Source: Candidatus Geocrenenecus huangii (GTDB lineage Archaea > Thermoproteota > Nitrososphaeria_A > Caldarchaeales > Wolframiiraptoraceae). From it: DNA of 64,000 nucleotides. The notes beneath the pieces were generated by a model, which was not told where the DNA came from, ran no database searches, and worked only from the letters and a program-made list of their open reading frames with translations. The number at the start of each line of letters is the position of its first letter. Within the stretch, counting starts at the first letter, position 1. A program made the translations under genes and the position numbers. Of the stretch, positions 1-64,000 are shown one piece after another. Location: the NCBI GenBank assembly GCA_023268155.1, contig JALNKM010000005.1, forward strand, positions 1 to 64,000, written 5' to 3'.

Positions 1-218
1 TAGGTGTTGGATTGGTAGATGAATTAAAGGAGAAGATTGATCTAATTAGAGAGAAAAAGCCTGAGCTTCTTAAACCGAAGATAATCAAGGTAATATATAC
101 TGATTATGCTACACCAGATGCATTAGAATATGCTAGGAGAGAAAAAGTATGGGTATTAAAGTGGAGTGGAGACCTTACTCCTATGGTAATCGAAGAAATA
201 GGATCATCTACGTTATAA
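1..218 (+). CDS. C-terminal fragment of an unidentified protein (5' end outside window)
   Basis: The reading frame is open to the left edge of the window (it reads in frame from base 3) and ends at TAA 216-218, so this is the C-terminus of a longer gene; the TTG at 12 need not be a start. The visible ~70 residues are a charged helix followed by the pattern KVIYTDYATPDALEYARREK, then a strand ending in WSGDLTP. That strand-turn-helix looks like the tail of archaeal PD-(D/E)XK nuclease-like proteins of the DUF3782 kind, where a late strand names a second site after the nuclease core. This is a weak resemblance from memory; the catalytic part is not in the window and no function should be assigned. 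Confidence 0.5.
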   Translation, partial: GVGLVDELKEKIDLIREKKPELLKPKIIKVIYTDYATPDALEYARREKVWVLKWSGDLTPMVIEEIGSSTL

Positions 219-455
219 TACTACTACAGGGACTACCGTATTAAGTATCCTGAGAGATGTCAAGATAGTATAAAAGTAGTTTACTATAACTTTTGATAAT
301 CACAAGAACTTTGTGAGTTTAAGTATGTCTGTAGTAGCAATGTGTGGAGACCTGATCTTTACCAAAGATCATTGTATTCACAGAAGGTTTATATTCGAAG
401 AATTCGACTCAACTCAACGGGTTTAAGATTTTTCATAGATGGTTTCTGAGGAGCC
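219..455. promoter_or_regulatory. Upstream region of the metal P-type ATPase with a perfect palindrome
   Basis: No gene is visible here. A perfect inverted repeat TGATCTTTACCAAAGATCA (8-bp arms, 3-nt centre) lies at 353-371, and a shorter one (CACAA/TTGTG, 5-nt loop) at 301-315. A TATA-like stretch TTTATATTC starts at about 389, roughly 70 nt before the ATPase start, so the larger palindrome sits just upstream of the presumed core promoter. That is the expected place for a metal-responsive regulator, but no regulator gene lies in the window next to it. Confidence 0.45.
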
Positions 456-2603
456 TTGAGGGTGAAAAATTTGTCTTCTCATGGACACGGTCATGTTCAT
501 AATGTTGAAGAGCTCAAACGTAGATTCTGGTTTTCACTTTTATTAACAATCCCGGTTCTGCTGTTTTCCGAAACGATCCAGACATGGTTTGGGTTTGAGT
601 GGCTTACGATCCCCTTCCAGAAAGACGTGCTTACACTACTATCTCTTATGATCTATTTTTACGGTGGCTGGCCCTTCCTCAAAGGTTTAGTAAATGAGGT
701 TAAGGTTAGACAGCCCGGCATGATGACCTTGATTGGTGTGGCTATCTCGGTCGCCATGTTCTACTCGCTTGGAACAGTCTACATCTTCGGTGGTAGAGAC
801 TTCTACTGGGAGCTTGCGACACTAATCGATGTTATGCTTTTGGGTCACTGGGTTGAGGCAAAAAGCCTAATTGGTGCATCAATGGCGTTAGAGGAGCTTA
901 TCAGAATAATGCCGACTACAGCCCACCTAGTTAAGAATGGTGAAATCATAGATGTGCCTGTTGCCCAGCTAAAGAAGGGGGATGTTGTGCTGGTTCGACC
1001 TGGCGAGAAGATCCCGTCAGACGGCGTCGTTGTCGAAGGTGAGTCGTCGGTTAATGAAGCTTTATTGACTGGTGAGTCTAAACCGGTAAGTAAAGCTGTC
1101 GGCGACAGGGTTGTGGGAGGCGCTGTTAACGGTGAAGGCATGCTAAAAGTTTTGGTCGAACGAGTGGGTGAAGAAACCTATCTATCACAAGTTGTAAGGC
1201 TCGTTAAACAAGCTCAGGAAAGCCGTTATAAGACTCAGGATTTAGCCAATAGGGCTGCAGCCCTACTCTTTTACGTAGCGCTTACAGTTGGGATAATAGC
1301 CTTCGTAGTATGGAGCTTTCTAGCAAGCTCGGATACTGCCCTAGAGAGATCTGTGACCGTACTTGTTATTGCTTGCCCTCACGCTCTCGGCTTGGCTATA
1401 CCCCTTGTCGTAGCGATCTCCACATCAATTACCGCTAAAAGCGGCATCCTCATAAGGGATAAACGAGCCTTCGAAAAGATTAAAGATGTCGACATAGTGG
1501 TTTTCGATAAGACTGGGACTTTAACGATAGGGGAGTTCGGCGTAGCTGATATTGTTGCCTATATTCCGGAAGAAAAGCTTTTAAGTTTAGCGGCCGCCGT
1601 CGAGCTTAACTCGGAGCATGTTATTGCTAAAGCCCTCGTGGAATATGTGAGAAACCTGGGAATTGTGATCCCTCAAGTAAAAGAGTTTAGATCTTTGCCT
1701 GGGCGAGGCGCTTATGGTAAAGTTGGGGAGAACGAGGTCTATGTCGGAAGCGTAACTCTTCTAAGCGATCTAGGATTAACTGTTAACGATCTAAGAGTAG
1801 AGGAGATGCAAAGACAGGGTAAAACTGTTGTCTTCGTCGTTGTAGATGGTAAGGTTGCAGGCGCCATATCCCTGGCTGACATGATTAGGGCCGAATCTTA
1901 TGAGGCTGTTAGAGAACTCAAGAAGAGGGGGGTAAAGGTTTACATGCTTACCGGGGACTCCGAAGAAGTTGCCGGCTGGGTTGCGAAGGAACTAGGCGTA
2001 GACAGCTATTTCGCTAGAGTCTTACCAGACGAGAAAGCGGAGAAAATAAATTTGTTAAAGAATGAAGGCTATAGTGTGGCAATGGTTGGAGACGGCGTAA
2101 ACGATGCTCCAGCTCTCGTTACGGCGGATGTTGGCATAGCCATAGGGGCTGGAACAGACGTAGCCATCGAGAGCGCCGACATAATCCTTGTCCGAAACGA
2201 CCCGAGAGACGTGGTTAAGGCCATGGATATTTCTCGAAAAACCTATGCTAAGATGGTTCAAAACTTGTGGTGGGCAGCTGGCTACAACACGGTGACGATA
2301 CCGCTGGCAGCTGGCGTGCTGGCAGGCTATGGTATAAGTCTACCTCCAGCCGTCGGAGCGATAATAATGTCTTTAAGTACGGTAATCGTTGCTTTGAACA
2401 GTCAAACATTAAGGAAGTATGAGCCGGAATGGGTGAAGATAGAGATGGAGAAAAAACGTTTAGTCACAGATCCTGTTTGCGGCATGAAGATAGATCCTGA
2501 TACAGCCTATAGCAAGGTCGAGTATGGGGGCCGCGTCATATACTTCTGTTCAAGAACATGCGAGGAGGAATTCAAGAAGAAACCGAAGAAATATGTGAAA
2601 TAG
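456..2603 (+). CDS. copB: Heavy-metal (copper/silver) P1B-type ATPase, CopB-like, with C-terminal YHS domain
   Basis: A membrane pump of the P1B family that uses ATP to move Cu or Ag out of the cytoplasm. Visible signatures are a His-rich N-terminus (HGHGHVH), TGES of the actuator domain near residue 205, the intramembrane metal motif CPH (about 307-309, the CopB/P1B-3 type rather than CPC), the phosphorylation site DKTGTLT (about 351) and GDGVNDAP (about 545). The last ~45 residues are a YHS/TRASH-like metal-binding domain (DPVCGMKID, then [11 protein letters not shown]). No N-terminal HMA domain is present. The TTG at 456 is only 2 nt from GAGGAG (448-453); the GTG at 462 has better spacing (8 nt) and may be the true start. 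Base use looks more G+C-rich than the neighbours (GGC, GCC and CGA codons), hinting at transfer. Confidence 0.93.
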
Positions 2604-2877
2604 CTCTCCGACTATCCACATATCTTCTTCTAAATTTTCTCAACAGAGCTGAAGGAAGATTCGGCCCTCTATACAGTAGATAGAGAAGTTGCATTAAAGA
2701 TTTCATCAACGAGTGTAAGATGCTGCCTGATATAGCATAATCATGTAAGTATAGGAGTGTCTTTGACTCGTTTAGGTTTAGGATAATAAGATTCTCAGAG
2801 TATTTTTCACATTTAGATGATGACGTGTTCAAGTAGATTGGAGTTAGCCTAGGGCTCTCAATCCACGAGTATGTCAC
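2572..2877 (-). CDS. Short ORF, possible KEOPS subunit Pcc1-like protein
   Basis: A 101-residue ORF with a GTG start, lying 47 nt after sua5 on the same strand and overlapping the 3' end of the converging ATPase gene by 32 bp. Codon use resembles the neighbours (AGA, CTA, AAG). The segment from about residue 28 to 68 has the Pcc1 outline: a hydrophobic strand (ENLIILNL), a second strand (KTLLYLHD), then [20 protein letters not shown], which parallels the family's dialRaalNsylrll helix. The invariant-looking Arg and Asn of better-known Pcc1 proteins are not obvious. Sua5 and KEOPS act together in tRNA t6A37 synthesis, so the neighbourhood fits. No ribosome-binding site is seen, and a TTG about 15 codons in is another possible start. 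The ORF is probable; its function is tentative. Confidence 0.42.
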
Positions 2878-2924
2878 AGTATTGTTGGATCTTTTAAATT
2901 CAGAGAGGTCTTCTGGGGATTGGA

Positions 2925-4010
2925 TTAATTTATTGTTATTATATTGTATCCGCTTGCTTTTCTTAACCTATTCATTATTGTTAAGCCTAGCCCTTTTTCT
3001 TCAAATCCTTCTGACACCGCTATGTCTATATCTAACTCGTCTATTTCTCTCAAGAGCTTGTATAGGTTTCTAGCCACTTCGAATAAGTTTTTCCTCGAAC
3101 CTAGATTTAGAGTCTTCACTCCACGATAATACTGTGTTGTTTCCACAGTTGAGAGTAGGACGACTTTGACCCCCTTATCTATTAATCCCTTAACATGCTT
3201 GAATACTTCTAGACTATATCTTTCTAGGTTGCCGTAGTCTCGAGTTTCAACTACATGTAAAGGTTTGGAAGGTGCGTAATGCCGATACTTCATGCCTGGA
3301 GCAATAGCTTCGGAGGCCTCAATTAATCCTCTAGCAGATTCAGGTATAATGATTTCCTTATTGAGCATTCTCTGCACCTCCTCTACTGGTAGTGCACCTG
3401 GTCTAAGAAGAACTGGCAAATTTCTCGTCATGTCGATTATCGTGGATTCCACACCGAAGAGCGTCTCTCCCGAATCTATGATTACATCTACTTTCCCCAT
3501 CATGTCTCTTTTAACATGTTCTCCGCTTGTAGGTGATGGTCTACCAGCAGGGTTAGCGCTTGGAGCAGCTATAGGCGTCTCACTAAGCTCTATCAATTTA
3601 AGGGCCACAGGATGAGCAGGCATCCTAACCGCGATAGTCTCCAAGCCTGCGGATACTTCGTCAGGTACTTTCTCTGATTTCCGGATTATTACTGTTAACG
3701 GCCCTGGCCAGAATTTTTCTGCAAGTCGGCATACGTCTTCACTTAAATCGCTTGAGAGTATCTCTAGTTGATCTAGATTTGAGATATGGACGATTAGAGG
3801 GTTGTCTAGAGGTCTATTCTTCACGTAGAAGATCTTCCTAACAGCTAGACTATTTAATGCATCTGCTCCAAGACCATAAACAGTTTCTGTCGGGAAGATT
3901 ACTAGTCCCCCTTCCTTGATTACTCTTGCTGCTTCTAGGATGTATTCTGTCTTGGGGCTTGAAGGATCTATCTCTATTACCTTCGTAGGCTTGACGGCTA
4001 GTTCACGCAT
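2925..4010 (-). CDS. sua5: Threonylcarbamoyl-AMP synthase (Sua5/YrdC, two-domain)
   Basis: Makes threonylcarbamoyl-AMP from threonine, bicarbonate and ATP, the first step of universal tRNA t6A37 modification; the KEOPS complex then transfers the group. The N-terminal YrdC domain (about 10-205) shows FPTETVYGLG, the KNRPLDNPL segment and SANPAGRPSPTSG. The C-terminal Sua5 domain (about 240-361) begins with the linker APGMKYRHYAPSKP, which covers the active site. At 361 residues it is the full-length Sua5 form rather than a YrdC-only form. ATG start. A possible Pcc1-like ORF follows it on the same strand. Confidence 0.95.
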   Translation of the reverse strand: MRELAVKPTKVIEIDPSSPKTEYILEAARVIKEGGLVIFPTETVYGLGADALNSLAVRKIFYVKNRPLDNPLIVHISNLDQLEILSSDLSEDVCRLAEKFWPGPLTVIIRKSEKVPDEVSAGLETIAVRMPAHPVALKLIELSETPIAAPSANPAGRPSPTSGEHVKRDMMGKVDVIIDSGETLFGVESTIIDMTRNLPVLLRPGALPVEEVQRMLNKEIIIPESARGLIEASEAIAPGMKYRHYAPSKPLHVVETRDYGNLERYSLEVFKHVKGLIDKGVKVVLLSTVETTQYYRGVKTLNLGSRKNLFEVARNLYKLLREIDELDIDIAVSEGFEEKGLGLTIMNRLRKASGYNIITIN

Positions 4011-4091
4011 TCCTACACCTACAGTATGTTGATGTAGGGTTTAAGCATGATGTCGGTCTTCATCAATAAATTATCTAGAATTAGATTTTCG

Positions 4092-4496
4092 TTAATCCCC
4101 TCTTTTGAGGATATGCTTCTGGAACCTCTCTGGACTGAATTTCATGGTTAAGTATAGTATGGCGTCTTCGACGTTAAACTCTTTGCATGCGTATACGTCT
4201 ACTGTTGCAAGCCCATCTTCTACGAATGTGTGTATACTTATGTGGCTTTCACCTATTATTACGAATCCCGATACTCCTGGAGATGGGTTATCATATTCTT
4301 CTACGAACGGTTCAGAAAGTCTCGTTAATTTTAAGTAATCTGGAAGTTCTAGTAGAACATGGTAAATATAGTTCTTATCTCTTAAAACGTCTTCTCCACA
4401 TCCATACATATCAACGATTAGATGTAATCCTCGCATTCCAGCATCTATCCTATTCGATGTAGGTCGCATGACTAAATATATCTTCCATCTATCCAA
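4092..4496 (-). CDS. speD: S-adenosylmethionine decarboxylase proenzyme family (SpeD; arginine decarboxylase possible)
   Basis: A small pyruvoyl enzyme of the class 1B AdoMet decarboxylase family. The self-cleavage site is ESHISIHT near residues 78-85, where the Ser becomes the pyruvoyl group, and GLHLIVDMYGC marks the N-terminal strand. It makes decarboxylated AdoMet for spermidine synthesis. In Sulfolobales and relatives a paralogue of the same size is an arginine decarboxylase, and I cannot separate the two by eye. The TTG start at 4496 has a GAAGG-type ribosome site and gives a ~21-residue leader before GLHL, as in Sulfolobus proteins. It starts 8 nt after the Pit gene's stop, so the two are probably cotranscribed. 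Confidence 0.88.
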   Translation of the reverse strand: MDRWKIYLVMRPTSNRIDAGMRGLHLIVDMYGCGEDVLRDKNYIYHVLLELPDYLKLTRLSEPFVEEYDNPSPGVSGFVIIGESHISIHTFVEDGLATVDVYACKEFNVEDAILYLTMKFSPERFQKHILKRGD

Positions 4497-4503
4497 CTAC
4501 CTT

Positions 4504-5409
4504 CTATTTTAGTATAATCACTAATATATATGAAAAAACTACTCCAAGTAAGAAGGAGGCCACCCAAGATAATATCAGCTTCTTGAATAATCCCACATTG
4601 ATTATATGTGTCGAGGATGAAAGTGCGGCTCCCACCAAGCCCCCGATCATTATCTGGGTTAATGCAGCGGGGATGCCGACCTGCGTTAGTATCCATAGGA
4701 GTAGAGAGGATGATAAGAGACTTGAAGAAAGCTTTAGCGGGCTCAAAATCGCTAGTCTATCCCCAATCACGTACGATATCTTTTCTGAGAATATGGAAGC
4801 ACCTATGAGGATCCCTATGTATACTATGGGGTATAATGATATAGAATATCCACTCAGCATCGACAGTATGAATCCTAGATTATTCGCTGATATAGTGTAT
4901 GCACCGTAAAAGCTTGTAGAATATATGATGAGCCTTGTATAGAAGTATAATTCACCCATCCTAATGCATCTAGATAGTTTCATTAATAATAGATAAATTA
5001 ACTTAGATAGATACATTGTTGCTAGAGGTGCAAGTATCCATGATAGAACCGTTATAGTTAGGAAGATTTGGTTTACCTGAATGTTTAAAGCTAGTGATGA
5101 ACCAATCAATGAGGCCACAGCAATATTCGATATGCTTACGGGGATCGCCAGGACACTACATATAAGAAGAACTACCAAGATAGCTATCAACGGAATCTCA
5201 AATGAGTTGAAAATTATTAGCTTGGATGGGTTCATCTTCCATCCTTCAAGCATTAACCCGAGGAACATAGAGAGAACAGTGAAGATTACAGAATATCTGA
5301 ACTTCGCTGCGCCTGACGACGTCATCCCACTTACGAATAGTGAGCTATTATTCCAGCTGAAGAGAATACTTGACACGAGGCATAAAATGTAAAGCAGGAG
5401 AAAATCCAT
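4504..5409 (-). CDS. pit: PiT-family phosphate permease (divergent)
   Basis: An integral membrane protein of about 301 residues with roughly 9-10 hydrophobic segments. The N-terminal SWNNSSLFVSGMTSSG stands where PiT transporters have the GANDVANA signature, and the repeat-like SSSTHIINVGLFKKLILSWVA near 265-285 matches the second PiT half (GV..V.WGLV.KI..AW). It is predicted to carry inorganic phosphate with a cation. The canonical G-A-N-D is altered to S-W-N-N, so substrate or mechanism may differ. It lies 37 nt after a DUF47 gene, the usual PiT partner. ATG start with GGAG 7-9 nt upstream. Confidence 0.82.
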   Translation of the reverse strand: MDFLLLYILCLVSSILFSWNNSSLFVSGMTSSGAAKFRYSVIFTVLSMFLGLMLEGWKMNPSKLIIFNSFEIPLIAILVVLLICSVLAIPVSISNIAVASLIGSSLALNIQVNQIFLTITVLSWILAPLATMYLSKLIYLLLMKLSRCIRMGELYFYTRLIIYSTSFYGAYTISANNLGFILSMLSGYSISLYPIVYIGILIGASIFSEKISYVIGDRLAILSPLKLSSSLLSSSLLLWILTQVGIPAALTQIMIGGLVGAALSSSTHIINVGLFKKLILSWVASFLLGVVFSYILVIILK

Positions 5410-5446
5410 TAATCGTCTCCACTCATGGTCTATACTGTTTGAAAAT

Positions 5447-6124
5447 TCACCCGTATCTTTGAGCGATTATCTGGAACAGGATATCAGAAGCATCTTCGGC
5501 TGAATCGCAAATATTGTCCATAATATCTATCATCTCTTTAACCTGCATTATATCTAGTACTCTGAATCTATCGGCCTCTCTAAAGATCGCCTTAATTATT
5601 GTAGTCTTCAGTTCATCTGCTTCCTCTTCTATATCTTCAATTTCTTGAAGTAGTGGTTTAGCTTTCTCTACATCATGTTTAAACTTCCTGAAAGATTCAA
5701 GCAGTTTCCTAGATGCATCAATGCATGAGTTGATATATTTATCCATCTCCGGGATGGAGAACATGAAGTAGAGTAGGTCATAGCTAGGAGCAGTCATCAT
5801 TAACTGCTTAACTGAGTCCTTCGTATAGTCAGCAATATTATCGATCTCTTCTATGAGGTTAAGTAAGTCCTCTCTAAGATGAGCGAAGAAGGTTCCCCTG
5901 CAAAGCTCCTCTGATATCATTCTCCTCATGTTATCCGCTTCAGTCTCTAAGGCATCTATCTTCTCGTAGATTTTATCAATCTCTCCTACCCTTCCATTCT
6001 TTATCGCATTAGAGACGTCTTCAAGATACTTCACAGTATCAGCTATTTTCACAAGATACTCTTCTATAGAATCTATGGCCTTCTTCTCTCTTCCATAGAA
6101 TAACTCGATAAACCTGAATGGCAT
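5447..6124 (-). CDS. DUF47/PhoU-like Pit accessory protein
   Basis: A 225-residue all-helical protein of the DUF47 family (TIGR00153-like), related to PhoU. It has the repeated acidic helix pattern typical of the family: IDALETEADNMRRMI near 53-67, EEIDNIADYTKD about 90-101 and IEDIEEEADELKTTI about 155-170. Such proteins are encoded next to PiT permeases and are thought to control their activity. Here it is the first gene of the run DUF47-pit-speD on the minus strand. ATG start. It is separate from the AbrB-PhoU regulator at 48.2 kb. Confidence 0.88.
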   Translation of the reverse strand: MPFRFIELFYGREKKAIDSIEEYLVKIADTVKYLEDVSNAIKNGRVGEIDKIYEKIDALETEADNMRRMISEELCRGTFFAHLREDLLNLIEEIDNIADYTKDSVKQLMMTAPSYDLLYFMFSIPEMDKYINSCIDASRKLLESFRKFKHDVEKAKPLLQEIEDIEEEADELKTTIIKAIFREADRFRVLDIMQVKEMIDIMDNICDSAEDASDILFQIIAQRYG

Positions 6125-6231
6125 AGGATGGGATCCTATCTACCAAGTGATTAATCTAACTTTTACATATTTCTGTACTTGACAGATTTTCTTTCTGAGG
6201 TTATAGAAAAATATTGTAGAGCCCCGCCCTT

Positions 6232-7179
6232 CTACTCGGTTAAGATTGATTTTATTAATGCTGCTCTAATGTAGACACCGTTCTCAGCCTGCGTGAAGTA
6301 TTTTGCTTGAGGTAGAGAATCGACCTCAGGCGATAATTCGTCAACTCTGGGTAGAGGATGCATTATGATAGGTAACTTCTTAAACTTCTTCAGTAAATTT
6401 ATCGTCAAATTATAGCTTCCCTTCAGCCTCTCATATTCTGAAGGGTCTGAGAACCGTTCTTTCTGAAGTCTGGTTACATAGAGTACATCTAGTTCTTCAA
6501 TGACTTCTTCAACTCTCTCAACCATCCTCCACTCCACCCTCCTGTCTATCTTCTCTAACACTTCACGGCGAATCTGCAATTCCTTCGGTGCAATGTAGTA
6601 TATCTTTACGTCATCATACTTGGAAATCGCATAGCTTAGACTGCTGGGGGTTCTACCATATTTAAGGTCTCCCATTATACCTAATGTCACGCCATCTATC
6701 TTCTTGATCTCTCTCCAAATCGTATACAAGTCGAGTAGAGCTTGAGTTGGATGCTCGTTCCAGCCATCACCTGCGTTAATTACGGGGGCGGAAGCTATCT
6801 CAGCGGCTTTCCTCGATGAGCCCGGCTCTCTATGTCTTAAGACTATTATGTTAGGCTTGTACCCATCAACCATTCTAATAGTATCTTCGAAGCTTTCACC
6901 CTTCGCTATACTTGCAGCCTGTTCTAAACCAAAATCTACGACTATCCCTCCAAGCCTCGTCATAGCGAATTGGAAGCTCAGCCTAGTCCTCGTACTCGGC
7001 TCAAGGAATACTGTTACCATTATCTTATTTCTACAGTAGTCTAGGATGCCCTTCACTTCTAATTCCTGTCTAATTTTCTCTGCTTCATGAAATAGGTAAT
7101 CCATAGTTTTCCTATCAAAATCCAATGCTGAGATAACGTCCCTATTATACAGGCTATTCAAGTTTGATACACCTCTCAT
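6232..7179 (-). CDS. pyrB: Aspartate carbamoyltransferase catalytic subunit
   Basis: Condenses carbamoyl phosphate with aspartate in de novo pyrimidine synthesis. Carbamoyl-phosphate binding residues are in STRTRLSFQ (62-70); HPTQALLDL (143-151) and GDLKYGRTPSSL are also present, and HPLPRVDELSPEVD near 270-283 completes the active site. The length, about 315, is normal for the family. The regulatory subunit gene pyrI is not next to it. The ATG at 7179 has no clear ribosome site, while the TTG at 7161 has GAGGTG 8 nt upstream and is a good alternative that removes six residues. pyrC lies about 1 kb away on the other strand. Confidence 0.96.
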   Translation of the reverse strand: MRGVSNLNSLYNRDVISALDFDRKTMDYLFHEAEKIRQELEVKGILDYCRNKIMVTVFLEPSTRTRLSFQFAMTRLGGIVVDFGLEQAASIAKGESFEDTIRMVDGYKPNIIVLRHREPGSSRKAAEIASAPVINAGDGWNEHPTQALLDLYTIWREIKKIDGVTLGIMGDLKYGRTPSSLSYAISKYDDVKIYYIAPKELQIRREVLEKIDRRVEWRMVERVEEVIEELDVLYVTRLQKERFSDPSEYERLKGSYNLTINLLKKFKKLPIIMHPLPRVDELSPEVDSLPQAKYFTQAENGVYIRAALIKSILTE

Positions 7180-7270
7180 TGAAGAAATATCTTTAATGTC
7201 TATTCTTTAATATTTCCTCCAAGCTACTATCGTCTTCTTAAGCTGAACGAGGATTTATAGAACTCTATCG

Positions 7271-8026
7271 TCAATCTTCTAGCTCAGCCAGATATTTCTT
7301 TACCAGTTCATTTGTCAATTTTTCATATTTCTCGATCGAGCCTACATCATACCAGAAAGCATCTGTAACATATGGTTTAACCAGTCTTCGACTCCTAAGC
7401 AAGTATGGTATAAAGTCTGACATTATGTCTAAGCTATTCTTCTCTGCGGCCAACTTATCAAGTTCGGGCAGGACCCCGGCATTTAACGCTAGTATCCCTA
7501 TGCTAACGTATATATCGATGGATGGCTTCTCCGTGAAGGAAATTATCCTATCATCTGAGACTTCCGCCACACCGACCGGAAGCACATATCTTCTAGATAA
7601 TGCGACGGTAGCTTCCGCGCGAGCTTCTTCATGCTTCTTGATCACATCGGCAAGATCGATATTCGAGAGTATATCACCATAATGAATTAGGATTATATCC
7701 TTATCTTCTAGACGCTCTTGTCTATACAGGTTTAAGAGGGCGCCGCCCGTCCCCTTAAGCTCAGGGTTGTCATGTATGTATTTGATTCTTATACCGTATA
7801 GTTGTCCTTCCCGAAAGTAGTTTATGATCTGCTCAGCCTTGTATCCGACCAATGTGAAGACATCATTTAGCCCAGCCCTCTTCATGTTGAGTATAATGTA
7901 TTCGAGCAGTGGTCTCTGCCTAGGTCCGATCGGGATCATGCATTTCTGAAAATAATATGTTAATGGTCTAAGCCTACTCCCCTCCCCTCCGGCCAATACT
8001 ACTCCTACAGTATTTTTTGAAGTCAT
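7271..8026 (-). CDS. Sugar-phosphate nucleotidyltransferase (NTP_transferase family)
   Basis: Activates a sugar 1-phosphate with an NTP. The nucleotide-binding signature LAGGEGSRLRPLT (11-23) is followed by the conserved K-C-M-I-P-I-G region, HYGDI near 114 for the metal-binding Asp, FTEKPS about 163 and the closing WYDVGSIEKY about 224-233. It has no C-terminal left-handed beta-helix acetyltransferase domain, so it is the short form. The substrate could be glucose-1-P or mannose-1-P; the sequence does not decide. ATG start. Possible TATA on the minus strand at about 8056-8067, close to the divergent pyrC promoter. Confidence 0.88.
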   Translation of the reverse strand: MTSKNTVGVVLAGGEGSRLRPLTYYFQKCMIPIGPRQRPLLEYIILNMKRAGLNDVFTLVGYKAEQIINYFREGQLYGIRIKYIHDNPELKGTGGALLNLYRQERLEDKDIILIHYGDILSNIDLADVIKKHEEARAEATVALSRRYVLPVGVAEVSDDRIISFTEKPSIDIYVSIGILALNAGVLPELDKLAAEKNSLDIMSDFIPYLLRSRRLVKPYVTDAFWYDVGSIEKYEKLTNELVKKYLAELED

Positions 8027-8114
8027 CTTGATTCATTCTACAATCACCATCTTTCAAATAAATATGTGTCGTCCCTATAGAAGCTCTTCAACTCATAGGA
8101 TGTACATCAATAAG

Positions 8115-8150
8115 AGATCATTTATAAGATATATAGTAGAGGTAAGTTAA
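8115..8150 (+). promoter_or_regulatory. Probable pyrC promoter
   Basis: TTTATAAGATATATAG at about 8121-8136 is a good archaeal TATA element, with transcription expected about 25 nt downstream, some 45-50 nt before the TTG start of pyrC. It shares a 173-bp divergent spacer with the nucleotidyltransferase gene. Confidence 0.45.
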
Positions 8151-8199
8151 CAATGTTTAGCAGTAAGGTCTTGGCTGTTGGAAGGATGGTGTATGAGAA

Positions 8200-9564
8200 T
8201 TGTCTGGAAGTCTTCTTGTAAAGAATGGCGTGATCGTAACATCCACGGGTATACAGAGGCTTGACATATTGATAATCGATGGAGTAATCGAAGCTCTAGG
8301 TAGAGACCTCAGAAGAGAAGATGCAGAAGTTCTAGACGCCGGCGGGCTACTAGTCTTCCCTGGAGCAGTTGATGAACATGTACATATGAGAGATCCAGGC
8401 TTAACCTATAAGGAGGATTTCGAGACTGGGACTATCGCCGCGGCGTTTGGTGGAGTAACAACTATACTGGAGATGCCTAATACTCTTCCACCCGTAGACT
8501 CGGCCAAGATCCTAAGAGAGAAGAGGACTCTCCTAGAGAATAAAGCATATGTGGACTTTGGATTGTATGGGGTACTCCACGACTCGAATATAGATGATTT
8601 ACCAGAGATGTGGATGGAGGGTGCCGTGGGGTTCAAGATATTTCTAGGCCCGACAACCGGGAACATTCCTGCACCATCTGATAAGACCTTGATCAAAGCA
8701 TTTGAAGAAAGCGCAGCTCACGGTTTCACTCTAGCTCTCCATGCAGAAAACTATAAACTTGTTGAACACTATACAGAGAATGTCAAGAAGACTGGACGTA
8801 ACGACGCAGATGTCTACCCGGATTCAAGACCAAACATATGTGAAGAAGAAGCTGTATCGAGAATTATTCTATTCGCCAAGAAGACGGGGGGAAGAGCATT
8901 GATAGTTCATACAAGCACGAATGAAGCAGTATCGTTAATTAGAGAAGCGAAGATGAGAAACATTAAAGTGTTCTGTGAAACGTGTCCACAGTATTTGCTG
9001 ATGACCCGTGAAGCGTACAGGAGGCTTGGGACTCTTGTAAAGATAAATCCTCCGTTGAGAGATGAGAAGGATAGAGAAGCATTATGGGATGGGCTAAGAG
9101 GAGGAATAGTGGATACCGTCGGGTCAGACCATGCCCCTCACAGCTACGAAGAAAAAACCGTAAATAATGTCTGGGAGGCTGCAGCAGGATTCATAGGAGT
9201 AGAAACACTGTTTCCATTAATTCTTGATTCGGCTTTAAGAGGGCTGATACCACTAGAGAAGATACCACTAGTACTCTCTGAGAACCCGGCCAGGATATTC
9301 GGCATATATCCTCGGAAAGGATCGATAACAACTGGAGCAGACGGAGACCTAGTCATAGTAGATCCAACGCGGGAAAATACGATAAAGGCGGATAAGCTAC
9401 ATAGTAAGCATAGGTTGACACCCTATGATGGAGTGAAGGTCAAAGGTAGGATTAAGTATACAATACTACGTGGAGTAAAGATAATCGATGACGGGGAACT
9501 CGTAAATGAGAAGATGGGTAGATTCATTAAGCCCATAACGAGAGATGACGTCACACTAACCTAA
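8200..9564 (+). CDS. pyrC: Dihydroorotase (class I)
   Basis: Cyclises N-carbamoyl-aspartate to dihydroorotate, the third step of pyrimidine synthesis. It is an amidohydrolase with the zinc motif HVHMRDPG (60-67), a GFKIF segment near 150 that supplies the carbamylated Lys, HAEN about 180, HTST about 238 and GSDHAPHS about 307-314. Length 454 suits class I DHOases. Allantoinases are close relatives, but pyrB nearby favours dihydroorotase. The TTG at 8200 is the only start after an in-frame stop at 8194-8196. Confidence 0.93.
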   Translation: MSGSLLVKNGVIVTSTGIQRLDILIIDGVIEALGRDLRREDAEVLDAGGLLVFPGAVDEHVHMRDPGLTYKEDFETGTIAAAFGGVTTILEMPNTLPPVDSAKILREKRTLLENKAYVDFGLYGVLHDSNIDDLPEMWMEGAVGFKIFLGPTTGNIPAPSDKTLIKAFEESAAHGFTLALHAENYKLVEHYTENVKKTGRNDADVYPDSRPNICEEEAVSRIILFAKKTGGRALIVHTSTNEAVSLIREAKMRNIKVFCETCPQYLLMTREAYRRLGTLVKINPPLRDEKDREALWDGLRGGIVDTVGSDHAPHSYEEKTVNNVWEAAAGFIGVETLFPLILDSALRGLIPLEKIPLVLSENPARIFGIYPRKGSITTGADGDLVIVDPTRENTIKADKLHSKHRLTPYDGVKVKGRIKYTILRGVKIIDDGELVNEKMGRFIKPITRDDVTLT

Positions 9565-10108
9565 TAAATCGCAACGACTGCTATTAACGTCTTCACCTAT
9601 AGATAACTTGTAGAAATTGTTGACTTTCATATGTTGACTCCCTACCAAATCGAATCTTGGTAAAAATCACTAGATGAGAGGTGTATCTCCGACTTAACGA
9701 GTTTCTTCCTTGGTGGCCATTACTCATTCCATCAACTGCTGTGAGCCTCTACTGATCCATCGCTAGATTCTCAGACCTAATGTTTCCTTATATTTCAGTC
9801 TACTTCTATCCCATGTTTTCTTAAAGCTTCCTTAATCTTAGCTATCTCTTCTTTTAACATCTTGATCTCTTTAATTATCATCTCGATGTCGGATGGGAAG
9901 ATGCTTGAAGGTATCATAATAATAGGTATTTCTGTCTAGACTATTAACTTTACTTACGCGGTTCCGAGATAAATCTCTTCGCCCTATTTCTCTGTGAAGC
10001 CTTCTTGGAAAGTTAGTCTACATTGATTGATGAATTAACGTAATGTAATATCTACCTCTATAACATGCTAATATTCATTACATCGCTCTTTGATAATAGT
10101 ATCTGGAG
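9565..10108. other. Intergenic region of 544 bp with a small ORF
   Basis: The only coding candidate is a 40-residue minus-strand ORF, given as its own entry. A weak inverted repeat TACCAA/TTGGTA with an 8-nt loop lies at 9643-9662, about 80 nt after the pyrC stop. AT-rich sequence at 10060-10100, including TTGATAATAG ~20 nt before the next ATG, is the likely promoter of the ADP-forming acyl-CoA synthetase. I see no tRNA or repeat array. Confidence 0.4.
9795..9917 (-). CDS. Small coiled-coil ORF, 40 residues, unknown
   Basis: An ATG-started ORF ending in TGA. After a short MIPSSIFPSD head the rest is one amphipathic charged helix with heptad-like spacing (IIKEIKMLKEEIAKIKEAL), ending KHGIEVD. 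Codons (AAG, ATA, AGA, TTA) look like those of the surrounding genes. It resembles the short helical tails of archaeal antitoxins and small coiled-coil proteins, but no toxin gene is adjacent. No clear ribosome site precedes it. It stands alone between pyrC and the acyl-CoA synthetase gene. Confidence 0.35.
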   Translation of the reverse strand: MIPSSIFPSDIEMIIKEIKMLKEEIAKIKEALRKHGIEVD

Positions 10109-12250
10109 ATGAAGGAAGAAACAGATTATCTGAAGTATCTTTTTGACCCAGCCTCAATCGCCGTCATAGGTGTTTCACAGAACCCCTCAAAGATAGGAAG
10201 CATAATATATCATAGACTCATTAATAATAAAAACTTGGGAATCCTTAAAGCAGAGGTTTACCCCGTCAATCCAAAAATAAGCTCCCTAAACGGTGTAAAA
10301 GTCTACCCCACTATATCTAAAATCCAAGATGATGTCGATCTAGCAGTTATTGCTGTCCCAGCGGAGAGTGTGCCTGAAGTTGTGAGAGAAGCAGGTGGAA
10401 AAAACGTTAAGGTAGCCATAATAATTAGTGGAGGATTCGCAGAAAGCGGTAGAAAAGACCTAGACGAAAAATTGAGAAAAGCTATACAGGAGACGAGCAT
10501 ACGGGTTGTTGGACCAAATACTATAGGAATACTTGATCCCTATAGTGGAGTGGATACATTCTTCCTACCTAGGTTTAAGCCATTATCAAATAGGGGGATG
10601 GCTGAGAGTCTTCCAGAGGTTCAACCCGGAAATGTCGCAGTGATCTCTCAAAGCGGTGCCTTAAGCGAGATAATAATGGATTGCCTAAAAGTGAGCGGGA
10701 TAGGTATTCGGTCAATAGTATGCGTTGGAAATCAAGTAGACCTTACTGTTGAAGATTTCCTTAGATATTTTTCACGAGATCCATTAACGAAAGTTATAGC
10801 ATTGTATCTTGAAGGGGTTAGCGATGGTCGGAGATTCCTTAATGCTTTGATTGAAGCTTCGACTGAGAAACCTGTAGTAGTACTTAAAGCAGGAAAGACA
10901 GAAGTAGCGGGTAGGGCAGCATATACCCATACTGCTAGCATGGTTGGAAGCATTGAAGTATATAGAGGGGCGTTCAAGCAAGCGAGAGTAATAGAAGTTG
11001 AAGACATGGAGGAGATGATTGATATTGTTAAAGCTTTCAGTATTATGAAACCCGCTAAAGGCAATAGATTATTTATCCTAACTAATGCGGGAGGTTTAGC
11101 GGTCATCTCATCCGATCTAGCTTTGCGGTACGGTTTAACGATTCCAAACATACCAGAAGAAGTTTACAGGAATCTCGATGAGCTAAGAATGAAGAAGATA
11201 ATCGACCCGATCGTTGTCCTACAAAATCCACTAGACTTAACAGCGCAGGGAACCTCTGAAACCTTTGAAAAAGTATTTAGAGTAGTTGCAGCCAGCGGGT
11301 TTTTCGATCTCTATCTATTGATGCCAAGTCATCAGCCCCCCACGGTTGATGATACCGTTATAGATAAATTATTCAAAGTATGCAAAGAACATGATTGTGT
11401 TGCAGTAGTATGTGAGCATGGAGAATCAGAATGGTCCAAGTACATAAGAGAAAGATTCGATCAACTAGGCATACCTGCATATCCGGATGTGAGGAGAGCT
11501 TTACGTGCCCTCTCAGCCTTAGCAACACATAGAAGACCAGCGAATAGATTATTTGAGAAAACCCTAAATGTGAACAAGATCGCATGGTTAGATGACCTAG
11601 AGGATGGGCCACTAGATTTAGAGAATGCTGTAAAACTCTTAAACCATTATGATTTATCAACTCCAAAAACTTTGAAAATCTCGAGTGAGGATGAATTAGA
11701 ATACGTGAGTAGAGAATTGTCTTTTCCATTGGTTATGAAGATCTACTCTAGGAAGATTACTCATAAAACGGATATAGGTGGAGTAGTAGTTGGTTTAAAA
11801 ACATACGATGAGCTAAGAGAATCATATAATAGATTGAGGAAAAAGATATCCGAGATGGGCATAGAGTGGGAGGGAGTAATTATTCAAGAAATGGTTAAGG
11901 GAGTAGAGCTACTCCTTGGGTCAAGCCATGACCCGGTCTTCGGGCCTACAATCACTTTCGGTATAGGAGGAGTACTCACAGAAGTTTTAAGAGACTTCTC
12001 GGTAAGAATCGCCCCCGTAACCCTCGATGACGCATTGGAAATGATCAATGAATTAAGAACTAAAAAGGTTCTTGAAGGTTTCAGAGATCTACCCCCGGTC
12101 AATCTAACCGAGCTCGCCTGGACAATCTCAAAGTTCTCGAGGATAACCTGGGAGAATCCTTCGATAAAGCAGTTAGAGATAAATCCATTAATAGCTTCAG
12201 GGAATAGGTTTGAAGCTGTGGATGTTAGAGGATTAATTACTAGAATCTAA
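10109..12250 (+). CDS. acd: Acetyl/acyl-CoA synthetase (ADP-forming), fused alpha-beta
   Basis: Converts an acyl-CoA plus ADP and phosphate to the acid plus ATP, the archaeal substrate-level phosphorylation step at the end of fermentative or oxidative acyl-CoA pathways. The alpha part (1 to about 460) has a CoA-binding Rossmann domain (FDPASIAVIGVS) and succinyl-CoA-ligase-like domains with the phosphorylated His in YTHTAS near 274. The beta part (about 490-713) is an ATP-grasp domain with ITHKTDIGG near 550 carrying the second His. The fused order alpha-beta occurs in several archaea. ATG at 10109 directly follows GGAG, too close for a normal ribosome site, so it may be leaderless. It could act with the acyl-CoA oxidation genes at 49-61 kb. 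Confidence 0.93.
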   Translation: MKEETDYLKYLFDPASIAVIGVSQNPSKIGSIIYHRLINNKNLGILKAEVYPVNPKISSLNGVKVYPTISKIQDDVDLAVIAVPAESVPEVVREAGGKNVKVAIIISGGFAESGRKDLDEKLRKAIQETSIRVVGPNTIGILDPYSGVDTFFLPRFKPLSNRGMAESLPEVQPGNVAVISQSGALSEIIMDCLKVSGIGIRSIVCVGNQVDLTVEDFLRYFSRDPLTKVIALYLEGVSDGRRFLNALIEASTEKPVVVLKAGKTEVAGRAAYTHTASMVGSIEVYRGAFKQARVIEVEDMEEMIDIVKAFSIMKPAKGNRLFILTNAGGLAVISSDLALRYGLTIPNIPEEVYRNLDELRMKKIIDPIVVLQNPLDLTAQGTSETFEKVFRVVAASGFFDLYLLMPSHQPPTVDDTVIDKLFKVCKEHDCVAVVCEHGESEWSKYIRERFDQLGIPAYPDVRRALRALSALATHRRPANRLFEKTLNVNKIAWLDDLEDGPLDLENAVKLLNHYDLSTPKTLKISSEDELEYVSRELSFPLVMKIYSRKITHKTDIGGVVVGLKTYDELRESYNRLRKKISEMGIEWEGVIIQEMVKGVELLLGSSHDPVFGPTITFGIGGVLTEVLRDFSVRIAPVTLDDALEMINELRTKKVLEGFRDLPPVNLTELAWTISKFSRITWENPSIKQLEINPLIASGNRFEAVDVRGLITRI

Positions 12251-12326
12251 AGTCACGGTATACTATATTGTATTAGATACTTTCCACGATTGATCTTATT
12301 AGACCCTAAAGATGATAAAATATGTT

Positions 12327-13028
12327 CTAGGCGGTTGGCTCAACTATGCTTTGTTGTTTATACCATTCATCTTCTGTGAAGGCATTAGCTAAAGCTTCTC
12401 CAAAGGCTATGAATGTTGCATACCATAGATTATAGGGATCTTCGCCTCTGATTAAGTCTACGTGAAGTGTTCCACCGATTGCTTGAGCAAACTCTACGAA
12501 GAATGATTTTAATGCTTCTTCAGATATTTCTCCCACCCTACCGAAGAATTTTACATTCGGCCCCCTTGTTATCCAGCATCCCGCTTTACCAGTTAAAAGA
12601 ATTCTAACCTCCGCGAAGGCCTCACCATACAACCCCTGACTATATCCTAGTTTTCTTATACCTGTTGTTTTGCTTTTTTCTTGTGTTAGGATTCTCAGAG
12701 CTTCACCCAAGACTTTCCCTATATTTCCGATGATCCATGTACTCGATTTTACTGTATTAGTCTCAAGACGTAGATCAATGTTTAACTTAGAGTATTGAGC
12801 TAGTAGCCTTAGCATTTCGTCGAAGGATCTTACACTAGTGTTTATGTTCCAGCTTTCCTTCGAACCCATCGTTATCCTGCAGTTTACAGTGGCGTCTTCT
12901 ACACCCTTAACTATCTTTACAGCCTGAGGACTTGCTTCTAATACTTTGAAAAATGATCTTCGTCTAGGTCTTTCTACCTTTTCAATTTCTGTAGAAGTAT
13001 TCGTACTATGTGAGGAAAAACTGTGCAT
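12327..13028 (-). CDS. HisB-fold (imidazoleglycerol-phosphate dehydratase-like) protein lacking catalytic metal ligands
   Basis: The 233-residue sequence follows the IGP dehydratase layout across its whole length. INTSVRSFDEMLRLLAQYSK (62-81) matches the family's TGIGFLDHMLELLAKHG, NIGKVLGEAL (102-111) matches DIGIVLGEAL, GIRKLG (123-128) matches GIRRFG, and TLHVDLIRGED (187-197) matches LHIDVLYGKN. Every metal-binding motif is changed: DHML is DEML, HHTVED is TWIIGN (97-102), and HHIIEAVFKA is YNLWYATFIA (199-208). It therefore cannot be an Mn-dependent dehydratase of the known kind and is probably a repurposed paralogue. A TATA-like AATATTTAG lies about 25-30 nt before the ATG, suggesting a leaderless transcript of its own. 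It follows cdvB on the same strand after 254 bp. No other his genes are in the window. Confidence 0.72.
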   Translation of the reverse strand: MHSFSSHSTNTSTEIEKVERPRRRSFFKVLEASPQAVKIVKGVEDATVNCRITMGSKESWNINTSVRSFDEMLRLLAQYSKLNIDLRLETNTVKSSTWIIGNIGKVLGEALRILTQEKSKTTGIRKLGYSQGLYGEAFAEVRILLTGKAGCWITRGPNVKFFGRVGEISEEALKSFFVEFAQAIGGTLHVDLIRGEDPYNLWYATFIAFGEALANAFTEDEWYKQQSIVEPTA

Positions 13029-13178
13029 CCTAGTGTTGTAGTTTCATGACTAAATATTAAACGTTTATTAACTAAGCGAATGTTAAACATCTGAAGACTT
13101 CTTCTATAAATACTTGTATTAACGATTTTTCAAGCAACTGTCCCAGCATCGAAAAAAATGACACGCATTAGCTTCTAC

Positions 13179-13195
13179 TTAAGCGTATCGCTTAA
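13179..13195. repeat. Palindrome TTAAGCG-tat-CGCTTAA
   Basis: A perfect inverted repeat with 7-bp arms and a 3-nt centre lies in the 254-bp gap between the cdvB stop and the HisB-like start. On the minus strand it is followed about 20 nt later by a run of seven T (13152-13158), so it could be the 3' end of the cdvB transcript. It could equally be an operator for the downstream gene. Confidence 0.5.
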
Positions 13196-13282
13196 CTTGA
13201 TAAAACCTGTGTGGCAGGGTATCATGAAGAAGGTTGTCTAAAGGGAAAAATTTCAGGATGCCCACAAATGTTCTGACCTTGT

Positions 13283-14011
13283 TTATGCTCCCTCCACTTC
13301 TATCAATCCCTTTTCTTCAAGTGATGTTAGTATGTCCTTTATTTCTTTTACATCGATCTTTAATTCTTCTGAACATTTCTTTAAATCTATCTCACCCCCA
13401 TTCTTCGAGATATACGCATAGATCTTGATCTCTTTTTCGTCTAGAGCAGGTATGTCTGGGAACTTGTTCTTAACGATCTCTACTGCATTCCTCTGCGCTT
13501 CACGCAAGATCTTCTCAGCCTCACTACTCAGTTCCTCATACTTCACAGGCTCCAATCTATTGTATACGGTTGTAGTCGCGAATTCTTCTATACATACAGA
13601 GAGCTCGTGAAGGCTTTGAACCACTTCTGGAGCTATCGGTTTTAGCTCATCTTCCACTTCCGTTAGCAGAGATGTTAGAGGAACTATCAACCCTATTACC
13701 TCTGTTATTTCTATTATGGTTTCTAGTCTTATTTTCACTTGTAGTAGAAGAAGTTGACTTTTCTTAACCATCTCCGCAAGCTTCTTTATCTCGACAATCT
13801 CTTCTGCATAGATCTTCGCTCTATCTTCATCCATATTGACTAGACATTCTACGACTTTTTCAAAGTATTCTTTACTCTTAGCCTCCATCTCCGAGTATCT
13901 TAATCTCAGTCTTTCTATCTGAGCATTAAGTATACTTAGAGAGTTCTCAAGCTTGTTACGGAAAATAATCCTAGTTTCTTCATCAAAAAGGTCTTCATTC
14001 ATTCTGCTCAT
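13283..14011 (-). CDS. cdvB: CdvB-like ESCRT-III (Snf7 family) protein with C-terminal winged helix
   Basis: A membrane-remodelling filament protein of the archaeal Cdv division or vesicle system. Residues about 10-170 are a long helical Snf7-like domain. The segment RLETIIEITEVIGLIVPLTSL and the following LKPIAPEVVQSLHELSVCIEEF match the helix 3-5 region of CdvB (typically ETVVELGDVVGVL...PEV..EL..L). Residues about 190-242 (EIKIYAYISKNGGEIDLKKC onward) are the winged helix that in CdvB binds other Cdv proteins. cdvA and the Vps4-like cdvC are not adjacent, so it may be the division protein or a paralogue. ATG start with a TATA-like GATAAAATC about 30 nt upstream. Confidence 0.85.
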   Translation of the reverse strand: MSRMNEDLFDEETRIIFRNKLENSLSILNAQIERLRLRYSEMEAKSKEYFEKVVECLVNMDEDRAKIYAEEIVEIKKLAEMVKKSQLLLLQVKIRLETIIEITEVIGLIVPLTSLLTEVEDELKPIAPEVVQSLHELSVCIEEFATTTVYNRLEPVKYEELSSEAEKILREAQRNAVEIVKNKFPDIPALDEKEIKIYAYISKNGGEIDLKKCSEELKIDVKEIKDILTSLEEKGLIEVEGA

Positions 14012-14211
14012 CTAACACGATGTCCAACCCCATGATTTTATCTCTTACTCATAAGTTATCCTAGATAGATTCCGAGAAGAATACTTAGGAAATACCAAAT
14101 ACATATCTATATCTTGGCCACATTGATTCTAAAAATCAGAATTCGATATCTTGGGATTCTAGAAAAACAATATCTAAAATAGACTGTGGAAAGTAAGTAT
14201 GTGGGTAGAAG

Positions 14212-16032
14212 ATGTGCGGTATAACTGGATGCATAATAGGACAAGGCAACGTGGCCAAGATATTGTTCAACTCTCTTAAAAGACTTGAGTATAGAGGGTA
14301 TGACTCAGCAGGGGTTTCAACCATATATCAAGGCAAACTCATAGTGAAGAAGGATGCAGGCAAGATCGATGAAATACATTCTAGGTTAGATCTCCTGGAT
14401 CTACCTGGAAACATAGGTATAGCACATACTAGGTGGGCTACTCATGGTGCACCCTCACAAGTAAATGCTCATCCCCATACGGATTGCACGGGAAGTATAG
14501 CCGTAGTACATAATGGAGTATTAGAAAACTTCATGGAACTAAAACAAGAGCTTGAAGCTAGAAAACATGTATTCAGGTCTAAGACAGATACCGAGGTAAT
14601 ACCTCATCTCATTGAAGAATATGTAAAGATGGGGAGGGGCCTTGCTGAAGCAGTATTAGAGGCTTGTAGGAAACTTAGAGGAAGCTATGCTATAGCAGTG
14701 ATATTTACGGGTGAACCCGATAAAATCGTACTCGCTAGAAATGAATCTCCGCTAGTTATAGGATTAGCAAAAGGCATGAATCTAACTGCAAGCGATGCTG
14801 CAGCATTAATTGAACATACGAATAAAGTCGTATTCCTAGAGAATGGAGATATGGCTATAGTTACATCTAACGGTTTCAAGATAATCAGGATAGATACTGG
14901 TGTACCAGTAGAGAGAAAGATCACGGAGCTCAGCTGGACCCTTGAGATGGCTACCAAAGGAGGATATCCACACTACATGCTAAAAGAAATATTCGACCAA
15001 CCCAACGTCCTACGAGAAGCATTAAGAATACAAGAAAGATATCTTGATCTATTAACAGAATTCCTGGATAGAGGAAGAGAAGTATTCTTAATTGCTTCAG
15101 GCACGTCTTACAACGCATGTCTAGTCGGGTCATACATGTTCTCGAAGCTGGCAAGATTATCGACGTACCCTGTTATTGCATCAGAGTTTATTGAAAACTA
15201 CGGTTCATCTATTGGAGTGGATACGGTGATACTTGCGGTAAGCCAGTCAGGTGAGACGGCTGACGTCTTAACATCCATAGACTATGCAAGGTATAGAGCA
15301 GCAACGATTATCGGTATAACGAACGTACTTGGATCCACATTGACTAGAATCGCTAGAGCCTACGTTCTACAGAATGCGGGACCGGAAATAGGCGTCGCTG
15401 CTACTAAAACGTTTACGTCACAATTGATGGTTTTAGCGCTTCTAGCTTTAAGACTTGCTAGGAAGAGGGGAAAGGTATCACAGTATGAGGTAGATGAGTT
15501 CCAAGACGAATTGAGACGTATACCGGAACTAGTCGAGAAAACGCTGAAAATATCTAATGACCCCGTCAAGAACCTTGCAAGAGAAGTTGCGAGGTTCTCT
15601 AGCATGTTTTTCCTCGGTAGAGGTATAAGCAATGCTACGGCTCTAGAAGCCAGATTAAAGATAATGGAGCTCAGTTATATTCCATGTATTGCTTACCCTG
15701 CAGGTGAGAGTAAGCATGGACCTATAAGCGTCGTAGAAGATGGATATCCAGTGTTCTTCATAGCTCCAAACGACGATGCCCGTAAACACTTGATAGGAAA
15801 CATTATGGAGATGAAAGCCCGTGGAGCGAAAATATTCTGTGTTGGAGCTGAGGGAGATGAAGAAATTAAACAACTCTCAGATTGGTACCTTGGGCTACCG
15901 AGCACCCATCCACTTCTTTCCCCGATAGTCTACGTTGTACCATTCCAGTTACTAGCATACTATGCAGCTATAGAGAGAGGATATGATCCTGATAAACCTA
16001 GGAATCTTGCAAAAAGCGTTACCGTTCTCTAA
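14212..16032 (+). CDS. glmS: Glutamine-fructose-6-phosphate aminotransferase (isomerizing)
   Basis: Makes glucosamine 6-phosphate, the entry to amino-sugar and UDP-GlcNAc synthesis. The class II glutamine amidotransferase domain starts with the catalytic Cys2 (MCGITG) and holds the HTRWATHG (about 72-79) and HPHTD motifs. Two SIS domains follow (SGTSYNACLVG about 302, SQSGETADV about 345, PAGESKHGP about 502), and the end carries the conserved PRNLAKSVTV. Length 606 is standard. The ATG follows a weak purine-rich site (GTAGAAG). It runs convergent with herA, with a 48-bp gap. Confidence 0.97.
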   Translation: MCGITGCIIGQGNVAKILFNSLKRLEYRGYDSAGVSTIYQGKLIVKKDAGKIDEIHSRLDLLDLPGNIGIAHTRWATHGAPSQVNAHPHTDCTGSIAVVHNGVLENFMELKQELEARKHVFRSKTDTEVIPHLIEEYVKMGRGLAEAVLEACRKLRGSYAIAVIFTGEPDKIVLARNESPLVIGLAKGMNLTASDAAALIEHTNKVVFLENGDMAIVTSNGFKIIRIDTGVPVERKITELSWTLEMATKGGYPHYMLKEIFDQPNVLREALRIQERYLDLLTEFLDRGREVFLIASGTSYNACLVGSYMFSKLARLSTYPVIASEFIENYGSSIGVDTVILAVSQSGETADVLTSIDYARYRAATIIGITNVLGSTLTRIARAYVLQNAGPEIGVAATKTFTSQLMVLALLALRLARKRGKVSQYEVDEFQDELRRIPELVEKTLKISNDPVKNLAREVARFSSMFFLGRGISNATALEARLKIMELSYIPCIAYPAGESKHGPISVVEDGYPVFFIAPNDDARKHLIGNIMEMKARGAKIFCVGAEGDEEIKQLSDWYLGLPSTHPLLSPIVYVVPFQLLAYYAAIERGYDPDKPRNLAKSVTVL

Positions 16033-16080
16033 TATACGTGTACATATACGTTTAAGCAGGTTTCTTTCAAGAATCTAACT

Positions 16081-17538
16081 TTACAAGTTTCTTTGCTGAG
16101 ATTCGGTGAAGAATAATTTCGTCTCGCCCATGGTTTTTACAGGTAGCTCTCTAACTTTCACAACTATCGGCAGATCGTTAACAACTCTACCTATTACGAG
16201 GCATCTTCTAGGAGGCAAGGTCTTAACGATTCTCTTTACAGTTTCTACATCAACTCTGGAAGCTTTAGCTAGATAGTCTAGGTCTGAATCGTTGGTGAAA
16301 TTGAATAGAAATATATTGTCGGCCTGTCTATAAACTGAGTCTGGAATCATATCTGGCTGATTAGTAACAAATATGGGAAAGATTCCGATATGCCTCATCC
16401 TTGTTACTAAGTCATCCCAGTAAGTATCTCGCAGGTATAAGTGGGCTTCTTCAGCTAGAAGGAATACAGGTGGATACTTATTGTTCTTTAATATCGTGGA
16501 AAGCTTACTTAAGAAGTATTCGACTACAAGTCTTCTACCATGTGGTAGACTCTTTGAGAGATCAACTATCAAAGCTCCACCGTAGTCTAATTCTTCAAGT
16601 AGGTCTTCTATACTCTGTGGATTTTCATCATCGAAAAAATCTAAGTCTTCAATCGATAGTAATCTGCTTAGTAGAGCCTCTCTGACAGACTCATTCATCT
16701 GGGTTTTGGTTAATGCTTCAATCAATCCTCTAAGAGTTACCTTTCCATATACTCTCTCCGCAAGATACCATACTCTGCTGAATTCTCTAAGACTGGCGGA
16801 TGGCGTATCGTAGACGTATCGGAGGATATCCATCATCGTTTTCAAACCTGCATCTAATATTGAAGTCTTAAAATTCTGACTTGGAATTATCACTTTAAGT
16901 CTATTAGATAGGTCGCTTTCTATACCATCAACCCTCTTCGATAACCCTCCATATTCGCCATTCATATCGAACACTATGATTCGAGCTCCATACTCCACCA
17001 GCCCTAATACTAGTAGTTTTGCGAGATGCGATTTACCCATTTCTTTCTTCCCTGTGATTATTGTTAGTCTACCATCTAGAGATTCAGCATTAATAGTAAA
17101 CCACTCACTCATACACTCGCCTAGTAGTAGGGTTCGTCTACCGCTTGTTCTAGAGAGCTCGTTGACTAGAGATGAAGATGCCTTGATTATTCTTGAATTG
17201 AATCTAGATGGAAGCCACAGCACATCATTTCTGAGCTCTCCATTAACCAAGACTCCTCTAAACTTCGCTATTACAAGTCTTGCCTCTCTCAATTTAGCTA
17301 TCAGTGAACCAACTGAGTATGGGTCAACTGAGGATAATGATCTCGCATCTTCTATCGAGAGTTCTCTAAGAGTGTCTTCAAGTATCCCTGGGATATCTGC
17401 ATACTCTATATCGAGCACTTGGATTAAGAGCTTATTTCCACCGTCTTCTATTAGTAGGTAGTCTCCACGTTCAAGAAGTTCTTCATCGGGAGAAGAGAGG
17501 ATCTTGACTGTATCATTATTCTTGGAGAGAATCTTCAT
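16081..17538 (-). CDS. herA: HerA-like DNA translocase/helicase ATPase
   Basis: A hexameric FtsK/HerA-type ATPase that drives DNA-end resection with the nuclease NurA. An N-terminal HAS-barrel-like region (1 to about 135) precedes the RecA core. The P-loop is TGKKEMGKSH near 160-169, with IIVFDMNGEYGGL after it. Walker B is VFLLAEEAHLYL near 352-363, and TNQPDMIPDSV about 385 is the sensor region. The P-loop GKKEMGKSH is less typical than the usual G-x-T-G-S-G-K-S. It overlaps nurA by 4 bp (ATGA), so the two are cotranslated. mre11 and rad50, often in the same operon, are 13 kb away. Confidence 0.88.
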   Translation of the reverse strand: MKILSKNNDTVKILSSPDEELLERGDYLLIEDGGNKLLIQVLDIEYADIPGILEDTLRELSIEDARSLSSVDPYSVGSLIAKLREARLVIAKFRGVLVNGELRNDVLWLPSRFNSRIIKASSSLVNELSRTSGRRTLLLGECMSEWFTINAESLDGRLTIITGKKEMGKSHLAKLLVLGLVEYGARIIVFDMNGEYGGLSKRVDGIESDLSNRLKVIIPSQNFKTSILDAGLKTMMDILRYVYDTPSASLREFSRVWYLAERVYGKVTLRGLIEALTKTQMNESVREALLSRLLSIEDLDFFDDENPQSIEDLLEELDYGGALIVDLSKSLPHGRRLVVEYFLSKLSTILKNNKYPPVFLLAEEAHLYLRDTYWDDLVTRMRHIGIFPIFVTNQPDMIPDSVYRQADNIFLFNFTNDSDLDYLAKASRVDVETVKRIVKTLPPRRCLVIGRVVNDLPIVVKVRELPVKTMGETKLFFTESQQRNL

Positions 17539-18578
17539 CTGTTCTCACCGTCGATCGGCTGGAAGAGGATATCTCTGACATACTCTGGGTAGAGTAGTTC
17601 TACATCCATTTTTCTTAACATCGTCTGGAGAGATATCATGTCGAGTTTTGTAAATGTTGAATAATCATGAGCAAGTATAAGCGTCTCCGGGTACCCATAT
17701 ATCAATGGGTCGCTCTTCAACAAGACCCCGAACAAAGTAGGTATATCATGTTCATTCGGTATATCTACTCTATAGCCTGGGCTCCCTATGCCTAACCGAG
17801 CCAAGCAAACTCTTCCGAGAATCTTAACTTGATGATCATAATATCTTCTTAAAGCATTTGTTAAATCTATGATGTAAGGAGATTCACGTTCAACATAGAT
17901 TGTTTGAAGATATGCTCCCGAGATTTGGAGGAAGCTAGTTTTAGAAAAAGCAATAACCATATTCCTATTCTCAATGCTTACTTTCAATATCTTCTCCATC
18001 AAACTCTTATAATGAGTAAAATTGTTGGCCGCTAGACACCCGTCGAATAGTACTATCGAGTCTCTAGCTTTCTTAACTACGTACTCCTGCATCTTCTTTT
18101 CTAGAAGCTCTGTTAAACCTTTCTGAGCATTAATGTAGAACTCGTATTTACTAGAGTACTGGAGAATTCCAGAATATTCTTTGATAATTTTCCTTATGTT
18201 GGTCTTGTTGATGTGAAATATGAAGGGACCTAAAATCTTAATAGATAATGAGTTATCTACGTCTCGAGTTACTATAGCTCCTTTAACAGATATGACTACA
18301 CCTTTCGATGATTCAGCCAGCCTGATAGATGAAGCATCTAATGCGATCGTCTTCTTTCTTTCTTGAATTTGTCTAGGTTCGTATACTTCTACAAAATATT
18401 CATCTAGAGTAGAATTGAGGCTAATATAGACTTCATCTAGATAATCTCTGGCCAAATCTTCTCTTGAACCAGTATACATTCTCAGACCCCTCAGAGAAGA
18501 GAGTGTTTCTAAGCTACTTTCAGAGAAAGCTTTAAGAAACTCTACATCATCTTCTGTCTGGTGAAGAAGATGCTCCAT
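17535..18578 (-). CDS. nurA: NurA-domain 5'-3' nuclease
   Basis: Partner nuclease of HerA. The NurA domain shows an Mn-binding Asp in IALDASSIRL (about 76-85), an inner strand GVVISVKGAIV, a second acidic site in VLFDGCLA (about 176-183) and a C-terminal ILAHDYSTFTKLDMISLQTM helix corresponding to the family's H-x-x-A-x-x-x-D-E pattern. Length 347 is typical. It is the first gene of the nurA-herA pair, with a 4-bp overlap, and is divergent from the winged-helix gene at 18650, sharing a 71-bp spacer that contains a palindrome. Confidence 0.85.
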   Translation of the reverse strand: MEHLLHQTEDDVEFLKAFSESSLETLSSLRGLRMYTGSREDLARDYLDEVYISLNSTLDEYFVEVYEPRQIQERKKTIALDASSIRLAESSKGVVISVKGAIVTRDVDNSLSIKILGPFIFHINKTNIRKIIKEYSGILQYSSKYEFYINAQKGLTELLEKKMQEYVVKKARDSIVLFDGCLAANNFTHYKSLMEKILKVSIENRNMVIAFSKTSFLQISGAYLQTIYVERESPYIIDLTNALRRYYDHQVKILGRVCLARLGIGSPGYRVDIPNEHDIPTLFGVLLKSDPLIYGYPETLILAHDYSTFTKLDMISLQTMLRKMDVELLYPEYVRDILFQPIDGENR

Positions 18579-18615
18579 GCCTCACTTACCACTATAGTTT
18601 ATTGTTTAAGTGTGC

Positions 18616-18640
18616 TTATAAATGTTGCTCAACTTGAGCA
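18616..18640 (+). promoter_or_regulatory. TATA box and adjoining palindrome at the nurA / winged-helix divergent promoter
   Basis: TTATAAAT at 18616-18623 is a strong TATA box for the rightward gene, whose ATG is at 18650, so the mRNA is leaderless or nearly so. Immediately after it lies TGCTCAACTTGAGCA (18626-18640), a perfect palindrome with 7-bp arms around one base. A protein bound there would cover the initiation region, as expected for a repressor site. It may also influence the divergent nurA-herA operon that starts at 18578. Confidence 0.6.
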
Positions 18641-18649
18641 TGATGTATA

Positions 18650-19084
18650 ATGTCGGAACAAGAAAAAATTAAAGTAGAAGTAACTATAGGTCCTGCTACG
18701 GTTAGAATAGAGGCACCTCCAGAGAAAGTTGAAGAAGCATTAAAACAGGTTATTTCAGCTCTAAAAGCTTCAATACCCCAGTTAAGAATAGAGGAAAAAC
18801 CTGTACCCAAAGAATCTAAGGGAAAGAGCCTGCCAACTTGTTCAATATTGCTCAAGAACCTTATAGATGAAGGCTGGTTCGACAAACCTAGAAGTCTAGG
18901 AGAAACAGTACAAGAATTGGCCAGAAGAGGATATAACTATGATTCTACCGCTGTCTCTCATTCACTGCTTGATTTGGTTAGAGAAAGAATCTTGACTAGA
19001 GAGGGCTCTCCGAGGAGATATGTTTATTATAAAACTCAAGCTACGCCGGGATCATCCGTTGAAGTAAAATCTTCACCTGAATAA
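18650..19084 (+). CDS. Winged-helix domain protein, unknown role
   Basis: A 144-residue protein. Residues 1-45 form a small charged beta/helix segment (VEVTIGPATVRIEAPPEKVE), 46-62 a Lys/Glu/Pro linker, and 62-127 a winged-helix-like domain: LLKNLIDEGWFDKPRSLGE, then ARRGYNYDSTAVSHSLLDLV and a wing ending RYVYYKT. Similar short domains occur in archaeal hypothetical proteins, so I give no name. The ATG start lies ~26 nt after a TATA box with a palindrome between, which suggests the protein may regulate itself. It is divergent from nurA-herA and could control that pair. Confidence 0.75.
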   Translation: MSEQEKIKVEVTIGPATVRIEAPPEKVEEALKQVISALKASIPQLRIEEKPVPKESKGKSLPTCSILLKNLIDEGWFDKPRSLGETVQELARRGYNYDSTAVSHSLLDLVRERILTREGSPRRYVYYKTQATPGSSVEVKSSPE

Positions 19085-19189
19085 GAATGCTTGAGAATTT
19101 AATCTAAGTCTGAACATCCAGTTTTAAGAAAATAGGTTTAGTATAAGCTCAAATTATGGATTTTACCTATTTGATTAGATGATTCGAAC

Positions 19190-19738
19190 ATGAGCATGAG
19201 AGAATTACTTGACGAACCTATCTCAAAATACATTATAAGAGATTTCTACACAATAGGAGCAGATAAGAATATTGTAGAAGCTGCAAAATTGATGAAGGAA
19301 AAAGAGATAGATTCCATCATTGTAATGGAGGATAAGAAGCCTGTCGGAATGCTGACGATTAAAGACATAATCTATAAAGTAGTTTCTGAAGGTAAAGATC
19401 CTAAGAAAACGAAGATTGAAGAAATAGCCTCAAAGCCTTTAATAACAGTAGACCCAAAAACTAAGGTGGGAGAAGCTATAAAGTTGATGTTAGAGAATGA
19501 TATTAGAAGACTTCCAGTCATCGATTCAGGCATACTTGTAGGTGTTGTAATTCTCAGAACTGTATGTGGATATCTGGTAGAGAAAAGAATACCCTTAGTA
19601 GAATTAGAGAATCCCGAAGGTGTGAGCTGCCCATACTGTGGTTCAATATTCAAGACACGTGAAGAGTTATCTAAACACATCGATAGAGTACATATAGGTG
19701 TTGGAATACTAGAGGGGACTATGAAGAGAAGAGAATAA
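19190..19738 (+). CDS. CBS-domain pair fused to a C2H2 zinc finger
   Basis: 182 residues: two CBS domains (about 8-66 and 77-135; DFYTIGADKNIVEAAKLM and PLITVDPKTKVGEAIKLM are the repeat openings) forming one Bateman module that usually binds adenine nucleotides, then a single classical zinc finger, C-x2-C-x12-H-x4-H, at about 148-169. The architecture suggests nucleotide-controlled binding of nucleic acid or protein. It stands alone between the winged-helix gene and a PfkB kinase. ATG start; another ATG two codons later is possible. A second, finger-less CBS protein is at 44.4 kb. Confidence 0.88.
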   Translation: MSMRELLDEPISKYIIRDFYTIGADKNIVEAAKLMKEKEIDSIIVMEDKKPVGMLTIKDIIYKVVSEGKDPKKTKIEEIASKPLITVDPKTKVGEAIKLMLENDIRRLPVIDSGILVGVVILRTVCGYLVEKRIPLVELENPEGVSCPYCGSIFKTREELSKHIDRVHIGVGILEGTMKRRE

Positions 19739-19839
19739 AACTTAGAATCAATGATCCCTTATACTAAATGCGTCGAGCTCTTGAATGGTTAAACGGAAAG
19801 ATAATATCTACTCTATGAATATTCATATCGGGGATATTC

Positions 19840-20751
19840 ATGAGTTGCAAGATAGGCTTTGTAGGGCATCTTACCATTGATGAAATAATCTACAAAGATG
19901 GGATAGTGAGAACTTCTCCTGGAGGTACGGTATTCTATTCCTCCCTAACATCATCACGACTAAATTCAAAGAGCCAAGTATACTCGGTAATCGGTGAAGA
20001 CTACCCAGAAGATTATCTAAGAATTCTCTTAGAAGCTGGAGTGGACTATTCAAGAATTGTTATACATAAAGAGCATAAGACAACAATGTATAGGATAGTG
20101 TATAGAGATGGAGATAGAGAATTGTTTCTACTCGAGAGGGCTCCACGGATAAATATTGAAGAGATCGGAGATGTAGACATTGTTTATCTCGGGCCAGTAG
20201 CAGGGGAGATAACAGTAGAAGACGTCAGGAAAGTTGTTGGGAAGTTTAAGACCATGCTAGATCCTCAGGGGATTCTTAGAAAACCACTCCAAGACAGGAG
20301 AATAATATTAGAAAAGAATTTCAAAATAGGCCTGCTTAGAGGAGTTGGGATAATCAGACTTACTCGTGAGGAAGCATTTATTCTTACCGATGAAGTAAAG
20401 CCTCTGGACGCGGTCAGGAAGATTCAGGATGCAGGTGTAGAGAACGTTATCTTAAGCATGGGTTACGAAGGGGTTATAACAGCAAATAAGAAGAAAAGGT
20501 ATTTTATACCAAGCTACTCGAAAGCCAAGGTTGTAGACCCGACAGGAGCAGGAGACGTGTTAGGTGGAGCTTTTCTCACAGAATATCTATCTAGTGGAGA
20601 CTTCCTATGGGCTTCATGTATCGGAGTGTCGGCAGCATCTATATCAATAGAGGATTATGGGGCTGAAGCGATATTGTCTAAGAATTTCAAGAAGAGGGTT
20701 ATCGAGAGAAGTTACGAAATAATAGATAAAATCCGTGAAATTTATCAATAA
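19840..20751 (+). CDS. PfkB/ribokinase-family sugar (or inositol) kinase
   Basis: An ATP-dependent kinase of the ribokinase fold. The substrate Gly-Gly motif is SPGGTVFYSS near 26-35. The anion-hole and catalytic motif is DPTGAGDVLGGAF about 232-244, with Asp in GAGD as the base. Length 303 is usual. The short N-terminus and lack of a lid beyond residues ~80-110 resemble archaeal myo-inositol or nucleoside kinases of this family, but the substrate cannot be read from the sequence. ATG start follows a stretch GGGGATATTC. It ends 25 nt before moaE. Confidence 0.85.
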   Translation: MSCKIGFVGHLTIDEIIYKDGIVRTSPGGTVFYSSLTSSRLNSKSQVYSVIGEDYPEDYLRILLEAGVDYSRIVIHKEHKTTMYRIVYRDGDRELFLLERAPRINIEEIGDVDIVYLGPVAGEITVEDVRKVVGKFKTMLDPQGILRKPLQDRRIILEKNFKIGLLRGVGIIRLTREEAFILTDEVKPLDAVRKIQDAGVENVILSMGYEGVITANKKKRYFIPSYSKAKVVDPTGAGDVLGGAFLTEYLSSGDFLWASCIGVSAASISIEDYGAEAILSKNFKKRVIERSYEIIDKIREIYQ

Positions 20752-20776
20752 GGACTCTAATAATAAGTAGTTTAGA

Positions 20777-21226
20777 ATGGAGTCTAGGAGGACAAGATAT
20801 AAGACAGGTGTATACGGCAAAGAGGATATTGACTTAGTCTCTCTTTTACAAGACTTTATCGATAAAAAGTTTAACGGCGAAGTTGGAGCATTAGCAATCT
20901 TTATAGGTAAAGTTAAAGGTTTCAGCGTTGAAGGCATAGATGTTTCACATTTAGAGATAGAAACATACAAAGAGCACGCAGACAAGACTCTAGAGAAGAT
21001 CTGTGAAGAAGTAAGAGAGAGACACGGGTTAGCTTATGCAGGTATATGGCATTTAATCGGGAGATTCAATATAGGTGAACCCATAGTCATAGTCGTCGCT
21101 GCTGGAAAAAGTAGAAAGGAAGTGTTTGAAGCTCTACCTGAACTCGTTGAGAGATACAAGAAGGAGCCTGCGCTCTTCAAGAAAGAAGTTTACATTGATG
21201 GAAGCTACAGGTGGTTAGAAGAATGA
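20777..21226 (+). CDS. moaE: Molybdopterin synthase catalytic subunit
   Basis: Large subunit of molybdopterin (or tungstopterin) synthase, which adds sulfur carried by MoaD to precursor Z. The MoaE core is visible: GALAIFIGKVKG (about 36-47), LEIETYKEHADKTL, HLIGRFNIGEPIVIVVAAGKSR (about 94-115) and the catalytic Lys region KKEPALFKKEVY (about 131-142). Length 149 is normal. Its last 12 bp overlap the 3' end of moaD on the opposite strand, so the two subunit genes are tail to tail rather than in one operon. Confidence 0.93.
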   Translation: MESRRTRYKTGVYGKEDIDLVSLLQDFIDKKFNGEVGALAIFIGKVKGFSVEGIDVSHLEIETYKEHADKTLEKICEEVRERHGLAYAGIWHLIGRFNIGEPIVIVVAAGKSRKEVFEALPELVERYKKEPALFKKEVYIDGSYRWLEE

Positions 21227-21508
21227 TCCTCCAGATATAGGCGGTATAACGACTATTTCATCTCCATCTTTAAGGATGATTTTTCCATACTCACTTCTAC
21301 GTATAACATCTCCATTTACCGCTACGTTTATCCCATCTCTAAGATTACCTTGAGAATCTAGAAGATATTTACTCAGCCCAGCATATCTCTTAAGTAGTTC
21401 TCTGAGATACTCGTGTATAGTTGATTCAACTGGAAGTTCAAACTCTTCTTCCACCTTCCTCGTCTCCTCCCTTAAGAATGCAAGATATCTAGTCTTAATC
21501 TTCACCAT
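21215..21508 (-). CDS. moaD: MoaD-like sulfur carrier with residues after the terminal Gly-Gly
   Basis: A 97-residue beta-grasp protein. The start IKTRYLAFLREETRKVEEEF, the middle NVAVNGDVIR and the end KDGDEIVVIPPISGG are typical of MoaD. The family normally stops at Gly-Gly, which is adenylated and thiocarboxylated, but here the frame continues with Ser-Phe-Phe before TAA. Carriers with tails such as QbsE are trimmed by JAMM proteases before use, and a JAMM gene is present at 27.9 kb. The extension falls in the 12-bp overlap with moaE. ATG start. Confidence 0.9.
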   Translation of the reverse strand: MVKIKTRYLAFLREETRKVEEEFELPVESTIHEYLRELLKRYAGLSKYLLDSQGNLRDGINVAVNGDVIRRSEYGKIILKDGDEIVVIPPISGGSFF

Positions 21509-21602
21509 ACCCTCATCTACATGTATTTTGGAGATATTAACTTTAATTCTAAGAAAAGAACCTCTACATCCTAACTATTCTTGAGGTAAATTAATAGTGA
21601 TA

Positions 21603-21644
21603 CTTCTAGTAAGATTCACAAAGTGAGTTCCCCCTTACTAGAAG
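21603..21644. repeat. 11-bp inverted repeat with nested hairpin
   Basis: CTTCTAGTAAG at 21603-21613 pairs perfectly with CTTACTAGAAG at 21634-21644 around a 20-nt loop that itself holds TCAC-aaa-GTGA (21616-21626). It lies in the 222-bp gap between the ubiA stop and the moaD start, both on the minus strand. It could be the 3' stem of the ubiA mRNA, part of the moaD leader, or a protein-binding site. No T-run follows directly. Confidence 0.55.
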
Positions 21645-21730
21645 CTCTAAAAAATGTGAACTTTAACACCTTTAGATACCACGTGTCTTCACGCATTTTT
21701 AATCTACTGAGAGTAGGCATCCAAAGTTAG

Positions 21731-22639
21731 CTATATAAATGATTTAAGTAGAAGGTTTAATGCTTCTCCTAGGATGAGTAAAGATCCAAAGTTGAATGAT
21801 AATTGAGCTGTTATAGGATCGGCGGCTTCAGGGATTCTTTCATAGAACATTCTCACTATTTTCGCTGCTTTCGGAATTGTTAAGTATGCGATCAGCGCGT
21901 AAGCGGAAAATACTTTTAGAACTACAAGTAAGCCGAGGAAAACATATATAGAGATTAGAGTATATTTGTAGAATGCCAGAGATCTTCTATGTCCAAGAAC
22001 TATAGCGAGAGTCTTTATCCCAGCAGCCCGATCATATTCTATGTCTCTCATGTTATTTGCGAATAAGACTAGTGCAACGAATAGGCCTATCGGGATAGAT
22101 GCATAAACTGGTAACCATTCGAGGATACCTGTTAAAACGTAATATGTTCCAGTAGTCATCAATGGCCCCCAAGCCAAGAATACGGATATCTCACCTAATG
22201 CTAAGTGCTTAAGCTTGAAGGGGTCGGCGGTATAAGCATAGGTTAGGAATGCTCCTGCAAGTGCGAAGAATAAAACTACCCATCCTCGAATAATGACGAA
22301 GTATGCGGCTATCGAGATAGCTACTGCATAGAAGAAGAGTATCTCTAACATGAAAGCTGTTACTTTAATCTCGCCTATTAATATGTAGTGCCTCCTGTAC
22401 CTCGCTGTTGGAGATGATGGTTTATCAACTTCATGTTTAACATCATACAAGTCGTTAACCATGTTTGCCGCAGCATGAAGCGAGATAAGCCCTGCCAAAA
22501 CTAGAAGGAATAATATAAGATCGTATAAACCTGTGAGCCCTGTGCGGACTGCTAGAGTTAACCCAACAGTCGTAGCTACGATCGTCATTAAGAATGACCA
22601 AGGACGTGTAGCGAGGAAGAGAACTCTTAGGCTGGGCAA
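21731..22639 (-). CDS. UbiA-family prenyltransferase, MenA-like
   Basis: An integral membrane prenyltransferase with about 8-9 hydrophobic segments. The first Asp-rich motif is NDLYDVKHEVD (62-72). The second region, NNMRDIEYDRAAGIKTLAI about 193-211, has the D-x-E-x-D-x-x-x-G-x-x-T-L pattern of 1,4-dihydroxy-2-naphthoate prenyltransferase (MenA) rather than that of geranylgeranylglyceryl-phosphate synthase. It would attach an isoprenoid tail to a naphthoquinone precursor. A menaquinone role would fit the ETF-linked Fe-S oxidoreductase at 49 kb. ATG start; no other quinone genes are adjacent. Confidence 0.82.
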   Translation of the reverse strand: MPSLRVLFLATRPWSFLMTIVATTVGLTLAVRTGLTGLYDLILFLLVLAGLISLHAAANMVNDLYDVKHEVDKPSSPTARYRRHYILIGEIKVTAFMLEILFFYAVAISIAAYFVIIRGWVVLFFALAGAFLTYAYTADPFKLKHLALGEISVFLAWGPLMTTGTYYVLTGILEWLPVYASIPIGLFVALVLFANNMRDIEYDRAAGIKTLAIVLGHRRSLAFYKYTLISIYVFLGLLVVLKVFSAYALIAYLTIPKAAKIVRMFYERIPEAADPITAQLSFNFGSLLILGEALNLLLKSFI

Positions 22640-22722
22640 TCCCCCATCAACCTCTATAGTGATTCTGAGGTAACCTTGAGAGAGGGTCCATATATAGTCT
22701 ACAGAGCTTTTGAAGAACTAAC

Positions 22723-23832
22723 TTAAGGAACTTGTTTCATTCTATGAGCTATTATCGGTTTTAATGTTATCTCTATTTCTTTATACTTATCCTTGACTTC
22801 GAGCTTCAACTTTTCCCCTTCATTAGCGTACTCTGAGCTAACATATCCGAGCCCTATCCCAATACCTAAAGTGAAAGAGAATCCTCCGCTAGTTGTTTCC
22901 CCGACTATTCTATTATCTCTACTCAGTATGCGGTAACCTCTTCTCGGAATACCTCTCTCAATAATCTTAAAACCTACTAAGAGTCTCCTAGGCTTCTCAC
23001 TAGCAATAGCCTTCTCTACTGCTTCTTTACCTACGAAGAATTCCTTGGAGAGATCTACAGCAAAGATTAATCTAGCATCCACCGGATTTACCTTCTCATC
23101 TATATCCTGCCCATATAGTGGATATCCTGCTTCAAGTCTAAGACTATCTCTAGCAGCTAATCCGCATGGAGTAGACCCTGACTTAACTATACGGCTCCAG
23201 ATCTTCTTTAGCTTCTCTATCTCCCAGCTCCATAGCATGAGTTCGTATCCATTCTCCCCAGTGTAACCGCTTCTAGTAATCAAGGTGTAGACGTCTTCTA
23301 TCTTGTACTCGACTCCGCTAAACCATTTTAATCCGCTTAAGTCTAGTCCGAGAGATTTTGATAAGATCTCTAGAGATTTTGGGCCTTGGACAGCATATAA
23401 ACTAGTCTCGGACGTTAGATCCATTATCTCAACATCTAGGTTCTGAGCTCTCTGGTTTAGCACGGCTAATACTTTATCGTGCGTGATTGCGTTGCATACT
23501 AATATGAACAGCTCTCCATCTGTAGGATGTCTGAATACTGTTAAATCATCTATTATTCCACCGCTTTCATTACACATTAAGCAATACTTCATCTTCCCAG
23601 GTTTAAGCTTCTCAACGTCTATCGTTAATACATCCTGTAGTAGTTTCTCCGAGTCTCTTCCCTTAACAGCTATCCTCGTCATGTGGGTGACGTCGAATAT
23701 CCCTACGCTAGACCTGACCGCCAAGTGTTCTTCTCTATTACTCGTAAACCAGAGTGGAGTAGACCATCCAGCGAATTCTCCGATCTCTGCTCCAGCCTCA
23801 GAATAATATGACAGTAAAGGTACTTTCCTCAT
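22723..23832 (-). CDS. gcvT: Glycine cleavage system T protein (aminomethyltransferase)
   Basis: Transfers the methylene group from the aminomethyl-lipoyl H protein to the folate or pterin carrier, releasing ammonia. Conserved features are the N-terminal GAEIGEFAGWSTPLWF, THMTRIAVKGRDSEKLLQ, YTGENGYELM near 185 and RDSLRLEAGYPLYGQDID near 220. The frame extends to 23862, but the ATG at 23832 is preceded by GAGGAGGTGG and forms an ATGA overlap with gcvPB, so I take it as the start. Third gene of gcvPA-gcvPB-gcvT. No gcvH or lipoylation gene lies in the window. Confidence 0.95.
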   Translation of the reverse strand: MRKVPLLSYYSEAGAEIGEFAGWSTPLWFTSNREEHLAVRSSVGIFDVTHMTRIAVKGRDSEKLLQDVLTIDVEKLKPGKMKYCLMCNESGGIIDDLTVFRHPTDGELFILVCNAITHDKVLAVLNQRAQNLDVEIMDLTSETSLYAVQGPKSLEILSKSLGLDLSGLKWFSGVEYKIEDVYTLITRSGYTGENGYELMLWSWEIEKLKKIWSRIVKSGSTPCGLAARDSLRLEAGYPLYGQDIDEKVNPVDARLIFAVDLSKEFFVGKEAVEKAIASEKPRRLLVGFKIIERGIPRRGYRILSRDNRIVGETTSGGFSFTLGIGIGLGYVSSEYANEGEKLKLEVKDKYKEIEITLKPIIAHRMKQVP

Positions 23833-25355
23833 GGCCACCTCCTCGCAACGTGTACTCTCCATGAAGGAGTAATGGTCTTAGGATGGGAGGCCCTCACCTC
23901 ATCTATTCTTGCTACCGATGTGTTGTGAGGAGCGGTCTTAACCTTCTCAGGGTCTCTGTATGCTTCATCGATTATGTTTGAGAGGGCATCGTAGAACATG
24001 TCTATCATCTTCTTAGACTCAGACTCAGTCGGCTCCACCATGAATGCCTCATCAACTATCAATGGGAAGTAGACTGTGGGTGCATGAAAACCATAATCTA
24101 GAAGCCTCTTAGCTACATCCCTAGCAGATACGCCTGTCTCCTTATAGAGTTTAGATAAGCTAACTACGAACTCATGTTTCCGAGGTGATTCTGGAGCATA
24201 CGGCAGCGTAACTCCCTTCAACCTCTTAACTTTATTGAGTAGGTAGTTTGAGGCTAGGACACTTGCTTCAGAGGTTTTCTTTAGTCCCTCACTGCCCATT
24301 CTCAACAAGTATGCGTATGCTTTGACTAAGACGTTGAAGTTTCCATAGAACATCTTTATCTTTCCAACGGCTTTAGGTCTCTCATAATCTAGATAGAATA
24401 CTCCTCTAGATTCATCATAGTTAACTAGTGGTGAGGGAAGATAATCAACGAGTTTTTCAATCACCCCTACTGGTCCTGATCCAGGTCCTCCCCCTCCATG
24501 AGGTGTAGAGAAGGTTTTATGTAGATTTAGGTGGACTATGTCGAACCCCATGTCTCCCGGCCTGACTTTGCCTAGTAGAGCATTCAGGTTTGCCCCATCA
24601 TAATATAGCAGACCATCAACCCCATGGATTATGTCAACGATCCTTTCTATATTCTTCTCAAAGACTCCTAGAGTATTCGGGTTGGTCAACATTATTCCTG
24701 CAACATTTTCATCAACGATCTTCTCTAGTTCATTTATGTCTACACATCCATCTTTATCACTTTTTACAACTTTAACTTCATATCCAGCCATAGCCGCACT
24801 AGCAGGATTCGTCCCATGAGCTGAGTCAGGAACTATCATAATATTTTTATAATGTAATCCCCTATCCATGTGGTATGCTCTAATTATTAGACATCCGAGG
24901 AATTCTCCATGAGCGCCTGCGGCTGGCTGGAGGCTGAACCTACTCATGCCTGTAATCTCTACAAGTATTTGCTCGAGTCTCCAAATTATCTCTAAGCATC
25001 CCTGAACTGTATCCAGTGGCTGCAGCGGGTGAATATTAAGTAATTTTTCATCATATGCTAGATCCTCGTTCATTACCGGATTATACTTCATTGTACAACT
25101 ACCCAGCGGATACATACCTGTGCTTATAGAATAATTCATCTGGCTTAACCTAGTAAAATGTCTAACTACCTCAAGCTCGGATAGCTCAGGCAAGTGTAGA
25201 TCCTTTCTCCTCAAATCTTCCGGAACTTCTCTTAAAGCTTCTTCTAGTTCTTTCTTTAATGCTTCATCTAGTTCGGGGAAGTCTACTCCTACTGCCCCTG
25301 GTCTACTCAACTCGAAGATTGTTGGTTCAAGCCATCTAGTCTGCCTATAAATCAT
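23829..25355 (-). CDS. gcvPB: Glycine dehydrogenase (decarboxylating) subunit 2
   Basis: PLP-bearing half of the split P protein of glycine cleavage. The PLP Lys lies in LNLHKTFSTPHGGGGPG about 275-291, preceded by YYDGANLNALLG, with SAHGTNPASAAMAGYEV about 178-194 binding the cofactor. N-terminal LGSCTMKYNP is also diagnostic. Length 508 is typical of two-subunit P proteins in archaea and many bacteria. It overlaps gcvPA by 4 bp and gcvT by 4 bp, so the three are translated together. Confidence 0.97.
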   Translation of the reverse strand: MIYRQTRWLEPTIFELSRPGAVGVDFPELDEALKKELEEALREVPEDLRRKDLHLPELSELEVVRHFTRLSQMNYSISTGMYPLGSCTMKYNPVMNEDLAYDEKLLNIHPLQPLDTVQGCLEIIWRLEQILVEITGMSRFSLQPAAGAHGEFLGCLIIRAYHMDRGLHYKNIMIVPDSAHGTNPASAAMAGYEVKVVKSDKDGCVDINELEKIVDENVAGIMLTNPNTLGVFEKNIERIVDIIHGVDGLLYYDGANLNALLGKVRPGDMGFDIVHLNLHKTFSTPHGGGGPGSGPVGVIEKLVDYLPSPLVNYDESRGVFYLDYERPKAVGKIKMFYGNFNVLVKAYAYLLRMGSEGLKKTSEASVLASNYLLNKVKRLKGVTLPYAPESPRKHEFVVSLSKLYKETGVSARDVAKRLLDYGFHAPTVYFPLIVDEAFMVEPTESESKKMIDMFYDALSNIIDEAYRDPEKVKTAPHNTSVARIDEVRASHPKTITPSWRVHVARRWP

Positions 25356-26731
25356 TCTTCCACCACTTCTCTCAGAGATTCAGCATATATGTCCAAGTCA
25401 TCCTTAGAGTGGATCTCTGTAACACATGTCAAGATGGCTTCAGGTAGATGATTATAGAATCTGCCGACGTCTATTCCAGCCAAGATATTCTTCTCATAGA
25501 GTCTCTTCAAGACGTACTCGGCTTTCTTGTTTTTTACTTTGTATGTAAACTCCTTGAAGTGTACAGCTTTAAAGAGCGGAGCTTGCACCCCGTCAATTCT
25601 GGACAACATTTTTATCAAGTATCTAGTTCTAGCAAGTATCTGCTTTCCCAACTCTATGAAACCATTCTTTCCCAGTAGACTTAGATATGCCGCTATGGCT
25701 ACAGCGCACAATGCCTGGTTAGTACATATGTTGCTTGTAGCTTTTTCTCTCTTAATGTGTTGTTCTCTAGCTTGGAGAATCATCGTGTAAGCTCTCTCGC
25801 CTCTTATGGTCTCGGTTAGACCTATTAAGCGGCCTGGAAGTTGATGGATAAGCTGGCTATCCATCCTACAACCCATTATTCCGAGAAGTGGTCCGCCAAA
25901 GCTCATAGGTAAACCTAGTGGCTGACCTTCACCTACAACTATGTCTGCTCCAAGTCTACCTGGAGACTCGAATATTCCGAGAAGAGTTGGGTCGACACCT
26001 ACGATGAATAATGCATCATGATCGTGGGCTACTTCACCTACATCTCTGATATTAGATGGTATGAAGCCGAGATATGATGGATACTCTATGTATACTGCTG
26101 CAACGTCTCTATCTATTTTACTCTTCAAGTCTTCTAGATCTACTGAGCCGTAGGTACTGTCTACAGAATATTCTTGTAGTATTATGTTGGATGGCTTACA
26201 GTAGGTTCTAGCAACCTCAAGCCGTTCACGTGATACGTATTGTGGGTATAGTATCTTGTTTCTTCTCTTTACTCTCTTAGCCATCCTAAACGATTCTCCT
26301 AGAGCCGTCGCCCAATCATACATAGATGCATTCACGACTTCAACATCTAGGAGCTCAGCCATCAAGCTTTGATACTCGAATAGAGCTTGAAGTATTCCTT
26401 GAGAAATTTCAGGCTGATACGGTGTATAGGAAGTTAGAAACTCGCTTCTCCTTAATATTTCTTTTACGACTGATGGTATGAAGTGTGGCCACACTCCCCC
26501 TCCTAGAAAGACCTTAACTTCACCCAGAGCAAGGTTCTTTGAAATTATGTTCCTGATGGATTCCCTGACTTCAGCCTCTGTTAATTGCCTAGAAAATTTT
26601 AGTTCCCCCCTGAGGAAAAATTTGGGAGGTATATCTCTAAACAATTCATCTACATCTTTTAGCCCTAATTCTGAAAGCATGCTCGATACTTCTTCATCAG
26701 TTAAGCCTATGAATGGATGCTTCAAAGCCAT
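25352..26731 (-). CDS. gcvPA: Glycine dehydrogenase (decarboxylating) subunit 1
   Basis: Partner of the PLP subunit in the P-protein tetramer; it keeps the fold type I scaffold but not the PLP Lys. Landmarks are HPFIGLTDEEV at the start, the GGGVWPHFIP region near 78-87, TSYTPYQPEISQGILQALFEYQS about 96-118, GEGQPLGLPMSFGGP about 265-279 and TSNICTNQALCAVA about 333-346. First gene of the operon, 269 bp from the divergent tpiA. ATG start without an obvious ribosome site. Confidence 0.96.
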   Translation of the reverse strand: MALKHPFIGLTDEEVSSMLSELGLKDVDELFRDIPPKFFLRGELKFSRQLTEAEVRESIRNIISKNLALGEVKVFLGGGVWPHFIPSVVKEILRRSEFLTSYTPYQPEISQGILQALFEYQSLMAELLDVEVVNASMYDWATALGESFRMAKRVKRRNKILYPQYVSRERLEVARTYCKPSNIILQEYSVDSTYGSVDLEDLKSKIDRDVAAVYIEYPSYLGFIPSNIRDVGEVAHDHDALFIVGVDPTLLGIFESPGRLGADIVVGEGQPLGLPMSFGGPLLGIMGCRMDSQLIHQLPGRLIGLTETIRGERAYTMILQAREQHIKREKATSNICTNQALCAVAIAAYLSLLGKNGFIELGKQILARTRYLIKMLSRIDGVQAPLFKAVHFKEFTYKVKNKKAEYVLKRLYEKNILAGIDVGRFYNHLPEAILTCVTEIHSKDDLDIYAESLREVVEE

Positions 26732-26957
26732 ATATTCTCAAATGTATCCTAGATCTCCATTTAATAAATAGATTTCATCTTCTAAGGATCACGTTGTCAG
26801 CTCTTTACCGCTCTTATCATTGCGAGAACGTTGATGGCAAGTTTTGTATCGGATTAATGAAGTCTTTAAGAAGTTTAGACTGAAAACCATCTAGAAAATA
26901 TTCATTGGCCTGTAGGCTTAATCTTTCAGGGTTGAAGTACGATGAGCTTTCATTTTT

Positions 26958-27035
26958 AGGAGGAAGGTTTATTTCATGATGATTCATATTTACTTTAAGT
27001 ATGTTGGGTTTCCCATTAATTGTTTTAAACTTTAA
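26958..27035 (+). promoter_or_regulatory. Strong ribosome site and 19-codon upstream ORF overlapping the tpiA start
   Basis: AGGAGGAAGG at 26958-26967, the best ribosome-binding sequence in this area, is placed for the ATG at 26976, not for the tpiA ATG at 27001, which is 33 nt away. From 26976 a 19-residue frame (MMIHIYFKYVGFPINCFKL, stop 27033-27035) runs across the tpiA start in another frame. It may be a coupling or leader peptide, or a sign that the true TIM start or sequence differs here. Confidence 0.4.
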
Positions 27036-27693
27036 GGTCTATCTTGAGGCAATTGGAGAGAACGGTATCAGACTAGCTAGGTATGCGGAAGAAGTCTCGA
27101 AAGAGCATGGAGTAAGCATAGCTGTGGCCCCGCCGGTAACTATGCTCAGTAAAGTTATCCACGCGGTAGGTATCCCCGTCTTTTCGCAGCATGTCGACCC
27201 CTCTCCTCCAGGAAGCTGGACGGGAAGCGTCATAGTAGAGATGATTAAAGAATGCGGTGTAGCTGGCTCATTAGTAAACCATTCAGAGAAGAGAATGCTT
27301 CTCGCAGATATCTCCACAATAATTAAAAGACTTAGGGAGAGCAATTTAATCACGCTCCTCTGCACAGATACTATTGAAACAACTAAAGCCGGAGCAGCTT
27401 TATCTCCAGACATAATTGCCATAGAGCCTCCAGAATTGATCGGCACCGGGATATCTGTCTCTAAAGCTAAGCCAGAAATAGTAGCAGGCGCTGTGGACGT
27501 AGTTAGAAAGATAAATCCCTCAGTACATATTCTATGTGGGGCAGGCATATCAACCGGTGAAGATGTAGCGAAAGCAATCGAACTTGGAACGGAGGGAGTC
27601 TTGCTGGCAAGCGCCTACGTAAAAGCGAAAGATCCTAGAAGACTTCTATCTGACATGGCTCAAGCCGCTTTGAAAGCTTGGGAAGCAAGATAG
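27001..27693 (+). CDS. tpiA: Triosephosphate isomerase (archaeal type)
   Basis: Interconverts dihydroxyacetone phosphate and glyceraldehyde 3-phosphate. Archaeal short TIM of 230 residues: the Lys of LNFKVYLEA (about 9-17), catalytic His in VNHSEKRM (about 97-104), catalytic Glu in AIEPPELIGTG (about 139-149) and the phosphate loop CGAGISTGEDVAKAIELG (about 180-197). It supplies the FBP aldolase/phosphatase encoded at 36 kb in gluconeogenesis. An in-frame stop at 26980-26982 forces the start at or after 26983; ATG 27001 gives a normal N-terminus. Confidence 0.96.
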   Translation: MLGFPLIVLNFKVYLEAIGENGIRLARYAEEVSKEHGVSIAVAPPVTMLSKVIHAVGIPVFSQHVDPSPPGSWTGSVIVEMIKECGVAGSLVNHSEKRMLLADISTIIKRLRESNLITLLCTDTIETTKAGAALSPDIIAIEPPELIGTGISVSKAKPEIVAGAVDVVRKINPSVHILCGAGISTGEDVAKAIELGTEGVLLASAYVKAKDPRRLLSDMAQAALKAWEAR

Positions 27694-27857
27694 TATCGAC
27701 TACGAGACTTCGATTTCTCCATCTTTAGAAGATTAGTATTAGTGATGGAGAATAAATTATGGAAGGTTTCGGCCTTCAACTTTCTGAGAAGACTTATATT
27801 TTAAATAACGTTCTTCTCCGTTACCGATAATGAGACGTCTATAAAGACTCTGGGAGG

Positions 27858-28241
27858 TCAATCTTCTAGTTGAACTTTTACTCCTACTCCATCTAAGTTA
27901 AATGCGTGGACATCCTCGACACTCTGATAGGGCGGGGTCAAGATTAACATTATGATTCCAATGAAATGGTGTAGATCTTCTAGCGATGGTCGAGGATGCC
28001 CTGAAGGGTGAGAATGAGCTAAACCGATTATGGAGAGATCCAGTGGGAGGAGGTCAAAACGGAAATACGCTGAAGATGTATCGTGCTGAGATAATGGAGC
28101 AAAAAGTACTTCATCGATTACAACGGCTTCCTTCTTTTTCCTACCTCTAAGTAGCATCAGCATCTCTCGTGGATGAGCATTCCTCGCAACTTCGAGTAGA
28201 GTGTCTAGTACAACCCTTGTTAAGACAACTTTTCTCAACAT
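27858..28241 (-). CDS. JAMM/MPN+ metalloprotease (Mov34 family)
   Basis: A 127-residue single-domain JAB1/MPN protein with all zinc-site residues: Glu in PREMLMLL (about 24-31) and the H-x-H...S...D signature in HSHPSGHPRPSLED (about 76-89). It should be an active isopeptidase or C-terminal trimming enzyme. Archaeal relatives (HvJAMM-type) remove ubiquitin-like SAMPs or process carrier precursors. The MoaD at 21.2 kb, with a Ser-Phe-Phe tail after Gly-Gly, is one possible substrate. ATG start. It is divergent from proS. Confidence 0.9.
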   Translation of the reverse strand: MLRKVVLTRVVLDTLLEVARNAHPREMLMLLRGRKKKEAVVIDEVLFAPLSQHDTSSAYFRFDLLPLDLSIIGLAHSHPSGHPRPSLEDLHHFIGIIMLILTPPYQSVEDVHAFNLDGVGVKVQLED

Positions 28242-28313
28242 CGTCGACTCATCTTCACTTATCCAATATTGAGGTACTCCTACTACTATTAAGACTGTTC
28301 TAGATGACTCAGC

Positions 28314-28336
28314 AACGCTGTTATGAGAACAGTGTT
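28314..28336. repeat. Hairpin in the JAMM-proS divergent spacer
   Basis: AACGCTGTT (28314-28322) and AACAGTGTT (28328-28336) form a 9-bp stem (one G-U in RNA) with loop ATGAG. It lies about 95 nt before the proS start in a 182-190 bp divergent spacer, upstream of the likely TATA (CTATATCAT near 28405). It is more likely a DNA site than a leader hairpin. Confidence 0.35.
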
Positions 28337-28432
28337 ACAGATCTATATCCGATATTCTCGAAGATGATTCTCAGAAATCTAGGATGGAAAGATTAATAGC
28401 TTGCCTATATCATAAAATAGCGATTGAGGAAG

Positions 28433-29881
28433 ATGACAAGTGAAGGCCAGCAAGTAACGAGTTTGCATAAGTTCTCTAATTTTACAGAATGGTTCGATCA
28501 ACTCTTGCTGGAAGCAAGGATAGCGGATAACAGATTCCCCGTAAAGGGCTTCCTAGTATACTTGGAGAACGGAGCATATATTATGGAGAGAATTAGAAGA
28601 ATCTTGGAGGAGAAGCTTGAAAGGACGGGACATAAACTAATGCTCTTTCCACTTGTAACCACTGAGGAGTTCTTCTCTAGAGAAGCAGAACATATCAAGG
28701 GTTTTTCAACCGAGGTCTTCGTTATAGAGCAGAAGGATGAGAAGGGCTCAGAACGTAGGTTAGTTATTAGACCAACATCTGAGACTATAATGTATCCAAT
28801 GTTTAAGCTCTGGATAAGAAGCCACGCCGACCTACCTCTTAAAGTCCATCAAAGCGTCAATGTCTACAGGTACGAGACGAAAGCTACTAGACCATTATAC
28901 AGAGTTAGAGAGATCCCGTGGAACGAAGGGCATACGGCACATGAATCTCCAAGCGATGCAGAGAGACAAGTTAGAGAAGCAATAGAGATCTACAGTCAAG
29001 TTCTTAGAGAACTTGGGATAAGCTTCATCTTATTAAAGAGACCTGACTTCGACAAGTTTGCGGGAGCAGTCTATTCAATAGCTTTTGATAGCTGGAATCC
29101 AGATGGTAAAGTTAACCAAGTAGCAACAGTTCATAATCTAGGAAGAAACTTCTCGAAAGCATACGATATATCTTTCGAGAAGAAGGATGGTTCAAGAGGA
29201 TATGTATACCAATTGTGCTATGGATTCGGATACAGCAGGGTTCTAGCGGCTATAATTGCACAGCATGGCGACGATAGAGGTTTAGTACTCCCACCTGTTG
29301 TGGCACCAACCCAAATAGTGATAATCCCAATATTATTTAAAGGTCAAGAGAAAGAAGTACTAGATTATGCAGAGAACATATTTGCTGAACTGAGAGAGAA
29401 ATGGAGAACGGTCTTAGATGATAGAGAAGATATAACCCCAGGAGAGAAATTTTACTACTGGGAGATGATGGGGGCTCCAGTAAGAATAGAAGTCGGTCCG
29501 AGAGAGATTCTTGAAGAAAAAGTAACCTTGACTCGTAGGGATACGCTTGAGAGAATACAATGTAGTAGGTTAAACCTTTCTAGGGAGGTGGAGCGATTGA
29601 TGGAGAGCATAATACAGAATCTTAGAGAGAAAAGTGAAAGAATGCTTCGTAAATTGATTATTGATGCTGGAACAATGGAAGAAGCATCTAAAGCCATAGA
29701 TAATAAGTGTATAGCTAGAGTAGCATGGTGCGGTTCAATAGAATGTGCGCAGAAGATTAAGGAAACAGTGGGTGGAGAGATTAGAGGGGAAAGATATGAT
29801 ATAGCTGAGCACCCTAACGGCCCATGCATCGCATGTGGAAACTCTGCCAAGACTGTAGTGTACCTTGCTAGAGCATATTGA
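28433..29881 (+). CDS. proS: Prolyl-tRNA synthetase (archaeal/eukaryal type)
   Basis: Class II aminoacyl-tRNA synthetase charging tRNA-Pro. Motif 2 lies around VNVYRYETKATRPLYRVREI (about 145-164), followed by WNEGHTAHES; motif 3 is YGFGYSRVLAAIIAQHGDDRG (about 268-288). The anticodon-binding domain and the C-terminal zinc-binding domain with Cys-rich CGSIEC and CIACGN complete the archaeal form; no bacterial editing insertion is present. The frame opens with TTG at 28424, but ATG 28433 follows GAGG and is preferred. Its stop overlaps a TTG of the next frame. Confidence 0.96.
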   Translation: MTSEGQQVTSLHKFSNFTEWFDQLLLEARIADNRFPVKGFLVYLENGAYIMERIRRILEEKLERTGHKLMLFPLVTTEEFFSREAEHIKGFSTEVFVIEQKDEKGSERRLVIRPTSETIMYPMFKLWIRSHADLPLKVHQSVNVYRYETKATRPLYRVREIPWNEGHTAHESPSDAERQVREAIEIYSQVLRELGISFILLKRPDFDKFAGAVYSIAFDSWNPDGKVNQVATVHNLGRNFSKAYDISFEKKDGSRGYVYQLCYGFGYSRVLAAIIAQHGDDRGLVLPPVVAPTQIVIIPILFKGQEKEVLDYAENIFAELREKWRTVLDDREDITPGEKFYYWEMMGAPVRIEVGPREILEEKVTLTRRDTLERIQCSRLNLSREVERLMESIIQNLREKSERMLRKLIIDAGTMEEASKAIDNKCIARVAWCGSIECAQKIKETVGGEIRGERYDIAEHPNGPCIACGNSAKTVVYLARAY

Positions 29882-29919
29882 ACAATCTTAAAATACTCAC
29901 GTGGACTAACGTAGCTATC

Positions 29920-30390
29920 ATGAAAGCTGTAAAGATTAAGATAGCGGGGAGAGTTCTAAGAACAGGATATAGATGGCATATCGTCGAGTTGATGAGGGAA
30001 AAAGGATTAGCAGGCTATGTTGAGATTACATCTGAAGGAAACCTGCATTTATTTCTTCAAGGCGAAGAAAACCTATTAAAAGAAGTTATGGAGCAGATAA
30101 GAAACCCTCCACCACCAACGACGGTGAAGGAGTTTGATATCGAGGACGCGAAGCCAGACCCTAAGGTTAAAACGTTCACGGTGAAATATGGAACTATCGG
30201 AGATGAACTGCATGAAGGATTTGGCCCAATGCAGCTTACACTGGAGAACTCTCTAAAAACCATCACTGAGAGAATAGAAGACCTGAAGAAATATATCGGA
30301 GAACTTAACGAGATGATAAATAAATTGCATGAATCACAGAAACAGCTTCTGGAGATTTATAGAAGAATTCTAGAAGAATCTACGGGTTGA
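29920..30390 (+). CDS. Acylphosphatase-like domain fused to a coiled coil, unknown role
   Basis: Residues 1-90 from the ATG at 29920 follow the acylphosphatase fold: KIKIAGRVLRTGYRWHIVEL parallels the usual GRVQGVGFR phosphate loop and keeps its Arg, GLAGYVEITSEGNLHLFLQG gives the next two strands, and PPPPTTVKEFDIEDAKP the last. The catalytic Asn expected after the GWV strand is replaced (GYVEI), so enzyme activity is doubtful. About 110-156 is a coiled coil (SLKTITERIEDLKKYIGELN). The frame opens at a TTG at 29878 that overlaps the proS stop, but the domain begins at 29920. It is probably cotranscribed with proS. Confidence 0.75.
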   Translation: MKAVKIKIAGRVLRTGYRWHIVELMREKGLAGYVEITSEGNLHLFLQGEENLLKEVMEQIRNPPPPTTVKEFDIEDAKPDPKVKTFTVKYGTIGDELHEGFGPMQLTLENSLKTITERIEDLKKYIGELNEMINKLHESQKQLLEIYRRILEESTG

Positions 30391-30460
30391 ACATTGAAAA
30401 TTATGAGAAGAAGACCATAATAGTATTCTTTAAGACCAGGGAGTAACTAGTCTGCTATGG

Positions 30461-31753
30461 GTGGGAATGCTGAGGATCGGTGTTTTCAGCGATACTCACG
30501 TGGGTAGGAATATTCCTAGAATTGTTGGAGATGCGAGACGGCACGCTTTTAGAGAAGCCTTCAAACAAGCCATCGACATATTCATCGACAATCAAGTAGA
30601 TTACGTAATACATGGGGGAGATCTATTCGAAAAGAGAAGTATGACTCCAGAGGACGTTGTCTTCGTTAAGGATGAATTCTATAGGCTGACCAGAGTCTCT
30701 AGAGAGAAACATGGCAAGAACGTTAAGATACTTATTGTTAGAGGCAATCATGATGGGACACCAAGTAGTTGCGTCCTCGAATACATAACCCATCCTTTAG
30801 CAGACTATCTACAAATAGTGGGGGAAAGCATAAAAGAAGAACTCCGATACTATGAAGATGATAGTATTCTAGCTGTGGGGCTGGGCTACCACCCATTCAT
30901 AAAGAAGAAGATCGAAGACCAATTGAACAACTTAGCGGGGATCGTGGAATCCCATGGAGATGGCAAGTTTAAGATACTTTTACTACACAATTACGTAGAG
31001 GAGATCCATGATATACCTCCACATACTCCCGACCACTCAGTAGCAGGCCTAGATGACTTGCAGAAGATCAATGTAGATATGGTTGTCCTAGGACATTACC
31101 ATGAAAGGAGTGAGTTAAGAAAGGTCGGCAATCTTCTCTTCCTCATACCTGGAGCGACGGAGGCGGTAGACTTAGCCGAGAAAGGTCCATTCGGGGTATC
31201 TATATTAGATATAGGTTGTGAAAAAGAAGTAGAAGAGAAGTTTATCGAGTTAACTCCATCTCAATACATCTCTTTCAAGAAAGTAACCTCAGAGGAGCCA
31301 AAGCCCTTCCAATGGTTTAGACAAAGAGTCTTAGAAGAAGTCTCCATCTTTATAGATGAATTAAGAGTGAAGAATATTCCAGGAATCCTGAAGATAAGAG
31401 TTTCAGGTGTAGTCATAGACGCTGACCCTTTCATGAGAATACTTGCGGAGGAAGAAATTGGAAGAATTAAGGAAAAGAACCCCTCTATCCTATATCTAGA
31501 AGTAGATGAAAACATGACACCTATAATTAGAGGAAGACCGATGGAGGGAGCATCGATGTCGAGAGAGGATATTTTCAAAGACCTTCTCGAAGAACTAGGT
31601 CAGGAGCCTGGTCTAGTAGAATTGATCGAAGAAGCATCTATAGCTTTAGAGGAAAAAGCAAGTGAGAAGACAGGTCTCTTAAAAGATTCAGATCGGGCGG
31701 TGTTCATCGATAAATGGCTCAAGATACTAATGAGTAAAACAGAGAAAAGATGA
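30461..31753 (+). CDS. mre11: DNA double-strand break repair nuclease Mre11
   Basis: Manganese-dependent nuclease of the Mre11-Rad50 complex. Phosphoesterase motifs in order: FSDTHVG (about 8-14), HGGDLFE (about 49-55), VRGNHDG (about 101-107), LLLHNYVE (about 174-181) and VLGHYHE (about 208-214). The remaining ~200 residues include the capping domain and a C-terminal helix region that binds Rad50. The frame opens at GTG 30461; ATG 30467 is the better-looking start. rad50 follows after 111 bp. herA-nurA are not adjacent, unlike in many archaea. Confidence 0.95.
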   Translation: MGMLRIGVFSDTHVGRNIPRIVGDARRHAFREAFKQAIDIFIDNQVDYVIHGGDLFEKRSMTPEDVVFVKDEFYRLTRVSREKHGKNVKILIVRGNHDGTPSSCVLEYITHPLADYLQIVGESIKEELRYYEDDSILAVGLGYHPFIKKKIEDQLNNLAGIVESHGDGKFKILLLHNYVEEIHDIPPHTPDHSVAGLDDLQKINVDMVVLGHYHERSELRKVGNLLFLIPGATEAVDLAEKGPFGVSILDIGCEKEVEEKFIELTPSQYISFKKVTSEEPKPFQWFRQRVLEEVSIFIDELRVKNIPGILKIRVSGVVIDADPFMRILAEEEIGRIKEKNPSILYLEVDENMTPIIRGRPMEGASMSREDIFKDLLEELGQEPGLVELIEEASIALEEKASEKTGLLKDSDRAVFIDKWLKILMSKTEKR

Positions 31754-31864
31754 GAGAATAATCTTCTATGGATTTGTTTTCTAAGCGGAGCCTATACATA
31801 ACGCTTGAATTAACCTACTGACTATTTATTACAAGCGAGATCTCTATAACTTACGGAAGAGGAG

Positions 31865-33844
31865 ATGATTGAAGAAGTAAGGTTAAAGAATTTTGAAGGA
31901 TATGAAAAAGCAGAAGCAAGATTCACCGAGGGCTTAAACATTATTACGGGCAGAAACTCCGTCGGCAAAACTTCACTACTAGACAGCATAGTCTTCGGAT
32001 TGTTTGGAGCTGTCCCCGGAATCGAGAACAGACTCCTCTTATCATGTAGGCCGACAGTTAAGGATGCGGAAGTTTATATTAAGTTTAGAAGCCCTAAAGA
32101 TGGTTCAAGCATCGAAGTATATAGGAGGTTCGAGGTTAAGCATGGTCGAGCTTATACCTCTGCGGTTAAGTTCATAGTAAACGGTAAAGAAAACCAAGTA
32201 GAGAATTTAGAAGATCTGAGGAGAAAGATCAGCCTACTCCTAGGGGTAGGATACAGGTCATTTAATTGGATAATATATACTAGACAGGGGAAGATGACAG
32301 AGATTCTGGAGCCTAGGAAAGAAGAGATCGATACTATTCTAGGTATAAGCTTGCTTCAAGAACTCTCCGAACAGGTGGACCAGGCAAGAAGGAAGCTATC
32401 GAGAATAGATGGCATGGATGTTGAGACAGAGTACAGGAATCTAATTATGCATATTATCCCATCCTATGAAGAACGTTTGAAAGAGATAGAGGAAGATATA
32501 CGGGAGGTCTCAATAGAAATAGAAGAATTAAAAAGAGAAATAGCGTCGATGGAATCCTCGAACATCCCCATACTATTTCAGAAAATAAGAGAAATAGAAA
32601 AACAGAAGAGTAGGTTGCAGGAGGTCAAGAATACGAGACGGGACTTCTTATCTAGGTACGCTCTCGAGAACATTGATTCAGTAGCCAAGGAGGAGGCGAG
32701 ATTGAAGGATGAGTTAGAAAGACTAGTAAGAGAGATAAAGGAGTTGGAGGAGAGGCTGAATGGGAGGATTATCGAGAATGCTTCTATATCTGGTAAGCTG
32801 GAAAATCTAAGACAACACCTAGAACAACATCAACAATTACTAAGAACTGGTAAAGGGGTATGCCCAACATGTGGACAAGAAATAAACCAGCTGATATTAT
32901 TCGAGATGATAAACGATGAAGAAGACCAGCTAGCTCAACTCGAAGAGTTACTCCGTAGCTCAGAGGATGAAACCTCGGCTTTGAAGAAGAAAATTGAAGA
33001 GCAGAAGAAAAAGGAGAGAGAGGTTAGAGAAAGACGTGAGAAGCTACGTGCGATAATTGGTACATTTAGAGATTTAGAAGATAGAGAGAGCAGTATCTTG
33101 AAGGTACTTGGTTTGCTTGAAGCTGAAGTCGGGGTAATGCTGAGATCGTTAGGGATAGATGTCGATGTTAAGGATCCTGCTCTGATAGAGAAGATTAGTT
33201 ATCTATTCCCATCTCCGGAGAAGATCCAATCAGGAAGAAAGAAACTAGAAGAACTAAATATGAGGTTGTCTAGCAAGGTTAAGACTAGAGAAGATCTGCT
33301 GAAGAGACTTGAGTCTGAGAAGTCGAGATTGAAAGAACTAGAGTTGAGAGCGAGGGCGTCGAGTCTAGCTAGTAGCCTAAGAGAGAAGATCCAAGAGGTG
33401 TTGGAGAAGAAGAGAGAAACTATCTTAGCTGTTCTAGCATCTAGGGCTCTCGATATATTGAACACTATGACAGACCAGAGAATCTACCGTTCGATAATCA
33501 TAGACTCTCAGACATATTCTGTTAGTGTTTATCCCTGGGGTCTGGCTAACCCCATTCCTGCAAGTAGGATTGGCGGAGGACACCAGACGCTGATCTCTCT
33601 AGCTCTTAGATTATCGATGTTACATTTTATCAATTTCAAACATCTAATAATCCTAGATGAACCCACATATGGTGTCGACCAGGAAAATCTACAACTTCTC
33701 TTGAGTAGCTTATCGGGCTTGAGACAATACATGAGGCAGGCGATAATTGTTACTCATCATGGGTATGGTATAGAAGAAGCAGACAACCTAATAACCGTAT
33801 ACAAGGACTCTTACGGAGTATCTAGAATTAAACAAGAACTCTAG
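31865..33844 (+). CDS. rad50: Rad50 ATPase, short coiled-coil form
   Basis: SMC-like ATPase of the Mre11 complex. Walker A GRNSVGKTS (about 30-38), Q-loop region YTRQGKM (about 138-144), zinc hook CPTCGQE (about 333-339), ABC signature region IGGGHQTLISLALRLSML (about 569-586) and Walker B HLIILDEPTYGVD (about 592-604). The signature reads I-G-G-G-H-Q instead of L-S-G-G-E-R/Q. At 659 residues it is much shorter than the ~850-900 of Pyrococcus or Sulfolobus Rad50, so the coiled-coil arms are short. ATG start with a purine-rich GGAAGAGGAG just upstream. Confidence 0.95.
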   Translation: MIEEVRLKNFEGYEKAEARFTEGLNIITGRNSVGKTSLLDSIVFGLFGAVPGIENRLLLSCRPTVKDAEVYIKFRSPKDGSSIEVYRRFEVKHGRAYTSAVKFIVNGKENQVENLEDLRRKISLLLGVGYRSFNWIIYTRQGKMTEILEPRKEEIDTILGISLLQELSEQVDQARRKLSRIDGMDVETEYRNLIMHIIPSYEERLKEIEEDIREVSIEIEELKREIASMESSNIPILFQKIREIEKQKSRLQEVKNTRRDFLSRYALENIDSVAKEEARLKDELERLVREIKELEERLNGRIIENASISGKLENLRQHLEQHQQLLRTGKGVCPTCGQEINQLILFEMINDEEDQLAQLEELLRSSEDETSALKKKIEEQKKKEREVRERREKLRAIIGTFRDLEDRESSILKVLGLLEAEVGVMLRSLGIDVDVKDPALIEKISYLFPSPEKIQSGRKKLEELNMRLSSKVKTREDLLKRLESEKSRLKELELRARASSLASSLREKIQEVLEKKRETILAVLASRALDILNTMTDQRIYRSIIIDSQTYSVSVYPWGLANPIPASRIGGGHQTLISLALRLSMLHFINFKHLIILDEPTYGVDQENLQLLLSSLSGLRQYMRQAIIVTHHGYGIEEADNLITVYKDSYGVSRIKQEL

Positions 33845-33847
33845 AGC

Positions 33848-35161
33848 CTACCTAGAGATCTCCTCTAGAGTTCTATTCCTAGTTTCTTCACCTAATACTA
33901 GTGTAGACACTGAAGCAATTATGTGAGCAGAGGCAAAAACGGTAAATGCTGGAAGGAGAAGACCTCCGCTAACCTCGAACAAGTAGCCGGTGATGGAAGG
34001 CGCAAATATTCCTGCGAGTCGGCCTATGCTTGCCGCTACTCCTGTACCAGTACCTCTAAGCTTAGTTGGATAGAGCTCCGGAGTATAAGTGTATAGTCCA
34101 GCCCATGCTCCAAGATTGAAGAAGGATATAACTCCGCTGTATGCTAATATGAGCTCCAGTTGAGTCGTGAGGGCTAAAAGTATACATCCAACTCCGGCGA
34201 TCATCAGGTAAGATATTAGAACTCCTTTTCTCCCTATCTTATCTAATAAGAAAGCTGCACTGTAGTATCCAGGTACTTGGACGAGTGTTATTACTAGTAC
34301 CCATTCTAGGCTTCTAACAATTTCATACTTGAATAGAGACGCATATATTGATGGTAGCCAGATGAATATTCCATGGTAAGTATAGACGAGCACAGCCCAC
34401 AATATCCATAACACGATTGTGCGTTTCAGGAATTTCTCAGAGAATAGAGTCTTCAAGGAAACTCTATCTTCTCTCTCCGATTCTATACTAATTTTTTCTA
34501 CGTTGCTTACTAGGTTATACTTTGTTAGGACCCTTCTGATATCATCTATCTTCTTTTTCTTTTCTAGAAATCTTAACGACTCGGGTGCATAGTATATGAG
34601 TATAGGGATAAGGATGATAGGGATATATGAGATTGAGAAGACGCTTCTCCAACCTATCTGTGGAGTGATTAGCCTTGCCAGGATTATGGAGAGTATTACT
34701 CCGTAAACCCATGATGTTTCAACTATACCTACGAATCTGCCACGGTATCTTGCGGGAGGATACTCAGACATATATACTGCAGGGATAGGAAGTGTTCCAC
34801 CTAGCCCAAATCCCGCAATTATCCTGAAGATGGCCATGCTAGTATAATCCCATGCAACTCCACATAACCCCGTGAAAAAAGAGCTTACCAGTATCATCAG
34901 GACCATTGTATATTTTCTTCCAAATCTATCAGACATTAAGCCGCTGAGGATAGCTCCGAAGAACATTCCGAGATAGCCGAAGCTAAGCAGTATGCCGGCT
35001 TCTGTTTCAGAAAGTCTCCATTCAGACCTAATGCTTGGAAGAAGTGCTCCTATCAGCATTACGTTCATAGCAGTTAACCCATAGACAAGCGATGAAATGG
35101 TTAACAATACATAATGAAATCTAGTAAGCTTCAACCCTTCAAGTATCTTGACTACACTCAT
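33848..35161 (-). CDS. Major facilitator superfamily transporter (sugar/organic-acid porter type)
   Basis: 437 residues with 12 predicted membrane helices. MFS signatures are SDRFGRKYTMVLMI after helix 2 (about 79-92), PESLRFLEKKKK between helices 6 and 7 (about 192-203), and DKIGRKGVLISY in the second half (about 308-319), together with the PELYPTKLRGTGTG motif near 370. These mark the sugar-porter or aromatic-acid/H+ symporter branch; the substrate is not evident. ATG start. It ends 3 nt from the converging rad50 stop. Confidence 0.88.
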   Translation of the reverse strand: MSVVKILEGLKLTRFHYVLLTISSLVYGLTAMNVMLIGALLPSIRSEWRLSETEAGILLSFGYLGMFFGAILSGLMSDRFGRKYTMVLMILVSSFFTGLCGVAWDYTSMAIFRIIAGFGLGGTLPIPAVYMSEYPPARYRGRFVGIVETSWVYGVILSIILARLITPQIGWRSVFSISYIPIILIPILIYYAPESLRFLEKKKKIDDIRRVLTKYNLVSNVEKISIESEREDRVSLKTLFSEKFLKRTIVLWILWAVLVYTYHGIFIWLPSIYASLFKYEIVRSLEWVLVITLVQVPGYYSAAFLLDKIGRKGVLISYLMIAGVGCILLALTTQLELILAYSGVISFFNLGAWAGLYTYTPELYPTKLRGTGTGVAASIGRLAGIFAPSITGYLFEVSGGLLLPAFTVFASAHIIASVSTLVLGEETRNRTLEEISR

Positions 35162-35238
35162 CTTTATACTACCGTAGCCTAATACCTACTATCCTGTTTA
35201 AAAGGATTGTTTGCTGAAAAATATAGTGTTTAACTACT

Positions 35239-36213
35239 TTAGACGAATTGGTCGAGGAATCTCAATCTCTTCGCTGGATGCGGGTGGGTACTAAATATTT
35301 CTACGAAGATGCTTGGCTTCTGATTCTTGACTTCTTCGATAAGTCTATCAACGTCTTCTCTATATGCTTTAACCTCAACCTCTGGATCAGATATGAAGAA
35401 CGCCTTGAACTGTTCGTATTTTTCTCTAGTTCCTCTACTGATTCTTCCCGACGCCACCATTATCTTTACGAGTGCCCTCTGAAGATTTCTAGCTCCATTG
35501 TTCGCTACCTTACTTGAATGTGCGTCTGCATAATATTCTCTTAGCCTGCTCATGTAGAAGACGAACAAGTTGAAGATGAAGCTGAGAACGATTAAGCCCA
35601 TACCTAGAATTAAAGCTATTGCTCCGCCGTTTCCTCTCTCCCTACTTCCTGAACCCATCCATCCGGAGACATAGAGAGTATACCCTAGATAATATATTAT
35701 GGCTGGGATGATGCTTACCATCATCATCACGACTACATCCCTATGTTTTAGATGACCTATCTCATGACCTACAACTGCCTCGACTTCATCTCTGTCTAGA
35801 TTCCTCAGAAGACCTCTAGTTACCGCAACCATGTTCCCAGTTAATGGGCTGCCGTAAGCAAAAGCATTAGGTATATCTATCTCTGCGACCATTAGTTTGG
35901 GAGTTTTACTCATTCCACTTTCTTTAGACAGTCTATGAACTAGCTCGTGAAGCCATGGATACTCTTCTTCCTTTACTTCTCTAACTCTGTAAACAGCATT
36001 GATAATGTAGGGCCCTATAAGCCATTGGAAGACGTGGAAGAATACAACGAATCCAAGTATTCCATAAAGCCCGAAGTAGGGTATCCCTAGAATTGATAAG
36101 ACTGCTACTAGGACAAGCGTTGCCAAAGCTGTTACAAGCGCCCATACACCTATCATAGATAACCTAAGCTTGAGCAGAGATACTCTAGGAGCAGTAGATC
36201 CGCTGTTCGGCAT
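35239..36213 (-). CDS. htpX: HtpX-like M48 membrane metalloprotease
   Basis: Membrane protein quality-control protease. Two N-terminal membrane helices (about 15-70), then the zinc motif VGHEIGHLKHRD (about 147-158), with further membrane segments at about 160-185 and 205-230, and the third zinc ligand in REYYADAHSSK (about 232-242). The C-terminal STHPHPAKRL is also typical of HtpX. Length 324 is slightly longer than the bacterial protein. The start M-P-N-S-G comes from ATG at 36213, divergent from the FBP aldolase/phosphatase gene. Confidence 0.93.
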   Translation of the reverse strand: MPNSGSTAPRVSLLKLRLSMIGVWALVTALATLVLVAVLSILGIPYFGLYGILGFVVFFHVFQWLIGPYIINAVYRVREVKEEEYPWLHELVHRLSKESGMSKTPKLMVAEIDIPNAFAYGSPLTGNMVAVTRGLLRNLDRDEVEAVVGHEIGHLKHRDVVVMMMVSIIPAIIYYLGYTLYVSGWMGSGSRERGNGGAIALILGMGLIVLSFIFNLFVFYMSRLREYYADAHSSKVANNGARNLQRALVKIMVASGRISRGTREKYEQFKAFFISDPEVEVKAYREDVDRLIEEVKNQKPSIFVEIFSTHPHPAKRLRFLDQFV

Positions 36214-36336
36214 AGATTAGTCACCTCTACCATGTACATTTTCGAGCGGTTAAATAAAAACCTATCAAGCTTTCTCCCCTCCAATATGGGTTGGAAAAAG
36301 ATTTTCATGCCTAGATTAACTATAATTTGAAGTAAA

Positions 36337-37464
36337 TTGGTTAAGACTACAGTCTCGGTAATAAAAGCGGATGTAGGTTCAGTGGCCGGACATACTTGCC
36401 CAACCCGTGAGATGATTGAATACGCGAGGAAAAAACTTTCTGAAGCTAGAGATTCTAAGCTTATCAAAAGCTACCATGTCTACTCTGTCGGAGATGATAT
36501 AGGTCTCGTAATGACTCATGAGAGAGGAGAAGACGACCCTGAAGTCCATAAACTTGCATGGGACATCTTCAGGGAGATTACAGAGAAGGTTAGTAAACCT
36601 CTCAAACTCTACGCTGCGGGGCAAGACCTACTCAAGAACGCTTTTAGTGGAAATATAAAAGGCATGGGTCCAGGTGTTGCAGAACTAGAATTTGAAGAAA
36701 GAAGTTCAGACCCCATAATAGTATTCGCTGCAGATAAAACTAGCCCAGCAGCCTGGAATCTAATTCTATATAGAATATTCGCAGATCCCTCCAATACAGC
36801 TGGACTCGTCATTGACCCCATCCTACACGATGGATTCATATTCGAAGTAATGGATTTGATAGAGGGAAAAGTAGTCAGATTGAAAACCCCTGAAGAAACG
36901 TATGATCTGCTAAGCTTGATAGGAACAATAAACAGATACGTTATCTCTAGAGTATATAGAGCGAAAGATAACGAGCCTGCAGCGTCAGCCTCTACGACAC
37001 GATTATCATATATTGCGGGAAAATATGTTGGTAAGGATGATCCAGTATTAATTGTTAGAGCACAGGCAGGGTTCCCAGCCGTTGGAGAAATTCTCTCTGC
37101 ATTTGCTATTCCGCATCTTGTCCCTGGATGGATGAGGGGGAGCCATTACGGACCCTTAATGCCCGTTAGCTTCAGGAAGAAACAGAACGTCATAAGTTAC
37201 TTCGATGGGCCGCCGAGAGTAGTCGCTATGGGTTGGCAGATATCTAATGGAATACTTGTTGGAGTAGAAGGGGAAGAACCTGTCGATCTATTTGAAGATC
37301 CCGTGTGGGAGTATAGTAGGGAGCTCGCCACTAAGGTAGCGATCTACATGAGGACCATGGGCGAGATTATGCCTGCTAGAATCGAGATAGAGGAGATGGA
37401 GTACACCACATTACCCAAAGTAATGGAGAAGCTGAAGGGGAGGTTCATCCAAGTAGGAAAGTAG
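36337..37464 (+). CDS. fbp: Fructose-1,6-bisphosphate aldolase/phosphatase (bifunctional, archaeal)
   Basis: Condenses triose phosphates and then dephosphorylates the product to fructose 6-phosphate, making gluconeogenesis one-directional. The whole protein matches the family: VSVIKADVGSVAGH (about 5-18) with metal-binding Asp and His, HVYSVGDDIGLVMTH (about 47-61), and the later YFDGPPRVVAMGWQ (about 288-301). Length 375 is typical. It starts with TTG at 36337, about 20 nt after an AT-rich TAACTATAATTT, so the mRNA may be leaderless. Together with tpiA it supports gluconeogenesis. Confidence 0.97.
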   Translation: MVKTTVSVIKADVGSVAGHTCPTREMIEYARKKLSEARDSKLIKSYHVYSVGDDIGLVMTHERGEDDPEVHKLAWDIFREITEKVSKPLKLYAAGQDLLKNAFSGNIKGMGPGVAELEFEERSSDPIIVFAADKTSPAAWNLILYRIFADPSNTAGLVIDPILHDGFIFEVMDLIEGKVVRLKTPEETYDLLSLIGTINRYVISRVYRAKDNEPAASASTTRLSYIAGKYVGKDDPVLIVRAQAGFPAVGEILSAFAIPHLVPGWMRGSHYGPLMPVSFRKKQNVISYFDGPPRVVAMGWQISNGILVGVEGEEPVDLFEDPVWEYSRELATKVAIYMRTMGEIMPARIEIEEMEYTTLPKVMEKLKGRFIQVGK

Positions 37465-37499
37465 AGAAAAAGAAATAGGAAGAATGTTTTAGAAGATTT

Positions 37500-37682
37500 T
37501 TAGAAGTCTTCTTTTATTATTGTTTTTCTTCCATTTGCTTGGCATCTTTGGACAGCTTTCTTTACGATCTCTTTAACTACGGAGTCCAGTCCGTCGAGAG
37601 CGTCAGAAGATAATCTTATTCCTTCTGGTAACAATTCTCTAACCTTTGATTCAACTATTATTCTTTCTCTCGCCATCCTCAA
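37500..37682 (-). CDS. Short histone-fold protein (truncated alpha-3)
   Basis: A 60-residue single histone fold. Helix 1 carries VESKVRELLPEG, the central helix DALDGLDSVVKEIVKKAVQR, and the loop-2 DNA-binding motif is GRKTIIKEDF, with Arg and Asp for the R-D clamp. It stops right after KEDF, where HMf-type histones continue with the helix ELAVK..., so alpha-3 is missing or minimal, as in Bdellovibrio Bd0055-like and the alpha-3-truncated archaeal histones. The start may be TTG 37682 or ATG 37676. The gene is single, close after the FBP aldolase/phosphatase gene on the opposite strand. Confidence 0.88.
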   Translation of the reverse strand: MRMARERIIVESKVRELLPEGIRLSSDALDGLDSVVKEIVKKAVQRCQANGRKTIIKEDF

Positions 37683-37824
37683 TCACTTAATAATATTCTC
37701 GAAATACGACTAATTTAGTTTTTCAGGTGAATAATAGACTTCTAATTTTTAGGGTAATACATATATATGCTTAGAGGCTATCTATATTACTTGCTTACCT
37801 CCAGCTATTTGGTGGGGTTGGTAA

Positions 37825-39192
37825 TTGAGTAATATAGGCTCTTTCCCATCACACATCTTTAGAGCATACGATATTAGAGGAGTGTATGGGAAAGACATAA
37901 CAGACGAGATAGCTAAAGTCATAGCGTTATCATATGCAACAATGCTTGGAAACTCTGGAGAGATCCTGCTCAGCCGTGATGTTCGATTAAGTGGAGAGAA
38001 TCTTATGAAAAGTGTCTCAATAGGGTTGATGGAAGGTGGATGTGACGTAGTGAAGGTCGGGATAGTCCCAACGCCTGTAAGTTACTTTGGAGTAATTTGG
38101 TGGAGGCTTCACGGTGGGGTACAGATTACCGCAAGCCACAATCCCCCAGAGTGGAATGGAATGAAGCTAGTTACCTCTAATGGTGATACTATATCTGAAG
38201 GGGCAGGGATGGAAGAATTAAGAAAGATTGTTTTAGAACGCAAGTGGACTACTTCGGATAAGCAGGGAACCGAAGTAAGTAGAAATCTGATCCCAGAATA
38301 CCTTGAATTCATACTCTCAAAGATAAAGGTAGAGAAGAAGATGAGGATAGCTGTAGACTACTCGAATGGGGCCACAACCATGGTTTTCCCAAATATTGCA
38401 CGGCTACTGGACGTAGAAGTCATCGGGTTAAACGATGAACCTAACGGTTTGTTTCCTGGTCACCTTCCTGAACCAACGGAGGAAACATTGAAAGATTTAC
38501 AAGAACTTGTAAGAAAGAATGACGTCGACTTTGGCGTTGGGTTTGACGGTGATGGCGATAGAGCTGTATTCATAGATGATAGGGGGAGAATACTGCCTGG
38601 AGACATAGTCTTATCAGTCTATGTTAAACACTTAGAGAAGAGGGGGAAGGTGGTCTACGACTTAAATAGCAGCTCAGCTCTCCGGCAAATCATAATTGAA
38701 AGTGGATGCGAGCCAGTAGAATCTAGAGTTGGAAGAGCATACATATTGAGAGAAGTTAGGCGGCTTGGAGCAGTAATAGGTGGAGAGAAAAGTAACCATC
38801 TATATTTCTCAGAGCTATGGGGGTTTGACGACGCGGTCTACGCTACCCTAAAAATGCTGGAAATACTATCCAAGACCGGGAAGAAGCTTTCAGAAATAGT
38901 TGAGAATATACCAGTCTATCCATCCACACCTATAATGGTGTTCGACTGCCCCGACGAGATAAAGAAGATAGTAGTTGACAGGATCGCTGAAAGACTTTCG
39001 AGTGAAGGATTGGAGATAAGCAGACTAGATGGTGTAAAAGCATACTTTAAAGATGGATGGATACTAATTAGACCTTCTAACACTATGCCTCAGATAAAGA
39101 TGTCTGCAGAAGCGGTAACCGAAAAGAGATTAAAAGAAATAGTTGAATATGGGAAAAGACTGATCGTTGAGACTGTTAAATCTCTAGAGTGA
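37825..39192 (+). CDS. Phosphomannomutase/phosphoglucomutase
   Basis: Alpha-D-phosphohexomutase shifting phosphate between C6 and C1 of hexoses. FRAYDIRGVYGKD (about 12-24) binds the sugar, the phosphoserine loop is TASHNPPEWNG (about 102-112), the metal loop GFDGDGDRA (about 239-247), the sugar loop GGEKSNH (about 318-324) and the phosphate-binding RPSNTMPQIK near 417-426. Length 455 is standard. The TTG start has TGGGGTTGG upstream. A TATA-like ATACATATATATG lies about 60 nt before it. The product could feed the nucleotidyltransferase at 7.3 kb. Confidence 0.94.
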   Translation: MSNIGSFPSHIFRAYDIRGVYGKDITDEIAKVIALSYATMLGNSGEILLSRDVRLSGENLMKSVSIGLMEGGCDVVKVGIVPTPVSYFGVIWWRLHGGVQITASHNPPEWNGMKLVTSNGDTISEGAGMEELRKIVLERKWTTSDKQGTEVSRNLIPEYLEFILSKIKVEKKMRIAVDYSNGATTMVFPNIARLLDVEVIGLNDEPNGLFPGHLPEPTEETLKDLQELVRKNDVDFGVGFDGDGDRAVFIDDRGRILPGDIVLSVYVKHLEKRGKVVYDLNSSSALRQIIIESGCEPVESRVGRAYILREVRRLGAVIGGEKSNHLYFSELWGFDDAVYATLKMLEILSKTGKKLSEIVENIPVYPSTPIMVFDCPDEIKKIVVDRIAERLSSEGLEISRLDGVKAYFKDGWILIRPSNTMPQIKMSAEAVTEKRLKEIVEYGKRLIVETVKSLE

Positions 39193-39299
39193 GCATTCAG
39201 ATATTTAGGGAAGAGCATACAATTACAGCCTTTTCCGCAAACTACTCGTATTATCGTGATTCGCTCAACAGTTAAATAAAGTTGTCTCGATAAATATTA

Positions 39300-40343
39300 T
39301 TGAGTCAGAAAATGTTAGCTTTAAGATTATATGGTAAAGAAGACCTAAGATTGGAAGATGTCCCTGAACCCACGTTAAAGGATTCAAATGCAATTCTCAA
39401 AGTTAAAGCTACAAGTATATGTGCAACGGATGCTAAAGCATATTTGACGGGGGCGAGGACTAAGGTCCCCATCATATTGGGACACGAATTCGCTGGAGAC
39501 ATTGTAGAAGCAAGCGGCCCCCTAAAGGATTTTGCAGGTAAACGTGTTGTGGTGAATCCAAACATATTCGACGGCACATGTGAGTACTGTCTCTCGGGAG
39601 AACACGTACTATGCCCCAATAGATATGCGATAGGTGTAGATGTTGATGGATCATTTGCTGAATATGTTGAGATACCTGGTCAAGCTTTCCGAGTAGGAGG
39701 GATACTAGAGATACCGAAACGTCTAAGCTACGAAGAAGCATCATTGACTGAACCTCTAGCAGCTTGTTTAAGAGGACAGCTGAAACTCAACATACGTCCA
39801 GGAGACAATATAATAGTAATAGGCGCTGGACCAATAGGGTTAATGCACTACATGCTGGCTAAAGCACTCGGCGCCTCGATGATTATCCTCAGCGAAGTAG
39901 ATGAAAAAAGAATAGAAATAGCTAGAAGACTTGGTGTAGAATACGTAGTAAATCCGCTAAAAGAAGACATTGAGAAATCTATACTTGACTTAACAGATGG
40001 CAGGGGTGCAGATGTAGTAGTAGTCGCCGTGGGGTCTCCGCATGCGCAGAAAGATGCTTTAAGAATAATCCGTAAAGGTGGAAGGATAAACTTCTTCGCA
40101 GGTCTCCCACCTGGCTCTGGCGAGGTACCAATAGACACTAACATTATTCATTATAAGCAGATAACGATTCTGGGAACATCTATGCAAACGCCTTTAGAGT
40201 TTAAGAAGACACTAGATCTTATGGTTTCAGGTCTCGTGGATGTTAAGCCGTTGATAACTCATAGATATAGTTTGAAGAATGGGTTAGAAGCGTTCTCGAG
40301 AACTCTTAAAGCAGAAGGATTAAAAATAGTGTTAGCTCCCTAG
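39300..40343 (+). CDS. Zinc-dependent medium-chain alcohol/polyol dehydrogenase
   Basis: MDR-family NAD(P)-dependent dehydrogenase. Catalytic zinc residues are Cys in SICATDAKAY (about 40) and His-Glu in GHEFAGDIVEASG (about 61-73). The structural zinc loop is reduced: DGTCEYCLSGEHVLC keeps three Cys and has Asp where the first Cys should be. The Rossmann motif is VIGAGPIGLMH (about 173-183). The family includes threonine, sorbitol and glucose dehydrogenases; I cannot fix the substrate. It opens at TTG 39300 with a TATA-like TTAAATAAAG about 27 nt upstream; ATG 39312 is the alternative. Confidence 0.88.
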   Translation: MSQKMLALRLYGKEDLRLEDVPEPTLKDSNAILKVKATSICATDAKAYLTGARTKVPIILGHEFAGDIVEASGPLKDFAGKRVVVNPNIFDGTCEYCLSGEHVLCPNRYAIGVDVDGSFAEYVEIPGQAFRVGGILEIPKRLSYEEASLTEPLAACLRGQLKLNIRPGDNIIVIGAGPIGLMHYMLAKALGASMIILSEVDEKRIEIARRLGVEYVVNPLKEDIEKSILDLTDGRGADVVVVAVGSPHAQKDALRIIRKGGRINFFAGLPPGSGEVPIDTNIIHYKQITILGTSMQTPLEFKKTLDLMVSGLVDVKPLITHRYSLKNGLEAFSRTLKAEGLKIVLAP

Positions 40344-40432
40344 ATGGAGGGATAATCAGAGAAATATACGTAAAGCCTCATGACATCTTACGTTATAGTG
40401 AATCATCACTAAGCGAAAAAAGGGATTAAGCG

Positions 40433-40468
40433 TAAATAGTTATTAGCTGAATGTTCTATTTTTGTCTA
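40433..40468 (+). promoter_or_regulatory. Likely promoter of the box C/D sRNA
   Basis: TAAATAGTTATTA at about 40433-40445 is a TATA-like element 25-30 nt before the predicted 5' end of the sRNA, the normal archaeal spacing. A separate inverted repeat TAGTGA-atca-TCACTA lies upstream at 40396-40411. Confidence 0.4.
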
Positions 40469-40527
40469 GGGCGATGATGAATCCTGGCTGCCAGATCTAA
40501 TGATGAAGGTCAAAAGCTCTGAAGCCT
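40469..40527 (+). ncRNA. Box C/D methylation-guide sRNA
   Basis: Ordered elements of an archaeal C/D sRNA are present: box C ATGATGA (40474-40480), a guide of 11 nt, box D' CAGA (40492-40495, one change from CTGA), a 4-nt K-loop spacer, box C' ATGATGA (40500-40506), a 12-nt guide, and box D CTGA (40519-40522). Flanking GGGC/GCCT can pair as the terminal stem. The first guide is complementary to GCAGCCAGGAU; from memory the 23S rRNA GTPase-centre region contains CAGCCAGGAU, so this is a likely methylation target. The second guide predicts a target AGCUUUUGACCU, which I could not place. It lies in a 299-bp gap between two converging metabolic genes. Confidence 0.68.
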
Positions 40528-40642
40528 CCGTTAAAAATCTACAACTCATCTTCTCTTTAGTGAGTTTGAAATAACGTATTGAATCTCATATGCGTAATGA
40601 GTTTAATCTCTGATAAACGATGAGTAATCGGCAATCTGATCT

Positions 40643-41473
40643 TTAGACCAATCTTGATACTTCCTCATAATCTTCCTCACTCATTATCCACCCAATTGAA
40701 CCTAATATTTCTTCGAGGTGCTTTGGGTTCATGGTTCTAGGTATCGCCACCACGTTATCGTGTCTAAGAACCCAATTGATAGCTACTTGTACCGCAGTCT
40801 TACCATATTTTTTACCAATCTTTTCTAGCCTGCTCTTGTAGGGTTCCTGAGCTATTTGACCCTTCGATAAAGGTCTGTAAGCGATGACGGTAATGTTATT
40901 CTTCCTACAGAAAGGCAGTACATACTCTTCTATTCCTTTATCGATGATATTATATAAGACTTGGTTTGACACTATCTCTGTATGCGAGAGGTAGGACATT
41001 GCTTCTTCAAGATCTCTTACATTAAAATTACTTACACCTATGTATCTTGTCTTCCCATCTAAAAAGAGCCTCTCCATAGCCCTCATAGTATCTCTTAAAG
41101 GTATACCTGGGTTCGGCCAATGAACTTGGTAGAGGTCGACGTAATCTAGATTCAGTCTCTTCAAGCTACCCTCCATAGCTTTTAAGACATCCTGATATCT
41201 AAGATTAGATATCCACACCTTGGTAGCTATGAATAGCTTTTCCCTATCAAATTCTCTGATGGCATCTCCAACTATCTCCTCGGTGTGGCCTCCACCGTAG
41301 ACCTCTGCGGTATCTATAAATGTTATACCCATGTTGATCGCGAGCCTAATCATTTCTATTGCTTGCCTGTCTACTGAATAGTCTGGAGTAAATCTTCCAC
41401 CTATCTCCCACGTTCCGAAACCGATCACAGGCAAGTACACTTCTGTCTTACCTAATCTTCTATACTCCATCAC
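40643..41473 (-). CDS. Aldo/keto reductase
   Basis: NAD(P)H-dependent carbonyl reductase of the AKR fold. Catalytic residues are Asp and Tyr in DTAEVYGGG (about 55-63), Lys in FIATKVW (about 80-86) and His in YQVHWPN (about 114-120); the phosphate-binding VAIPRT is near 244-249. Length 276 is the usual short bacterial/archaeal form. The natural substrate is unknown. It begins 43 nt after the phosphoribosyltransferase stop and may be the last gene of the stomatin-STOPP operon. ATG start. Confidence 0.92.
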   Translation of the reverse strand: MMEYRRLGKTEVYLPVIGFGTWEIGGRFTPDYSVDRQAIEMIRLAINMGITFIDTAEVYGGGHTEEIVGDAIREFDREKLFIATKVWISNLRYQDVLKAMEGSLKRLNLDYVDLYQVHWPNPGIPLRDTMRAMERLFLDGKTRYIGVSNFNVRDLEEAMSYLSHTEIVSNQVLYNIIDKGIEEYVLPFCRKNNITVIAYRPLSKGQIAQEPYKSRLEKIGKKYGKTAVQVAINWVLRHDNVVAIPRTMNPKHLEEILGSIGWIMSEEDYEEVSRLV

Positions 41474-41516
41474 AGTATCAAGAACTAGTAGGATTCCAGC
41501 TAATATATTAATTATC

Positions 41517-42206
41517 TTATCTTCTTGATAATCTGTATTCTTCTAGTAGTTTCCGAACCTCTGTACTTGTTATATCTCTCCACTCAACGTAAGCGTCGGC
41601 CACAGCGAAGATCCTACTTGACCTCACGTTTAGGCAGATTACCCGGTCTACTTTATCATAGATTTTTCTCAACGCTTCGGTCGACCCCGTTGGAACAGCT
41701 ACTATCAATTGTCTACATCTTCTCTTCTTCACTACATCCACTGCGACAGCCATCGTATATCCAGATGCTAATCCATCGTCCGTGATTATTACGTTAATAT
41801 CTTTAACATTTAGGTTGTATCCTTCTAGGCCCCACTCAACCATTCTTAGCTTTATCTCGTTAAGCTCGTTAGAAATGCACTTAGAGACAACACTCGGTGA
41901 GAGCTCCATCAACTCTACTAGTTCATTGTTTAGGAGGTACGTGCCATCCCAGCTTACTGCCCCAAGGCCTACTTCCTGATTCCATGGAAGATGAATCTTC
42001 CTAACCATTACTAGATTAAAATCTAAGTTGAGCTTTCTAGCTAGGGTTAATCCTACAGGAACACCACCGGACGGTATAGCTAGGACAACAGTGTCTCCTG
42101 CATCTTTGTATTCTGATAGCTTCTCGGCAAGCCTTTCAGCTGCTTCTACTCTATCCTTGAAGACCCTTATCTTCTCTCTGAGAGAATATTCATCCACTAT
42201 CTTCAT
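41517..42206 (-). CDS. Phosphoribosyltransferase-family protein (COG1926-like)
   Basis: A 229-residue type I PRTase fold. KDRVEAAERLAEKL at 17-30 is the F-x-D-R-x-x-A-A-x-x-L-A head seen in this predicted family, VLAIPSGGVPVGLTLA (about 41-56) is the PPi loop region, and INVIITDDGLASGYTM (about 135-150) is the PRPP/phosphate-binding motif with its two acidic residues. No purine or pyrimidine base is implied, and members of this group are largely uncharacterised. Its ATG overlaps the STOPP stop by 4 bp (ATGA), so it belongs to the stomatin operon. Confidence 0.85.
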   Translation of the reverse strand: MKIVDEYSLREKIRVFKDRVEAAERLAEKLSEYKDAGDTVVLAIPSGGVPVGLTLARKLNLDFNLVMVRKIHLPWNQEVGLGAVSWDGTYLLNNELVELMELSPSVVSKCISNELNEIKLRMVEWGLEGYNLNVKDINVIITDDGLASGYTMAVAVDVVKKRRCRQLIVAVPTGSTEALRKIYDKVDRVICLNVRSSRIFAVADAYVEWRDITSTEVRKLLEEYRLSRR

Positions 42207-43504
42207 TTCTCTTCTACTGGCTCAACTCTTAGTATATCGTCGGTCTTTCCGATTATTCTTACTCTCCCACCTGGCTTTACTTCTTTTTCAGAGATCGCCT
42301 TCCAAAGTTCTCCACCAATTCTAACGTATCCCTCGATCCCCGGTGTAAGCAAGTCTACGGCTCTACCATATTCATCTGGTATTTCCCTCAAGTATGGTTT
42401 ACTCCGTACCGCTTGTACAGCTTTATAGATCAGGAAACCGAAGAAGACGGAGATAAGGAGCATAACTATCGCTACGGTTGGTATAAGTTCGTTAAACCAT
42501 AGTTGTGAAACGAATTGTTCTCTAGGTGGAAAACCAGCCATTAAAACTATGCCTATGCTTAGAGAGATTATTCCTCCAACAGCAGCTGCTCCGAAAGTGT
42601 GTGAGAAGACTTCATACACTAGTAGTGCTCCACCTATACCCACTAATAGTAAGCCTATCAAGTTTACATCAAATCCTTGACCTATTAAACCTAATAGTAT
42701 GAGTACCCCTCCTGCTACTTCGGCTCCCCAACCTGGTGATGCGAAGCCGAGTATCAGAGTCATTATGCCTGCTGCGAGAAGGATAGATGAGATGAGCGGA
42801 TTCGAGAAAGCTTCCATAAAATACACTCTTAATGGTTTATCGACCTCCACGAGTAGGCTATCCTTCGTACTAAATTTGAATACTCTATCTCTGATAACTA
42901 TCTCCCAACCATCTATTTTCTCCAAGAATTCTTTGGGATTTCTAGCTATGACCTCAATCACGTTATTCTTCAATGCTTCTTCAGGTCCTAATACCAGGTT
43001 CTGAGTTACGAACAGTCTTGCAACCGATTCATTTCTATTATTCATTCTCGCTAAAGAGGAGATCTTCTCAGACAAGAAATTGATAAGCTTACTATCGTTG
43101 CTTGGTACGCCTCCGACAACAGGTTGACATGCACCGATGTGAGTGTAGGGGGCCATACCCGCTATTCTACATGCCATCAATATGTATGTTCCAGCAGACA
43201 TTGCCTCCGCACCTTCAGGATACACCATGCAGATGACGAGTTTCTCAGATGCCTGGATCAACTTGATGACCTCTAACGTAGATTCCGCTTCTCCGCCCAA
43301 CGTATCGAGAGTTATTAAGAAGATGTCGTAACCTCGAGCGCCATCTTCTAAGGTCATCTTAACATATTCTACAGTTGCTGGAGAAACATATCCCTCAATC
43401 TTTAGCCAGGCTACCTTAACCTGCTCGCTCTCTACACTTAGAGAGTTTGACACTAAAAGTAGGGAAGATAATGTAAGCAGGATTAAGCAGTAGGTCTTGT
43501 TCAT
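42203..43504 (-). CDS. NfeD/STOPP-type membrane serine protease
   Basis: Stomatin operon partner protein. A signal peptide (1 to about 24) precedes a ClpP-like domain with the catalytic Ser in EAMSAGTYILMA (about 99-110), a Lys later on, and LDTLGGEAESTLEV before it. About 225-370 holds four to five membrane helices, and the end is the NfeD OB-fold (GIEGYVRIGGELWKA about 390-404). Pyrococcus PH1510 of this type cuts the C-terminus of stomatin. It overlaps stomatin upstream and the phosphoribosyltransferase downstream by 4 bp each. Confidence 0.92.
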   Translation of the reverse strand: MNKTYCLILLTLSSLLLVSNSLSVESEQVKVAWLKIEGYVSPATVEYVKMTLEDGARGYDIFLITLDTLGGEAESTLEVIKLIQASEKLVICMVYPEGAEAMSAGTYILMACRIAGMAPYTHIGACQPVVGGVPSNDSKLINFLSEKISSLARMNNRNESVARLFVTQNLVLGPEEALKNNVIEVIARNPKEFLEKIDGWEIVIRDRVFKFSTKDSLLVEVDKPLRVYFMEAFSNPLISSILLAAGIMTLILGFASPGWGAEVAGGVLILLGLIGQGFDVNLIGLLLVGIGGALLVYEVFSHTFGAAAVGGIISLSIGIVLMAGFPPREQFVSQLWFNELIPTVAIVMLLISVFFGFLIYKAVQAVRSKPYLREIPDEYGRAVDLLTPGIEGYVRIGGELWKAISEKEVKPGGRVRIIGKTDDILRVEPVEEK

Positions 43505-44286
43505 CCTTTCTTTTCACTTTTCACTACTCCTAAGAGTGTGCCAAGCTGTGGAGAAGAACTCTCAGTAACGACGATCATGTTCTTCTCTCTAGCTATCTCA
43601 CTCCAAGTCTGAAGTTCTCTTAACCTTAAGGCTATAGGGCTCTTAGCATAGTATTCAGCAGCCTCAGCCATCTTCTTAGCTGCTTCAAGCTCGCCTTCAG
43701 CCATTATCACTCTGCTTCTCCTTTCTCTTTCAGCTTCAGCTTGTTTAGCCATAGCCCTTTGCATGGCCTCAGGTATAATTACGTCTCTTATCGCCACAGC
43801 GGTAACCTTCACTCCCCAAGCTTCAGTTAATTCATCGAGAATAGATTGTACTTTTTTGCTTAGTTCTTCTCTCTTGCTCAACAGTTCATCCAATTCAACT
43901 TGACCTATCACGTCTCTAAGAGTTGTTTGGGCTAGTAGACTGGAAGCCATAACGTAATCTTTTACCTTAATCGCTGCAGCGATAGGGTCACTCACTCTAA
44001 AATACACGACTGCGTCAACATCGACGGTGACATTATCTTTTGTTATAATCCTTTGCTTGGGTACATCCATTGTAAGTAGTCTTAAGTCGATCACCCTCCT
44101 CCTATCTATTATTGGAAGTATCACCACTATTCCAGGCCCCTTCGCACCTTTCAGTCTCCCAACCCTAAAAATGACTACTCTCTCATATTCTGTCACGATC
44201 TTTATAGATGATGATAAGATGATTATTAGGAATATCAATATGAAGAATAAGAGAAAGAGCGTTCCAGGCTGGATCTGGCTGATCAT
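43501..44286 (-). CDS. Stomatin/SPFH (band 7) membrane protein
   Basis: A membrane-anchored SPFH scaffold protein. One hydrophobic helix at about 8-28, then the band 7 core with ERVVIFRVGRLKGAKGPG (about 34-51), VDVDAVVYFRV (about 90-100), QTTLRDVIGQVELDELLSKR (about 121-140) and VTAVAIRDVIIPEAMQRAM (about 160-178), followed by a charged coiled coil rich in Glu/Ala/Arg. It is first in the operon with the STOPP protease, its usual partner. ATG start. Confidence 0.94.
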   Translation of the reverse strand: MISQIQPGTLFLLFFILIFLIIILSSSIKIVTEYERVVIFRVGRLKGAKGPGIVVILPIIDRRRVIDLRLLTMDVPKQRIITKDNVTVDVDAVVYFRVSDPIAAAIKVKDYVMASSLLAQTTLRDVIGQVELDELLSKREELSKKVQSILDELTEAWGVKVTAVAIRDVIIPEAMQRAMAKQAEAERERRSRVIMAEGELEAAKKMAEAAEYYAKSPIALRLRELQTWSEIAREKNMIVVTESSSPQLGTLLGVVKSEKKG

Positions 44287-44361
44287 GATCGTCTCTCAAT
44301 ATAACTTTCTTATCTTGTAGAATAAATAGTTTAAAAAGAGGTTCCCCCTTCAATAAGTGGT

Positions 44362-44820
44362 ATGAGTAATGAAGATTCAGAGGTAGAGTTTACTGTTAGG
44401 AGGTTTATGTCCACCAATCCCTTAACCGTAGATGAAGATGAAAACATCGTTCACGTATCTGATAAGATGATGGTGAGAGGGGTTGGAGCATGTTTTGTTG
44501 AAAGAGATGGTAAGGTGGTTGGAATAATTACGGAGAGAGATATCGTTAGAAGAGTTGTAGCCAGCGGTCTTGACCCTCTAAAAACTAGAGCAACGGAAAT
44601 AATGTCTAGACCTATTATAGCCGTAGAACCTGATACTAGCGTTGAAGATGCATTGAAGACTATGGCTGAGAAAAAGATAAGGAGGCTGGCAGTTATAGAG
44701 AATAACGTACTGGTAGGGATAGTAACGATATCTGACCTTGCTAGAGCTCTCCTGGAGAAGGTCGAGATAGTAAACGAGTTCGTACGTGCTGCTACTCGTC
44801 AACTACCTATGTATGGATAG
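44362..44820 (+). CDS. CBS-domain pair protein
   Basis: 152 residues made almost wholly of two CBS domains (about 13-70 and 79-137). Openings are STNPLTVDEDENIVHVSDKM and SRPIIAVEPDTSVEDALKTM, with GIITERDIVRRVV and GIVTISDLARALL as the second halves. Such Bateman modules bind AMP, ATP or SAM and act as energy sensors through unknown partners. ATG start with AAGTGGT just upstream. It is divergent from the stomatin operon and unrelated in architecture to the zinc-finger CBS protein at 19.2 kb. Confidence 0.92.
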   Translation: MSNEDSEVEFTVRRFMSTNPLTVDEDENIVHVSDKMMVRGVGACFVERDGKVVGIITERDIVRRVVASGLDPLKTRATEIMSRPIIAVEPDTSVEDALKTMAEKKIRRLAVIENNVLVGIVTISDLARALLEKVEIVNEFVRAATRQLPMYG

Positions 44821-44958
44821 ATATACATTTGCAGTATAGGTCAAGTTCTGTCTCGATTATCAAGGAGCCTTCCACACTTTGAACATAACGCTATAATCAA
44901 TTATCTCTAGTCTACAGATTATTTCGACGAAATTAGTATATGCTTAGAGGGGGCTTGC

Positions 44959-46215
44959 ATGGTTTTTATTCCTGGTGGAGCAAGTGATCGGTTATTAATC
45001 TCTTTATCTATTGATATCTTGAAGATGAGTGGAGAGTACTTTAGGCTGATTAGGGACACTGCTAGGGAGTTGAAAGAATATGATGGGGTGGTTGGACTCG
45101 TTTTCCACAATGATGCTGATGGATTATGTGCAGCGAGCATATCAGCCTCGACCCTGAACAAGACAGGGAAAAAATATAAGCTGGTATGTATAGAGAAGAT
45201 TCATCCAGCTATCCTGAGGCTCGTATACTCCACAGATTGTAGGTTGTATGTTTTCCTAGATATTGGTTCTGGGAAAGCAGACCTTATCGCGAGAATGAGT
45301 GAAGAAAGAAAAACAAGAAACATCATACTTGACCACCATGACCCGATGAGGATAGATAGCCCAAATGTTGTAAACCTGAACCCCGAGTTATATGGTTTCA
45401 GTGGTGAGAGGGACGTCAGCGGTTCAACCGCAACATACCTATTGATGCGTGAAGTTGCAGATATAAAAGATTCTGCATGGATGGCGGTTGTAGGTTCAGC
45501 GGAGATACCCGGTCCATTGAAGGGTCTAAACCAGATACCTCTACAAGATTCGCTCGAGGTCGGTGATGTAGAGATTAAGAAAGGACGTGAAGAATTTTAC
45601 AATATTAAAATCTTTAACAAGCCTTGGAACAAGCTTTCCTCCATTCTAACGGCTATCGGTAGTATAGGTTATTATCGTGGAGGACCCTACAAGGTGGTTA
45701 GAGGGCTTCTGTCTACTAGGATAGATTTTGAGGAAGCAGAAAAACTAGAAGGGGAGAGGAGAACAAAATTTAACCAGTTGTTTAGCATTTTTTCTAGATC
45801 TAAGCTTAGAGTTGAAGGCGTAACTCAGTGGTTCCACATCCACGATCTGTTAAAAGGATTCGGAACTAAAACTATTGGAACATTCTGTTCAATGCTGAGC
45901 TACCGGAACATCGTGGCACAAGACAAATACCTCATAGGTTTCATGGATTTCGAGCCTACTATACCTGACCTCGGAATAGTCGAGGGAAGCTGGGTTAAAG
46001 TATCGGTTAGAACACCTAAGCTATTAAGTGAGAAGATTGAATCTGGAGAGATGCCTCCAGCGTCAGAGTTAACGATGAAGTCCGCAGAAGCGGTAGAAGG
46101 GTCAGGGGATGGACATAGTTTTGCCGCATCAGCGTTGATACCCTCCGGCAAGGAGAAGCAATTCATAAGCTTCTTCAATAAATTAGCGGTTGCCAAGCAG
46201 GCTTACTTAACTTAG
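44959..46215 (+). CDS. DHH-family phosphoesterase (archaeal RecJ/GAN-like)
   Basis: 418 residues. Motif I VFHNDADGLCAA (about 50-61), motif II FLDIGSG (about 98-104), motif III ILDHHDP (about 124-130, the DHH signature) and a C-terminal DHHA1-like GSGDGHSFAASALIPSG near 381-397. These are the metal-binding residues of single-strand exonucleases such as RecJ and the archaeal GINS-associated nuclease, and of nanoRNases; the size fits the archaeal RecJ group. ATG start with GAGGGGG 5 nt upstream. Solo gene, converging on pantoate kinase. Confidence 0.85.
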   Translation: MVFIPGGASDRLLISLSIDILKMSGEYFRLIRDTARELKEYDGVVGLVFHNDADGLCAASISASTLNKTGKKYKLVCIEKIHPAILRLVYSTDCRLYVFLDIGSGKADLIARMSEERKTRNIILDHHDPMRIDSPNVVNLNPELYGFSGERDVSGSTATYLLMREVADIKDSAWMAVVGSAEIPGPLKGLNQIPLQDSLEVGDVEIKKGREEFYNIKIFNKPWNKLSSILTAIGSIGYYRGGPYKVVRGLLSTRIDFEEAEKLEGERRTKFNQLFSIFSRSKLRVEGVTQWFHIHDLLKGFGTKTIGTFCSMLSYRNIVAQDKYLIGFMDFEPTIPDLGIVEGSWVKVSVRTPKLLSEKIESGEMPPASELTMKSAEAVEGSGDGHSFAASALIPSGKEKQFISFFNKLAVAKQAYLT

Positions 46216-46240
46216 TCGGAGATCCTCTATTTCTCCATGT

Positions 46241-47215
46241 CTAGCGCCAATGTAGTTGTTCCAATTCTATAGAATCGATAGATTTTGAATAAACGTTGTA
46301 GATCGATGTTATATCTGACACAATCAGTTGCATGTCAGGGAAATGCTCTGACAGACTTCTTACAACAAAATCCAAGTGCTTTTCACGCACCAATGCGTGG
46401 ACAGCCTCTCCCAGCATATTTTGAGCGTACCCTATAACTGGAAGATTTCTAATTACATCGAATATTTCCTGAACTTTTCTTGTTACGAAGCCTGACTCAT
46501 AAGAAAATTCTCTAGCGTATCTTAGGAAGTTCTCAGCAGTTGGATGTTTTAGTATTGTGGATAGATATTTGTCTCCCAGTTTTTCAACCTCTTCTAATCT
46601 TGACAATTCTGATAGGGAGTCAGGCGTTTCTATCGGTCCTGATACTATTGCGACGAGTTTAACTTCTGAAGACAGCGGGATACTATCTACTATACTTCTA
46701 GGCGGCGCTCCTTCTCTGAGAACAAGCACCAATCCTCCGGTCATTAACCCCACTTCACTATTCAACCCAGTCCTGCATCTCAACTCGATTTCATGTGTTG
46801 TTCTTATTACTTCAGTTAAAGTAGCTCCTTTACCCAGCATAGTGGATATTGCAAGTATCACTCCCGCAGCTGAAGATGCGCTTGTGCCGAAACCTGACCC
46901 AATAGGTACATCGATTCTATGTCTAATCTCTATTTTACCTGTTATATTATATCTTCTCCTCATTTCTTTAGCTGCCTCGATAGATGGTGGGAAATCCTTG
47001 ATCTTCTCGTTTACTACTACTTCTATTCTATCCGATCCATCAGGATGGATCCTTACCCATGTTTCTGAACCCTTAACGAGGGAAAATCCCCCACCTCTAG
47101 CACCTATTGTATCTAATCGTATCTTATCGTTCATTGCTCCAAGCTTTAGTTTTGGGGAAAATATGCTAGATAATGCAGATGGGAAATACGCATATCCACA
47201 TAATTCTATATTCAA
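46241..47215 (-). CDS. Pantoate kinase (GHMP family)
   Basis: Archaeal CoA-synthesis enzyme phosphorylating pantoate before condensation with beta-alanine. GHMP features are the GARGGGFSLV start (about 39-48), the ATP loop VPIGSGFGTSASSAAG (about 103-118), GLNSEVGLMTGGLVLVLREG (about 149-168) and the late YAQNMLGEAVHAL (about 270-282), which fits the pantoate kinase group (COG1829) better than mevalonate or homoserine kinases. It starts 10 nt after the ECF S-component gene, implying an operon. The partner phosphopantothenate synthetase is not in the window. Confidence 0.85.
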   Translation of the reverse strand: MNIELCGYAYFPSALSSIFSPKLKLGAMNDKIRLDTIGARGGGFSLVKGSETWVRIHPDGSDRIEVVVNEKIKDFPPSIEAAKEMRRRYNITGKIEIRHRIDVPIGSGFGTSASSAAGVILAISTMLGKGATLTEVIRTTHEIELRCRTGLNSEVGLMTGGLVLVLREGAPPRSIVDSIPLSSEVKLVAIVSGPIETPDSLSELSRLEEVEKLGDKYLSTILKHPTAENFLRYAREFSYESGFVTRKVQEIFDVIRNLPVIGYAQNMLGEAVHALVREKHLDFVVRSLSEHFPDMQLIVSDITSIYNVYSKSIDSIELEQLHWR

Positions 47216-47225
47216 CGTGTGTTCT

Positions 47226-47972
47226 TCACCTCGACAGGATTTCTGCTTCTACTTTTTCAGGCATGGCTTTGACTACAGCATACACTATAGGCGGTAGCAG
47301 GAATACTAGGAAGGGTATCTCTGTTAGATAAGTCCATAGAAACCATACTAGTGAAGCTATTATCGGCGCATTCGAGACACCTATGGGAAGTAGGGCAAAC
47401 TGGCTATAACCCCATAACCCTACTCCGATTATAGCGCTTCCGGCCATCAAGCCTATAGATGATGAGTAGATTATCTTAGAATAGCTTGGTTTGAATTGTG
47501 CTATTGCTATGCTTATCCCTAAGACGATTAATGTGACGATTAAGAAAGTGTATGAAGTTATTTCATCTAAGGCACCTGACAGAAAGAGAAGTATCGCAGC
47601 CAACAAAGGTATAACTTGTACACCTACGGAGAATATCTTCTTTAAGTTACTTAGTTTACCGCGAGCAAGTACGCCTATCAGGTAGAATCCTATAAAGTTT
47701 GATGTAACTCCAACCGTAATACTTAGAATAGGGTTTCCATGAACTACCATATCACTGATGAATATTCCTATAGCAGCTCCAACCGCTCCTATCCACGGTG
47801 AGAAAAGAATCGAGAATGTAGCTGGAATAACTACGGATGGCCAAAATCTAACGGTTCCGAAAACAGGAGCGAATAGACCAAGATACGTCGCTATACCAAC
47901 CGCTGCGTACAAGGCTCCATTACAAGATATGAGAGCAACTTCCACGCTTCTCTTCTTCCACCTACTATTCAT
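47226..47972 (-). CDS. ECF transporter substrate-binding (S) component-like membrane protein
   Basis: 248 residues with about 7-8 hydrophobic segments. The start LISCNGALYAAVGIATYLGL and VRFWPSVVIPATFSILFSPWIGAVGAAIG (split here across about 18-70) follow the S-component pattern of ECF vitamin importers, where a small A-x-x-x-A helix binds the energising T subunit. No A or T subunit genes are nearby, so it would share a common ECF module. Linkage to pantoate kinase suggests pantothenate, pantoate or a related precursor, but this is inference. The ATG lies about 10 nt after the expected transcript start. Confidence 0.75.
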   Translation of the reverse strand: MNSRWKKRSVEVALISCNGALYAAVGIATYLGLFAPVFGTVRFWPSVVIPATFSILFSPWIGAVGAAIGIFISDMVVHGNPILSITVGVTSNFIGFYLIGVLARGKLSNLKKIFSVGVQVIPLLAAILLFLSGALDEITSYTFLIVTLIVLGISIAIAQFKPSYSKIIYSSSIGLMAGSAIIGVGLWGYSQFALLPIGVSNAPIIASLVWFLWTYLTEIPFLVFLLPPIVYAVVKAMPEKVEAEILSR

Positions 47973-48002
47973 CTTCTTTTTCTAACAGAATATCCCAGAA
48001 GC

Positions 48003-48058
48003 AAATTATATCAATATTCCATACTGAAAATCAGTACGCGTCAGTATCAAACGATACT
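48003..48058 (-). promoter_or_regulatory. Promoter of the ECF S-component gene with two adjacent palindromes
   Basis: On the minus strand, TATA-like sequence at 48003-48012 lies about 35 nt before the ATG at 47972. Just upstream are TACTGA-aaa-TCAGTA (48022-48036) and AGTATC-aaac-GATACT (48043-48058), which also share a TCAGTA direct repeat. Being upstream of the TATA box, they look like activator or co-operative regulator sites rather than RNA hairpins. Confidence 0.45.
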
Positions 48059-48232
48059 TCTCAATGACGTGCTCTCTACTACATTCTCCTATCGGTCATG
48101 TTAAAGGGAGGTAAAAAGTAGTAATTACTATCTTCTATCAACAAGCGATTCAATTAAGAATAATCCATAGGTGTTTATCAATCTATTTTACACTCTAAAT
48201 CCATATTAATATGTATTGACTAGAATATTTTG

Positions 48233-49198
48233 ATGAGGGTTAAAGAAGTTAGGACTTTAATGAAGAGTGGAGGCTCAGTCGTTATAAGTTTACCGAAAGA
48301 GTGGATAGAAGGTATGAAGCTTAAACCAGGAGATAATGTGGAACTCTTGGTTACGAAAGATGCTATAATCGTAAAGACTTTAACTGTAGAGAAACTTGAT
48401 AAGACAACCCGTCTAACTTACCATGATGAAATACGTCATGTAATAGATCATATTATCGCGGCATACCTATTAGGATACAACAACATCGTAGTTGATATTC
48501 CCAAGACTGTTAAAGACTTATTCGATATCGAATTCTCGAAGATCAAGAATAAGTTGATGGGGTTGGAGATAGTAGAATACAGCAACAACAGGGTAGTCTT
48601 GAAGACGTTAATCGATCCATTAGAATTGCAGCCAATAGACATACTCAAGAGAATGTGGCAGATAACAAGGGAATCGATCGAAGAATCAATAACATCTATC
48701 CTGGAGGAAGACATAGAACTAGCTAATAGAGTTATCTTAAAAGATGATGAGATAGACAGACTATATTTCTACATGGTTAGGATGCTTAGAAGCTGCGCAG
48801 AAGACCCGGCCTTGCAGACGAGATTAAACTTATCGAATATCAACCTACTCGACTTCCGTGTGGCAGCCTACCTCTTAGAGAACATCAACGATAGAGCTTT
48901 AGATATAGCTTCAGCTACTCAACAAGGGATACTTAAAGCATTCGATAAACTGTTTTTAGAAAAACTAGTTGTTTCCAAGGAACTCTTAAAAGATAATCAC
49001 GATGATGTCTACCGAGTTTTCTTCAATAATGAAACAGAACTATTATATGCTCTACTGGAGAGAATAAACAAGATCAAGTTAGAGTTAACACTTAGTCGTT
49101 TGACTTCTAGGGAGTTAGGCGTATACGAACAAGTCTTAATGATCGCTAAAATGCAGTATGACCTAGCCGAACTTTCATGGATTCCATTAACGAGATAG
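48233..49198 (+). CDS. AbrB-PhoU phosphate-uptake regulator
   Basis: An N-terminal SpoVT/AbrB DNA-binding domain (about 1-45: VRTLMKSGGSVVISLPKEW, then MKLKPGDNVELLV) is fused to two PhoU-type helical bundles (about 70-320). This archaeal architecture is taken to regulate phosphate transport genes. Candidate targets in the window are the pit-DUF47 genes. The frame opens at TTG 48230; ATG 48233 lies about 25 nt after CCATATTAATATG, so it is likely the start of a leaderless mRNA. Confidence 0.88.
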   Translation: MRVKEVRTLMKSGGSVVISLPKEWIEGMKLKPGDNVELLVTKDAIIVKTLTVEKLDKTTRLTYHDEIRHVIDHIIAAYLLGYNNIVVDIPKTVKDLFDIEFSKIKNKLMGLEIVEYSNNRVVLKTLIDPLELQPIDILKRMWQITRESIEESITSILEEDIELANRVILKDDEIDRLYFYMVRMLRSCAEDPALQTRLNLSNINLLDFRVAAYLLENINDRALDIASATQQGILKAFDKLFLEKLVVSKELLKDNHDDVYRVFFNNETELLYALLERINKIKLELTLSRLTSRELGVYEQVLMIAKMQYDLAELSWIPLTR

Positions 49199-49264
49199 AA
49201 TCACTATATGATTACGAGTAGGGTACCTGTTCATGCATGTTTTCGTATATGATTGTAGGTTGAA

Positions 49265-51232
49265 TTAGAAGATCTCCGATAAGTCTAGTATCTTTATTTT
49301 TCCTTCTAGCCCCAAAACCCTTACAGCGTCTTCAAGCATAGCTAGACAGTATGGGCATTCCACGATTATGGCTTCAACATCTATCTTCAAAGCTTCCTCC
49401 AATCTTTGTAGACTTTCCCTCTTCACTCTTTTAACCTCACCCCAATAATTTCCACCACCTGCCCCACAGCAGAAAGTATCTTTGCGGCTTCTCTCCATTT
49501 CCCTAAATCTTAGATTTTTTAATAATTCTCTAGGCTCCTCCACAATATCGTTGAAACGGGCGATATAACATGAATCATGAAACGTTATTATTATTCCATT
49601 GTCTATTCTTGGTTTTATCTTGCCCTCCGCTAAGAGGTCTCTAAGCATTGTCGAATGATGTATCACTTCTACTTCTAGCCCGAACTCTCTATATTCATTC
49701 TTAAACATTTGGTAACAGTGGGGGCAGTGGACTATTATCTTCTTAGCCTTAACCTTTTTTAGAGTCTCGATATTCTTGTAGGCTAGTTCTTGGAACAATC
49801 CTTCTTCCCCTATCCTTCTAGCAGGCTCACCTGTGCATCTCTCCAACAAGCCTAGTATGGAGAAGTCTACACCTGCATTACTTAAGATCTCAACCATTTT
49901 CTTTGCAATATTCCTAATTCTCGGATCATATGTTGCTAGACATCCTATCCAGTAAATGTACTCGGGGTTTAAGTGCTCTTCGATAGTCTTGGCTCCAAGG
50001 CTTCTCAGTTCTCTCACTAGTGCTTCTTTCTCAGACCTCGGTAAACCATAAGGATTTTCAACTCTAGATAAGTTATTCAAGGTTTCGATAACTTTCTTTT
50101 CCATTCTGCCTTCTAGTATGAATGCTCTTCTCGCTTCCATGATATACTCGAGCGGACTTATCATTACTGGACATTTTTCAACGCATCCTCCACATGTCGT
50201 ACACGCATAGACTTCGCCGTAATCTATATCTTTAGATTCTATCAGGTCTCTACTCGTACCTTGCTTATACTTCCACATAATCTCTGCAAGCTTCTGGACA
50301 AGCCTTCTTGGGGATAACGGGGTTCCAGAAGAATATGCTGGACATATCGCTTCGCATCTTCCACAATCTGTACATACATCAAGCCCCATCTTCTGAAGCC
50401 AATCGAGGTCATCTATCTTCCTAAACCCGACTTTTAGTTCTTCAATAGTCATGATGTCTACCTCGCCTAGCTTAAAAGGTGTCTTCGATAGATGTGGAAG
50501 ACGTGGTGCATAGTATGTTAATCCAGAGTATATTGGAGATTGAAATATGTGGCGGAGGTTAGAATATGGTAGTGCCGCAACTAATCCGAAAGCAGTAATA
50601 GCATGAGACCACCATAAAACTGTATAGAGATTCTTGAGAGTTTCCATTGGCAGCTTTGAGGAGGATATCATGATCGAGATCATGTTGCCTATGAATGAGT
50701 AACCAGCCCACGTTGTCTGGGTTACTATTATCCGGATAGCTTCAAGTAGGAATCCCGAGATACCTATAAACAGTAAGCCCCACAGATAGATGTAGTACTT
50801 TACTTTAGGTCTAAGTCTCTTGACTCCAATATGTCTTCTAGTAAGCTGTATTATTATACCAAGGATTAGGAAGAGCCCTGCTACTTCGAGGGTGGATTCG
50901 AAGATAAGGTAGAAGCTTCCTTTAAGTAGTTTCTGATTAAAGAATTCTAGGAAGTCGCTATCTATGAATACTAGAAGAGTCCCGATGAATAGGAAGAGTA
51001 TCCCATAGCTTACCGCTAAATGCATTACCCCCGGAATCTTTTCTTGAATTATCTTCTTCTGTAGAATAACGTACCTCAATGATTGTTTAAACCAGTTTCT
51101 GAAATTCTTGAATAGGCTACGTAGAGCTTCAAACCCGTAAGCCCGCAATCTAAGATATAGACCATATAAGAAAACTATAGCAAACGGTATCAGGACGAAG
51201 TACATTATTAAGCTTGTTCCTGGAGGGAGCAA
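49265..51232 (-). CDS. Membrane-bound HdrD-like Fe-S oxidoreductase, probable ETF:menaquinone oxidoreductase
   Basis: N-terminal membrane domain of about 5-6 helices (to about residue 240) resembling a NarI/HdrE-like cytochrome b subunit. It is followed by two 4Fe-4S motifs (CTDCGRCEAICP and CTTCGGCVEKCP) and two CCG domains (YWIGCLATY with LERCTGEPARR; FHDSCYIAR with FCCGAGGGNYW), the noncubane-cluster arrangement of HdrD. Proteins of this exact fused type, next to ETF and acyl-CoA dehydrogenase genes in bacteria, pass ETF electrons to (methyl)menaquinone. Here etfBA, an acyl-CoA dehydrogenase and an acyl-CoA ligase are all close. The frame extends to 51349, but the TTG at 51232 has GGGAGA 8 nt upstream and gives the expected N-terminus. 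Confidence 0.88.
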   Translation of the reverse strand: MLPPGTSLIMYFVLIPFAIVFLYGLYLRLRAYGFEALRSLFKNFRNWFKQSLRYVILQKKIIQEKIPGVMHLAVSYGILFLFIGTLLVFIDSDFLEFFNQKLLKGSFYLIFESTLEVAGLFLILGIIIQLTRRHIGVKRLRPKVKYYIYLWGLLFIGISGFLLEAIRIIVTQTTWAGYSFIGNMISIMISSSKLPMETLKNLYTVLWWSHAITAFGLVAALPYSNLRHIFQSPIYSGLTYYAPRLPHLSKTPFKLGEVDIMTIEELKVGFRKIDDLDWLQKMGLDVCTDCGRCEAICPAYSSGTPLSPRRLVQKLAEIMWKYKQGTSRDLIESKDIDYGEVYACTTCGGCVEKCPVMISPLEYIMEARRAFILEGRMEKKVIETLNNLSRVENPYGLPRSEKEALVRELRSLGAKTIEEHLNPEYIYWIGCLATYDPRIRNIAKKMVEILSNAGVDFSILGLLERCTGEPARRIGEEGLFQELAYKNIETLKKVKAKKIIVHCPHCYQMFKNEYREFGLEVEVIHHSTMLRDLLAEGKIKPRIDNGIIITFHDSCYIARFNDIVEEPRELLKNLRFREMERSRKDTFCCGAGGGNYWGEVKRVKRESLQRLEEALKIDVEAIIVECPYCLAMLEDAVRVLGLEGKIKILDLSEIF

Positions 51233-51506
51233 TGCATAGTTCTCCCTGTATGGGATTAGACCTCGCGTATCATCTATAATTGAGATCTTTAGAAAACACT
51301 TACAAGATAGCCGGTAAATTAAAAAGAACATAAAATGATAGTCCATCACTCCAAAATGGGGACATTCTCTAAATATATTCCTTCATTCTTCATAAAGATG
51401 ACCTTTTTGTTAGGCTTTAGAAAAACATCGAGATGTATATATGGGTAACTAGCTTAAGCATATATATTGTAAAGATTTTTATCCCCTCTTAACGAATATA
51501 AACCAA

Positions 51507-53213
51507 TTGGTGAAATTTGTCTTGAAGAGTGGATCAAGGATTCCTGAAAAGCCTTGGTTTAAGAATTGGCCTGAGGGGGTACCGAAAAGTTTAGATTATC
51601 CAAAAGTGCCTCTTCATGTCCTCTTAGAGAAAAGCGCTCAAGATTTTCCAGATAGACCTGCGATAATTTTTCTAGGTAAAAAGATAACGTATAGAGAGTT
51701 GAATAGTTTAGTTAGTAGATTTGCAACTGCGTTGTATAACCTGGGTATAAGGAAGGGCGATGTAGTAGGTTTATATCTACCTAATGTGCCTCAATTCGTA
51801 ATTGCATATTATGGAGCACTAAAGATTGGCGCGGTAGTTACAGGTATAAGCCCCTTGTTTGTAGAAAGAGAATTAGAATTCCAGCTCTCAGATTCTGATG
51901 CTAAAGCCGTTGTACTGCTCGATGCGTTATTCACGAGATTTCAGAGAATCTGGGATAAGACGCAGGTAAAGTTTGCGATAGTAGCTAGGCTCGAAGAGTA
52001 TATGCCGAGTTTGAAAGCTTTCCTCGGTAAGCTCTTAAAGAAGATACCTACAGCTAAAATCCCCGTTCAACCCAATATATATTTCTTTAAAGAATTAACC
52101 GAGAAGACTCCTGAGAATCCACCGAGCGTCGAGATCAATCCTGAAGAAGACTTAGCTGTACTACAGTATACTGGTGGAACGACTGGTCTACCGAAGGGAG
52201 CTATGTTGACCCATATGAATCTTGTATCTAACGCTATTGGTTGTTCTGCATGGCTGAAGGCGAAGAGAGGTGAGGATACAGGCTTATCGGTTCTCCCCTT
52301 CTTCCACATCTACGGTATGACTGTGGCTATGAACTTTACAATATATGCAGGAGCAACAATGGTTCTCCTTCCAAGATTCGATGTAGTCGAAGTACTAAAG
52401 TCGATACAAGAATACAACATAACACTATTCCCAGGAGTCCCAACTATGTATGCTTTAATAGTCGATCATCCAGAAGCGAAAAAATATAATCTCAGATCTG
52501 TGAAGTTCTGTATCTCTGGCGCCGCCCCCCTCCCCCCAGAGGTCCAGAAGAAGTTTATGGAGATGACTGGAGCGGTACTAGTTGAAGGATACGGATTAAC
52601 AGAAGCCTCCCCTGTAACCCATTGCAATCCTCTAGACCCAACCATGAAAACTGTAAAAATAGGTAGTATAGGCATCCCATGGCCTGATACTGATGCTAGG
52701 ATAGTTGATGTAGAGACAGGCACAAAAGAAATGCCTGTAGGAGAAGTTGGAGAACTAGTAGTTAAAGGACCACAAGTAATGAAAGGATACTGGAAGAGAC
52801 CTGAAGAAACCAAGGAGGTTTTAAGGAATGGATGGTTGTACACTGGAGATATAGGGAGGATGGATGAAGATGGATACTTCTACATCACGGATAGGAAGAA
52901 GGATTTAATAAAGTATAAAGGCTATAGTGTGTATCCGAGAGAGCTTGAAGATATACTGTATGAGCATCCAGCTGTAAAGCTTGCGGCCGTAGTAGGTAAA
53001 CCTGACCCTGTCTCAGGCGAGATACCGAAAGCCTTCATAGTATTAAGGGATGGAGCTACGGCCACTGAAGAAGAAATAATGAAGTTCGTGAATGAACGTG
53101 TTGCACCATATAAGCATCTAAGAGAAGTAGAATTTAGAAAAGATCTGCCCATGAGTATGGTTGGAAAGGTCTTGAGGAGAGTCTTAAGAGAAGAAGAAAT
53201 GCGGAAGGCTTAA
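51507..53213 (+). CDS. AMP-forming acyl-CoA synthetase (fatty-acid-CoA ligase)
   Basis: Activates a carboxylic acid to its CoA ester via an acyl-AMP. ANL-family motifs are YTGGTTGLPKGAMLTH (about 217-232), the GYGLTEASP core (about 365-373), YTGDIGRMDEDGYFYITDRKKD (split at about 448-470) and the catalytic Lys in MVGKVLRR near 554. Length 568 and the long insert fit medium or long-chain fatty-acid ligases. It starts with TTG 51507 or GTG 51510. It is divergent from the ETF oxidoreductase gene, with TATA-like sequence (CATATATATTG) in the spacer, and feeds the oxidation genes downstream. Confidence 0.94.
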   Translation: MVKFVLKSGSRIPEKPWFKNWPEGVPKSLDYPKVPLHVLLEKSAQDFPDRPAIIFLGKKITYRELNSLVSRFATALYNLGIRKGDVVGLYLPNVPQFVIAYYGALKIGAVVTGISPLFVERELEFQLSDSDAKAVVLLDALFTRFQRIWDKTQVKFAIVARLEEYMPSLKAFLGKLLKKIPTAKIPVQPNIYFFKELTEKTPENPPSVEINPEEDLAVLQYTGGTTGLPKGAMLTHMNLVSNAIGCSAWLKAKRGEDTGLSVLPFFHIYGMTVAMNFTIYAGATMVLLPRFDVVEVLKSIQEYNITLFPGVPTMYALIVDHPEAKKYNLRSVKFCISGAAPLPPEVQKKFMEMTGAVLVEGYGLTEASPVTHCNPLDPTMKTVKIGSIGIPWPDTDARIVDVETGTKEMPVGEVGELVVKGPQVMKGYWKRPEETKEVLRNGWLYTGDIGRMDEDGYFYITDRKKDLIKYKGYSVYPRELEDILYEHPAVKLAAVVGKPDPVSGEIPKAFIVLRDGATATEEEIMKFVNERVAPYKHLREVEFRKDLPMSMVGKVLRRVLREEEMRKA

Positions 53214-53219
53214 ACTACA

Positions 53220-54149
53220 TCATAACCCTAGAAGCTTCAAAGCGTTCAAATACATCACCTTTTCTAAATCATTCTCTGAGAGTGGGGTACCGACCTGGAT
53301 AAAATCTACCACAGTAGATATATTTGAGCCCCAGACTACTGGGTAATCCGACCCGAATAATATTCTATCCCAACCCACCTCTCTAGATATTTTCTCAACA
53401 TACTTTCTATCTACTAATAGATATGGAACAGCTGAGATATCGAACCAGACATTATTGTATTTTTTTCCTAACTGGAGAGCTTCTTCAAGCCAGATTCCTG
53501 GATATTTTCGACTATACGAACCTATATGGGCCAGCACGATCGGGACATTCTTAAATTTTCTAACATAATGTTCGAGGACCGCTGGATTAGCGTTTTGAGA
53601 GAAAGCAGGCTCTTCCCATATTGATGGGTCGCATCCTGTATGGAAGATAATTATCTTTTCTTCATCTTCACAGAATTCGAAGATCTTCTGAAGCTTATCT
53701 TTTTCTTTTAATGGATTAAAGAATTGGAGTGTCGGAATAAGCTTAACACCCGCTAAATCAAGGTTCTTAACTTCTTTCAACTTATCTTTTACATATGAGA
53801 TGCTTTTAGAGGGGTTTACGGATCCTACTCCGATAAACTTGCTCGGATTATTCTTGGCTAGCTTTGCAACATATTCATTGCTCGTATAAGATGTTCGAAG
53901 AATTTCTTTAACGTTTTCTAGGCAACCTAGACAATTCAAGTTGCTAGCCCATATACATTCTTGGAGGATCCTACTCGAGATATGCTTATCTTCAAGATAA
54001 CTCGAATCAACATCCAGAGCTAATAGAACGGCTACATCTATTTTCGACCTGTCGATTTCTCTCGATAACTCTTTTTCATTTATTAATCTTGGAATAGGAT
54101 GGACATGGAAGTCTACCGTTCCCAGAGTTGTAGCCACCTCATTCTTCAC
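53220..54149 (-). CDS. Amidohydrolase family 2 protein (COG2159-like)
   Basis: TIM-barrel metal-dependent hydrolase or decarboxylase. The N-terminal VDFHVHPIP (about 13-21) gives the H-x-H zinc site, IIFHTGCDPS about 164-173 and LAHIGSYSRKYPG about 205-217 supply further His residues, and GSDYPVVWG about 268-276 the Asp. Relatives include 2-amino-3-carboxymuconate decarboxylase and uncharacterised archaeal hydrolases, so substrate is unknown. Solo gene between the acyl-CoA ligase and etfB, ending 7 nt from the converging ligase stop. Confidence 0.87.
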   Translation of the reverse strand: MKNEVATTLGTVDFHVHPIPRLINEKELSREIDRSKIDVAVLLALDVDSSYLEDKHISSRILQECIWASNLNCLGCLENVKEILRTSYTSNEYVAKLAKNNPSKFIGVGSVNPSKSISYVKDKLKEVKNLDLAGVKLIPTLQFFNPLKEKDKLQKIFEFCEDEEKIIIFHTGCDPSIWEEPAFSQNANPAVLEHYVRKFKNVPIVLAHIGSYSRKYPGIWLEEALQLGKKYNNVWFDISAVPYLLVDRKYVEKISREVGWDRILFGSDYPVVWGSNISTVVDFIQVGTPLSENDLEKVMYLNALKLLGL

Positions 54150-54278
54150 TATTTCTTTTGAGTAGAGAGTTAATAATATTTACCGATATGTACTTCCATT
54201 CATCTGAACATATTGAAAACTTATATCATGTACTCGAACAATACTTTATGTAAAACATCTGTAGGGAGGGATCCTTCT

Positions 54279-55067
54279 ATGGAGATCGTTGTATGTGTTA
54301 AACATGTTCCTGAAACAACCGAAGTCGAGTTAAAAATTGATAAAAGTGGAAAAAATATTGAAAAGAGTGGTCTAGTATTCGATATAAATGAATGGGATGA
54401 TTATGCTGTTGAAGAAGCTATAAGAATTAAAGAGAGAAATGGAGGAAATGTAACAGTGGTAACTGTTGGAGATGAAGGAGTAGATAGTACACTTAGAAAA
54501 TGTTTAGCTAAAGGAGCAGACAAAGCTATAAGAATAACGGATAAAAGAATAAACTACTCAGACCCGTTCATAGTAGCCAAGATCCTCTCAAGAGCCATAA
54601 AACAGATATCTTTCGACCTCGTTTTAACGGGAGCTCAATCAAGTGATGATGGATACTCGTTTATCGGTCCAGCCCTAGCAGAGCTCCTAGATATACCACA
54701 TGTAACCCTTGCTAAAAAGATTGGGTTTAAAGACAAACACGCTCTCGTTAATAGAGAACTAGAAGGAGGACTGGAAGAAGTAGTCGAGGTCGAGCTTCCT
54801 GCTCTTATAACAATTCAGACAGGTATCAACGAGCCAAGATACGTATCAATCATGGGGATCAAGAAGGCTATGAAGAAAGAAATCAAAGTATACTCTATAG
54901 ATGATCTAGGTTTAAGCGATTTGGATGTGGGAATTGAAAATTCTTGGATACATATATCTGAATTGAGCATCCCACCGGTAGAAAGGAAAGCAGAATTCAT
55001 TACGGGTTCTCCCGAAGAAATCGTTTCCAAGATCATCGAGATCATCAAGTCAAGGGGGCTGATCTAG
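54279..55067 (+). CDS. etfB: Electron transfer flavoprotein beta subunit
   Basis: Takes electrons from acyl-CoA dehydrogenase. VVCVKHVPETTEVEL begins the protein, INEWDDYAVEEAIRIKER (about 38-55) and LTGAQSSDDGYSFIGPALAELL (split at about 122-143) match EtfB, followed by the recognition-loop LPALITIQTGINEPRY. The frame opens further upstream at 54213, but ATG 54279 has GGGAGGG 8 nt before it and gives the normal N-terminus. etfA follows after 2 nt, so the pair is one transcript. Confidence 0.95.
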   Translation: MEIVVCVKHVPETTEVELKIDKSGKNIEKSGLVFDINEWDDYAVEEAIRIKERNGGNVTVVTVGDEGVDSTLRKCLAKGADKAIRITDKRINYSDPFIVAKILSRAIKQISFDLVLTGAQSSDDGYSFIGPALAELLDIPHVTLAKKIGFKDKHALVNRELEGGLEEVVEVELPALITIQTGINEPRYVSIMGIKKAMKKEIKVYSIDDLGLSDLDVGIENSWIHISELSIPPVERKAEFITGSPEEIVSKIIEIIKSRGLI

Positions 55068-55069
55068 CC

Positions 55070-56050
55070 ATGGATATCTTCGTATTAGCAGAACATAGAA
55101 GAGGAGAGATAAGAGAGATAACCTTCGAGATGCTAACTAAGGGGAGGGAGATAGTTGAGAAAAACGGTTCGAGATTATCTACAATCATTCTAGGGAAGAA
55201 TATAAGAAAGTCAGCGGAGATCTTAGCCAGATACGCTGATAGAGTTTTAGTCATAGATGACGATAGATTCGAGTTCTTCAACTCTGACCTCTATCAACAG
55301 GCATTATCTAAAATTATTAGAGAGATGAAGCCTATCTTAACATTGATCGGTCATACATCCTATGGGGTCGATCTTGCTCCGAGTCTTGCTGTATCCTTGA
55401 ACACACCTCTTGTAACAGATTGCTTAGATGTGGATCTCTTGGATGGTAGGCTTACCGCAGTCCGCCAAATGTATGGCGGAAAGATAAACGCTAGAGTTCA
55501 TCTGAAAAAATCCGAAGGCTATATTGCGACTATTAGGCAAGGAGTAATCACAGCTCGTGAAGAAAACCTTAAAGGAGAAGTAGTTGAGCTACCTCCACCA
55601 AGCATAGCTGAGACTGTCAAGAAAAGATTCATAGATTATGTTCTTCCGAAAATCGGTGAGGTAGACATATCGTCTGCAGACATACTCGTAGCAATTGGTA
55701 GGGGGATTAAAGACCAATCAAACATCTCTATCGCTGAAGAACTGGCCAAAACTCTAGGAGGGGTACTAGCGTGCTCTCGACCCATTGTGGATAAGGGATG
55801 GCTTCCACCAGAGAGGCAAGTCGGCTCATCTGGAAAGACTGTTAAACCTAAGCTATATCTCGCGATGGGGATTAGCGGGGCCTTCCAACATATAATAGGT
55901 ATGAAAAATTCACAGTTGATAATAGCTATAAATAAGGACCCGAATGCACCAATCTTCAACGTAGCACACTATGGGGTAGTTGAAGACCTATTCAAGATAG
56001 TACCCCTACTTATAGGAAAAATAAAGGAGGTGAAAAAGAAGGGATCCTGA
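55070..56050 (+). CDS. etfA: Electron transfer flavoprotein alpha subunit
   Basis: FAD-binding partner of EtfB. The N-terminal ETF domain (1 to about 180, IFVLAEHRRGEIREIT) is followed by the C-terminal FAD domain with VAIGRGIK (about 206-213), the dinucleotide-site ERQVGSSGKTVKPKLYLAMG (about 247-266) and SGAFQHIIGM, NSQLIIAINKDPNAPIF and HYGVVEDLF. Length 326 is standard. With the membrane Fe-S oxidoreductase at 49 kb it forms the link from acyl-CoA oxidation to the quinone pool. Confidence 0.96.
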   Translation: MDIFVLAEHRRGEIREITFEMLTKGREIVEKNGSRLSTIILGKNIRKSAEILARYADRVLVIDDDRFEFFNSDLYQQALSKIIREMKPILTLIGHTSYGVDLAPSLAVSLNTPLVTDCLDVDLLDGRLTAVRQMYGGKINARVHLKKSEGYIATIRQGVITAREENLKGEVVELPPPSIAETVKKRFIDYVLPKIGEVDISSADILVAIGRGIKDQSNISIAEELAKTLGGVLACSRPIVDKGWLPPERQVGSSGKTVKPKLYLAMGISGAFQHIIGMKNSQLIIAINKDPNAPIFNVAHYGVVEDLFKIVPLLIGKIKEVKKKGS

Positions 56051-56218
56051 CTAGAGACAAACATACGCTTCAACGAAATGTATGATACCGCGTGATTCTT
56101 AAAATCCGTGCTTAGTTGTGATTTTCGGCTCTCTTGTGGAGATGCAAAGACTCGCTCATCTACACGTGAAGTCTCAGAAAAACATGCAGAGGTTTAAATA
56201 AAATGAGGGGGTAATTCG

Positions 56219-57409
56219 CTAATACTTGTAGAATCCTCTTCCAGCTGATCTACCAATCCATCCATTCTTCACGTAATCAACAAGGAGCGGGCACGGATTG
56301 TACATCTCCATTTTATACTTGTCGTACAATTCTCTTAGTTTTTTGAGAATGTTGTTTAATCCTTTCCTATCAGCGTATTCACATGGCCCCTGAGGCCATC
56401 CTGTTCCAAGCTTCATGCCAGTATCTATGCTTTCAGGATCTGCTACATCATCGTGTATAATCCATGCAGCTTCATTCACAGCTACAGCCCAAGACCTCTC
56501 ATAATCGTATTCATCTGATAGTTCAAAGGGTATTCTAGGCCTCCCCTTAGTCCAGTCGTAGAAGCCTATTCCCGCCTTCTGCCCAAGCTTCTTTTCCTTA
56601 ACAAGCGGTTCTATAACTTCTGGGCAAGGCTTGAATCTCTCCCCATAAGCCTCATAAAGTACTTTGCCTACTTCATATGCGATATCTAGCCCAACATAGT
56701 CACATAATTCGAACCATCCCATCGGGAAACCTCCACCATACTTTACAGATGAATCTACGCCCTCTATCGTTGCCTCTCTTCTGTAATAAGTCCAGAAAGC
56801 CTCATTGAATACTAAGCCGAGGATCCTGTTAACTATGAATCCTCTAACGTCTTTCCTGCATAATATAGGTGTTTTACCGAGGTTCTTACTTAATTCTACT
56901 ACACTGTCCACGGTCTCGTCGCTCGTTTCATCTCCCTTGATTACCTCTATTAACTGCATTAATTGAGGTGGATTGAACCAATGCATCCCGACCACCTTAT
57001 CAGGCCTCCTAGTCGCTCTACCCATCTCGCTAATACTCAACGTAGAAGTATTCGATGCTAGTATAGCGTGAGGGGGAGCAAGCTGGTCAACCCTGCTGAA
57101 GATCTTCTTCTTGAGCTCTATGTTCTCTGAGACGGCTTCTATCATAAAGTCCACATCTTTTACCGCTTCTTCATAAGATGTTGTAGCCTTTATTCTTGAA
57201 AGAGCTGCTTCAACATCTTCCTTCCTAATCCTCTTTTTCTCAGCGAACTTACTTAAACTCCACTCTATGTTTTGTAGAGCTTTCCTCAGTATCTCTTCAC
57301 TTACATCTACGATATTCACGTTGTAGCCTTTCATAGCGAATACCTGTGAAATCCCATGCCCCATTACCCCTGCTCCTATAACTGCAACTTTCTCGATCTC
57401 TTTAGCCAA
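56219..57409 (-). CDS. 3-hydroxyacyl-CoA dehydrogenase
   Basis: NAD-dependent oxidation of 3-hydroxyacyl-CoA in beta-oxidation. Rossmann motif VAVIGAGVMGHGISQVFAMKG (split across about 8-28), catalytic pair GMHWFNPPQLMQLIEV near 138-153 with His and Asn/Glu, and two C-terminal 3HCDH domains: one ending GQKAGIGFYDW (about 278-288), the other GRSAGRGFYKY at the end. Two C-terminal repeats without a fused hydratase domain is the stand-alone long form. The TTG start has GAGGTG 7 nt upstream. Last gene of the ACAD-ECH-thiolase-DUF35-HADH operon. Confidence 0.95.
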   Translation of the reverse strand: MAKEIEKVAVIGAGVMGHGISQVFAMKGYNVNIVDVSEEILRKALQNIEWSLSKFAEKKRIRKEDVEAALSRIKATTSYEEAVKDVDFMIEAVSENIELKKKIFSRVDQLAPPHAILASNTSTLSISEMGRATRRPDKVVGMHWFNPPQLMQLIEVIKGDETSDETVDSVVELSKNLGKTPILCRKDVRGFIVNRILGLVFNEAFWTYYRREATIEGVDSSVKYGGGFPMGWFELCDYVGLDIAYEVGKVLYEAYGERFKPCPEVIEPLVKEKKLGQKAGIGFYDWTKGRPRIPFELSDEYDYERSWAVAVNEAAWIIHDDVADPESIDTGMKLGTGWPQGPCEYADRKGLNNILKKLRELYDKYKMEMYNPCPLLVDYVKNGWIGRSAGRGFYKY

Positions 57410-57465
57410 AAGCTACACCTCGACTATTTTTGTACTCTATCACGTATATACTTTTCAGCCTCACA

Positions 57466-57915
57466 TTACTTTTTCTTTTCAGCAGGCTTAAACTCGTATG
57501 CAACTCTCCCGTCTTCAAAGACTTTTGGAACAAGCTTCACCCTCATTCCTATCTTGATATCTTTCTTCTTAACGTCTGTTAACCATGCAAGTGCTTTTAC
57601 ACCTTCTTTCAATTGAGCGATTGCAACGGTGTAGGGTTGCTGGTCTTGGAAGCTTGTAGGTCTAACGATTATGTGAGTAAAGGTTAGGAGTTCTCCTTCA
57701 CCGCTTAGCTCAACCCATTCTACTTCAGAAGAATAGCATTCTCCGCAATCTGCTACAGGCGGAAAATATAGTCTCCCACACTTCTTGCATTTTGTGGCAT
57801 AGATTTTTCCCTCTCTCAACTCATCCCAGAATTTCTTAGTCTTACTTATCGGTATGTTGTATGTTATTTCGAGTTTTCTTGAACGTATTGCTGGGATCTC
57901 GCTCACACTGCTCAC
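57466..57915 (-). CDS. DUF35 (rubredoxin-like Zn + OB-fold) thiolase partner protein
   Basis: 149 residues. A zinc ribbon, CKKCGRLYFPPVADCGECYS (about 43-62), with four Cys precedes an OB-fold ending in DGRVAYEFKPAEKKK. DUF35 proteins form complexes with SCP-x-type thiolases or with acyl-CoA hydratase domains and hold the CoA substrate. The start overlaps the thiolase stop by 4 bp, as expected for stable partners. Archaeal examples also join HMG-CoA synthase and thiolase, but neither HMG-CoA synthase nor a mevalonate gene is here. Confidence 0.93.
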   Translation of the reverse strand: MSSVSEIPAIRSRKLEITYNIPISKTKKFWDELREGKIYATKCKKCGRLYFPPVADCGECYSSEVEWVELSGEGELLTFTHIIVRPTSFQDQQPYTVAIAQLKEGVKALAWLTDVKKKDIKIGMRVKLVPKVFEDGRVAYEFKPAEKKK

Positions 57916-59078
57916 CTTCTAAGAATGGTTACATAACAATAGTGGCCTGTCCCGCCAACGTTATGAGCTAGGGCCACATAATTTCTCATAGGAGCCTGGC
58001 GGGACCTAGGCTTAACCTCTTCTCTTAACTGTTTAGTTAATTCTACAATCATCGATACACCTGTAGCTCCTATGGGGTGCCCTTTAGCTTTCAATCCCCC
58101 ATCAATATTTACGGGGATCTTTCCACCTATTTCTGTTTGTCCCTCCCTCACTATCTTGAAGCCTTCTCCTCTATTACAGAAGCCTAGATCCTCGTAAGCC
58201 ATTATCTCGGCTATCGTAAAGCAATCATGAACCTCGGCAACCTCGATATCTTTAGCTTCTACCCCAGACCTACTATAAGCCATTCTAGATGCTCTGACAG
58301 CTGCATCCAATCCTATGAAACCGCCTCTATAAGATAATGTTCCCGTTCCAGAAGAGTATCCTATCCCCGCTATCCATACAGGTGCATCTATTCTTAGCTC
58401 TCTTACTTTCTCCTCTGATGCTAATACTATGGCTGCGCTTCCATCTGTTATCGGGCAGCAATCATATAGTTTAAGAGGCCACGCAACAACATACGAGGAC
58501 AATACATCTTCAACTGTAATCTCTCTCTGTAATTGAGCTAGGGGGTTTAATGCTCCATACTTATGATTCTTCACAGCGACCAATGCGAGGTCTTCTTCAG
58601 TTGCTCCAAATCTGTTCATATATGCTGTAGCGTAAAGAGCGTAGTAGCCTGGAAAAGTTAAGCCGAAATTTTCAAATTCCCACAAATATGAACCTGCTCT
58701 ACCCATCAATTCTACAGCAGTGAAAGTATCAACTTCCCTCATCTTCTCGACACCGATAACCAACGCGAGATCTACGTATCCACTCGCAATAGCCGTGTAC
58801 CCGGAATATACCGCTGCGCTTCCAGTTGCACATGCTGCTTCTACTCTAGTTAGTCCTGCGCCTGTTAATCCACAGTATTCAGCGATTGCCACTGCTGGTA
58901 GAGGTTCTTCGTACCAGACCCCGACCGATCCTACGGAAACAAACGGAATATCTTTCCGTGTTATTCCAGCTTCCTCCAGAGCTGGTTTAACAGATTCGAA
59001 TGCAAGCTCTTTAACATTTACTTCTTGCCTATCCCCAAACTTGCTGTGTCCTACTCCTATTACAGCTACCTTCCCCAT
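57912..59078 (-). CDS. Thiolase (SCP-x / acetyl-CoA acetyltransferase-like)
   Basis: Cleaves 3-ketoacyl-CoA or condenses acyl-CoA units. The nucleophile Cys is in VEAACATGSAAV (about 80-91), with HDCFTIAEIMAYEDLG (about 281-296) and the active-site GGLKAKGHPIGATG (about 329-342); the end GGTGHYCYVTIL carries the second Cys region. Length 389 and these motifs match the archaeal/SCP-x group that needs a DUF35 partner. The frame opens with TTG at 59081; ATG 59078 is preferred. It sits 35 nt after the enoyl-CoA hydratase gene. Confidence 0.94.
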   Translation of the reverse strand: MGKVAVIGVGHSKFGDRQEVNVKELAFESVKPALEEAGITRKDIPFVSVGSVGVWYEEPLPAVAIAEYCGLTGAGLTRVEAACATGSAAVYSGYTAIASGYVDLALVIGVEKMREVDTFTAVELMGRAGSYLWEFENFGLTFPGYYALYATAYMNRFGATEEDLALVAVKNHKYGALNPLAQLQREITVEDVLSSYVVAWPLKLYDCCPITDGSAAIVLASEEKVRELRIDAPVWIAGIGYSSGTGTLSYRGGFIGLDAAVRASRMAYSRSGVEAKDIEVAEVHDCFTIAEIMAYEDLGFCNRGEGFKIVREGQTEIGGKIPVNIDGGLKAKGHPIGATGVSMIVELTKQLREEVKPRSRQAPMRNYVALAHNVGGTGHYCYVTILRR

Positions 59079-59116
59079 CAATCATTCATCTCGGATGAGA
59101 ATCCATGTTCTTCAAT

Positions 59117-59905
59117 TCAGTCTCCTTTAAACTCAGGTTTTGATCTTGACATAAATGCTTCTATCCCTCTCTTAACGTCGTTTGTAGAGAAGAGTAGAGC
59201 CATGAGAGCTGACTCGAGTCTAAGACCGACTTCTAATGGGACTTGACTACCGAAGTTTAAAGCATACTTAGCATACTTCAAAGCTATCGGTGGCCCCTCA
59301 GATAGCCTTTGAGCCAAAATCATTGCTTCATCCCTAAGCTTCTCGAAAGGTACAACTTTGTCGACCAAACCTATCTGGAGTGCTTCTTCAGCTTTCAATC
59401 TTTCCCCAAGCATTACCAGCCTCTTAGCATTTCTTAAACCAATTATTCTTACCAGCTTCTGCGTGCCTCCCCAACCAGGAATTATCCCAAGATTTATCTC
59501 CGGGCTCCCTAATTCAGCATGCTCTGAAGCTATCCTGAAATCACATGCTAAGGCTAACTCCAGCCCTCCACCTAATGCATAACCATTAATAGCCGCTACA
59601 ACAGGCTTGGAGAGCTCTTCAATCATTGAGAAAACTTTTTGACCTTTCCTTGAAAGTTCCTCAGCCGTGACCGGCGTAGCTTTAGGGAAGGCAGTTACAT
59701 CTGCGCCGGCGCTGAAGGCTCTATCACCTTCACCTGTTATTATAACCGCTCTTACACCCGGGTCATTCTCGATCGTCGTTAAAGCATCTAGGAGCTCCTC
59801 CATCATAACATCATTTAGAGCATTCAGTCTATGAGGTCTATTCAATATGATCCAGGCGATTCGATCCTCTCTTTCAACTCTTATCGTTTCATAAGCTTTC
59901 GACAT
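59117..59905 (-). CDS. Enoyl-CoA hydratase/isomerase (crotonase family)
   Basis: Hydrates 2-enoyl-CoA to 3-hydroxyacyl-CoA. Oxyanion-hole and catalytic regions are FSAGADVTAF (about 64-73), AAINGYALGGGLELALACDFRI (split at about 97-118) and the Glu-bearing GSPEINLGIIPGWGGTQKLVR (split across about 125-146). Length 262 is usual. The ATG at 59905 is preceded by GAGGTGG; a GTG at 59914 within that site is a less likely start. It is the second gene of the operon after the acyl-CoA dehydrogenase. Confidence 0.94.
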   Translation of the reverse strand: MSKAYETIRVEREDRIAWIILNRPHRLNALNDVMMEELLDALTTIENDPGVRAVIITGEGDRAFSAGADVTAFPKATPVTAEELSRKGQKVFSMIEELSKPVVAAINGYALGGGLELALACDFRIASEHAELGSPEINLGIIPGWGGTQKLVRIIGLRNAKRLVMLGERLKAEEALQIGLVDKVVPFEKLRDEAMILAQRLSEGPPIALKYAKYALNFGSQVPLEVGLRLESALMALLFSTNDVKRGIEAFMSRSKPEFKGD

Positions 59906-59944
59906 GCACGCCACCTCACATAATAGATCATATATTAAGATATT

Positions 59945-61096
59945 TTAGAATTTAGTCAATAGATGCTTCAGTGTAGTTAACCTCTGTATCTCTGATGTCC
60001 CTTCATATATTTCTGTAATCTTAGCATCTCTGAAGTATTTCTCTACCCTGTAATCCCCCATATATCCGTATCCTCCCAATACTTGTATTGATAAGTCAGC
60101 CGTTTCGACAGCCACCCTGCCTGCGTAAAGCTTAGCCATAGAGGTAATCATTGGATCCATCTGTCCTTGGTCTATTAGCCATGCAGCCTTGTAGGTTAAG
60201 AGTCGGGCCGCCTCTATCTTAGTAGCTGCTTCAGCTAATCTACACCCAATATCTTCAAATTGTATTATTGGTTGACCGAATGCTTCTCTGGTTTTAGCAT
60301 ATTTGAAGGCTATCTCGAATGCTCCTTGAGCTGTCCCCACGGCTTGCGCAGCAACTATCACTCTACTACGGTCGAAGAACTCCATTGAATGATAGAATCC
60401 TCTATTCAATTCTCCAACCATATTCCAGTCTGATACTTTAACGTCCCTCAAAGATACTTCTCCCGTAGCTGTACATCTAATCCCCAGTTTTCGTTTTTGT
60501 TTTGTTACTTCAAGTCCGGGAGTCCCTTTATCGACAACGAACAATGTTTGTCCACGGTATGTTGGCCTAACTTTTGTATCCGTCTGACATAATACTATAA
60601 TGAAGTTCGCGATAGGAGCATTGGTTATGAATGTCTTGGTTCCATTAATCCACCATTCTCCACCATATTTTACCGCTATTGTATCTAGCTTTGTTAAGTC
60701 GCTCCCCCGAGCAGGCTCTGTGAAAGCAGCCGCCGATATGTATTCCCCTCTTACAACCTTTGGGATATAGTTTTCTTTTTGTTCTTCTGTTCCATGCCGT
60801 AATATTAACTCGCTTCCGAAAGTACCTATCATCGCTGCTAGACCGAGTGAAGAATCAGCTCTACACATTTCTTCTATTACTAAGCATGCCTCCAGATACC
60901 CATATCCTTGACCACCATATTCTTCTGGAAAAGATAATCCTACAAACCCGAGGCTCGCAGCCTTCTTGTAAAGCTCCATTGGGAACTCTTCCTTCTCATC
61001 AAGTTCGGCGGCCAGCTCGGGTTTAAATTCCTTCTCACAAAATTCTCTTACAGCTTTCTTTATCTCTAACTGCTCTTCAGTTAACTTAAAATCCAT
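59945..61096 (-). CDS. Acyl-CoA dehydrogenase
   Basis: FAD enzyme forming the 2,3-double bond of acyl-CoA and reducing ETF. AAAFTEPARGSDLTKL (about 126-141) and WWINGTKTFITNA (about 152-164) bind FAD, and QVLGGYGYMGDYRVEKYFRD (about 339-358) is followed by ITEIYEGTSEIQRL, whose Glu is the catalytic base of the short-chain-type enzymes. Length 383 is typical. ATG start with GGTG 7 nt upstream. First gene of the operon; the promoter would be in the 137-bp spacer shared with leuC. Confidence 0.96.
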   Translation of the reverse strand: MDFKLTEEQLEIKKAVREFCEKEFKPELAAELDEKEEFPMELYKKAASLGFVGLSFPEEYGGQGYGYLEACLVIEEMCRADSSLGLAAMIGTFGSELILRHGTEEQKENYIPKVVRGEYISAAAFTEPARGSDLTKLDTIAVKYGGEWWINGTKTFITNAPIANFIIVLCQTDTKVRPTYRGQTLFVVDKGTPGLEVTKQKRKLGIRCTATGEVSLRDVKVSDWNMVGELNRGFYHSMEFFDRSRVIVAAQAVGTAQGAFEIAFKYAKTREAFGQPIIQFEDIGCRLAEAATKIEAARLLTYKAAWLIDQGQMDPMITSMAKLYAGRVAVETADLSIQVLGGYGYMGDYRVEKYFRDAKITEIYEGTSEIQRLTTLKHLLTKF

Positions 61097-61233
61097 AATC
61101 TTTCACCATATATACTGCTTTCTGTAAATGATATAAACATTTAAAGTAAATAATCGATCTTTTCAAGACTACACTTGTTGGAAAAATTGTAAAAGCCTAA
61201 ATAAGAATTCTCAAGAAATATGGGAGAGAAAAA

Positions 61234-62679
61234 TTGGCGGGTAGAAGTATCTTCGATAAGATTTGGGAAATCCATACAGTCTATGAGAAAGAAGATGGTG
61301 AAACATTACTCTACGTTGACAGGCATTTAACTCACGAAGTTACTTCTCCCATGGCTTTTGAAGGACTTAGAGAGAAGAATAGAAGAGTTCGTAGACCGGA
61401 CCTTACATTTGCCGTAACCGACCATAACGTCCCTACAACAGATAGACTAAAACCGATAAGAGATGAATTATCCGCAAAACAGATAGCTGCACTAGAAAGG
61501 AATACGAGAGATTTTGGAATAACATTATTCGACTTGTATAGCCCCTACCAGGGAATAGTACATGTTATTGGACCGGAGCTCGGCTTAACAATTCCTGGAA
61601 TAACTCTAGTATGCGGAGATAGTCATACATCTACGCATGGCGCATTGGGTGCATTGGCATTCGGGATAGGTACGAGCGAGGGAGAACATGTATTAGCAAC
61701 ACAAACGTTATGGCTTAAGAAACCTAGAAAGATGCTTATAACACTCGATGGAAAACTATCTGAAGGTGTTACAGCCAAGGATGTAATCCTATGGATAATA
61801 AGGAACATCGGTACAGGCGGAGGGATTGGATACATAGTGGAGTATGATGGAGAAGCTATTAGAAGGATGAATGTTGAGGAACGTATGACATTATGCAACA
61901 TGGCGATAGAGGGGGGAGCGAGGACAGCGATAATCTCTCCAGACGAGCAGGTATTCAATTATGTTAAAGGCAGACCATATGCTCCGGCCGATGATGAATG
62001 GGGTGAAGCACTAGAATACTGGAAAAAAATCGTAAGCGACCCAGATGCAGAGTATCATAAAATTATAAGGTTTAGTGTAAATAAACTAGAACCCCAGGTA
62101 ACGTGGGGTACAAACCCTGCTATGACCTTGGGAGTCAGTGAAGAAATACCAGACCCAAAGGATTTCGACGACCCAGATGAAAGACATGCAATAGAAAGAG
62201 CTTTAGATTATATGGGGTTGAGACCAGGCACAAAGATTACAGACATAGGAGTCGACGTAGTTTTTATTGGTTCATGTACTAATGGTAGGTTGACAGACTT
62301 ATTAGATGCTGCGAGGGTCGCCTTAGGTAGAAAAGTTATGCATAACGTGAGAGCATTCGTCGTCCCAGGGTCTCAGCTAACCAAGAGAACGGCTGAAAGA
62401 CTCGGTCTCCATAGAATATTCATCGATGCCGGATTCGAGTGGAGAAACCCTGGATGCAGCATGTGTATAGCTATGAATGAGGATAGACTAAAACCCGGAG
62501 AGAGGTCTGCAAGCACTTCTAATAGAAATTTTGAGAATAGGCAGGGACCAGGCGGTAGAACTCATCTAGTAAGCCCCCTGATGGCTGCTGCCGCGGCAGT
62601 CTACGGCAGATTTGTAGATGTCAGAGAACTAGACTTGCCTAGTAGAGAGGAGGTGCTAGAGCATGCTGGAGGCTATTAG
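61234..62679 (+). CDS. leuC: 3-Isopropylmalate dehydratase large subunit (bacterial type)
   Basis: 4Fe-4S aconitase-family subunit isomerising 2- to 3-isopropylmalate in leucine synthesis. Cluster Cys residues are in IGSCTNGR (about 347-354) and NPGCSMCIAMNED (about 407-419), with CGDSHTSTHGALG near 128-140. The 481-residue form with the MAGRSIFDKIWEIH start matches the bacterial enzyme; archaeal LeuC/HacA proteins are near 420. A TTG start has GGGAGAG upstream. It overlaps leuD by 17 bp. Confidence 0.94.
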   Translation: MAGRSIFDKIWEIHTVYEKEDGETLLYVDRHLTHEVTSPMAFEGLREKNRRVRRPDLTFAVTDHNVPTTDRLKPIRDELSAKQIAALERNTRDFGITLFDLYSPYQGIVHVIGPELGLTIPGITLVCGDSHTSTHGALGALAFGIGTSEGEHVLATQTLWLKKPRKMLITLDGKLSEGVTAKDVILWIIRNIGTGGGIGYIVEYDGEAIRRMNVEERMTLCNMAIEGGARTAIISPDEQVFNYVKGRPYAPADDEWGEALEYWKKIVSDPDAEYHKIIRFSVNKLEPQVTWGTNPAMTLGVSEEIPDPKDFDDPDERHAIERALDYMGLRPGTKITDIGVDVVFIGSCTNGRLTDLLDAARVALGRKVMHNVRAFVVPGSQLTKRTAERLGLHRIFIDAGFEWRNPGCSMCIAMNEDRLKPGERSASTSNRNFENRQGPGGRTHLVSPLMAAAAAVYGRFVDVRELDLPSREEVLEHAGGY

Positions 62680-63289
62680 AGTTATAGAAGGTAAGGCTGC
62701 ACCTCTAAAATTAGATAATGTTGACACAGACCAGATTATCCCAGCGGAGTTTCTAAAGATACTTAGTAAGAAGGGCTTGGGGAGATACTGTTTCTATCGC
62801 TGGAGATATAATGAAGATGGAAGTCTTAAGAGAGACTTCATCCTTAACGATCCTAGATACTCGGATGCTTCTATACTTATAGCTGGGAGAAACTTCGGCA
62901 TTGGTTCTTCTAGAGAAAACGCTGTCTGGGCTCTTCAAGACCTTGGGATAAGATGTGTTATAGCCCCATCATTTGGAGACATATTCTACGTTAATTCTAT
63001 CAAGAATATGCTTCTATGTATAAAGTTGCCTGAAGAAGAAGTAAAGATGCTTCAGGAATTGGCGGAAAGAGAAACTTTGGTATTAAAGATAGACTTGGAG
63101 AAGAATACTATCGAATTCAAAGATAATATAATCAGGTTTGAGATGAATAACGTAGTTAGGGAGAGATTTCTGCAAGGCCTAGACGAGATAGAATTGACCT
63201 TAAAGAATCATATAGAGAGGATAAAAAAATATGAAGAGAATATGCCCGGATTCATGATCCCTAAGCCGAGGAGATTTGTCCCTTACTGA
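62663..63289 (+). CDS. leuD: 3-Isopropylmalate dehydratase small subunit (bacterial type)
   Basis: Swivel-domain partner of LeuC. LDNVDTDQIIPAEFLK (about 17-32) and the substrate loop GRNFGIGSSRENAVWAL (about 75-91) are present, with APSFGDIFYVNSIKN following. Length 208 and the extended C-terminus (ENMPGFMIPKPRRF) fit the bacterial small subunit, while the archaeal ones are about 165. The ATG start has GGAGGTG 7 nt upstream inside leuC. Its stop overlaps the converging malate dehydrogenase gene by 7 bp. Confidence 0.94.
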   Translation: MLEAIRVIEGKAAPLKLDNVDTDQIIPAEFLKILSKKGLGRYCFYRWRYNEDGSLKRDFILNDPRYSDASILIAGRNFGIGSSRENAVWALQDLGIRCVIAPSFGDIFYVNSIKNMLLCIKLPEEEVKMLQELAERETLVLKIDLEKNTIEFKDNIIRFEMNNVVRERFLQGLDEIELTLKNHIERIKKYEENMPGFMIPKPRRFVPY

Positions 63290-64000
63290 AGTTTTAGCTG
63301 TGATATAGCGTTCTTGACCGTCTCTGCACTTTTTATGAAAGCGTTCTTCTCTTCATTATTCAGTGGAAGCTCGATGATACTTTCTACACCATTCTTTCCT
63401 AGCACTGCTGGAACAACAAGACATACATCTGATACGCCGTACTCCCCATTTAGATATACAGAGGTAGGTATAACTCTTTTCTGGTCTTTCACTATTGACT
63501 CAACCATTATAGCGACCCCTGCGCCTGGAGCATGAGATGCAGACCAGCCCTTCAACTTGATTACCTGGGCTCCCATCTTCTTCGTTTCTTCAACTATTTG
63601 GTCTATCTTCTCTTTCGGTAAGAGCTCTACGAGGGGTTTACCGCATACATATGTATGTCTGGGAAGTAGGACCATTGTTTCTCCATGTTCTCCTATTATA
63701 GGCACATCCATCGATTTGTATGAAACGCCCAGTTCCCTCTTTATCAATGTCTTGAATCTTCCAGTATCTAGTGGACCGCTGAAACCTATTACCCTATTTC
63801 TCTCGAAACCTGTAACCTTGTATGCAACGTAAGTCATAACGTCTAACGGGTTAGTTACAATTATTACCTTGGATTTCGGAGCATATTCTTTAACTTTTTC
63901 AGAAACCTGTTTTATTACTTCGTAATTCTTGAATAATAAGTCCATTCTGGTCATATCTGCTTTCCGAATAAATCCAGCTGGAATAACAACTATATCAGAG
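63283..64000 (-). CDS. mdh: Malate dehydrogenase (LDH/MDH superfamily), 5' end outside window
   Basis: The frame stays open to the right edge (…VVIPAGFIRKADMTRMDLL reads through from base 63999), so the N-terminal Rossmann part is missing. Visible residues are the substrate Arg in IRKADMTR, the NAD-site VTNPLDVMTYVA, the catalytic His in IGEHGETM and GWSASHAPGAG. Arg rather than Gln before K-x-x-M-T-R favours malate over lactate as substrate. The visible ATG at 63954 is internal, not the start. Confidence 0.92.
   Translation of the reverse strand, partial: SDIVVIPAGFIRKADMTRMDLLFKNYEVIKQVSEKVKEYAPKSKVIIVTNPLDVMTYVAYKVTGFERNRVIGFSGPLDTGRFKTLIKRELGVSYKSMDVPIIGEHGETMVLLPRHTYVCGKPLVELLPKEKIDQIVEETKKMGAQVIKLKGWSASHAPGAGVAIMVESIVKDQKRVIPTSVYLNGEYGVSDVCLVVPAVLGKNGVESIIELPLNNEEKNAFIKSAETVKNAISQLKLQ

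Follow-up and report, generated by a model that had tools for sequence, protein, structure and literature searches.

A tailed MoaD precursor in Candidatus Geocrenenecus, the antisense origin of its tail, and a likely JAMM-1-type protease for its trimming

How can the small subunit of MPT synthase be activated when three residues follow the Gly-Gly at which it is presumably cleaved and activated? The question is raised by moaD (21215-21508, minus strand), one gene in the 64,000-nucleotide stretch of DNA that we analysed (the window), from a hot-spring archaeon that relatives place in the Caldarchaeales (Aigarchaeota), family Wolframiiraptoraceae, genus Candidatus Geocrenenecus. Translation gives 97 amino acids and bore out the ending P-P-I-S-G-G-S-F-F described in an earlier, sequence-only reading: the Gly-Gly codons GGA GGA (21227-21232, minus strand) are followed by TCA TTC TTC for Ser-Phe-Phe (21218-21226, minus strand) and the stop TAA (21215-21217, minus strand). 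A free C-terminal Gly-Gly is absent from this primary product and would appear only after processing, and trimming by a protease is almost certainly needed. Bacterial QbsE/QbsD and HcyS/HcyD are sulfur carriers with extra C-terminal residues that a dedicated, neighbouring JAMM protease removes, in different pathways; the window MoaD has no dedicated neighbour protease and belongs to the pathway for Mo/W cofactor. The kind of system is thus already known, and what we add is the origin of the tail, a link of tails to JAMM-1 proteases that JAMM-2 does not share, and a corrected protease candidate.

We used profile searches and a carrier tree to evaluate the identity of the protein. It belongs to the ThiS/MoaD family (PF02597, E 1.5e-18) and scored above the cut-off of TIGR01687 moaD_arch (61.8 bits, cut-off 49.5), while the narrower SAMP1 model (58.8 bits, cut-off 60) and TIGR01682 (49.5 bits, cut-off 66.15) were below theirs. 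In the carrier tree, columns are few and many deep forks stay unresolved; our conclusions use only its 24-member MoaD clade (support 98/93), which the window MoaD shares with CsMoaD of C. subterraneum. Linkage of moaD to moaE recurs, being convergent and overlapping in the window and tandem in the Caldarchaeaceae and in G042, and the genome also encodes a ThiF/MoeB-type E1. Purifying selection acts on the body of MoaD within the genus (dN/dS 0.04-0.19, PPISGG end included), so the Geocrenenecus MoaD proteins are functional. Residues beyond Gly-Gly therefore sit on a selected gene and recur in relatives, as expected of a pro-carrier, and the window MoaD is probably an authentic MPT-synthase sulfur carrier that is synthesised as a pro-protein.

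The tail is read from the opposite strand of its neighbour. The gene for the large subunit of MPT synthase, moaE (20777-21226, plus strand; PF02391, E 1.1e-25), is convergent with moaD, and the two share a 12-bp overlap (21215-21226) that we compared in five species. Read from the opposite strand without a change of register, the final moaE codons TTA GAA GAA TGA become TCA TTC TTC TAA, such that the L-E-E-stop of MoaE is the exact antisense of the S-F-F-stop of MoaD. Loss or shift of the moaD stop would have let translation enter the antisense of the moaE end by three codons. Comparison of MoaD C-termini in close relatives, a check that the sequence-only reading had proposed, found that they do not all end at Gly-Gly: three of the four congeneric genomes have a tail (SSFF, SLF, and SFFYPSVASIGIDFFLEECRFFLISLN) and the fourth stops exactly at GG. 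The position of the tail is conserved in the genus, but its length varies with the end of moaE. In G001, GAG replaces one GAA in moaE and the tail reads SLF; in G003, Gly-Gly and the overlap are separated by one extra codon, which yields SSFF; in G004, MoaE has Ile (ATA) and not Leu (TTA), which costs MoaD its stop and lengthens the tail to 27 amino acids; and the MoaD of G002 has no tail, as its Gly-Gly codons run straight into a TAA.

That the tail stems from a sequencing or assembly error at the stop codon is extremely improbable. The relatives are represented by metagenome assemblies, and one of the congeners stops at GG, as an error would allow, but tails occur at the same place in independent assemblies of three other species and all five species have an intact moaE end in the overlap, and we rejected this source. 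We also rejected a conserved functional pro-peptide in the Caldarchaeaceae. The orthologous MoaD there has a conserved-looking tail, YLKLGSLTPRWP, but moaD is convergent with dcd (dCTP deaminase), and the conserved C-terminus of Dcd, GQRGVRLPSFR, is encoded antisense to the tail. Because the tails are antisense of moaE in Geocrenenecus and of dcd in the Caldarchaeaceae, they are not homologous and go back to different accidents. Judged from these sequences, tails arise through stop-codon loss and are evidently tolerated by-products on selected genes.

Three JAMM genes are encoded in the genome from which the window comes. The one in the window (27858-28241, minus strand) was the protease candidate of the sequence-only reading, and its description as a single-domain JAMM with all zinc ligands some 6.4 kb from moaD was accurate: it is a Prok-JAB protein (E 4e-12) with an intact E..HSH..S..D site, in which E26, H76, H78, S86, and D89 are present and invariant in its own family. 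Its best PDB matches were to AfJAMM (1OI0/1R5X, E ~7e-16), and a match to PfJAMM1 was absent from that search. Closest to AfJAMM and with its ligands conserved, it falls in the JAMM-2 group (AfJAMM/HvJAMM2) and not among the JAMM-1 desampylases (PfJAMM1/HvJAMM1). The off-window gene L065 (G000:C12:229375-229782, minus strand) encodes a JAMM-1-type protein, the CsJAMM orthologue, which matches PfJAMM1 (E 3e-13); with the desampylase model (cut-off 130) it scored 71.6 bits and the window JAMM 22.7 bits. The genome of the tailed MoaD thus also encodes a JAMM-1, the active type of JAMM. The third gene is Rpn11-like and lies with genes for a ubiquitin-like protein and an E2 in a Caldiarchaeum-type ubiquitin operon (L402, G000:C16:3500-9500), whose ubiquitin-like protein has a four-residue tail of its own, GG-VYVE. 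Neighbours of the window JAMM are proS and tpiA, with no Moco link, and across the Caldarchaeales JAMM-2 genes (27858-28241 and loci L036-L051) are often linked to proS, tpiA, or both. The distance between moaD and JAMM-2 is about 6.4 kb in G001 also and 15 kb in G002, and this linkage carries no weight.

Published enzymology separates these types. For Caldiarchaeum subterraneum, a member of the same order, the main text of the report states that CsJAMM (Csub_C0703) cleaves only "CsSAMP precursors", which it does not list individually; CsMoaD (Csub_C1603) was one of two precursors assayed, was treated as a SAMP precursor, and was left uncleaved by CsRpn11 (PMC6043591). Our genome G024 is the C. 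subterraneum genome of that study, with an Rpn11 identical to PDB 6FJU over 202 residues and a ubiquitin with the nine-residue tail CGEPIRRAA described there (PMC6043591). The G024 MoaD falls in the clade of the window MoaD and is thus its orthologue, and a G024 carrier at 675 kb adjoins a JAMM of JAMM-1 type. Csub_C0703 is adjacent to C0702 by locus tag (PMC6043591), and from carrier adjacency and gene order we infer that the G024 JAMM-1 is Csub_C0703 (CsJAMM). The C. subterraneum system resembles that of the window in its order, its orthologous MoaD with a post-Gly-Gly tail, its stand-alone JAMM-1, and its separate Rpn11 for ubiquitin; it differs in the sequence and origin of the tail (antisense of dcd, against moaE in the window) and in its neighbourhood, as the JAMM-1 of the window genome adjoins no carrier gene.

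In Haloferax, HvJAMM1 acts on a SAMP1-MoaE fusion to free functional SAMP1, and MPT-dependent growth returns (PMC4443979). There, the cut by a JAMM-1 falls exactly behind the Gly-Gly of a MoaD-type carrier, and MPT synthase thereby becomes active in vivo, although the substrate was an artificial linear fusion and natural Haloferax encodes samp1 and moaE separately. In MoaX of M. tuberculosis, MPT synthase activity likewise depends on cleavage of MoaD behind Gly-Gly, but MoaD there is part of a MoaD-MoaE fusion, and the cut is made by a still unidentified protease (PMC4326299). The AfJAMM (1OI0/1R5X)/HvJAMM2 group contains the closest characterised relatives of the window JAMM, and its tested members were reported to be inactive alone (PMC4895103).

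We then classed genomes by JAMM type and scored each for any tailed stand-alone carrier, using the ThiS/MoaD carriers retrieved for the order (44 genomes) and sampled carriers from elsewhere in the phylum. JAMM-1 was assigned within the order by strong PF14464 matches of 139-176 aa and outside it by a JAMM-1 profile. Grouped initially by the presence of any stand-alone JAMM, 38/72 genomes with one had tails, against 0/30 without; this grouping was later split by type. With carriers outside the order sampled, tails were found in 36 of 56 genomes with JAMM-1 and 2 of 46 without (Fisher P 8.5e-11), a value that overstates independence since the genomes are phylogenetically related. The association held, on the same sampling, by genus (16/22 against 1/21, P 4.9e-6) and by family (7/11 against 1/10, P 0.024). 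For JAMM-2, again with outside carriers sampled, tails occurred in 19/42 genomes with the gene and 19/60 without (P 0.21; genus P 0.55); within JAMM-1 strata, JAMM-2 likewise had no effect. The 31 genomes with neither stand-alone type have at least 48 GG-ending carriers, and no short tail was found among their scored carriers; JAMM-1 genomes have at least 60 tails. The two tailed genomes without a detected JAMM-1, G006 (93% complete) and G037 (81% complete), are both incomplete assemblies. In family f14, G085 combines JAMM-1 with a tail (KMS), and G053 and G120 have neither. In short, tolerance of tails tracks JAMM-1 and does not track JAMM-2.

Taken together, these results make it likely that the window MoaD is an MPT-synthase carrier precursor whose Ser-Phe-Phe is trimmed by the off-window JAMM-1 (G000:C12:229375-229782) and not by JAMM-2, and that this trimming enables its activation for MoaE. 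In the proposed sequence of events, the stand-alone, desampylase-type zinc protease, most likely L065, would cut after Gly94 and remove Ser-Phe-Phe; the freed Gly-Gly would be adenylated and thiocarboxylated by a MoeB/UbaA-like E1; and MoaD-COSH would donate sulfur to precursor Z on MoaE to give molybdo- or tungstopterin. Maturation of pro-MoaD by some JAMM is probable. By analogy with the cleavage of SAMP precursors by CsJAMM, the JAMM-1 orthologue would be the enzyme that trims MoaD in Geocrenenecus, and the trimmed, mature MoaD would be the form that MoaE uses. The general idea of the sequence-only reading, activation of pro-MoaD by a JAMM protease in Mo/W cofactor synthesis, is well supported by CsMoaD/CsJAMM, as far as the main text of that report goes (PMC6043591), and by HvJAMM1 (PMC4443979), but its choice of the nearby JAMM is probably wrong: that protein is of the AfJAMM type, from a group inactive alone, lies beside proS and tpiA, and has no association with tails.

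We accordingly rejected the window JAMM (27858-28241), with its wrong type, its housekeeping neighbours, and its missing association, as main candidate, and we give it a low probability as the trimmer of MoaD. Its catalytic Glu and Ser and its zinc ligands are all invariant, it stays within 6.4 to 15 kb of moaD in three genomes, and G006 has a tailed MoaD alongside JAMM-2 and Rpn11 types only; but its best structural relative belongs to the group that is inactive alone (PMC4895103), six genomes of genus g6 have a tailed MoaD and no JAMM-2, and genomes outside the order with only JAMM-2 had no tails among their sampled carriers. Rpn11 was also rejected as trimmer, as CsMoaD was uncleaved by CsRpn11 in the main text of the C. 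subterraneum report (PMC6043591) and Rpn11-only genomes have no tails.

Slightly less probable still is that the tailed MoaD is never activated and that a GG-ending carrier such as L002 or L003 supplies MoaE, leaving the window MoaD dispensable or with another role. The sequence-only reading had asked for a second MoaD with a normal terminus, and the outcome was mixed: three further ThiS/MoaD carriers of the genome (L002, which adjoins sufB; L003, which adjoins a MoeB/ThiF-type E1; and L004) each end exactly at GG, but all lie outside the MoaD clade. Genus g4 (G007, G010, G013, G015, G017, G019) has MoaE and no MoaD-clade carrier, and its MPT synthase must therefore depend on another carrier. 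Against this account stand the selection on MoaD, its PPISGG end included, and the recurrent moaE linkage, as does the lack of tails where JAMM-1 is missing, which dead carriers would not be expected to show. Non-specific removal of the tail by a carboxypeptidase or general proteolysis, with the JAMM correlation a phylogenetic coincidence, is the least plausible of these accounts. The tails are short, MoaX is cut by a protease yet to be named (PMC4326299), and MoaD-MoaE fusions occur in JAMM-less genomes, all of which would suit it, but the absence of short tails among the scored carriers of the 31 genomes with neither stand-alone JAMM type, the genus-level P of 5e-6, and the direct cleavage of precursors by CsJAMM that the report's main text describes (PMC6043591) speak against it.

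Maturation of MoaD by a JAMM protease is likely an obligatory step of Mo/W cofactor synthesis in the Wolframiiraptoraceae, a tungsten-using archaeal family built around tungsten enzymes (PMC9246946). The tails further suggest that a precursor tail need not be a dedicated pro-peptide and can be an accidental antisense read-out, tolerated because a trimming protease exists. We lean, by a modest degree, toward a broader reading in which promiscuous trimming by JAMM-1 relaxes selection on the position of the carrier stop: with JAMM-1, carriers would repeatedly lose the stop after Gly-Gly and either enter a convergent neighbour or acquire domains; in its absence, all stand-alone carriers would have to end at GG; and maturation proteolysis would be a constitutive, lineage-wide step of the Mo/W cofactor pathway. 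The strong association of tails with JAMM-1 predicts tail tolerance from genome content, a prediction open to test across archaea, and the analysis names the off-window JAMM-1, in place of the window JAMM-2, as the right enzyme for a test.

Tails are found on several carrier types across the order, and MoaD is not alone in having them. In the MoaD clade, 19 of the 24 members are tailed, and the untailed ones are those of G002, three g9 genomes, and G042. All 15 scored carriers of genus g2 (Wolframiiraptor-type, eight genomes) end exactly at Gly-Gly, and the only JAMM there is of Rpn11 type. Terraquivivens-type genomes have JAMM-2 and MoaE and no MoaD-clade carrier.

Several carriers are extended by whole domains. 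MoaD-MoaE fusions (L338, L339, L343, L347, L351, and L332, in families f20 and f29) come from genomes without a detected Prok-JAB gene, and their internal Gly-Gly is therefore handled by another protease or without cleavage. Fusions of a carrier domain via Gly-Gly to a downstream ThiF/MoeB-type E1 (L399 in G046, L388 in G080, L220 in G006) were found exclusively in genomes that encode a stand-alone JAMM. Four carriers of family f7 (L385, L390, L394, L398) read PVIHGG or PLVHGG and are fused to an unidentified C-terminal domain of ~172 aa. Lastly, the Caldarchaeum carrier beside JAMM-1 (L223, G024:C1:675103-675363; L218 in G027; L227 in G039) has a conserved domain of ~90 aa after Gly-Gly that gave an MraZ/AbrB-like match (PF02381, E 8e-7). 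By position, L223 is probably Csub_C0702. Cleavage of this carrier by JAMM-1 would free a putative DNA-binding domain; in sister genera of Caldarchaeum, the tail of the JAMM-1-adjacent carrier is only 3-4 residues long.
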